From positions 1 to 25,801 of the IMG/VR virus record IMGVR_UViG_3300047666_000220: a stretch of DNA of 25,801 bases; one strand, written 5' to 3'. How positions within the stretch are numbered: position 1 is the stretch's first letter; each line of letters begins with the position of its first letter. This stretch comes from a virus. The notes beneath the pieces are model-generated. The model saw only the letters and a program-made list of their open reading frames with translations, searched no databases and was not told the DNA's origin. Below, one piece after another: positions 1 to 25,801 of the stretch. Position numbers and translations under genes: made by a program.

Positions 1-2
1 GC

Positions 3-707
3 GAACTGGCACCCCGCTACGTCATCGTGGAGAACGTCGCAGCGTTGCTTAGTGGCCCAAGTGAACAACGAGGGGGATGGTTTGGCTCAATTCTTGGAGA
101 CTTGGCCGAGTGCGGGTATGATGCGGAGTGGGAAAACATACCTGCGGCAGCCGTGGGCGCTCCCCATCGCCGCGAAAGGGTCTGGATCGTGGCCTACCCC
201 AACAACCTCGGCGGGACGGCCTTGCGAGGGAAACGTCAGGATTCTGAGAGGCAAGGTGTTGCAGGGGGAATTGACAGAACTAGAAGCGTCCCAAATGCTC
301 AACGGGAAGTCCCCATTTTCAGCACAGGGAAAAATTCCAGAGATGTGGCCGACGCCACGCAGTTGCAGCGCAATGGCAGCGGAGAACATAGGCAACCGAG
401 TAAACGACAGGTTTCCAAATCTGGAAAGCGTAGTGGCGCGGAGCCTATGGCCAACGCCGACAACCAGGGACTACAAGGGCGGACGCAAGCCGGAAACCCT
501 AGCGGCATCAGGTCGGGGGGCTACCAATTCTTTGAACGATGCGCTTACATGCCAAGGGCAGCATGGCTCCCTGAACCCGACGTGGGTCGAGTGGCTAATG
601 GGGTTCCCCAGCGGGTGGACAGACTTAAAGGATTAGGAAACGCCGTCGTCCCCCAAATCCCAGAACTAATAGGCCGCGCAATTATGGAAGCGGAGGGGAT
701 GACGTGA
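3..707 (+). CDS. DNA C5-cytosine methyltransferase, C-terminal part (5' end outside window)
   Basis: This enzyme methylates carbon 5 of cytosine, probably protecting phage DNA from host restriction. The frame is open at the window edge and reads ELAPRYVIVENVAALLSG at once, which contains the ENV signature (motif VI, codons 30-38). GAPHRRERVWIVA (156-194) is motif VIII and GLGNAVVPQ (630-656) is motif X. The catalytic PCQ loop lies upstream and is not visible. Between motifs VIII and X sits a variable target-recognition region with loose repeats such as VAYPNN, VADATQ and MANADNQ, a pattern I recall from phage enzymes of this family. The stop overlaps the next start by 4 bases (GTGA). A second frame is open across nearly all of this gene and also looks protein-like. 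Family assignment is secure; specificity is unknown. Confidence 0.9.
   Translation, partial: ELAPRYVIVENVAALLSGPSEQRGGWFGSILGDLAECGYDAEWENIPAAAVGAPHRRERVWIVAYPNNLGGTALRGKRQDSERQGVAGGIDRTRSVPNAQREVPIFSTGKNSRDVADATQLQRNGSGEHRQPSKRQVSKSGKRSGAEPMANADNQGLQGRTQAGNPSGIRSGGYQFFERCAYMPRAAWLPEPDVGRVANGVPQRVDRLKGLGNAVVPQIPELIGRAIMEAEGMT
52..636 (+). CDS. Overprinted 'WPTP-repeat' phage protein in a second frame of the methyltransferase
   Basis: This frame shares its DNA with the methyltransferase and is open from the window edge to 636. The GTG at 52 is only one possible start, and I see no convincing RBS there. The product does not look like a random shadow. It has FLETWPSAGMMRSGKTY near its start, three WPTP boxes (190-201, 346-357, 448-459), SCSAMAAENIG, then DYKGGRKPETLAASGRG, and ends with NPTWVEWLMGFPSGW (574-618). 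From memory, the same order (ETWPRSGMMRNG, repeated WPTP, LNPxWVEWLMGxPxGWT) occurs in separate phage proteins often found beside methyltransferases, and in some actinobacterial methyltransferase C-termini. I could not search for this. It could be a true overlapping gene, a relic of an ancestral frame switch, or the product of frameshifting. Function unknown. Confidence 0.5.
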   Translation: MAQVNNEGDGLAQFLETWPSAGMMRSGKTYLRQPWALPIAAKGSGSWPTPTTSAGRPCEGNVRILRGKVLQGELTELEASQMLNGKSPFSAQGKIPEMWPTPRSCSAMAAENIGNRVNDRFPNLESVVARSLWPTPTTRDYKGGRKPETLAASGRGATNSLNDALTCQGQHGSLNPTWVEWLMGFPSGWTDLKD

Positions 708-880
708 GGGATACTTCAAGAGACGAATCATATGACGACTTTGAAAAGAAAGCGCGCTATTACGGGCCTAACGGCGCAATCATGCACACTTCAACGGAGA
801 AATCAGCATTTAACGCTGGATGGAAGGCGGCACTTGAGGCGGTAGACCGTGCTGGTACAAAAGAAAAGAAAGCGCCGTGA
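704..880 (+). CDS. Small hypothetical phage protein, 58 aa
   Basis: The GTG start overlaps the methyltransferase stop (GTGA), and the stop overlaps the next GTG start in the same way, so the three genes are translationally linked. The product is hydrophilic and charged. It contains YDDFEKKARYYG, AFNAGWKAALEAVD and a basic tail ending KEKKAP. The AFNAGWKAALE helix resembles short segments seen in many small phage proteins, but I do not recognise a family. There is no membrane segment and no cysteine. The tight coupling on both sides is the main support for it being real. Its position suggests a role in DNA metabolism or recombination, which is only inference. Confidence 0.65.
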   Translation: MRDTSRDESYDDFEKKARYYGPNGAIMHTSTEKSAFNAGWKAALEAVDRAGTKEKKAP

Positions 881-1305
881 TAAAATCAGCCGTGACGCCC
901 CAACAAGCGGGGCGCTTGGCGGAATGGGTGGAGGGCCTGCCGGTGCCTTTCACCCTGACGTTCAAGGAAGGCAAGGTGCGCACGCTTGACCAAAACGCAT
1001 TGCTGCACAAATGGTTTGGAGAAATTGCCAAGCAAAAAGGCGACAGGACCGCCATGCAGGTCAAGGGCGAGTGTCATAACGAATACGCGCTGGCGATCAA
1101 GATGCGTGACCCCCAATGGGCTTGGGTGTGGGTTAGAACCGGCGCGATATTGGACTATGAGCAGCAATGCAGGGCGCTAACGTCTGGCGTGTTCTACGTG
1201 TCGAGCGGCATGTCAGTGCCAGAATTATCGGAATACATGGAGGCAATGAGCCAAGCATATCGAAGCAAAGGCTTTAGATTGACAGACCCGGAGGGTAACA
1301 GATGA
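877..1305 (+). CDS. ninB: NinB-like recombination protein
   Basis: The product is 142 aa, the usual size for NinB (the lambda Orf family), a recombination mediator that binds single-stranded DNA and SSB and can substitute for host RecFOR functions. The recognisable core is around residues 33-72: KVRTLDQNALLHKWFGEIA, then QKGDRTAMQVKGECHNEY. This matches the NinB pattern of an R-x-x-x-QN motif, a WF/WY pair, an IA-x-Q helix and a VK-x-xC stretch. The start is a GTG that overlaps the previous stop, and the stop overlaps the next ATG (ATGA). The next gene is a YbcO-like nuclease, the kind of partner found in lambda-type Nin regions, which supports the assignment. No biochemical inference beyond the family is possible here. 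Confidence 0.8.
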   Translation: MIKSAVTPQQAGRLAEWVEGLPVPFTLTFKEGKVRTLDQNALLHKWFGEIAKQKGDRTAMQVKGECHNEYALAIKMRDPQWAWVWVRTGAILDYEQQCRALTSGVFYVSSGMSVPELSEYMEAMSQAYRSKGFRLTDPEGNR

Positions 1306-1694
1306 GCCAGATTAATACAGGCCGCCCCGTCTACGCCAAAGGCCAGACACCACCCAAGGCACCCCGCAAGCAGATGAAGCGCACCAGCAAGCCTAAAGAC
1401 GTGTGCGAACCTGGCAAGATGTTTGTGTCCAGTCCATTGCGCAACTTTGCAAGGGGCAAGGAATGCCAAGTCAAAAGCGAATGGTGCAATGGGGACAACG
1501 AAACGACTGTTTTGGGTCACTTCCGGCGCAGGGCGGGGGCGGGGGCGAATCAGAAGCCTCACGACTTTTGGGCATACCACATTTGCAGCGGGTGCCATGA
1601 GAACGAAGACAAAATAGATATACGCCTTTTGTCGGATGCTACTCGCCGCACGCAATACGCTGTGTTTGAGCATTTCGCCAGCCTGACGCCGTGA
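1302..1694 (+). CDS. YbcO/DUF1364-family endonuclease-like protein
   Basis: The product is 130 aa with a basic N-terminus (about residues 10-33) followed by a compact metal-binding nuclease-like domain. Visible landmarks are LRNFARGKECQV (C55), WCNGDNETTVLGHF (C62, H73), and HICSGCHENED (C95, C98, H99). This order, A-x-G-x-x-C, CN-x-x-x-ETTVLxH, then C-S-x-CH, is the DUF1364/YbcO signature. YbcO of the E. coli DLP12 prophage is an endonuclease of the HNH-like type. The likely role is processing recombination or replication intermediates together with the preceding NinB-like protein, whose stop overlaps this start (ATGA). The gene ends the first tightly coupled block; a 226-base gap follows. 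Confidence 0.8.
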   Translation: MSQINTGRPVYAKGQTPPKAPRKQMKRTSKPKDVCEPGKMFVSSPLRNFARGKECQVKSEWCNGDNETTVLGHFRRRAGAGANQKPHDFWAYHICSGCHENEDKIDIRLLSDATRRTQYAVFEHFASLTP

Positions 1695-1723
1695 TTATTA
1701 TTCTGTAATATCCGAATTAGGGC

Positions 1724-1752
1724 TTGCCATGGGAATCAACTAGCCGTAGTGT
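1724..1752 (+). promoter_or_regulatory. Possible sigma70-type promoter in the 1695-1920 gap
   Basis: TTGCCA (1724-1729, five of six consensus bases) is followed by a 17-base spacer and TAGTGT (1747-1752, three of six). It lies in the 226-base non-coding stretch and points to the gene block starting at 1921. The -10 box is weak. Apart from this, the gap holds a duplicated RBS-like leader and a hairpin, listed separately. Confidence 0.25.
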
Positions 1753-1787
1753 AGGGATAGAAGCGAACAAAGGATCAAGACCATGAA

Positions 1788-1850
1788 ATGATTGCAGACG
1801 GTAGCCAGCCTTTACCTTGGCGCATCACAGGAATTGATGTTCATTTTTAG
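1788..1850 (+). other. Possible leader mini-ORF (20 codons) after a duplicated RBS leader
   Basis: AACAAAGGAT at 1766-1774 is followed by ACCATGA (1781-1787). The same arrangement (AACAAAGGAT 1905-1914, then ACCATGA) starts the gene at 1921. In the first copy ATG at 1783 reads only ATG AAA TGA. An overlapping ATG at 1788 opens a 20-codon frame ending TAG at 1850, with product MIADGSQPLPWRITGIDVHF. It may be a leader peptide, or the remains of a gene start that was duplicated and truncated. There is no independent support for translation. Confidence 0.15.
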
Positions 1851-1853
1851 TCA

Positions 1854-1886
1854 GCCGGATCGGACAGGCATATGAGCCGATCCGGC
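1854..1886. repeat. Perfect 10-bp inverted repeat (hairpin) before the gene at 1921
   Basis: GCCGGATCGG (1854-1863) is the exact reverse complement of CCGATCCGGC (1877-1886), with a 13-base loop. The stem is GC-rich. It is followed on the + strand by ATTCTTAAATT rather than a clean T run, so it is a weak intrinsic-terminator candidate. It could also be an operator or a processing site. It stands 34 bases before the next ATG. Confidence 0.5.
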
Positions 1887-1920
1887 ATTCTTAAATTGAA
1901 CCCCAACAAAGGATAAGACC

Positions 1921-2178
1921 ATGACAGACTTCAACGAATGGTACGGACAGGACTCTTTTTTTGCAATGCCTGACGCGCTTGCGGCATTAAAACGCGCATA
2001 CAAGGCAGGCGCGGCATCACAGGCCGGAACCCTTCGCGATGAATTTGCGGGGAAGGCTTTGGCGGCATCCATACAGTCAGAGGGCGTTCAGTGCTCTTGG
2101 TCACTTGCAACGTGGTCCTATAAAATGTCCGACGCAATGCTAGAGGCACGCAAGACGACAGGGGAGGGCGATGCATGA
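1921..2178 (+). CDS. Small hypothetical phage protein, 85 aa
   Basis: The ATG is preceded by AACAAAGGATAAGACC, a good RBS, and the stop overlaps the next ATG (ATGA at 2175-2178). The N-terminus MTDFNEWYGQDSF is acidic and aromatic. It is followed by the helix DALAALKRAYKAGAASQAGTL, and the second half has two tryptophans (CSWSLATWSY). A short N-terminal F-x-x-W stretch followed by an A-x-x-AYKAGAA helix is common in small phage early proteins. I recognise no domain with a known activity. It heads a new coupled block of small genes after the 226-base gap. Confidence 0.6.
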   Translation: MTDFNEWYGQDSFFAMPDALAALKRAYKAGAASQAGTLRDEFAGKALAASIQSEGVQCSWSLATWSYKMSDAMLEARKTTGEGDA

Positions 2179-2351
2179 AAGAGCTTGAAAAGCTACTGGC
2201 AAACATCAAGGCAAGAACCATCACGTATGAAGCCCTAGACGCAGACGCAGAGACAGCCGCAGAACATGCTTGCGACGCATGGGACGAACTGGCCGAGGCA
2301 TATGCAGCCGAAGACAAAGAATTAAACCGCATAGACATTGAGGGGGAATAA
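2175..2351 (+). CDS. Small acidic helical hypothetical protein, 58 aa
   Basis: The ATG overlaps the previous stop (ATGA). The product begins MKELEKLLANIKARTITYEAL and continues with an acidic, alanine-rich helix (DADAETAAEHACDAWDELAEAY), ending IEGE. It is predicted to be almost wholly helical. The final Gly-Glu-stop is encoded by the purine-rich RBS of the next gene (GGGGGAATAACC before ATG at 2354), an economy repeated elsewhere in this genome. No family is recognised. Strong coupling on both sides supports the call. Confidence 0.6.
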   Translation: MKELEKLLANIKARTITYEALDADAETAAEHACDAWDELAEAYAAEDKELNRIDIEGE

Positions 2352-2353
2352 CC

Positions 2354-2587
2354 ATGACACAACGAGCAAACGACTTTCTAATCTGGCGGGCCGGTAGGTC
2401 GGTCAACTGGGAATGCACCGTGCAAGAGATTGCCGATGAAACGAGGCTATCAGCCAGCAACGTATCATCGACATGCAGGCGCAGAGGATGGAGGCTACAG
2501 CACGGCACCAATGGGGGACGCGTAGACAGGCATGGCATAGACACCATCATAGCACACCCCAACATGATGTCAGGCGGTGCAACATGA
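2354..2587 (+). CDS. Small putative HTH DNA-binding protein, 77 aa
   Basis: The segment CTVQEIADETRLSASNVSSTCRRRGW (about residues 21-46) has the layout of a helix-turn-helix. It has a first helix with IAxET, a turn around RLSAS, and a recognition helix NVSSTCRRRGW. The rest is short and polar. This suggests a small regulator or a DNA-binding accessory protein, but the family is not identified. The start has a GGGGGAATAACC leader, and the stop overlaps the next ATG (ATGA at 2584-2587). It sits next to another protein with a winged-HTH-like segment, so the pair may act in gene control or replication. That pairing is inference. Confidence 0.55.
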   Translation: MTQRANDFLIWRAGRSVNWECTVQEIADETRLSASNVSSTCRRRGWRLQHGTNGGRVDRHGIDTIIAHPNMMSGGAT

Positions 2588-2982
2588 ACGCCGACATGAT
2601 ACCGCACGTCATCGCCAACGCGTTCAAGGTGCCAAGCCACGCCACATCCATAGAAGCATTAGTCGGGGCGGCAATCCTCAAGGCAGAGCGCAAGGCCAAG
2701 CACGTTGGTAAAGTCCCGCCAAGCCCCAAGGCACATTTTGGCGCGGCTGTTGTTGACCCAGCGAAGTGGCGGTTAAAGGTTTTGGAACTGGTTGCATATC
2801 TTGAGGGCAAGGCACCGCAAAGCCGAAAGAGTTTAGGCGATGCGCTGGGATGCACCAAGGAGACGGCAGCGGCGCGCGCAGACGAGGCAATCAAGCAAGG
2901 TCTAGTGTGTAAGGTGCCAGCCGTAGGGAACTGCCAAAACCGGCCCAGGTTCCTCTATGCAATTGGAAAGGGAGGCACGTAG
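2584..2982 (+). CDS. Putative winged-HTH protein, 132 aa
   Basis: The start at 2584 is preferred over an upstream in-frame start because it overlaps the previous stop (ATGA); the upstream extension is a shadow of the preceding gene. Residues about 64-128 look like a winged helix: VLELVAYLEGKAPQSRKSL, then GDALGCTKETAAARADEAIKQGLV (helix-turn-helix), then a basic wing ending RPRFLYAIGK. The N-terminal half is basic and helical (AAILKAERKAKHVGK). A transcription regulator or replication-organiser type of role is plausible. I cannot name the family. The stop is followed directly by the next ATG. Confidence 0.6.
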   Translation: MNADMIPHVIANAFKVPSHATSIEALVGAAILKAERKAKHVGKVPPSPKAHFGAAVVDPAKWRLKVLELVAYLEGKAPQSRKSLGDALGCTKETAAARADEAIKQGLVCKVPAVGNCQNRPRFLYAIGKGGT

Positions 2983-3117
2983 ATGGGACCTTTTAAGCAC
3001 TGCATCCAGATGTGGGGTGTCTGCCTTAGTATTGTAAAGAACAAAGACGGCGTGGCATATTGCATTGGGTGCGGTAGGACTACGGCGGAAATCAAAGACG
3101 CGGGGACAAAACCATGA
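2983..3117 (+). CDS. Mini DUF1289-like zinc-binding protein, 44 aa
   Basis: The ATG follows the previous stop without a gap (TAG-ATG), and the stop overlaps the next start (ATGA). The product has CIQMWGVC near its N-terminus and YCIGCGRTTAEIKD near its C-terminus. The spacing C-x(6)-C ... C-x-x-CGRT-x-x-EI is the signature of DUF1289 proteins, in which the cysteines presumably bind zinc. Typical members are longer and continue into a W-containing helix; here the protein stops after DAGTKP. It is therefore a minimal version. No enzymatic role is known. It may be a small adaptor or nucleic-acid-binding module. Confidence 0.6.
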   Translation: MGPFKHCIQMWGVCLSIVKNKDGVAYCIGCGRTTAEIKDAGTKP

Positions 3118-3398
3118 CACACCGAGGCGACGACGTGCATTCTGTTGAGGCGGCGGAGAGGGAGGCCAATGCGCCTGACTGGGAAGGATTTGGCCGCTTA
3201 ATGGTTGACGAATGGCCAGTTGGCGACATTGAAGGATCGTATCTTTTTGATATGGCAGTCAAGCACGGGCTTATTCGTGAAATCTCAGGCGGCTATAACC
3301 CAGACGAACACATCGACGCAGAGGGTATCTGTCCAGAAACGGGAGACCCATGGTATGAATACAACTTTGGACCCGCAGCGCCAAAGGAGGGCGAATAG
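3114..3398 (+). CDS. Conserved-type hypothetical phage protein, 94 aa
   Basis: The start overlaps the previous stop (ATGA). The central segment WPVGDIEGSYLFDMAVKHGL, then IREISGGYNPDEHID and a C-terminal ETGDPWYEYNFG, resembles a common phage protein of unknown function. Those proteins have a similar order: an FD-x-A-x-KHG helix, a GGY-x-P loop and a closing GDPWYE. It is acidic with no membrane segment. The C-terminal KEGE-stop is encoded by the AAAGGAGGGCGAA that serves as RBS of the next gene. Function unknown; the gene position is in the pre-late accessory block. Confidence 0.65.
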   Translation: MTHRGDDVHSVEAAEREANAPDWEGFGRLMVDEWPVGDIEGSYLFDMAVKHGLIREISGGYNPDEHIDAEGICPETGDPWYEYNFGPAAPKEGE

Positions 3399-3399
3399 G

Positions 3400-3594
3400 A
3401 TGGGGCCGTGGCAATTAATTGGAACAGAGGAATCAGGCAAAAGCTATATTGTTTATGCGCACGGTTATGTTGTGACCGCGACAAAAATGGGAACCCATTG
3501 GCTAAACAAGGGCGAGGAGATATTTCCCACCCACTGGATGCCCCTACCCGCAGCACCAACGGAGGGCGAACACTTGACCCCGTCCAAAGAATAA
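3400..3594 (+). CDS. DUF551-like small protein, 64 aa
   Basis: The start at 3400 is chosen because AAAGGAGG lies just upstream and the preceding gene stops at 3398. The longer upstream frame overlaps that gene and is a shadow. The product begins MGPWQLIGTEESGKSYIVYA and ends with PTHWMPLPAAP before a short tail. The closing THWMPLP is the hallmark of DUF551, a family of short beta-rich phage and prophage proteins of unknown function. The usual pattern is W-x ... YLV ... W ... THWMPLPxPP, and this matches in order. It is the last gene before the structured 394-base non-coding region. Confidence 0.65.
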   Translation: MGPWQLIGTEESGKSYIVYAHGYVVTATKMGTHWLNKGEEIFPTHWMPLPAAPTEGEHLTPSKE

Positions 3595-3627
3595 CGCATA
3601 CTTAGGACAGGGTCGTCATGGGCCTTC

Positions 3628-3680
3628 CTTTGTTGGTAAGTGGTCTGCGTATTATTTTCAGAACGCGGACCACGACAAAG
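3628..3680 (+). ncRNA. Long stem-loop in the 3595-3988 non-coding region
   Basis: GTGGTCTGCGT (3640-3650) pairs with ACGCGGACCAC (3663-3673): eleven pairs with one G-U, around a 12-base loop. A second stem pairs CTTTGT (3628-3633) with ACAAAG (3675-3680) below an asymmetric internal loop. No T run follows, so a classical terminator is not clear. Further on, GTGGTGTATACCAC (about 3757-3770) makes a small hairpin. The 394-base stretch has no convincing ORF. It may end the accessory transcript or be part of a structured RNA leading to the tRNA-like element at 3836. Confidence 0.45.
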
Positions 3681-3835
3681 ATGTTAGGGCGACCGCGAAA
3701 CGCGCAATAGCGTGAATTATGTTACCTTTGCGTGAAGATTGTTTCTAAGCCGCATTGATGTGGTGTATACCACGGTGAAACCCCGTGCGCGGGCTTCTAC
3801 AAGCAAGGCCAACCCGCAGTATGCACCTCATGAGC

Positions 3836-3929
3836 GCGGCGGTGGCTGAGAGGTTTAAGGCATTTCGACGGAAAGCGTTTGGCAGCTAGTCTATGCTGGA
3901 CGCCGTGGGTTCAAATCCCACTCTCTGCG
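3836..3929 (+). tRNA. Serine-type tRNA-like element with an abnormal anticodon arm
   Basis: The T-arm is perfect: GTGGG (3905-3909), loop TTCAAAT, CCCAC (3917-3921). The D-arm GCTGAGAGGTTTAAGGC (3845-3861) after TG is typical of tRNA-Ser/Leu. Acceptor strands GCGGCGG (3836-3842) and TCTCTGC (3922-3928) pair with two wobbles and one mismatch. Base 3929 is G, the usual tRNA-Ser discriminator; CCA is not encoded. A long variable arm can form (GCGTT 3875-3879 with GACGC 3899-3903, plus inner CAGC/GCTG). This leaves only TTTCGACGGAAA for the anticodon arm, too short for a 5-bp stem and 7-base loop. I see no clean anticodon. It is either a decayed tRNA or a non-decoding tRNA-like RNA. Confidence 0.5.
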
Positions 3930-3988
3930 TTCAACCTATTCTAAGCATCTAAACCCCAAGGGGACAGACAACACACAAAGGAAACACC

Positions 3989-4177
3989 ATGACCAAATTC
4001 CAACGTATATTTGCAATACTCACTGCCCTTGTGGTCTGCTTCCTTGCGGTCGTAATTGTGGTGGGGTTGACTTATGGGGCTGTCGCTGTGAGCGTTTTGC
4101 TAATAGGTACAACTTTTACCATTGTGGTGTTTGGCCTTGTCGACTTTGTGTCCGCGCTTCTTTCCGACCAAATTTAA
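3989..4177 (+). CDS. Small two-helix membrane protein, 62 aa
   Basis: The ATG follows the RBS leader CAAAGGAAACACC. The product is nearly all hydrophobic after a short basic N-terminus (MTKFQR). Two membrane helices can be drawn, about residues 7-31 (IFAILTALVVCFLAVVIVV onward) and 33-57, with a short acidic/polar tail LLSDQI. Size and topology would fit a holin-like or superinfection-related inner-membrane protein. No endolysin is seen next to it, so a holin call is not justified. The same RBS leader precedes the next two genes at 4205 and 4498, placing the three in one transcript after the non-coding region. Confidence 0.6.
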   Translation: MTKFQRIFAILTALVVCFLAVVIVVGLTYGAVAVSVLLIGTTFTIVVFGLVDFVSALLSDQI

Positions 4178-4204
4178 CGCTATAGACAACACAAAGGAAA
4201 CATC

Positions 4205-4501
4205 ATGACCGACGCACCGACAGCAACCGGAACAGATGCCAAGATGGACCGGATCGAAGAACTTGAGGCACGCAACGGCGAACTAGGGAAGGCCGTGGCC
4301 TACGCGACACAGAAGTTTACCTGCCAAGAAGCAAGGATTGAAGAACTTTATGCGCAAGCTATAAATTTTCGAGAAAGCATTCGTAAGGCCGCGTTGGACT
4401 CTGAGCATGGGCATGAAATTCTAGACTTGTGCTGGGATTCATATTTCCCTGAAATGCCGGTTGCGGGGGTTCACCGCTTCGTCCTAAAGGAAACACCATG
4501 A
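4205..4501 (+). CDS. Hypothetical coiled-coil protein, 98 aa
   Basis: The start is preceded by CAAAGGAAACATC, nearly the same leader as at 3989. Residues about 13-55 form a probable coiled coil (MDRIEELEARNGELGKAV, later EARIEELYAQAINFRESI). The C-terminus is less regular and contains a CWDSYFPEMP segment. There are no catalytic motifs. Similar short proteins with an MTDAP start and a heptad region occur in many phages as uncharacterised accessory proteins. The stop overlaps the next ATG (ATGA at 4498-4501). Role unknown. Confidence 0.6.
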   Translation: MTDAPTATGTDAKMDRIEELEARNGELGKAVAYATQKFTCQEARIEELYAQAINFRESIRKAALDSEHGHEILDLCWDSYFPEMPVAGVHRFVLKETP

Positions 4502-4800
4502 CAATCAAGATTGAATGCAGCAGGGCAAAGATACAAGGCACCATTGACGGGACTGTCATTGTAACGCTGGACTTTGACTCAGACAGCGGCGAGGGGATGT
4601 ATGCGGCAGAGATTGCCACAGTACTTGAGCGGCTTGGTCACGGTGCGTTGCTGGCAAAGGTTCGCAAGGCAAACGACGACATCGCACGCTGGAATAATGC
4701 AAGGCATGACATGGAAAACGAAAGACGCAAAAAGATTGAGCAAGACTTGCGCGAGTCTGCGGACGCTCTGGTTATAGACACGCCACCCAAAACCATGTAA
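4498..4800 (+). CDS. Hypothetical protein, 100 aa
   Basis: The start overlaps the previous stop and has AAAGGAAACACC before it. The N-terminal half looks beta-rich (MTIKIECSRAKIQGTIDGTV, then IVTLDFDSDS). The second half is a long charged helix (KANDDIARWNNARHDMENER, then KKIEQDLRESADAL). I recognise no family. The layout of a small beta-sheet followed by a long helix would suit a protein-protein interaction role. A 47-base gap with no other feature separates it from the gene at 4848. Confidence 0.6.
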   Translation: MTIKIECSRAKIQGTIDGTVIVTLDFDSDSGEGMYAAEIATVLERLGHGALLAKVRKANDDIARWNNARHDMENERRKKIEQDLRESADALVIDTPPKTM

Positions 4801-4847
4801 TATCCCAAAAGCACAAGGGCGATTAAGCCACTGGACGCGAGGACGAT

Positions 4848-5189
4848 ATGAACAAGGACCCATCGCACGAGACCCGCTTTAAGCCGGGCGTCTCTGGAAA
4901 CCCATCGGGCAGGAGCAGTGACGAACTCATTGCGATGAACGAGGCGGCAAAGATATCAGCTAATTTACGCCTTGCCGCGCTATCCTGCCTTCAGGGGAAA
5001 GTTGACGCTGGCGAAGACCTGCTTGAATACCTCGATGCAAACATCCTCAACCTGTTCAAACAGAGCGAAGACCGCGCGCACGGAACGCCAAAGCAATCGG
5101 TTGATAACACCAGCAGCGACGGCAGTATGACGCCAACAAAGATTATCCGTGAGTTGGTGACGCCGAAGGAAACAAAGGAAAAGCCATGA
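4848..5189 (+). CDS. DUF5681-like protein, candidate small terminase subunit, 113 aa
   Basis: The N-terminal motif TRFKPGVSGNPSGR (residues 9-22) is the signature of the DUF5681 group. Proteins starting this way often lie immediately upstream of large terminase genes and are thought to act in DNA packaging or recognition. The rest is helical (ELIAMNEAAKISANLRLAAL) with an acidic middle (DAGEDLLEYLDANILNLF) and a polar tail. The large terminase follows after one small gene, which supports the packaging role. There is no strong HTH in the visible sequence, so the small-subunit assignment is inference from motif plus position. The stop overlaps the next start (ATGA at 5186). Confidence 0.6.
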   Translation: MNKDPSHETRFKPGVSGNPSGRSSDELIAMNEAAKISANLRLAALSCLQGKVDAGEDLLEYLDANILNLFKQSEDRAHGTPKQSVDNTSSDGSMTPTKIIRELVTPKETKEKP

Positions 5190-5446
5190 CAGACCACCTA
5201 ATAGAACGGTTGCGGCTCAGTGCGGACCGCATGGCAACGGCGAATTGCGAAATGTGCCATGACGCGGCTGACGCGCTTGAGGCGAGCCAAGCCCGCATTG
5301 CAGAACTTGAGGCGGCTTTGCTAGGAGTGCTACCCTATGTAAGCACATCAAGAGAGTCCGCAGAGCGTGCCTGTATGGAACGACAAGACAGCCCAATCGC
5401 GGACGCAGTTTCCATCGCCCGCGCAGCCCTAAAGCCCAAGCCCTAA
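5186..5446 (+). CDS. Hypothetical coiled-coil protein, 86 aa
   Basis: The start overlaps the previous stop (ATGA), and the stop is followed directly by the terminase ATG at 5447. The product is helical: LIERLRLSADRMATANCEMC, then DAADALEASQARIAELEAAL with heptad spacing, and a C-terminal IADAVSIARAALKPKP. A CEMCH triplet (around residue 21) might bind a metal but lacks a partner motif. Many phages have such RIAELE proteins of unknown function. Its place between the two presumed packaging genes is notable, though no packaging motif is visible. Confidence 0.6.
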   Translation: MTDHLIERLRLSADRMATANCEMCHDAADALEASQARIAELEAALLGVLPYVSTSRESAERACMERQDSPIADAVSIARAALKPKP

Positions 5447-6754
5447 ATGGCGCGTGACCTACGCATCCCAACAGCAGCGGTGTTTGAGCCATTGCTACAC
5501 CCTGCACGCTATAAAGGCGCGTGGGGTGGTCGTGGGTCTGGCAAGTCGCATTTCTTCGCGGGGCTAGCTATCGAAGACGCACTGCGGTTCAAGGGCGAAC
5601 ACGGCATGGGTCTGCGTATGGTTTGCCTACGTGAGACACAGAAGTCTCTAAAGTTCTCAGCCAAGAGCCTGATTGAAAAGAAGCTGCAAGACTTTGGCTT
5701 GGGCGAGGCGCAGGGCTTTAAGGTCTACCGTGAGCAGATAGAGCTTCCTGGCGACGGCGTGATGATTTTTAACGGCCTGCAGGACCACACGTCGGACTCG
5801 GTAAAAAGTCTTGATGATTTCCACAGAGCATGGATTGAGGAAGCCCAAGCGGTTTCTGACGGGTCGTTGACATTGTTGCGCCCAACGATCCGCGCCGAGG
5901 GGTCTGAGATATGGGCAAGCTGGAACCCGTCATTGCCCACTGATGCCATTGACATGATGTTGCGCAGTGACAAGACGCCCAAGGGGTCCGTTGTTGTCCG
6001 CGCTAACTGGTCCGACAATCCTTGGTTGCCACGCACGCTTGAGGACGAACGCAGGGACGTCATGGCGTCGTCACCGGAGCGTTACGGGCATATCTATGAG
6101 GGCGAATATCAGAGCGTCACCGAGGGCGCATACTTCGCCAGCCGCTTGACTGAGGCGCAACTAAGCGGACGCATCGGCAACGTGTACCGCGACCCGCTGA
6201 TGAAAATCTACGCTATCTGGGACATCGGCAGCACTTCCAACGCGGCAGACGCCACATCAATCTGGATTGTGCAGTTTATAGGCGATGAAATCCGCGTGCT
6301 GAATTACTATGAGGCAATCGGCCAAGCGTTCGATGACCACGTTCATTGGCTGCGGTCCAACGGATATGAGGACGCGGTGTGTATCCTGCCCCATGACGGA
6401 CGCAAGCACGACTTTGTCCACACCATCACACCACAGGGCTTTCTAGGCAAGGCAGGGTTTACCACTGACGTTGTGACCAATCAGGGCAAGGGCGCTGCAT
6501 TGCTGCGGATTGATGCGGTGCGGGCTATGTTGCCTCGGTGTCGGTTTAATGAGGACACGACAGAAAGCGGGCGCTTGGCCTTGGGCGCGTATCGCCAGAA
6601 AATTGACGATGTGCGGGGCGTGGGCTTGGGTCCGGTGCATGATTGGGCATCACACGGGGCTGATGCGTTTGGCTTGGTTGCTGTCTATGCAGAGCGGGCG
6701 AACACGGCCAACAAGCGCAAGCCGCTGCGCAGGAACCTCAAGGGGGTTGTTTAA
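5447..6754 (+). CDS. terL: Terminase large subunit (packaging ATPase/nuclease)
   Basis: This motor pumps DNA into the prohead through the portal and cuts it. The 435-aa length is normal. The N-terminal ATPase domain shows Walker A GGRGSGKS (residues 27-34), a Walker B-type RAWIEEAQ with E131/E132, and the coupling motif ASWNP (157-161). The C-terminal RNase H-like nuclease shows AIWDIG (D259), LPHDGRKHD (D317) and a final HDWASHGADAF (D399, D406). This layout fits the Terminase_3 (PBSX/SPP1-type) family. The ATG follows the preceding stop with no gap. The portal gene is almost 15 kb away rather than adjacent, which is unusual. Confidence 0.95.
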   Translation: MARDLRIPTAAVFEPLLHPARYKGAWGGRGSGKSHFFAGLAIEDALRFKGEHGMGLRMVCLRETQKSLKFSAKSLIEKKLQDFGLGEAQGFKVYREQIELPGDGVMIFNGLQDHTSDSVKSLDDFHRAWIEEAQAVSDGSLTLLRPTIRAEGSEIWASWNPSLPTDAIDMMLRSDKTPKGSVVVRANWSDNPWLPRTLEDERRDVMASSPERYGHIYEGEYQSVTEGAYFASRLTEAQLSGRIGNVYRDPLMKIYAIWDIGSTSNAADATSIWIVQFIGDEIRVLNYYEAIGQAFDDHVHWLRSNGYEDAVCILPHDGRKHDFVHTITPQGFLGKAGFTTDVVTNQGKGAALLRIDAVRAMLPRCRFNEDTTESGRLALGAYRQKIDDVRGVGLGPVHDWASHGADAFGLVAVYAERANTANKRKPLRRNLKGVV

Positions 6755-6758
6755 CCGT

Positions 6759-6793
6759 TTGACAGATGCGCGGTGCGGGGGTAGGGTTAACCC
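6759..6793 (+). promoter_or_regulatory. Promoter-like sequence with overlapping palindrome before the four-gene block
   Basis: TTGACA (6759-6764, perfect -35) is followed by a 17-base spacer and TAGGGT (6782-6787, three of six for -10). The 10-bp palindrome GGGTTAACCC (6784-6793) covers the end of the -10 and the likely start site, where a repressor or activator could bind. It lies in the 56-base gap after terL and precedes the RBS of the gene at 6811. Activity is inferred only from sequence. Confidence 0.4.
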
Positions 6794-6810
6794 GAACAAA
6801 GGAGAATAAC

Positions 6811-7128
6811 ATGACACAAGACAAAGACGATAGAGGGCGCGGATGGAGCGCGCACCAATGGAGAGTGTTTTCACGTCGTGTATTAAATAGCAGCACAGAG
6901 GCGGCAAGAAAATTACTTCCAGAGCCGCCCGAACGTCAGCCCATGTATCACAAGGGTGAGCATGTAATCATATGGGGCGAACACGTTGCGACATGGGCGC
7001 GTGATGTCTACGTGGGCGATGAGTCAAGCCATTCGCATCTTGATTTTATTGGCAAGTATGGCAAAACATCTACTGACCGCAACGTAACGATGTGGTTGGT
7101 CATCGCTTATACCGGCCAGGGAGAATAA
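6811..7128 (+). CDS. Hypothetical protein, 105 aa
   Basis: Start 6811 is chosen over an in-frame ATG at 6766 because GGAGAATAAC stands just before it. The 6766 start would also lie inside the promoter-like region. The product is hydrophilic. It has a tryptophan-rich N-terminus (RGWSAHQWRVFSRRVLNSS), a helix with RKLLPEPPERQP, and a beta-like second half with HVIIWGEHVATWARDVYVGD. It ends GQGE-stop, encoded by the next RBS. I do not recognise a family. It is the first of four small genes sharing the same start cassette, which suggests coordinated expression. Confidence 0.6.
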   Translation: MTQDKDDRGRGWSAHQWRVFSRRVLNSSTEAARKLLPEPPERQPMYHKGEHVIIWGEHVATWARDVYVGDESSHSHLDFIGKYGKTSTDRNVTMWLVIAYTGQGE

Positions 7129-7129
7129 C

Positions 7130-7330
7130 ATGACACAGCCAAACAAGTGTAAAGACTGCAAGTTCTACAGCGAGGCGGAAAGGACTGTATTGGTGCCCGA
7201 TTGGGCCGCGCCTGGTAATCCCTTAAGATTCACGGTTACGGATATTACGTGCTGGCGGCATCCAGAACACGTTAAGGTCAGCGAAGACCATTGGTGTGGC
7301 GACTACACGGCCAACGACAAAGGAGAATAA
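7130..7330 (+). CDS. Small zinc-binding-type hypothetical protein, 66 aa
   Basis: The product begins MTQPNKCKDCKFYSEAE and later has TCWRHPEHVKVSEDHWCGDY. The pattern C-x-x-C-x-FY ... C-x-RHP ... D-x-WCGDY is common in short phage proteins. The four cysteines (7, 10, about 46 and about 60) plus histidines could hold one zinc ion. Function is unknown in all cases I recall. It ends NDKGE-stop, encoded by the next RBS cassette, and starts one base after the previous stop. Confidence 0.65.
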   Translation: MTQPNKCKDCKFYSEAERTVLVPDWAAPGNPLRFTVTDITCWRHPEHVKVSEDHWCGDYTANDKGE

Positions 7331-7331
7331 C

Positions 7332-7622
7332 ATGACACTTAAAATTCGCGCAGTAAACCACACCATCACAGATGAAGATGGCAACAAGATTTACTTAAGC
7401 CACACATTTCAAACACAACAAGACGGTGGGGCTTGGGTTAACATCCCTGTGATTGAAATCCACCTTGAGCCAGGAGACCCTCGGCTGGTGATTGTTGACC
7501 AGCCACCAACGGCGCTTTCAGACGGACGCAACAGCCGAGAGGCACTGCGGAAAGCCATTTACGACACGCCGCCCGATGACACGCCGTTTGTGTCTGAGGT
7601 TTTGCGCGACAAAGGAGAATAA
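7332..7622 (+). CDS. Hypothetical protein, 96 aa
   Basis: Start 7332 follows the GGAGAATAAC cassette; an upstream in-frame start overlaps the preceding gene and is rejected. The N-terminal half looks beta-rich (MTLKIRAVNHTITDEDGNKI, YLSHTFQTQ, WVNIPVIEIHLEPGD). The second half has an SREALRKAIYDTPPDDTPFV segment. It ends RDKGE-stop from the next cassette. There are no known motifs, no membrane segment and no signal peptide. It belongs to the four-gene cassette block between terL and the virion genes. Confidence 0.6.
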   Translation: MTLKIRAVNHTITDEDGNKIYLSHTFQTQQDGGAWVNIPVIEIHLEPGDPRLVIVDQPPTALSDGRNSREALRKAIYDTPPDDTPFVSEVLRDKGE

Positions 7623-7623
7623 C

Positions 7624-7941
7624 ATGACAGACGCACCAAGGAAAATATGGGTTGACCCTACGGGGGTTGATGAATTGGATATGTACGTTGCTCACGCAAG
7701 CGATACGATGGATCACCTGAACATGGATGTAGAGTATATCCGAGCCGACACAGCCCAGGTGATGCACGTATCCTTCGCCCGTGAAAATATGGTTGCCCAA
7801 GCCCGCATTCAAAAGCTAGAGCAGCAACTTGATTGGTTTGCCCGTGGGAAGTTTATAAATGAGTGGGACAACGTCCAAGAAATGGTCGAGCGCGTTAGGC
7901 GTCGAGCTTTGGGCGCAATCAAATACTTGGCTGACGAATGA
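7624..7941 (+). CDS. Hypothetical coiled-coil-containing protein, 105 aa
   Basis: Start 7624 follows the fourth copy of the cassette. The N-terminus MTDAPRKIWVDPTG is followed by acidic stretches and VEYIRADTAQV, a segment I recall from small phage proteins of unknown function. Residues about 58-75 form a probable coiled coil (AQARIQKLEQQLDWFARG), with a second basic helix near the end (VQEMVERVRRRALGAIKYL). It is the last small gene before the regulatory hairpin at 7965-8007 and marks the end of the non-virion part of the window. Confidence 0.6.
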   Translation: MTDAPRKIWVDPTGVDELDMYVAHASDTMDHLNMDVEYIRADTAQVMHVSFARENMVAQARIQKLEQQLDWFARGKFINEWDNVQEMVERVRRRALGAIKYLADE

Positions 7942-7950
7942 CCCCCAAAT

Positions 7951-7986
7951 AACAACGTTGTTTAGACAGCCCCTATGTGGTAAAAG
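7951..7986 (+). promoter_or_regulatory. Palindrome plus promoter-like sequence at the entry to the virion genes
   Basis: AACAACGTTGTT (7951-7962) is a perfect 12-base palindrome, a plausible operator. It overlaps a -35-like TTGTTT (7958-7963, three of six). A 17-base spacer leads to TAAAAG (7981-7986, four of six for -10). The expected start near 7993 would lie inside the loop of the hairpin described next, only about 15 bases from the ATG at 8008. Individual boxes are modest; the arrangement is what suggests function. Confidence 0.35.
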
Positions 7987-8007
7987 ACCCCAAAGATAGG
8001 GGCTGTC
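7965..8007 (+). promoter_or_regulatory. Perfect 12-bp hairpin burying the RBS of the first virion gene
   Basis: GACAGCCCCTAT (7965-7976) pairs exactly with ATAGGGGCTGTC (7996-8007) around a 19-base loop. The right arm ends directly at the ATG (8008) and contains AGGGG (7998-8002), the only SD-like sequence for that gene. A transcript coming from upstream would fold and hide the RBS; one starting inside the loop would not. No T run follows, so an intrinsic terminator is less likely. Confidence 0.6.
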
Positions 8008-8400
8008 ATGAGATACCAAGGTTTTAACGACATGATTGACGGCGGAGGCAAGGGCGCTTCCGGTCAGTCATTCGAGGGCGGCGGACTGTTGAGCATGATT
8101 GCCAACATGATTGCCAAGCCGCGCGGTAGTCAACAGGGGCAACCAGAGCAACCGATGGGCGGGCTGTTATCGCCGCAAGCACGGCCAGCCATGCCAATGC
8201 AAGCACAGCCGCAGCCTATGCAGCCACAGTTCCCCAACACACCCCCACCAAGCGCAATGCAGCCAATGACATCGCAAGGCGCAGGCGTTCCCAACGTCAA
8301 CGGCGCTTCGCTCAGTGAACTTGAGGCGCTATATCAACAGATGGTCGCGGCAGGCATATTGCCACCACAGGCCCCACAAATGCAACGAGGGCCATTCTAA
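8008..8400 (+). CDS. Gln/Pro-rich virion-module protein, 130 aa
   Basis: The start abuts the hairpin at 7965-8007, whose 3' arm holds the RBS. Residues 8-36 read DMIDGGGKGASGQSFEGGG and continue LLSMIANMIA. A very similar segment ends the protein at 15510-16139. The middle is a low-complexity Gln/Pro/Met-rich linker (about 45-90), and the C-terminus has a short helix ASLSELEALYQQMVAAGILP. Such disordered proteins occur in podovirus structural modules, but I know no function. The next gene's ATG overlaps the stop by one base (TAATG). Confidence 0.6.
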   Translation: MRYQGFNDMIDGGGKGASGQSFEGGGLLSMIANMIAKPRGSQQGQPEQPMGGLLSPQARPAMPMQAQPQPMQPQFPNTPPPSAMQPMTSQGAGVPNVNGASLSELEALYQQMVAAGILPPQAPQMQRGPF

Positions 8401-8555
8401 TGGGATTATACAGCAACATCGCAGCCAAAAAGAGCCGCATTAAATCAGGCTCAGGCGAGAAGATGCGCAAGGCTGGGGACAAGGGCGCACCGGCTAAGGG
8501 CGCGTTTAAGGCGGCGGCTAAGACTGCCAAGAAGCCAAAGAAGGGCGGTTACTAA
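8400..8555 (+). CDS. Small lysine-rich protein, 51 aa
   Basis: The ATG overlaps the previous stop by one base (TAATG). The product starts MGLYSNIAAKKSRIKSGSGE and continues KMRKAGDKGAPAKGAFKAAAK, ending KKPKKGGY. This GLY-x-NI-x-x-K ... GSGEKMRK-x-GxKGAP pattern is familiar from small basic proteins in marine podovirus genomes, where they sit near adaptor genes. High positive charge suggests contact with packaged DNA or another acidic virion part; that is inference. It is too short to show a domain. Confidence 0.65.
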   Translation: MGLYSNIAAKKSRIKSGSGEKMRKAGDKGAPAKGAFKAAAKTAKKPKKGGY

Positions 8556-8713
8556 TGGCGGTCGGTTCAAAGCACTACTTGCCCAACGGCAAGGAACACA
8601 AAGGCCCCATGCACAAGGATGCCAGTGGCAAGCCTATGTCGGGCGCAAAGCACACGGCGTCAAGCAAGTTTCTAACGCACAGAAAACCGACGGTTAAAAA
8701 GGGCAAGATGTAA
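8555..8713 (+). CDS. Small basic protein, 52 aa
   Basis: It starts with a one-base overlap (TAATG) and ends with another at 8713. The product has KHYLPNGKEHKGPMHKDASG, then KPMSGAKHTASSKFLTHRKP and a basic tail KKGKM. The H-x-Y-LPNGKEHKGPMH ... SGxxHTxxSKxLxH pattern resembles other tiny phage proteins found beside the preceding gene type. It is rich in histidine and lysine. Function unknown; its position suggests a minor virion or assembly role. Confidence 0.6.
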   Translation: MAVGSKHYLPNGKEHKGPMHKDASGKPMSGAKHTASSKFLTHRKPTVKKGKM

Positions 8714-8871
8714 TGGACGTTGAAGCCACTAAGAAGATGAGGCCCGAAGATGTTCTTTATTACGTCCACGGCGATGTTGGAAATTACATCACGTCCACGC
8801 CTAAAAGTGGCGACGAGGTATTGGCGACATATGACCTACGGGTTGAATTGACGGAGGTATCCCGCCGATGA
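8713..8871 (+). CDS. Small hypothetical protein, 52 aa
   Basis: The gene begins with a one-base overlap (TAATG) and its stop overlaps the adaptor start (ATGA at 8868). The product is mildly acidic: MDVEATKKMRPEDVLYYVHG, then NYITSTPKSGDEVLATYDLR and VELTEVSRR. It is probably a small beta-rich fold. I recognise no family. Coupling on both sides and its place in the block of small genes leading to the adaptor support it being translated. Confidence 0.55.
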   Translation: MDVEATKKMRPEDVLYYVHGDVGNYITSTPKSGDEVLATYDLRVELTEVSRR

Positions 8872-9476
8872 CGTTAACAACATATGCAGGATTGCAAACC
8901 GCCATTGCCGACTTTCTCAACCGCGACGACCTCACGGCAACAATCCCCACATTTATCGCACTGGCCGAGGCTCGGATATCCCGCGACCTTGCGCACTGGA
9001 AACAGGAAAAGCGCGTGGATACGACGTTCGATGAGCGATACGAGCTTATCCCCAGCGACTTTATTAAGGCCAAATCACTGCACCACGCAGACGGCGGGCG
9101 CATTCTCACAATGGCCGCGACCGAAATGAACGAGCGGCGCGGCGGCGTGGACTATGAACCAGGCAAGCCGACGCACGTAACCCTGACAGCCGGTCAATTT
9201 GAACTATATCCAGCGCCAGACGGCAATTACAGCGTGTCTCTGCTATATCGCGCCCGTGTCCCCGCTCTTGCCGATGACAACACGTCCACATGGTTGCTGT
9301 TAGACGCGCCTGACGTGCTGCTGTATGCCTCGCTTGGGCAGTCTGCGCCCTACCTAAAGGACGACGCTCGCTTGTCCACCTGGGCCGCTCTATACCAGTC
9401 GGGCGTTGACGCATTAAACGCACAAAGCAAAACGGCCAAAAGCATTGGCACACCTCGCATGGGAGTACCTAGATAA
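8868..9476 (+). CDS. Head-tail adaptor protein
   Basis: At 202 aa this fits the podovirus adaptor that binds the portal ring and connects it to the tail nozzle. The N-terminus (YAGLQTAIADFLNRDDLTAT, then IPTFIALAEARISRDLAHW) is the usual opening of the family: a helix with DFLNR, then an F-x-x-LAE-x-x-I-x-R-x-L segment. The second half has LYPAPDGNYSVSLLYRARVP and a helical end with LYASLGQSAPYLKDD, typical of the same family. The start overlaps the previous stop (ATGA), and the stop overlaps the fibre start by one base. The assignment rests on recognised sequence pattern and context. Confidence 0.75.
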   Translation: MTLTTYAGLQTAIADFLNRDDLTATIPTFIALAEARISRDLAHWKQEKRVDTTFDERYELIPSDFIKAKSLHHADGGRILTMAATEMNERRGGVDYEPGKPTHVTLTAGQFELYPAPDGNYSVSLLYRARVPALADDNTSTWLLLDAPDVLLYASLGQSAPYLKDDARLSTWAALYQSGVDALNAQSKTAKSIGTPRMGVPR

Positions 9477-11677
9477 TGGTATGGGTTCCAACACTACCGC
9501 CAGATAGCACGGACTACGTGCAAACGGCGGGCATGGACGGCGAAACTAATACGGACAATGTGACGGAGCTATCTGCGCAGGCCGTTGCGGCGGCGTTGGC
9601 GGCAAGCACAAGCGCAACAAGCGCAGCAACCAGCGCATCGGCGGCGGCAACATCTGCGGCCAGCCTGTTGATTAACGAGGTCAACGTGACGGCAGCGGGC
9701 GCGTTGATGGATAGCGAACTGACTTCGATTGCGGACGTAAAGGCGCTTGACCAAAGCGTAGTAAGCGGGGCCACGCCAACCTTTGGCATTGCAAACATGA
9801 CTCTTGACGATGCAAGCCTTGTTGTCGCCCCCGCCACCAACTTGCAGACATTCTCTGAAAGTGTGGATGGTGCCTTGCTGCGTGCGCGCGGCACGGGCTT
9901 TACAAGCACGTATGTGTCCACAGTGGCAATAGGCGGCACCACCTTTGCGCAGCCTGCGGTCAACGGTGAAATTCACAGCGACCAAGGTTATTTTGCGATT
10001 GCATATGGTGGCGCGACAGGCATCACGGTTGCCACTTTGTCATCGCCTTCGACCTACGTTTACATTGACAACGCGGGCAACCTGCAACAACAGACCAGCA
10101 CACCGACCCGCCAAGACTGGTCGCGCAAAATGTTTACCATGCGCATCGCGGTGGACACGGTTGCAGAGACTATCCTTGGTTTTGAGTTTCTGGCCAATCC
10201 TATCGGCCATTACGCTAACAGTGACAGAGACATATTTACCGCTCTACTAGCTCAAGGTGTACCGTTCAAGGGCGGTCAAGTCATCACGGGCAGGGCGGGA
10301 GACTTGGGCTTTGACGTGGGCGCTGGTTCCATTATGGAATACGGCGGCACGGGCGACATCCACAACCCGAACCTGATAAGCCTAGACGCGGTCGCTAACG
10401 CCACTTACGACTTACTTGAACAATCAGCTATTGCGGCTGAAAACCAAACGAACCTTGTGAAGTCTTGGGATAACGCGGGAACGATTACCGTCTTGGGTTC
10501 TGGGACTTTTGTTGCGCATAGGCTCTACCGCTTTAGCAACGGCCAGTTTGCGATTCAATACGGGCAAGGCAACTATGCCAATATCGTATTGGCACGCGCT
10601 GGATTGTTGATAGAAGACTACGTCCTAAACGAACGTCTGATCAATGCTACATTCTTTGGCTGGTGGATCATCGGCGAGACAGCAGCCAACACAGGCGGCA
10701 CGACCCTAACGGAGTTTAGGGAATACACCATCGGCGTGCAGGGTGGCAGTTCGTCAGGATTGGCGGGATGCTTGCTAAAGGGCAACAACCTTTCAGATTT
10801 GCTGGATACAGGGGCCGCTAAGACAAACTTAGGTTTAGGCACAGGCGACAGCCCTACGTTTGACGCCCTTGACGTAACTGGAACAATCACCTCGGACGGG
10901 CTGACTGTTGATGGTGCATTCACTTCACTGGGCATAGACGACAATGCAACTTCTACGGCTATTACGATTGATAGTTCAGAGAATGTTGGGATTGGCACGA
11001 GTAGCCCTTCACACAACCTAAGCATAGAAGGCTCTGGCGTTGATATTGGATTAACCAACCAAAATGGTACAACTTGGACAATAGGTCAGAATGCAGTTTT
11101 AAACGAGCTTTCAATTCGTTCTCCCTCTGGTACACGCTTGCACTTTGGAAGCGGCGGCATTGTTAGAGCAGGAGCGGATAATACTCAAGACTTGGGTTCA
11201 AGTTCTTTCCGTTGGAAACAAATCTACGCTGGAAACGCTACGATTAACACATCAGACCGCAATGAGAAACAGGATATTGAAGAAATCAATGATGCTGAAA
11301 CTCGTGTGGCGATTGTCTGTAAAGGTCTGCTTCGTAAATTCCGCTGGAAGTCTGCTGTAGCTGAAAAGGGTGACGATGCCCGTATCCACTTCGGAATTAT
11401 TGCGCAGGACTTACGGGATGCCTTTGCCGCAGAAGGTCTTGACGCAAATCGTTATGGAATGTTCACCTCAGACACATGGTGGGAGGGCGGTCGTGTAGTA
11501 TCTGCTGTTGATGAGGAACTGGACGAGGAAGGCAACGTTGTTACAGAAGCTCGATTTGCAACTACGGTAACTAACGCTTACGATAGCAGAGAAGAAGCCC
11601 CCAATGGTGCAGTAGAACGCATTAGGCTTGGGGTGCGTTATCCCGAGTTATTGGCGTTTATTATCGCTGCGATTTAA
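9476..11677 (+). CDS. Tail fibre protein with C-terminal S74 intramolecular chaperone
   Basis: The 733-aa product is a likely receptor-binding fibre. The N-terminus is short, followed by an Ala/Ser/Thr-rich helix (about 33-65). The middle is beta-rich and has fibre-type motifs such as LLDTGAAKTNLGLGTGDSP and NVGIGTSSPSHNLSIEG (about 440-525). The C-terminus begins INTSDRNEKQDIEEIN and continues with HFGIIAQDLRDAF, the Peptidase_S74 domain. S593 and K598 have the S-D-x-x-x-K spacing of the self-cleaving catalytic pair. S74 domains trimerise, fold the shaft and are then released. The stop is followed by GGAAAGGAG, the RBS of the next gene. Confidence 0.85.
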   Translation: MVWVPTLPPDSTDYVQTAGMDGETNTDNVTELSAQAVAAALAASTSATSAATSASAAATSAASLLINEVNVTAAGALMDSELTSIADVKALDQSVVSGATPTFGIANMTLDDASLVVAPATNLQTFSESVDGALLRARGTGFTSTYVSTVAIGGTTFAQPAVNGEIHSDQGYFAIAYGGATGITVATLSSPSTYVYIDNAGNLQQQTSTPTRQDWSRKMFTMRIAVDTVAETILGFEFLANPIGHYANSDRDIFTALLAQGVPFKGGQVITGRAGDLGFDVGAGSIMEYGGTGDIHNPNLISLDAVANATYDLLEQSAIAAENQTNLVKSWDNAGTITVLGSGTFVAHRLYRFSNGQFAIQYGQGNYANIVLARAGLLIEDYVLNERLINATFFGWWIIGETAANTGGTTLTEFREYTIGVQGGSSSGLAGCLLKGNNLSDLLDTGAAKTNLGLGTGDSPTFDALDVTGTITSDGLTVDGAFTSLGIDDNATSTAITIDSSENVGIGTSSPSHNLSIEGSGVDIGLTNQNGTTWTIGQNAVLNELSIRSPSGTRLHFGSGGIVRAGADNTQDLGSSSFRWKQIYAGNATINTSDRNEKQDIEEINDAETRVAIVCKGLLRKFRWKSAVAEKGDDARIHFGIIAQDLRDAFAAEGLDANRYGMFTSDTWWEGGRVVSAVDEELDEEGNVVTEARFATTVTNAYDSREEAPNGAVERIRLGVRYPELLAFIIAAI

Positions 11678-11695
11678 TCTTGGAAAGGAGAACCA

Positions 11696-12046
11696 ATGGA
11701 CCTAATTTTAGCCATAGCATTTACCCAGCACTTGGGCCTTGATGGGGACTACAATTCAGTCCACCCACACCTTAAACTACAGACTGACAGCGGATTTGTT
11801 GCGGGCCTCTACCTTAACAGCAACAGCAACATATCTGCTTATGGTGCTTATCGCTTTGAGTACGAGAATGCATTCTTGGAAGTTGGCGGGGTCACTGGTT
11901 ACTTTTCAAAACCTATCACTCCCTACTTGAGTGCAGGACTTGAGGTTGATGAAGGCGTGGTGTTGTTTGTGTCCCCCGCACTTGGTCGGAACGATAACGG
12001 CAACATGGAATTAGGGGTGGTTATTGGTGTGGAGTACCAGTTTTGA
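11696..12046 (+). CDS. Small beta-barrel-like protein, 116 aa
   Basis: The start has an excellent RBS (GGAAAGGAGAACCA). Alternating polar/hydrophobic strands run through the product: SGFVAGLYLNSNSNISAYGA, YRFEYENAFLEVGGVTGYF, PITPYLSAGLEVDE and MELGVVIGVEYQF, ending in Phe as outer-membrane barrels often do. Phages with T7-like tails carry similar short proteins of unknown function. No clear signal peptide is present (MDLILAIAFTQHLG is short and weak), so export is doubtful. It lies between the S74 fibre and two other possible receptor-binding proteins, so a fibre-associated role is possible. Confidence 0.6.
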   Translation: MDLILAIAFTQHLGLDGDYNSVHPHLKLQTDSGFVAGLYLNSNSNISAYGAYRFEYENAFLEVGGVTGYFSKPITPYLSAGLEVDEGVVLFVSPALGRNDNGNMELGVVIGVEYQF

Positions 12047-12128
12047 GGCAAAAACGCCTAAACCGACGCAATAAAGAATTGATAATCTGCCGCGATTGTT
12101 GCATTGTTCTATAAAATAGGGGGCCGAC

Positions 12129-12686
12129 ATGGCTGACACGACCACAACGACATACGGCCTCGTTAAGCCGGAAGTTGGCGCAAGCGATGCGACTTGGGGG
12201 GCTAAGACAAACACCACGCTTGACACGCTTGACGACCTGCTTGACGGCACGACAGCAATCGCGCCCAACCTTGTCGGTGCAAAGATTGGCGGCGTGGCTG
12301 TCACGTCAACAGCGGCGGAGATTAACAAGCTCGACGGCTTGGTCGGCACGCCATTAACGGACGGGCAGACCGATACGCTCACCAAGGGCTTTAACGTCAC
12401 AGACGCGAACGCTGGCACGAAAACGTCGGGAACCTTCACGCCTGACCCCGCAACGGCCAACCAGCAGTTTGCAATTAACGGCGGCGCGCACACGCTGGCA
12501 CCGCCTGCAACAAGCTGCACGATGATTATCCAGTACACCAACAACGCCAGCGCGGGGACTATCACGACCACGGGCTTTGATCTGGTTTCTGGCGACCCAT
12601 TCACAACAACCAACGCGGACGCGTTCGTTTGCTATATCACTGTCATCAACTCCCTGTCTGTCCTCAATGTTGTGGCTATTCCGTGA
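12129..12686 (+). CDS. Tail fibre-like protein, 185 aa
   Basis: The start follows TAGGGGGCCGAC. The N-terminal YGLVKPEVGASDATWGAKTN, then LDTLDDLLDGTTAI is a familiar opening of phage fibre or fibre-tip proteins. AAEINKLDGL (about residue 65) is another fibre-type motif. The C-terminal half is beta-rich and polar (FAINGGAHTLAPPATSCTMI, QYTNNASAGTITTTGFDLVS). It most likely attaches to the tail or forms a short accessory spike. The 82-base gap upstream has only a weak GGC-AAAAAC-GCC hairpin and an AT-rich stretch. The stop overlaps the next start (GTGA). Confidence 0.65.
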   Translation: MADTTTTTYGLVKPEVGASDATWGAKTNTTLDTLDDLLDGTTAIAPNLVGAKIGGVAVTSTAAEINKLDGLVGTPLTDGQTDTLTKGFNVTDANAGTKTSGTFTPDPATANQQFAINGGAHTLAPPATSCTMIIQYTNNASAGTITTTGFDLVSGDPFTTTNADAFVCYITVINSLSVLNVVAIP

Positions 12687-13483
12687 GTTTAGTCCCCGTC
12701 TTTTCCCCCATAGGTGCCACATCGTACCGGATGGATAACGCTACGGCGGACGGCGTGACTTTGGACCTGACTACAGGTGTCGCAACTGCTGGCGCTAAAT
12801 ACAATTCATTCACATGGCGACCCGACGGGTTGCGGCTGTTTGCGGCTGAAATAGGTAGCGACGCGGGCGGCGGCACGGGCAAGCTGCACTATTGGGACGT
12901 GACGACGGCTTGGGATATATCAACGGCCAGCTACCTATCGTTCATTGCGCTGTTTGGCTCTAGTATAAACATAAAGCAAGTCCAATTTAACGCAAACGGC
13001 ACAAAGGTAATGGCCTCTGTCGGTTCTGGCATGTATGAGTTTTCATTGTCCACGGCATACGGCGGCACGGCGACGCAGCTTGATTCCGGTGGTGTTTCTC
13101 TTGGCTCCTTGGCTAGAAATTCGTTTCTATTCAACGATAACGGGACTGATCTGTTTTATACCACCAGTAAAAGCCTTAAAAAATACGTCCTTTCAACAGG
13201 CTTTGATATATCTACAGCGGGTTCACCGGTAACACTTGGAACCGTGATAGAGGACACTTTCTCCGGCGGGCGCAATGGCACGCGGTTGATTTACGTTAGC
13301 CCAACAAGCAGCGTTATTCGGGAATATGGCGGATCGGCTTTCGACCTTGCCAACTTTACTTTGGTTTCTGCGTTCGCCGCTACTGACCCTTTGTTTGCTG
13401 CCTATTCTGGCAACGGTCGAAAGATTCACGTTATGTCTGACTTTCGTGGCAGGACGCTCACACAATTCTCAACGGGTGGCTGA
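12683..13483 (+). CDS. Beta-propeller-like putative receptor-binding protein, 266 aa
   Basis: The GTG at 12683 overlaps the previous stop (GTGA) and is preferred to the in-frame start at 12629, which overlaps the upstream gene. The product has repeated blade-like units: FTWRPDGLRLFAAEIGSD, VQFNANGTKVMASVGSGMYE, FLFNDNGTDLFYTTSKSLKK, FSGGRNGTRLIYVSPTSS and FAAYSGNGRKIHVMSD. Each has an F-x-x-(N/D)G-(T/R)-x-hydrophobic core, giving about five repeats of roughly 45 residues. This is the look of a WD40/NHL-type propeller. Together with fibre genes on both sides, it suggests a host-recognition or tail-decoration role. The stop overlaps the next ATG by one base. Confidence 0.6.
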   Translation: MSLVPVFSPIGATSYRMDNATADGVTLDLTTGVATAGAKYNSFTWRPDGLRLFAAEIGSDAGGGTGKLHYWDVTTAWDISTASYLSFIALFGSSINIKQVQFNANGTKVMASVGSGMYEFSLSTAYGGTATQLDSGGVSLGSLARNSFLFNDNGTDLFYTTSKSLKKYVLSTGFDISTAGSPVTLGTVIEDTFSGGRNGTRLIYVSPTSSVIREYGGSAFDLANFTLVSAFAATDPLFAAYSGNGRKIHVMSDFRGRTLTQFSTGG

Positions 13484-14961
13484 TGTTAATTCCAATTGAA
13501 CTACCGCCGGGCATTTTCAAAAACGGCACCGACATCATGGCAAAGGACCGCTGGACCGATTGCAACCTTGTACGGTTTCATGAGGACTCCATTCGGCCCA
13601 TTGGTGGCTGGCGTGAGTTTAACGCCACGGCCATTGGTCGCGTGGTACGGGGAATGCTTGGCTGGCGCGACAACGCAGGGGCAAGATACATTGCGGCGGG
13701 GTCGAGCAACGAGCTTCATGTGGTCGAAACCGACGGGACGGTATCAGACATTACACCAGCGGCGTTTTCGGTGGGGTTTGAGACTGCAACCGTCAACACT
13801 GGATACGGCGGCGGACTGTACGGCGTTGGTACGTACGGCACGCCGCGCGATGACGCCACGACGTTTACAGAGGCGGCTATCTGGACTCTTGACACATGGG
13901 GCGAATACCTTGTGGGGTGTTGCGAAGCGGACGGCAAATTGTACGAGTGGCAGCTTGATACAGCCACGGCGGCGGCAGTTATCAGCAACGCACCGACAAA
14001 TTGCGAAGGGGTATTGTCAACAGAGGAACGGTTTCTTTTCGCCCTTGGCGCAAGCGGAAACCCCCGTAAAATCGCGTGGTGCGATCAAGAGGACAACACG
14101 ACTTGGACCCCATCGGCCACAAACCAAGCGGGCGATTACGACCTGCAAACGGCTGGCGGCATTATGCAGGGCGTGCGCACGCGTGGGCAGGCGCTTATCC
14201 TTACTGACGTTGACGCACACACGGCGTCATATGTTGGCGGCACAACGGCAATCTATTCATTCGAGCGCGTTGGTGACGCTTGCGGCGTGACGTCTCGCCT
14301 TGCTTGCACGGTTGCAGAGGGCGCGGCCTACTGGATGGGGCGTCGTAGCTTCTTTATGTACGCAGGCGGATCGGTTGAGCCTCTCAGCAGCGAGGTGGCC
14401 GACCATGTATTCACAAGCATAAACCGCGACCAAATCAGCCAAGTGTGGAGCGTCACCAATACGCTATTCGCCGAAATCTGGTGGTTCTATCCATCTGGCA
14501 ACAGCACGGAGATTGACAGCTATGTGGCTTATAATTACCGCCAAGGCCATTGGACAATCGGAAAGCTAACGCGCACCGCTGGCATTGACCAAGGAACGTG
14601 GCGCTACCCTATGTGGATGGATGAAACAGGCGACCTGTACGAGCAAGAATACGCGTTCAATCATGGCGACGAAACGGCCTTTGTCGAAAGCGGGCCAATC
14701 ATGTTGGACGCTGGCGAAAATGTCATGGTGGCGACGTACCTTTACCCTGATGAGGAAACGCAAGGCGAGGTGCAGGCGATATTCAAAACACGCTTCCACC
14801 CGAATGGTGTTGAGCGTGAATACGGACCTTATACCATGAACAACCCGACAAGCGTGCGTTTCACAGGCCGTCAAGTGCGGATGAGGCTGGAAAGCACGGG
14901 GCCGCGCGATTGGCGGGCAGGCATCATGCGGATCGACGCAGAGCCAGGGGGCAAGCGATGA
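13483..14961 (+). CDS. Tail nozzle / DNA-stabilisation-like protein
   Basis: The 492-aa product opens IELPPGIFKNGTDIMAKDRW, then NLVRFHEDSIRPIGGWREFN. I recognise this opening from podovirus tail-hub or nozzle proteins (the P22 gp10-type role), which plug the bottom of the tail and retain DNA. The body is beta-rich with propeller-like repeats (RGMLGWRDNAGARYIAAGSS, GRRSFFMYAGGSVEPLSSEV), and ends in a jelly-roll-like region (SVRFTGRQVRMRLESTGPRD). It lies between fibre genes and the ejection genes, as expected for a tail-hub component. The stop overlaps the next start (ATGA). The exact family name is uncertain. Confidence 0.7.
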   Translation: MLIPIELPPGIFKNGTDIMAKDRWTDCNLVRFHEDSIRPIGGWREFNATAIGRVVRGMLGWRDNAGARYIAAGSSNELHVVETDGTVSDITPAAFSVGFETATVNTGYGGGLYGVGTYGTPRDDATTFTEAAIWTLDTWGEYLVGCCEADGKLYEWQLDTATAAAVISNAPTNCEGVLSTEERFLFALGASGNPRKIAWCDQEDNTTWTPSATNQAGDYDLQTAGGIMQGVRTRGQALILTDVDAHTASYVGGTTAIYSFERVGDACGVTSRLACTVAEGAAYWMGRRSFFMYAGGSVEPLSSEVADHVFTSINRDQISQVWSVTNTLFAEIWWFYPSGNSTEIDSYVAYNYRQGHWTIGKLTRTAGIDQGTWRYPMWMDETGDLYEQEYAFNHGDETAFVESGPIMLDAGENVMVATYLYPDEETQGEVQAIFKTRFHPNGVEREYGPYTMNNPTSVRFTGRQVRMRLESTGPRDWRAGIMRIDAEPGGKR

Positions 14962-15164
14962 GGCTTCCAGAGGTCCCGAACAGTTACCTGTCCAGCCGTG
15001 AGCGCGAACGCAACCGCACGTTGGAACGTGAGGACCGGCGCAATCGAAAGGTTGAGCAAGACGTCGACATCGGCGAGGCGAGACTTGTCATCACAAGCCC
15101 CGACGGGACGCGCTTTAGTATCACAGTGAGCAACGGTGGGACAATTGCCGCAACATCAATATAA
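14958..15164 (+). CDS. Small conserved-type virion-module protein, 68 aa
   Basis: The start at 14958 overlaps the previous stop (ATGA); an upstream in-frame start lies within the nozzle gene. MRLPEVPNSYLSSRERERNR is a recognisable opening of short podovirus proteins. It is followed by a charged helix (TLEREDRRNRKVEQDVDIGE) and a short beta segment (RLVITSPDGTRFSITVSNGG). Such proteins consistently follow the nozzle gene in related phages as I remember them. Function unknown, possibly a tail or ejection-assembly factor. Confidence 0.6.
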   Translation: MRLPEVPNSYLSSRERERNRTLEREDRRNRKVEQDVDIGEARLVITSPDGTRFSITVSNGGTIAATSI

Positions 15165-15510
15165 CCAGCAAATCCGCGAATGGATTGAAGCCGCGCTTGA
15201 ATACAGCGGCGGCACTCACTCGTATGATGATATCATGGCGGGCATTGAGTCTGGTCACATGCAGCTTTGGCCTGCAAAAAAGGCGTGTGCTGTCACGGAA
15301 ATCGTGGTATATCCTCAAAAGAAGGTTCTGCATGTGTTCTTAGCAGCGGGTGACTTGGAACAAATCACGAACGCCATTGGGGATGTTGAGGAATGGGGCA
15401 AGGCGCAAGGGTGCGAAAGCCTGACAATGAACGGTCGATATGGCTGGCAGCGCGTCTTGAATAAAAGGGGATGGACCCCGACAATGGTAATAATGGAACG
15501 GAGCTTGTAA
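15136..15510 (+). CDS. GNAT-like small protein of the virion module, about 120 aa
   Basis: Residues from REWIEAALEYSGGTHSYDDI through GHMQLWPAKKACAVTEIVVY and KKVLHVFLAAGDLEQI to WGKAQGCESLTMNGRYGW form an acetyltransferase-like alpha/beta pattern with a closing GRxGWxRVLxxxGW. Related phages have this protein at the same position between the nozzle-associated gene and ejection genes. No acetyl-CoA loop is clearly intact, so enzymatic activity is uncertain. The start is unclear: GTG at 15136 overlaps the upstream gene by 29 bases, while TTG at 15145 has GGTGGG just before it. The stop shares one base with the next ATG (TAATG). Confidence 0.6.
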   Translation: MGQLPQHQYNQQIREWIEAALEYSGGTHSYDDIMAGIESGHMQLWPAKKACAVTEIVVYPQKKVLHVFLAAGDLEQITNAIGDVEEWGKAQGCESLTMNGRYGWQRVLNKRGWTPTMVIMERSL

Positions 15511-16139
15511 TGGGCGGCGGAAGCACAACAAACAAAACAGAAATCCCCGAATATCTTGAGGATTCGGCCAAGCGCAATATATCGCAGGCCAACGACATTT
15601 CCAACCTTGGGTATGTTCCATATTTCGGGCCGGACGTTGCGGCGTTCACGCCAATGCAACAAGCGTCATTTCAGAACACAGGCCAAGCGGCAAACGCTTT
15701 TGGCATGGCGGGCGGCGGTCTGACTGGGATGGAGGGGATGCCGCAAGCGCAAGAGTTTGCGGGCGGCGTATCGGGTTATTCATCCGCGCCGATGTATATG
15801 GAGGCCCTTGCACAGCTTGAAGCCAACAACCCAGGCCAATTCGCAGCAATGCAAAATATGTTCATGAACCCGCAGACAGGCGAAGGCGGCTATCAACCAA
15901 TGATGCCAATGGAACAGCCAGCAACCCAACAGTTTAGCGGCGGGCAGGGCGACGGCGGGCGATACACGCGGCCAAACAACAATGGCGGCGGGCAACCTAA
16001 CGGCGGCGGATTGATCGGCGGCGGTTTTGGCGGTGTCAGAGATATGTTTGACGGCGGCGGCGCGGGCGCATCTGGCGACCAATACAGCGGCGGCGGGCGC
16101 GTGTCTGCACTCGGAAACGTTATTACGGGGAATTATTAA
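15510..16139 (+). CDS. Putative ejection/virion protein, Gly/Met-rich, 209 aa
   Basis: The start at 15510 makes a one-base overlap with the previous stop (TAATG); the in-frame ATG at 15471 lies inside the upstream gene. The N-terminus IPEYLEDSAKRNISQANDIS, then LGYVPYFGPDVAAFTPMQQA is the usual opening of a phage internal/tail protein family. The middle is Met/Gln-rich, then Gly/Asn-rich. Residues 178-206 (DMFDGGGAGASGDQYSGGG and on) match residues 8-36 of the protein at 8008. It is the first of four consecutive large, low-complexity proteins that would be ejected with the DNA. Confidence 0.6.
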   Translation: MGGGSTTNKTEIPEYLEDSAKRNISQANDISNLGYVPYFGPDVAAFTPMQQASFQNTGQAANAFGMAGGGLTGMEGMPQAQEFAGGVSGYSSAPMYMEALAQLEANNPGQFAAMQNMFMNPQTGEGGYQPMMPMEQPATQQFSGGQGDGGRYTRPNNNGGGQPNGGGLIGGGFGGVRDMFDGGGAGASGDQYSGGGRVSALGNVITGNY

Positions 16140-16140
16140 A

Positions 16141-17592
16141 ATGGCCGGAGCAGCAGCAGGCGGGCAATCTCAGATTCCCATGCAAGGAAACCCTTCACTT
16201 GCGCCCTCAAACCAGCGGGGTGGCCCGTCACTCCCACCCTCAAACCAAAGTGACCTTGCCGCTGGGATATCCTTTCCAATGCCAACACCCGGCGCACCAA
16301 ACCAGGCGCGACCAGCACTAGGCGGTCTTCAAGGACAGCCAGGCGCACAGAACCCGATGCAAGGAAATCCGTCGATAACGCCACCAAGTCAGAGCGACCT
16401 TGCCGAGCAGGCTTCTTATTCGGCTATGACATTAGGCACTCCAAACCAGCCGCCACCACAAGGCGGCGGGCCAAACGTGTACGACCAATCTGCGGGCGCT
16501 TACAACGCAGCCCTTAGTGGCACAAATCAAGCCATGAATTTCCAACCGCAACAGGTCAGCGCTTTTGGCTATGACGCGGCAACGGCGGGGCAAAACGGCG
16601 GCGCGACTTATAATCCAGCTATGGCGGAATCGTCTGGCTACCAAGGGGCGAGTATGTCCGGCGTTGATCCTATTACGGCGCAAACCGTACAGGCGGGCCA
16701 GATTGCTGGGACCGACCTGAGCGCATACACAAACCCATTTGAAAATCAGGTTGTAGGCCAAACGCTTGGCGATATTGAGCGGGCGCGGCAAATCCAGCAA
16801 ACCCAACTCAGCGCGCAGGCAACAGCGGCGGGCGCGTTTGGCGGTTCACGTCAGGGCATTGCCGAGGCCGAAACTAACCGCGCGTTTGCGGAGCAGTCAG
16901 CGAGGTCCGCATCTGGACTTCGCCAAGCTGGTTTTGCACAGGCGCAGGGGCTTGCGGGTCAGGACATCGCGGGCCGGATGCAGGCGTCTCTTGCCAACCA
17001 AGGGGCCAACCTTTCGGCTCAGGGGCAGACGGCTAGCAACAGCCTAATGGCACAGCAAGCGAATATGAACTCGCGAAACCAAGCCAATCAATTTAGCGCG
17101 GGCGCGGCAAATAACGCGGCGTTCCAAAACCAAAACGCCTTTAACCAAGCGGGCCAATTCGGCGCTGATGCGGCAAACAGATTTGCGTCTCAAAACCAAA
17201 ACGCTCTTAATCAAGCGGGCCAGTTCAATTCGGGCGCAATGAATAACGCGGCGTTCCAAAACCAGCAGGCGAACATGAACGCCAACGCGCAACGAATGAA
17301 CGCGGCGAGCCAGATGGGCAATCTTGCCAACCTTGGCTTTGGGTTTGGTAATCAAATCTCAGGCACTCAGCAGTCTCAAGGCGGGATGCAGCAGGGCCTT
17401 CAACAGATGCTTATTGACGCGGCTAAGGCCCAATACGGCGACTTTACTGGCGCGCCTACAACCGCATTGCAAACAAACATTGCGGCGACGGGCGCGGCTA
17501 ATATGGGGCAGAACACACAGACGACGACAGAAAACCCCGGCCTGTTTGACTATCTGTCATTGGGCGCGCAGGCGTTCCCAAAGAAAGGTTAG
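16141..17592 (+). CDS. Putative DNA-ejection protein, Asn/Gln/Ala-rich, 483 aa
   Basis: The start is set at 16141, one base after the previous stop; the upstream in-frame extension is a shadow. The N-terminal part has an internal duplication (MQGNPSLAP ... SDLA ... PNQ at 17-55 and MQGNPSITP ... SDLA ... PNQ at 73-103). A helical core (about 230-310) contains GAFGGSRQGIAEAETNRAFA. Residues 313-378 are three 22-aa repeats (NQANQFSAGAANNAAFQNQN type). The composition is typical of podovirus internal proteins that form or line the ejection channel. The family is not named. The next gene begins 10 bases after the stop. Confidence 0.65.
   Translation: MAGAAAGGQSQIPMQGNPSLAPSNQRGGPSLPPSNQSDLAAGISFPMPTPGAPNQARPALGGLQGQPGAQNPMQGNPSITPPSQSDLAEQASYSAMTLGTPNQPPPQGGGPNVYDQSAGAYNAALSGTNQAMNFQPQQVSAFGYDAATAGQNGGATYNPAMAESSGYQGASMSGVDPITAQTVQAGQIAGTDLSAYTNPFENQVVGQTLGDIERARQIQQTQLSAQATAAGAFGGSRQGIAEAETNRAFAEQSARSASGLRQAGFAQAQGLAGQDIAGRMQASLANQGANLSAQGQTASNSLMAQQANMNSRNQANQFSAGAANNAAFQNQNAFNQAGQFGADAANRFASQNQNALNQAGQFNSGAMNNAAFQNQQANMNANAQRMNAASQMGNLANLGFGFGNQISGTQQSQGGMQQGLQQMLIDAAKAQYGDFTGAPTTALQTNIAATGAANMGQNTQTTTENPGLFDYLSLGAQAFPKKG
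17077..17274 (+). repeat. Three tandem 66-base (22-codon) repeats inside the ejection protein gene
   Basis: Copies occupy 17077-17142, 17143-17208 and 17209-17274. Each encodes a unit of the type NQAxQF-x-x-(G/D)A-x-N-x-(A/F)-A-(F/S)-QNQ. They are similar but not identical at DNA level, so slippage is not recent. The heptad-like Asn/Gln/Ala pattern suggests a regular helical or coiled structure. Confidence 0.8.
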
Positions 17593-17602
17593 GGAATAGC
17601 AG

Positions 17603-19159
17603 ATGACGCCAGAGGAATTTCAGCGGTCTTTCATGCCTTACGCGCAGGGCGTATCTCAGCGAACGGGTTTGGACCCGCGTTTGGTGTTGGCGCAAGCAGC
17701 GCTTGAAACTGGATATGGACGCAGCGCGCCGAATAACAACTTCTTTGGCATCAAGTCGCATGGTCAGTCAGGCGGCTCTAACCTGATGACACAAGAGTTT
17801 GAAAACGGGCGCATGGTCAGCAGGCCGCAGTCTTTTCGTGGCTACGAGGGTCCAGAGCAATCATTCCAAGGTTACGCTGACTTTATCCTAAACAACCCAC
17901 GCTATGGCGACGTTATGGCGCAAGGCGACCTTGCAGGGCAGATTGGGGCGATGGGGCAGTCTGGATACGCAACGGACCCTGACTACGCGTCAAAGCTATC
18001 AAGCATTGCGCGGCGATTTGGTGGCGACGTCCCAGACGCCCCTATGCGTGCGCGTGTCGGCAACAGCAATTCGCCAACGGGCGGCATATTATCAAACGAG
18101 GGCGATCAAATGGCACAGCAGCAACAACCGCAAGGGCTTCTAGGCTCTTTGGGCATTCAAAGACGCGATCCAAACGCGCAGGGCGAAACATCGCAACCCT
18201 TCTACAACCGGCAGTCGTTTGGCGACACTCTGGCACGCATGGCACCCGCGTTGGGCCGCATGGGTGTGATGGGGCTTGAGGGTCCGGCACAGGCCGCGCT
18301 TGATTCACGCAACGAACGGCAGGGCGATGAACGGGCGCAACAGGCGCAGGCGAAACAGCGCAATGACACGGCTGATTGGTTGAGGTCACTGGGATCAACT
18401 GAATTGGCGGACGGCGTTGCAAATGGCTCCCTGACAGGCGCGCAGGCGATGAGTCAGCATCAAGCGAATGCAGCAGCCGTGGAGCCTGTACGGGGGATCA
18501 ATGTTGACGGCAACCTTGTGAACCCCGTTACGGGCGAATTGATGTTTGCAGCGGGTAGTGGCCAACCTCCGCCCAATTCGCCTATCGGAAAACTACAGCA
18601 AGACTTGCGGAACAACCAAATCTCCCAAGAGGAATACGACATTGGCTTGGCCAATATGGCACCGTCTGGTATGCGTATCGTCAGCGATGGGCGTGGCGGG
18701 TTCACTATGGAGCAAGGGTCTGCGGTCGGTGCAGAGGACGGGCGGATGTCACCATCTGACCCGCAAGCCATGATTGACTCCATTGACGGCATCTTGAACG
18801 ATCCAGCTTTAGACCGTTCAACGGGTCTTTTCTCTGCCATGCAGAACATTCCTGGCACAGACCAGTATCGCTTTGGTACGCGTGCGCGGCAACTTGAGGG
18901 CCAAGCCTTCTTGCAGGCGTTTGAGTCGCTTAAAGGAGCGGGCCAGATCACAGAAGTTGAAGGCACTAAGGCGACGCAAGCCGTAGGCCGCATGGATACT
19001 GCTTTACAAGCGGACGATTACCGCGAAGCCCTAAACGACTTGCGCAGCATTCTCACGACAGCGCAAGCGCGGGGTGCCGCAATGCAGTCACCAAGTGGCA
19101 ACGCAACAGCGCCAGCAGGCGCGCGGATAAGATATGACGCAGAGGGGAACCGCCTGTAA
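17603..19159 (+). CDS. Internal virion protein with N-terminal glucosaminidase (FlgJ-type)
   Basis: The 518-aa product joins a cell-wall hydrolase to a virion domain. Residues 1-140 form the glucosaminidase domain: GLDPRLVLAQAALETGYG contains the presumed catalytic E35, NNNFFGIKSHG (44-54) is a further signature, followed by SFQGYADFILNNPRYGD. Such domains cleave peptidoglycan and here would open the wall locally during DNA ejection. The middle (about 170-300) is low-complexity, rich in Gln/Ala. The end (about 420-500) contains LEGQAFLQAFESLKGAGQIT, then EVEGTKATQAVGRMD, a segment I recall from podovirus internal proteins. The stop shares a base with the next ATG (TAATG). Confidence 0.8.
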   Translation: MTPEEFQRSFMPYAQGVSQRTGLDPRLVLAQAALETGYGRSAPNNNFFGIKSHGQSGGSNLMTQEFENGRMVSRPQSFRGYEGPEQSFQGYADFILNNPRYGDVMAQGDLAGQIGAMGQSGYATDPDYASKLSSIARRFGGDVPDAPMRARVGNSNSPTGGILSNEGDQMAQQQQPQGLLGSLGIQRRDPNAQGETSQPFYNRQSFGDTLARMAPALGRMGVMGLEGPAQAALDSRNERQGDERAQQAQAKQRNDTADWLRSLGSTELADGVANGSLTGAQAMSQHQANAAAVEPVRGINVDGNLVNPVTGELMFAAGSGQPPPNSPIGKLQQDLRNNQISQEEYDIGLANMAPSGMRIVSDGRGGFTMEQGSAVGAEDGRMSPSDPQAMIDSIDGILNDPALDRSTGLFSAMQNIPGTDQYRFGTRARQLEGQAFLQAFESLKGAGQITEVEGTKATQAVGRMDTALQADDYREALNDLRSILTTAQARGAAMQSPSGNATAPAGARIRYDAEGNRL

Positions 19160-21273
19160 TGGAAGTTGAACTTTTTGACGGTAGCATTTTAGAGTTTCCA
19201 GCAGGCACGAGCCAAGATGTGATTGACCGCGTGGCGCGCACGGAAACGCTTGCCCGTCGCGGCGCACAGCCAACAGAACAACCAGCGGCACCGCAAGAAC
19301 GTGGTTTCGGCGCGGCGTTGCGTGACAACATTATCGGCGTTGACGACGGCGTGACATCACCAGGCGAGGCGCTTGGAACGTGGCTAAACCGCGCAGGCGA
19401 AAGCATGACTTTGGGAACGGTAGGCGATGAAGCAAGCGCAGCAGTCAACGCACCTATCAGGCGCGCGCTTGGCGACGCGGGCGCAACATACGAAAGTGAA
19501 CTAGAACGATTCCGCCAAAATGAAGAAAATATGTCAGGCGCGGGCCGATTGTCTGCGGACCTGTTTGGCGCTATTGCTCCGGCTGCGTTGGGTGTTGGCG
19601 TTGTTAGCGCAGCCCCTACGCTTGGGCGGGCAATGGCACGCGGAGCAGGTTTAGGCGCAGGGGCAGGCGCGACGCAAGGCTTTATGGAAGGCCAGGACGG
19701 GCTGGGCAACCGCGTAAAGTCTAGTGTAGCTGGGGGCTTGCTTGGCGGGGCAATCGGCGGCGTGCTTCCAGCCGTTGGCGCGGCGGGCGGGCAAATTTAC
19801 CGCAGCGCACAGGGAGCAGCCCGCAATTCAAGGGTAGGACGTCAAGTCGGCGAGGCGCTAAACGTTGCGCCACAGACTGGCCGTGTATTGGGCCGCGTTA
19901 TTGGTGAGGAGGACCCGACAGCAATGCGCGCGGCGCTCAACCGTGCTGGTCCAAGTGGAATGCTGGCAGACGCAAGCCCCGGCGCGGGTGGTTCGCTTGA
20001 TGCTGCAATGCGCAGCCCTACACCTGGCGCAGCTTTGGCACGGGGGCGAGTTGACGCGCGTGCGGAGGCATCATCTGCGGGCGTATTGGACGCGCTGAAC
20101 GGCGGGCGGTTTGGGCCACAAATCCCACCAATCGCCAACCAAAGAGCGCGGGCGGCGGGCGCTCGCCCTACGATCAACCCGCTATATGAGCGGGCCTACA
20201 ACACGCAAATCAATTACTCGACGCCAGAGGGCCAAGTGGTTGAGGGTATTATTAAACGCGCGCCAGTTGGGACAGTTCAAAGGGCGATCAATTCGGCCAA
20301 TGATCTAATGCGATATGACCAACTGCCAACGCAGCAAATCATGGCGCGGGTTGACGATAACGGCGTGGTCACGTTAAGCGACATGCCCAACACTATGATG
20401 GCCGACTATATTAAGCGCGCTTTCGACAACATCGCAGAGGATAGCAAAGACGTAATCACTGGCCGAATGTCCACAGAAGGCGCGTTTGCCAACCGTATCG
20501 CGCGCGACTTGCGCGGGGCCATTGCGGACGCCGTGCCAGCCTATGACGAAGCCCTATCAGCGGCGTCAACAGACATCCGCAGCCGTGCAGCGGTGCAGAC
20601 TGGTCGAAACTTGTTGAACAGCAATACCACAATCGAGGAAATGGCGGAGTCAATTGCAGACGCAACGCCAGCCGAGTTGCGGGCCATGCGCCAAGGCGTT
20701 CGCAGTCAGATAGACCACATCATGGGCAACGTGCGCGCGGTGGCATCAGACCAAAACGTAGACGCACGCGAGGCGCTAAAACTGTTTAGCGAACTCTCCA
20801 GCGGCAATTCAAGGCTCAAGTTGCAGGCGCTATACGGGGATGAATACCCCGCAATCTTGCAACAGTTACAAGAGGCGGGGTCTGCCTTGGGTCTGCGTTC
20901 GGGCGTTGTGGCAGGAACCCAAACACAGCCGCGCCAACTTGCAAATCAAGTCATTGATGAGGAAGTGAAGCCCGGCGCTGTGCGCAGCCTGCAGCCCATT
21001 GAAAGCGTGCGCGATATTGGACGCCGCGCGCTTGGTTCTGATGACGCCTCAGTGGCACGCCTTAGCGACGACGTGCGGGGCCAATTGGCTGATGTTCTTT
21101 CGCGTCCAGGCGGCGCGGGTCTGTTGGATGAAATAATCCGCAACCTTAGCGCAAACCCATTACCCGCAAATACGGGGCGGGGCGTCAACGCCGGCCTTCT
21201 AGGCGCGGGCCTTACGGCACTTCCTACAATGACTGAGCGAACGCGAGGCCTATTACAAGGGCCGCGCCAATGA
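19159..21273 (+). CDS. Large internal virion (ejection) protein with Gly/Ala-rich hydrophobic segments, 704 aa
   Basis: Residues 1-28 (VELFDGSILEFPAGTSQDVI) resemble the opening motif of many phage internal proteins. Residues about 134-153, 161-172 and 186-212 are Gly/Ala-rich hydrophobic segments (FGAIAPAALGVGVVSAAP; GLLGGAIGGVLPAVGAAGG) that could enter the host membrane during ejection. The rest is long helical sequence. The position directly after the glucosaminidase protein and before the portal fits the last of four ejection proteins. It starts with a one-base overlap (TAATG). No enzymatic motif is seen. Confidence 0.65.
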   Translation: MEVELFDGSILEFPAGTSQDVIDRVARTETLARRGAQPTEQPAAPQERGFGAALRDNIIGVDDGVTSPGEALGTWLNRAGESMTLGTVGDEASAAVNAPIRRALGDAGATYESELERFRQNEENMSGAGRLSADLFGAIAPAALGVGVVSAAPTLGRAMARGAGLGAGAGATQGFMEGQDGLGNRVKSSVAGGLLGGAIGGVLPAVGAAGGQIYRSAQGAARNSRVGRQVGEALNVAPQTGRVLGRVIGEEDPTAMRAALNRAGPSGMLADASPGAGGSLDAAMRSPTPGAALARGRVDARAEASSAGVLDALNGGRFGPQIPPIANQRARAAGARPTINPLYERAYNTQINYSTPEGQVVEGIIKRAPVGTVQRAINSANDLMRYDQLPTQQIMARVDDNGVVTLSDMPNTMMADYIKRAFDNIAEDSKDVITGRMSTEGAFANRIARDLRGAIADAVPAYDEALSAASTDIRSRAAVQTGRNLLNSNTTIEEMAESIADATPAELRAMRQGVRSQIDHIMGNVRAVASDQNVDAREALKLFSELSSGNSRLKLQALYGDEYPAILQQLQEAGSALGLRSGVVAGTQTQPRQLANQVIDEEVKPGAVRSLQPIESVRDIGRRALGSDDASVARLSDDVRGQLADVLSRPGGAGLLDEIIRNLSANPLPANTGRGVNAGLLGAGLTALPTMTERTRGLLQGPRQ

Positions 21274-21409
21274 GTATTAGGGAAAATATGATATTTTTGA
21301 AGGGCGGGTTTGGAACGTCCAGCGCGCGGATATTGAAAACAATCCCCAGCGTTAGAAAGTTCCCGACCAAGACACCCGCGACAATTGTTGATATATCCAT
21401 GTTTATCAT
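21224..21409 (-). CDS. Antisense two-helix membrane protein candidate, 61 aa
   Basis: On the minus strand a frame starting MINMDISTIVAGVLVGNFLT gives two clean hydrophobic helices (STIVAGVLVGNFLTLGIVFN; IIFSLILIGAALVIGLAFA) separated by a polar loop with ALDVPNPPFKN. This looks more like a small inner-membrane (holin-like) protein than the + strand product does. By hand count, third-position G+C is slightly higher than for the opposing frame. Against it: no RBS at either Met, and every other gene in the window is on the + strand. Its end overlaps the end of the preceding ejection gene antisense. Confidence 0.3.
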   Translation of the reverse strand: MINMDISTIVAGVLVGNFLTLGIVFNIRALDVPNPPFKNIIFSLILIGAALVIGLAFAQSL

Positions 21410-21455
21410 GTCAGCACTAATGCCCGCGAATACAAGGATTGAAGGTAAATTATGA
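21270..21455 (+). CDS. Small hypothetical protein, 61 aa (competes with an antisense ORF)
   Basis: The frame begins with an ATGA overlap with the preceding stop and ends with an ATGA overlap with the portal start. AAGGG lies 8 bases before the start. These coupled junctions match the style of the genome. The product is basic and lacks a clear fold: MSIRENMIFLKGGFGTSSAR, then ILKTIPSVRKFPTKTPAT and a hydrophobic stretch IVDISMFIMSALMP. The opposite strand offers a better-looking membrane protein over the same DNA, so only one of the two may be real. Unrecognised. Confidence 0.4.
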   Translation: MSIRENMIFLKGGFGTSSARILKTIPSVRKFPTKTPATIVDISMFIMSALMPANTRIEGKL

Positions 21456-23527
21456 AACCTACCAAACTCACAGAAGAACAAATTGGCAACGCGGTGTCCC
21501 AAGCAATTGAGGACGCTGTGTCGTTCATTGAAAGCGAGATAGCGCCGGATCGGATTACCGCACAGAAATACTTTGACGGTCGAACAAAGGTTAAGCACGA
21601 GGACGGCAGGTCAAAGGTTGTAGCTACAAAGTGCCGCGATACGGTGCGCGCAATCAAGCCCGCGCTTATGCGTGTGTTTTTGCAATCCGGTAGCCCTGTT
21701 GAGTTCACGCCGCGCAACGCACAGGCCGTGCAAGCCGCCGAGCAGGCAACCAAATACGCGAAATATGTGTTCAACCGCAACAACGGGTTTGACGTTCTGA
21801 GCGACGTTATCCACGACGCGCTTGTTAAAAAGGTCGGCATTGCGAAAGTGTATTACGACGAAACAGAACACGTAGAGATTGACGAATACACGGGCTTGAC
21901 TGAGGACCAATTCAGGTTGCTTGAAAGCGACGAAAACGCCGAAATCATTGAGTCGGAAATAACGCAAGAAGCGCAGATTGGCCCTATGGGCATGATGGTT
22001 TCCCCAGCAATGTATGACGCCAAGGTCGCCATGACCAGTTCGCGCGGCGAGATCAAAATCAAAAGCATTGCGCCGGAGGACTTCTTTGTAGACCGCGACG
22101 CGATTAGCTTAGACGACTATTTTGTTTGCGGTCATAAGTCAGAGGGCCGCGTCGGCGACCTTGTGGCAATGGGCTTTGACTTTGACACGGTGTTTGAACT
22201 TGGCGGCGTTGGTGGCGTTGTGGATGAAGAAGAAGACTTTGTGCGGCGCGGGTATGATTCCGACGATACGGAAAGCAGCATTGACCCGTCTATGCGTAAG
22301 ATTGAAATCACAGAAGCGTACATGAAAATGGACATCCAAGGCACGGGCATCCCGCGTCTTTACAAGTTCCTATGCGCTGGCACTGATTATGAAGTCCTTG
22401 ACTATGAACTGTGCGACTACAACCCGTTTGCCGTGTTTGAGATTGATCCAGAGCCGCACACGTTCTTTGGCCGGTCCTTGGTTGATATCCTGATTGACGA
22501 CCAGGACGCGGCCACGTCATTGATGCGCGGCTTGCTTGACAACATTGCCATGCTTAACAACCCGCGCCTCGTTTTCAACGAACAAGCCGTCGAACAGGAT
22601 GACGTGGAAAATAACGAGATTGGGGCCATGATTCGCGCGACAGACATCAACCAAATTCGAGAATTGACGGTGGGGTCAAGTTCAACGATGACTTTGCCCG
22701 CCATGCAGTTCTTTGATGAGGCGACTCGGGCAAAGACAGGCATTGGCGACGGGGCTGCGGGCCTTAATGCGGACGCCTTGCAGTCACAGACGGCGGCGGG
22801 CGTTAATGCCGCTGTAACAGCCGCTACGGCGGTGGGTGAGCTTATGGCGCGCGTGCTGGCCGAGGGCGGCATGAAACAGCTATTCAAAACCATCGCAACG
22901 ATTGCACGCCAGAATCCCAACCCTGACGAAATGATGCGCATTGACGGCGAGTTTGTGCCGGTTGACCCGCGTTCGTGGGGAGTTGAAATGGACATGGAAA
23001 CAACCGTGGGCATTGGCAACAACAAGCACGAGGAACGGATGATGATGCTGCAAATGATGCAACAGCAGCAGATGCAAGTCTATGGCACCTATGGGGCGCA
23101 AAATGGCCTTGTGACGCTGACGAACATTCGCAACACGGCGGCGGACCTGATGACGCTTGGCGGCTTGCCTAACGTGGATCGTTATTTGCAACCAATGAAC
23201 GCGCAGATTGAGCAGCAAATGCAGCAAGCGGCGGCACAGGCGGCACAACAACAGGGCGGACAGGGCGACCCGAATGCGGCGTTCTTGCAAGCCGAGCAGA
23301 TGAAAGCACAGACCCGCGCGCAAGTGGATATGCAAAAGGCAACAATGGAGCATTCGCGCAAATTGATGGAAATGGCGTCAAGCGATGACCTAAGCCGCGA
23401 TCAAATGGCGCAGGACTTGCTTGTCGATGCTGCCAAAATCTTGGGCCAATACGGCACAAGCGTTGACGTGGCGCAAATCGGCGCACAACAGGCAGCGCCG
23501 CGCAACTTCAACGGGGGGCAAATGTGA
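21452..23527 (+). CDS. Portal protein
   Basis: The 691-aa product is the size of podovirus portals, the dodecameric ring through which DNA enters and leaves. Recognisable parts include RDTVRAIKPALMRVFLQSGS (near 65), the helix VFNRNNGFDVLSDVIHDALV, IKIKSIAPEDFFVDRDA (about 195-210), and a stem/wing region with FFGRSLVDILIDDQDAATSL, MRGLLDNIAMLNNPR, all typical of portal families of P22/SU10-like phages. The C-terminus is Met/Gln-rich and coiled (MMMLQMMQQQQMQV; QIEQQMQQAAAQAAQQQ), which may form the barrel. The RBS is GAAGGT, six bases before ATG. The next ATG overlaps the stop by one base. Confidence 0.85.
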   Translation: MKPTKLTEEQIGNAVSQAIEDAVSFIESEIAPDRITAQKYFDGRTKVKHEDGRSKVVATKCRDTVRAIKPALMRVFLQSGSPVEFTPRNAQAVQAAEQATKYAKYVFNRNNGFDVLSDVIHDALVKKVGIAKVYYDETEHVEIDEYTGLTEDQFRLLESDENAEIIESEITQEAQIGPMGMMVSPAMYDAKVAMTSSRGEIKIKSIAPEDFFVDRDAISLDDYFVCGHKSEGRVGDLVAMGFDFDTVFELGGVGGVVDEEEDFVRRGYDSDDTESSIDPSMRKIEITEAYMKMDIQGTGIPRLYKFLCAGTDYEVLDYELCDYNPFAVFEIDPEPHTFFGRSLVDILIDDQDAATSLMRGLLDNIAMLNNPRLVFNEQAVEQDDVENNEIGAMIRATDINQIRELTVGSSSTMTLPAMQFFDEATRAKTGIGDGAAGLNADALQSQTAAGVNAAVTAATAVGELMARVLAEGGMKQLFKTIATIARQNPNPDEMMRIDGEFVPVDPRSWGVEMDMETTVGIGNNKHEERMMMLQMMQQQQMQVYGTYGAQNGLVTLTNIRNTAADLMTLGGLPNVDRYLQPMNAQIEQQMQQAAAQAAQQQGGQGDPNAAFLQAEQMKAQTRAQVDMQKATMEHSRKLMEMASSDDLSRDQMAQDLLVDAAKILGQYGTSVDVAQIGAQQAAPRNFNGGQM

Positions 23528-23772
23528 TGGACAAACAAGAAAAAGCGCAGCGGGCCGACGCCTTGTTGAAAGATGATGTTTTACAAAGCGCCTTTGATGG
23601 GGTATTATTGTACCACACTGGCGTTTTCGCCCGCGTGTCGGCAACCAATGAGCAAGTGCTCGAGGCCCGGTGCATGGTGTTGGCGCTTAATGAAGTCAAA
23701 AACCAATTGCGCAGATTTGCGTCAAATGGTGATATCTTAGAAAAGAAAGATCAGGACCGTGGACACGACTGA
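23527..23772 (+). CDS. Small head-module protein, 81 aa
   Basis: ATG at 23527 overlaps the portal stop by one base (TGATG); a GTG codon directly upstream is also possible. The product is helical: EKAQRADALLKDDVLQSAFD, then EARCMVLALNEVKNQLRRFA and a charged end. Proteins of this size with an AxxLLxDxxxxxAFD start and a central RLxxxQ/A helix are found between portal and scaffold in many podovirus-type genomes. No function is known. The scaffold start lies 14 bases inside its 3' end, so the two are translationally coupled. Confidence 0.65.
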   Translation: MDKQEKAQRADALLKDDVLQSAFDGVLLYHTGVFARVSATNEQVLEARCMVLALNEVKNQLRRFASNGDILEKKDQDRGHD

Positions 23773-24724
23773 CCTAGAGACAGCAGCCGAAAGCCTGCTT
23801 TATGATTCCTCCCCTAACGCAGAGGGCAAAGAGGATGCGCAAGACGACGCACCCGAAGCCGAAGACGCGGAACTGGTGGGGGGAGACAACGACAATTCAG
23901 AGGATGAGGCCGAACACGAAACGGACGAATCTGACGATGAGGATGACGCAGCCGAACAAAGCGACGGCGATGAGAAACCTACGGCCTACACTGTCAAAGT
24001 TGACGGCGTGGACACCGAGGTCACACTCGACGACCTAACGCGCTCCTATTCGGGGCAGGCGTATATCCAAAAAGGGATGCAGGAAACGGCAGAGGGACGC
24101 AAACAGTTCCAATCCGACATCGCAGCCTTCCAAGCGGACCAGCAACGATTTGCTGAAGCCGTCCACAAACTGCAAAGCAACGGGTTGAAAGCCCAACCGC
24201 AGAAGCCCGACTCCAAAATGCTTGAAACCGATCCAATCGGTTACATGCGCGCACAGGCTCAATATGACGTTGAGGTAGCTGAATACACTGCACAGCAGAC
24301 GCAGCTATCCGAGACTGAAAATCGTACCCGTGCGTACCAAGATCAACAAAGCCAAGCTGACATGCAAAAGCAGGCGGCACGGTTAGTTGAGTTGATTCCA
24401 GAATTTGCGGACCCTGCAAAGGCAACCGCATTGAAATCCAAATTGGTTGAAGTCGGCCAGAGTGCATACGGATACAGCCCTGACGAATTGATGGGCCTGA
24501 CGGATGCGCGCGCGGTAAGCGTTCTCAACGATGCGATGCGGTGGCGAGAATTGCAATCTGGCACAGCGGCGGCAAAAAAGACGCCAACGCCCCAGAAGTC
24601 AGTCAAGCCAACAGGACGGCGTTCACAGCCTCAAAGCGTGGCCCGCAAAAAGCAACTGTCCCAAGCGCGAAAGTCAGGAAGTTCTGATGACTTCATGGCC
24701 CTCATGTTTGAGTCAAAAACATAA
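23759..24724 (+). CDS. Scaffolding protein
   Basis: The GTG start overlaps the preceding gene by 14 bases. Residues about 20-75 are strongly acidic and disordered. They are followed by AYTVKVDGVDTEVTLDDLTR, then SYSGQAYIQKGMQETAEGRK, a motif recognised from scaffold proteins of this phage type. Residues about 115-210 are a long Gln-rich coiled coil (FQADQQRFAEAVHKLQS; TQLSETENRTRAYQDQQSQ). The C-terminal 45 residues are basic (ARKKQLSQARKSG), as expected for a capsid-binding end. The protein guides capsid assembly and leaves before DNA packaging. Position between portal and capsid supports the call. Confidence 0.8.
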   Translation: MDTTDLETAAESLLYDSSPNAEGKEDAQDDAPEAEDAELVGGDNDNSEDEAEHETDESDDEDDAAEQSDGDEKPTAYTVKVDGVDTEVTLDDLTRSYSGQAYIQKGMQETAEGRKQFQSDIAAFQADQQRFAEAVHKLQSNGLKAQPQKPDSKMLETDPIGYMRAQAQYDVEVAEYTAQQTQLSETENRTRAYQDQQSQADMQKQAARLVELIPEFADPAKATALKSKLVEVGQSAYGYSPDELMGLTDARAVSVLNDAMRWRELQSGTAAAKKTPTPQKSVKPTGRRSQPQSVARKKQLSQARKSGSSDDFMALMFESKT

Positions 24725-24753
24725 CGGTTTAGCCCCTTTTAGGAGAATATCAA

Positions 24754-25710
24754 ATGGCACAACCAGCGAATACATACGATTCATACGATCAAGTCGGCCT
24801 GCGTGAAGACCTGTCCGACATGATTTACGACATCAGCCCAGAGGAAACTCCGCTGCTGTCAGGCATTGCCAAAACCAAGGCGACAAGCACAAAGCATGAA
24901 TGGCAAATTGACGCCTTGCGTGCGTCTGGTGCCAATGCTCACATTGAAGGCGACGACACCGCAGCAACCGCGCGCTCTGCAACCACCCGCCTCGACAACC
25001 GCACCCAAATCTTTAAGGACGCCGTTATCGTGTCTGACACGGATGAAGGTTTGTCAAAAGCTGGTCGCGCCAAAGAAATGGCATACCAGATTTTGAAGGT
25101 GGCAAAAGAGCAGAAATTAGACCAAGAAAAAAGTCTTTTCGCCAACAATGCCAAAGTCGTCGGCAACGCTACAACGGCTCGCGAACTTGCTGGCCTGCCG
25201 ACTTGGTTGATTACGAACACGACCTTCGGCGCGAACGAGGGCGCGGACGCTACTGGCGACGGCACTGACGCGCGGACTGACGAAACGACCACTTTGATTG
25301 CATTCTCGCAAGCACGTTTCGACAGTGTGATGCAGTCTTGCTGGCAGTCTGGCGGTAAACCTGACACGGTTTTTCTGTCCAGTTTCCAGATGAACAAGGC
25401 GCTCGGCTTTGCTGGTAACAACAACCAGCGATCCAACATCACGGCGGAATCTGAAAAGGTCATCAATCACTACTCGGTCTACGTGACCCCGTGGGGAACT
25501 GTGACGTTTGTGCCGACTCGTGAAAACCGCTCGCGCGATGTCTACATCTTGGAAAAGGACAAGTTTGCCTGTGCAGTTTTGCGTCCGACCAAGAACGTGG
25601 CACTCGCAAAGACGGGCGACTCAGACAAGCGCCAGGTCGTGACCGAGATGACTTTTGTGTCTCGCAATGAAGCCGCAAGCGGCGGCGTGTTTGACAACAC
25701 CATCACATAA
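24754..25710 (+). CDS. Major capsid protein (SU10/DUF5309 type)
   Basis: The RBS is TTTTAGGAGAATATCAA. The 318-aa product shows YDISPEETPLLSGIAKTKAT and STKHEWQIDALRASGANAHI, EGDDTAATARSATTRLDNRT and QIFKDAVIVSDTDEGLSKAG near its start. This arrangement is the SU10-type major capsid (DUF5309) pattern of an E-loop and P-domain in an HK97-like fold. The C-terminal half has FVPTRENRSRDVYILEKDKF, also typical. There is no obvious prohead protease or N-terminal delta-domain. It is the last complete gene and is followed by a strong hairpin, as befits a highly expressed gene. Confidence 0.85.
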   Translation: MAQPANTYDSYDQVGLREDLSDMIYDISPEETPLLSGIAKTKATSTKHEWQIDALRASGANAHIEGDDTAATARSATTRLDNRTQIFKDAVIVSDTDEGLSKAGRAKEMAYQILKVAKEQKLDQEKSLFANNAKVVGNATTARELAGLPTWLITNTTFGANEGADATGDGTDARTDETTTLIAFSQARFDSVMQSCWQSGGKPDTVFLSSFQMNKALGFAGNNNQRSNITAESEKVINHYSVYVTPWGTVTFVPTRENRSRDVYILEKDKFACAVLRPTKNVALAKTGDSDKRQVVTEMTFVSRNEAASGGVFDNTIT

Positions 25711-25717
25711 CTAAGGC

Positions 25718-25737
25718 GGGGCGGCTTCGGTCGCCCC
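25718..25737 (+). terminator. Hairpin terminator with UUCG tetraloop after the capsid gene
   Basis: GGGGCGGC (25718-25725) pairs with GTCGCCCC (25730-25737), including one G-U, around a TTCG loop. This is an 8-bp, highly stable stem. The following sequence ATCCTTCTATT is only moderately T-rich, so termination may be partial, letting some transcription reach the next gene. Confidence 0.7.
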
Positions 25738-25760
25738 ATCCTTCTATTAAAGGGGTGATT

Positions 25761-25801
25761 ATGGAATATCGCGTAACCTGTAAGGGTATGTTTATTGATG
25801 G
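25761..25801 (+). CDS. Start of the next gene (truncated by window edge)
   Basis: ATG at 25761 is preceded by AAAGGGGTGATT, a good RBS. The visible product is MEYRVTCKGMFIDG and continues out of the window. It lies 24 bases after the terminator hairpin. A minor virion or assembly function is likely from position alone; the sequence is too short to classify. Confidence 0.6.
   Translation, partial: MEYRVTCKGMFID

Follow-up and report, generated by a model that had tools for sequence, protein, structure and literature searches.

We find that the serine-type tRNA-like feature of viral record IMGVR_UViG_3300047666_000220 (the 25,801-nucleotide stretch analyzed here, hereafter the window) is probably the second arm of a conserved two-armed phage RNA of about 186 nucleotides, encoded on the + strand. 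Judged against Rfam 15 and the open-access literature, this two-armed RNA is previously undescribed. Our search of that literature returned no description of such an RNA, and at the Rfam gathering score the element was unmatched in the window and in 11 relatives. Permissive Rfam scans gave only sub-threshold matches, short or to a tRNA-like T-arm, for the window element, and no match for the elements of eight relatives.

The whole element, core and both arms, spans positions 3749 to 3934 (+ strand, as are all features below unless stated), follows a core pattern common to about 45 elements, and scores 35.3 bits against covariance model R1. By comparison among relatives, its fixed core consists of a hairpin (P0), an arm-1 helix (P1), and an arm-2 helix (P2). 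The left core GCCGCATTGATGTGGT (3749 to 3764) forms P0 (GCCGC/GTGGT) or, in a pairing that we call state A, joins the middle core. It is followed by arm 1, an exchangeable module (3765 to 3822) of the same family as arm 1 of contig L040, and by the middle core GCACCTCATGAGCGCG (3823 to 3838), whose partner is either the left core (state A) or, through P2, the right core (state B). The arm 2 module (3839 to 3924) is the tRNA-Ser–like body and is matched by model R2. The right core CTGCGTTCAA (3925 to 3934) supplies the 3′ strand of P2 and of an extended acceptor helix. A conserved spacer, CCTATTCTAAGC (3935 to 3946), lies beyond it; this spacer follows single copies of the element and separates tandem ones.

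In the window, the element sits between replication/recombination genes and terminase genes. Using the large terminase (5447 to 6751) as a query, we obtained 18 related phage contigs. Syntenic comparison showed phages whose terminases are 91 to 97% identical, yet whose arms are replaced around the fixed core. Most relatives with the syntenic region lack the tRNA-like sequence and have three short blocks in common, GCCGC[AT]TTGATGTGGT, ACACCTCATGAGCGCG, and CGCGYTCAA, separated by unrelated sequence. Because unrelated arms replace the tRNA-like arm in close relatives, the conserved unit is a scaffold with an exchangeable arm. Two close relatives (L009 and L010) have no element at the locus.

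Pattern scans found about 45 core-bearing elements on about 35 viral contigs, the window counted, and these are lower bounds because the scans used exact patterns and because R1 misses the diverged cores of contig L153 and Sulfitobacter phage pCB2047-A. Elements range from about 140 to 220 nucleotides and lie just upstream of terminase genes even in phages that have diverged to 29 to 32% terminase identity. They are always on the coding strand, usually 35 to 60 nucleotides ahead of a start codon, and occur as tandem copies in four contigs (L023, L028, L033, and L087). Cultured phages have them too. The isolate Octadecabacter Antarctic DB virus 2 (OANV2) carries an unannotated element; a term search of the OANV2 paper found non-coding RNA unmentioned (PMC9239159). 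Phage pCB2047-A has the same core at 11847 to 12060 (− strand), unannotated, in the intergenic space ahead of its terminase genes, and pCB2047-C and NYA-2014a have an identical element sequence. Directly upstream of the pCB2047-A element is a further, partial copy, GAGCGCGG...CCCCGCGTTTTC.

For bacterial genomes, our scans cover the main core form and its close variants. The core pattern gave 16 scattered matches that we judged to be chance, model R1 gave four marginal matches in 296 genomes, and a looser core pattern gave none in 395. Two contigs (L081 and L082) retrieved with a pattern of middle core plus D-arm lack the core and look like chance matches.

Several further features were noted around the locus. 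Promoter and terminator scans of the region gave two weak matches of each kind; an upstream GCGTGAA..TTGTT motif recurs, and is not established as a promoter. A hairpin, GTGGTCTGCGT...ACGCGGACCAC (window 3640 to 3674), kept in most relatives, lies directly upstream of the element locus, and a repeated leader-like piece, ACAACACAAAGGAAACA(C/T)CATGAC, precedes successive genes (window 3948 to 3990 and 4180 to 4206). Contig L097 has an abiF RNA (RF03085, 39.9 bits; 3903 to 3939) about 220 nucleotides downstream of its two-armed element.

The core helices are maintained by compensatory change. In an alignment of 35 trimmed sequences (A1), 90.6% of the cells in P1 and P2 are paired. Double changes in these helices number 55, against 17 in shuffled alignments, and the covariation score is 0.230, against 0.097 in shuffles. 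Shuffle controls inflate significance for related sequences; the slide control, which preserves relatedness, drops pairing to 53% or less in every slid register of P1 and P2. P0 is paired in 99.4% of cells. The ratio of G.U to A.C combinations is 35:2 in P1 and P2 and 32:1 in the alternative left:middle pairing, and folding of the sense strand is on average 5.9 kcal/mol more favorable than that of the antisense strand (29 of 37 elements, P = 9 × 10−6). This excess of G.U over A.C and the better folding of the sense strand point to an RNA of the + strand.

As a pairing possibility, the two-state core is well supported. Left and middle strands are complementary in 197 of 198 cells (sequences with an insertion set aside), and two elements (L080 and L132a) carry one additional G in the middle core that the left and the right strand each offset with additional bases. 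Under constrained folding, the two states mostly fall within about 5 kcal/mol of each other. For the window RNA, state A, in which the acceptor helix is open, is favored by 6.0 kcal/mol with tertiary terms excluded, and the minimum free energy is only mildly better than that of shuffles (z = −1.74). Because the middle strand is complementary to both neighbors, the core may be a two-state RNA, and we infer that it might actually switch. A P0-type hairpin, AAACCGCTTTCTGGCGGGTT, also occurs in contig L154 (661 to 690 and 950 to 975) in a terminator-like form after tRNA-like sequence, which suggests that P0 may derive from a terminator.

Arm 2 of the window retains most of a tRNA-Ser. On exactly positions 3836 to 3929, Infernal matched the Rfam tRNA model (RF00005) with 28.9 bits, just under the gathering cut-off of 29 (E = 6.2 × 10−6, computed for the 25.8-kb record). 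By comparison, type-II-length tRNAs (81 to 91 bases) from four alphaproteobacterial genomes mostly score about 51 to 63 bits. ARAGORN found no tRNA at the feature. The D-arm GCTGAGAGGTTTAAGGC (3845 to 3861) has a 3–base pair stem and G18G19, the long variable arm (3875 to 3903) has 10 base pairs and a nine-base loop, and the T-arm is GTGGG-TTCAAAT-CCCAC (3905 to 3921). Like a type-II tRNA-Ser, the sequence carries the expected bases at U8, A14, G15, C48, G18, G19, and the T-loop positions, and G at the discriminator position 73 (3929). A sequence-only reading had proposed a serine-type tRNA body without a readable anticodon, in which 12 bases remain for the anticodon arm, and this description is borne out. 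Those bases form only the stub TTTC-GACG-GAAA (3863 to 3874; four base pairs, four-base loop). A normal anticodon arm, which that reading had named as evidence against itself, is absent: When all hairpins were enumerated, no arm of five base pairs and a seven-base loop with U33 appeared in any register.

The ends of the feature differ from those of a tRNA. The acceptor GCGGCGG/TCTCTGC forms six of seven pairs, with two G.U pairs and one C × U mismatch, and it extends outward by five further pairs (TGAGC.../...GTTCA), the first of them C-1:G73. Across TGAGCGCGGCGG and TCTCTGCGTTCA there are 12 stacked positions, 11 of them paired and one mismatched. A tRNA-Ser has an unpaired G73 followed by CCA; here, G73 is paired, the acceptor lies within a longer helix, and CCA is not encoded. 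Because the acceptor is continuous with the core helix and G73 is paired, ordinary serylation is doubtful. By comparison, the window's arm 2 descends from a type-II (serine-like) tRNA whose acceptor has been fused to P2 and whose anticodon arm has shrunk to the GACG-capped stub.

The same arm is found in other phages. A pattern of T-arm plus right core retrieved 17 contigs, most of them with ordinary tRNAs or unrelated sequence, and two (L153 and L154), from distant phages, with the same arm. Identities are 81% between the window and L153, 73% between the window and L154, and 78% between L153 and L154. The stub loop GACG is invariant in all three, its stem covaries (UUUC/GAAA to UUCC/GGAA), the first pair of the D-stem changes from G-C to A-U in L153, variable-arm pairs 7 and 10 are compensated, and acceptor pairs show compensatory changes. 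Covarying homologues, which the sequence-only reading had proposed as a check, are thus present. Past position 73, the helix extends by five pairs in the window and in L153, and by four pairs in L154. Model R2 gives 110 bits for the window (3830 to 3933), 115 for L153, and 104 for L154, and at most 24.8 for everything else tested, ordinary tRNA-Ser included; since R2 was built from these three members, only the gap to nonmembers is informative. The match's E-value, together with two homologues of the same anatomy, excludes a chance match. The anticodon-less anatomy, defined here by three sequences only, is kept in at least three phages and is under structural constraint.

Both homologous arms sit on a diverged form of the core, ACCGCUUUCUGGCGGG, with a fully covarying P1 and a long left:middle helix that has the same three single-mismatch positions. 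R1 gives 14.0 bits for L154 (E = 0.1 to 0.23, a rough value, as are all E-values from models built here) and leaves L153 unmatched. Because R1 hardly recognizes the diverged core, we assigned it by helix-by-helix comparison. For the exonuclease gene of L153, the best matches are in Sulfitobacter phages.

Across 61 genomes from the family to which a Shimia MAG belongs (taken as Rhodobacteraceae), we looked for a close tRNA-Ser ancestor and obtained partial matches only, mostly T-arm–sized. A close-match search of annotated phages gave mostly T-arm–sized matches to ordinary tRNAs, and an Erythrobacter phage match proved to be an ordinary tRNA-Ser(CGA). No exact match to a 24-base D-arm piece was found. 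Agrobacterium phage OLIVR1 (L161; MT234338) has a tRNA-Ser–like RNA at 263 to 364 (34.5 bits to RF00005) that overlaps the annotated gp75. It has a long variable arm; no regular anticodon arm was found, and no two-armed core was noticed around it.

Arms reassort freely on the fixed core. Similarity clustering divided 45 elements into 35 arm-1 families and 30 arm-2 families, and the seven arm-1 families represented at least twice are each combined with more than one arm 2. Arm 1 of the window is 96% identical to that of L040 over 57 nucleotides, with G-C replaced by A-U in its closing stem, a compensated change, and L040 joins it to a different arm 2, common to L023 and L025. One module even serves as arm 1 in L012 and as arm 2 in L047 (82.5% identity over 40 nucleotides). 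We rejected a CRISPR array, with its uniform unstructured spacers: The arms differ in length, and bases at one end of an arm covary with those at the other.

A shared T-loop motif is not a general feature of the arms (6 of 90, against 1.3 expected). Sequences related to tRNAs recur at the locus. Contigs L060 (from 5124) and L132 (4669, − strand) combine the same core with another, distinct tRNA-like arm 2 (GCCGATGGTTCGGTGTCGGAGTAA...CAGGGTTCGATTCCCGTCYGCG), and a sequence at a contig end (L008, 1 to 40) looks like this module. The arm 2 of L087 (2859, − strand) has the T-arm–like hairpins GTGGG-TTCAATT-CCCAC and GACG-TTCAATT-CGTC. Genes for tRNA-Asn(GTT) are joined to or interrupt cores in L050 (181 to 254), L059 (2455 to 2528, − strand), and L061 (2136 to 2209). 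In L004, ARAGORN places a tRNA-Ser(TGA) at 4328 to 4414, immediately ahead of a core copy; the tRNA family model does not confirm this tRNA. Given the tRNA-like arms and the true tRNA-Asn genes beside cores, the locus repeatedly takes up tRNA pieces. They were probably captured through recombination, because these phages carry NinB/Orf-type mediators (window 877 to 1302) and OANV2 carries a single-strand annealing protein.

We propose that the RNA would act in trans, with its arms as interchangeable recognition heads. The tRNA-like arm could present an elbow, a long variable arm, and an acceptor helix to a host tRNA-binding factor without decoding; candidates are seryl-tRNA synthetase (SerRS), RNase P, or a defense toxin that acts on the tRNA body. 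If the core switches between its pairings, the acceptor helix could be hidden in one and exposed in the other. With no anticodon present, an anticodon nuclease is an unlikely target; factors that recognize the elbow, the variable arm, or the acceptor, such as SerRS, RNase P, and acceptor-modifying toxins, would fit better. That the arms are heads for host takeover or counter-defense is the weakest step of this proposal, and we hold it to be doubtful.

The main rival remains a cis-acting leader, attenuator- or riboswitch-like, that uses the two-state core to control downstream genes. It ranks first among the rivals because the element always stands ahead of genes and in sense with them; the short distance to the start codon, the proximity to terminase genes, and a middle strand that pairs with either neighbor also speak for it. 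However, the immediately downstream gene varies among phages, elements stand in tandem, arms are freely replaced, and we saw neither a conserved ligand pocket nor a terminator switch. We regard a leader as unlikely.

Less probable again is the stand-alone RNA that the sequence-only reading had envisaged, bearing an added CCA and a serine and serving as a nondecoding seryl-RNA or a decoy; RNase P and RNase Z would cut it free. SerRS reads the variable arm and acceptor, not the anticodon, and the window and its homologues alike preserve the elbow bases, the long variable arm, and G73. Nevertheless, the proposed 94-base RNA is arm 2 of a larger one: Its acceptor helix passes position 73, with G73 paired to C-1, CCA is unencoded, the acceptor has a C × U mismatch, and relatives keep the core rather than the tRNA-like arm. 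A role in serylation or as nuclease bait is possible only after processing.

An element acting as DNA (a packaging or cos site, a recombination site, or a replication hairpin) would suit a palindromic core near terminase genes and the shuffling of modules, but is very improbable given the strand-asymmetric G.U:A.C ratio, the better folding of the sense strand, the several copies in one phage, and the close relatives without an element. Decay of a phage tRNA-Ser gene, also raised from the sequence, is slightly less credible still. Carriage and loss of tRNAs are common among phages, relatives have real tRNA-Asn genes at the same locus, and the tRNA score falls just under the cut-off; against this, two homologues at 73 to 81% identity share the stub with its invariant GACG and have compensated changes in the D-stem, stub, variable arm, and acceptor. 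A packaging RNA comparable to that of phi29, likewise a phage RNA encoded near packaging genes, is equally hard to credit: Position and a conserved RNA fold agree, but phi29 packaging RNA is required and has one conserved form per phage, whereas the two-armed RNA has hypervariable arms that are unrelated among phages with nearly identical terminases, occurs in multiple and tandem copies, and is dispensable in some relatives (L009 and L010).

Other RNAs partly resemble the trans-acting, two-armed RNA that we favor. Bacterial Y RNAs (YrlA) carry a tRNA-like module. Like YrlA, the tRNA-like domain of tmRNA, plant-virus tRNA-like structures, and mascRNA place a tRNA-like domain with an unusable anticodon on another RNA; theirs is one fixed domain on a different host RNA, whereas here it is one of many arms. 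The two-armed core is unmatched by any Rfam family, tmRNA included. GOLLD and ROOL are likewise structured RNAs that phages and prophages encode, often close to tRNA genes. They are very large and of a single architecture, in contrast to about 140 to 220 nucleotides with replaceable arms and no Rfam match here. The structures of GOLLD and ROOL have been described (PMC12286853).

Taken together, we tentatively propose a new class of phage RNA, in which a two-state core would carry two independently exchangeable heads, drawn from a large pool shared by phages of marine Alphaproteobacteria and directed against host factors or defenses; one head here would be a tRNA-Ser that was captured, lost its anticodon, and turned into an elbow mimic. 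Domain swapping is known for phage proteins, and an RNA here appears to behave likewise. A fixed scaffold on which dozens of unrelated plug-in arms reassort is a pattern typical of arms-race molecules, and swappable arms allow a direct question, namely which host factor each arm meets. The anticodon-less tRNA-Ser arm offers a recognizable origin and a short list of partners. With matching cores in cultured phages (OANV2, pCB2047-A, and the two relatives of the latter), this question is open to the bench.
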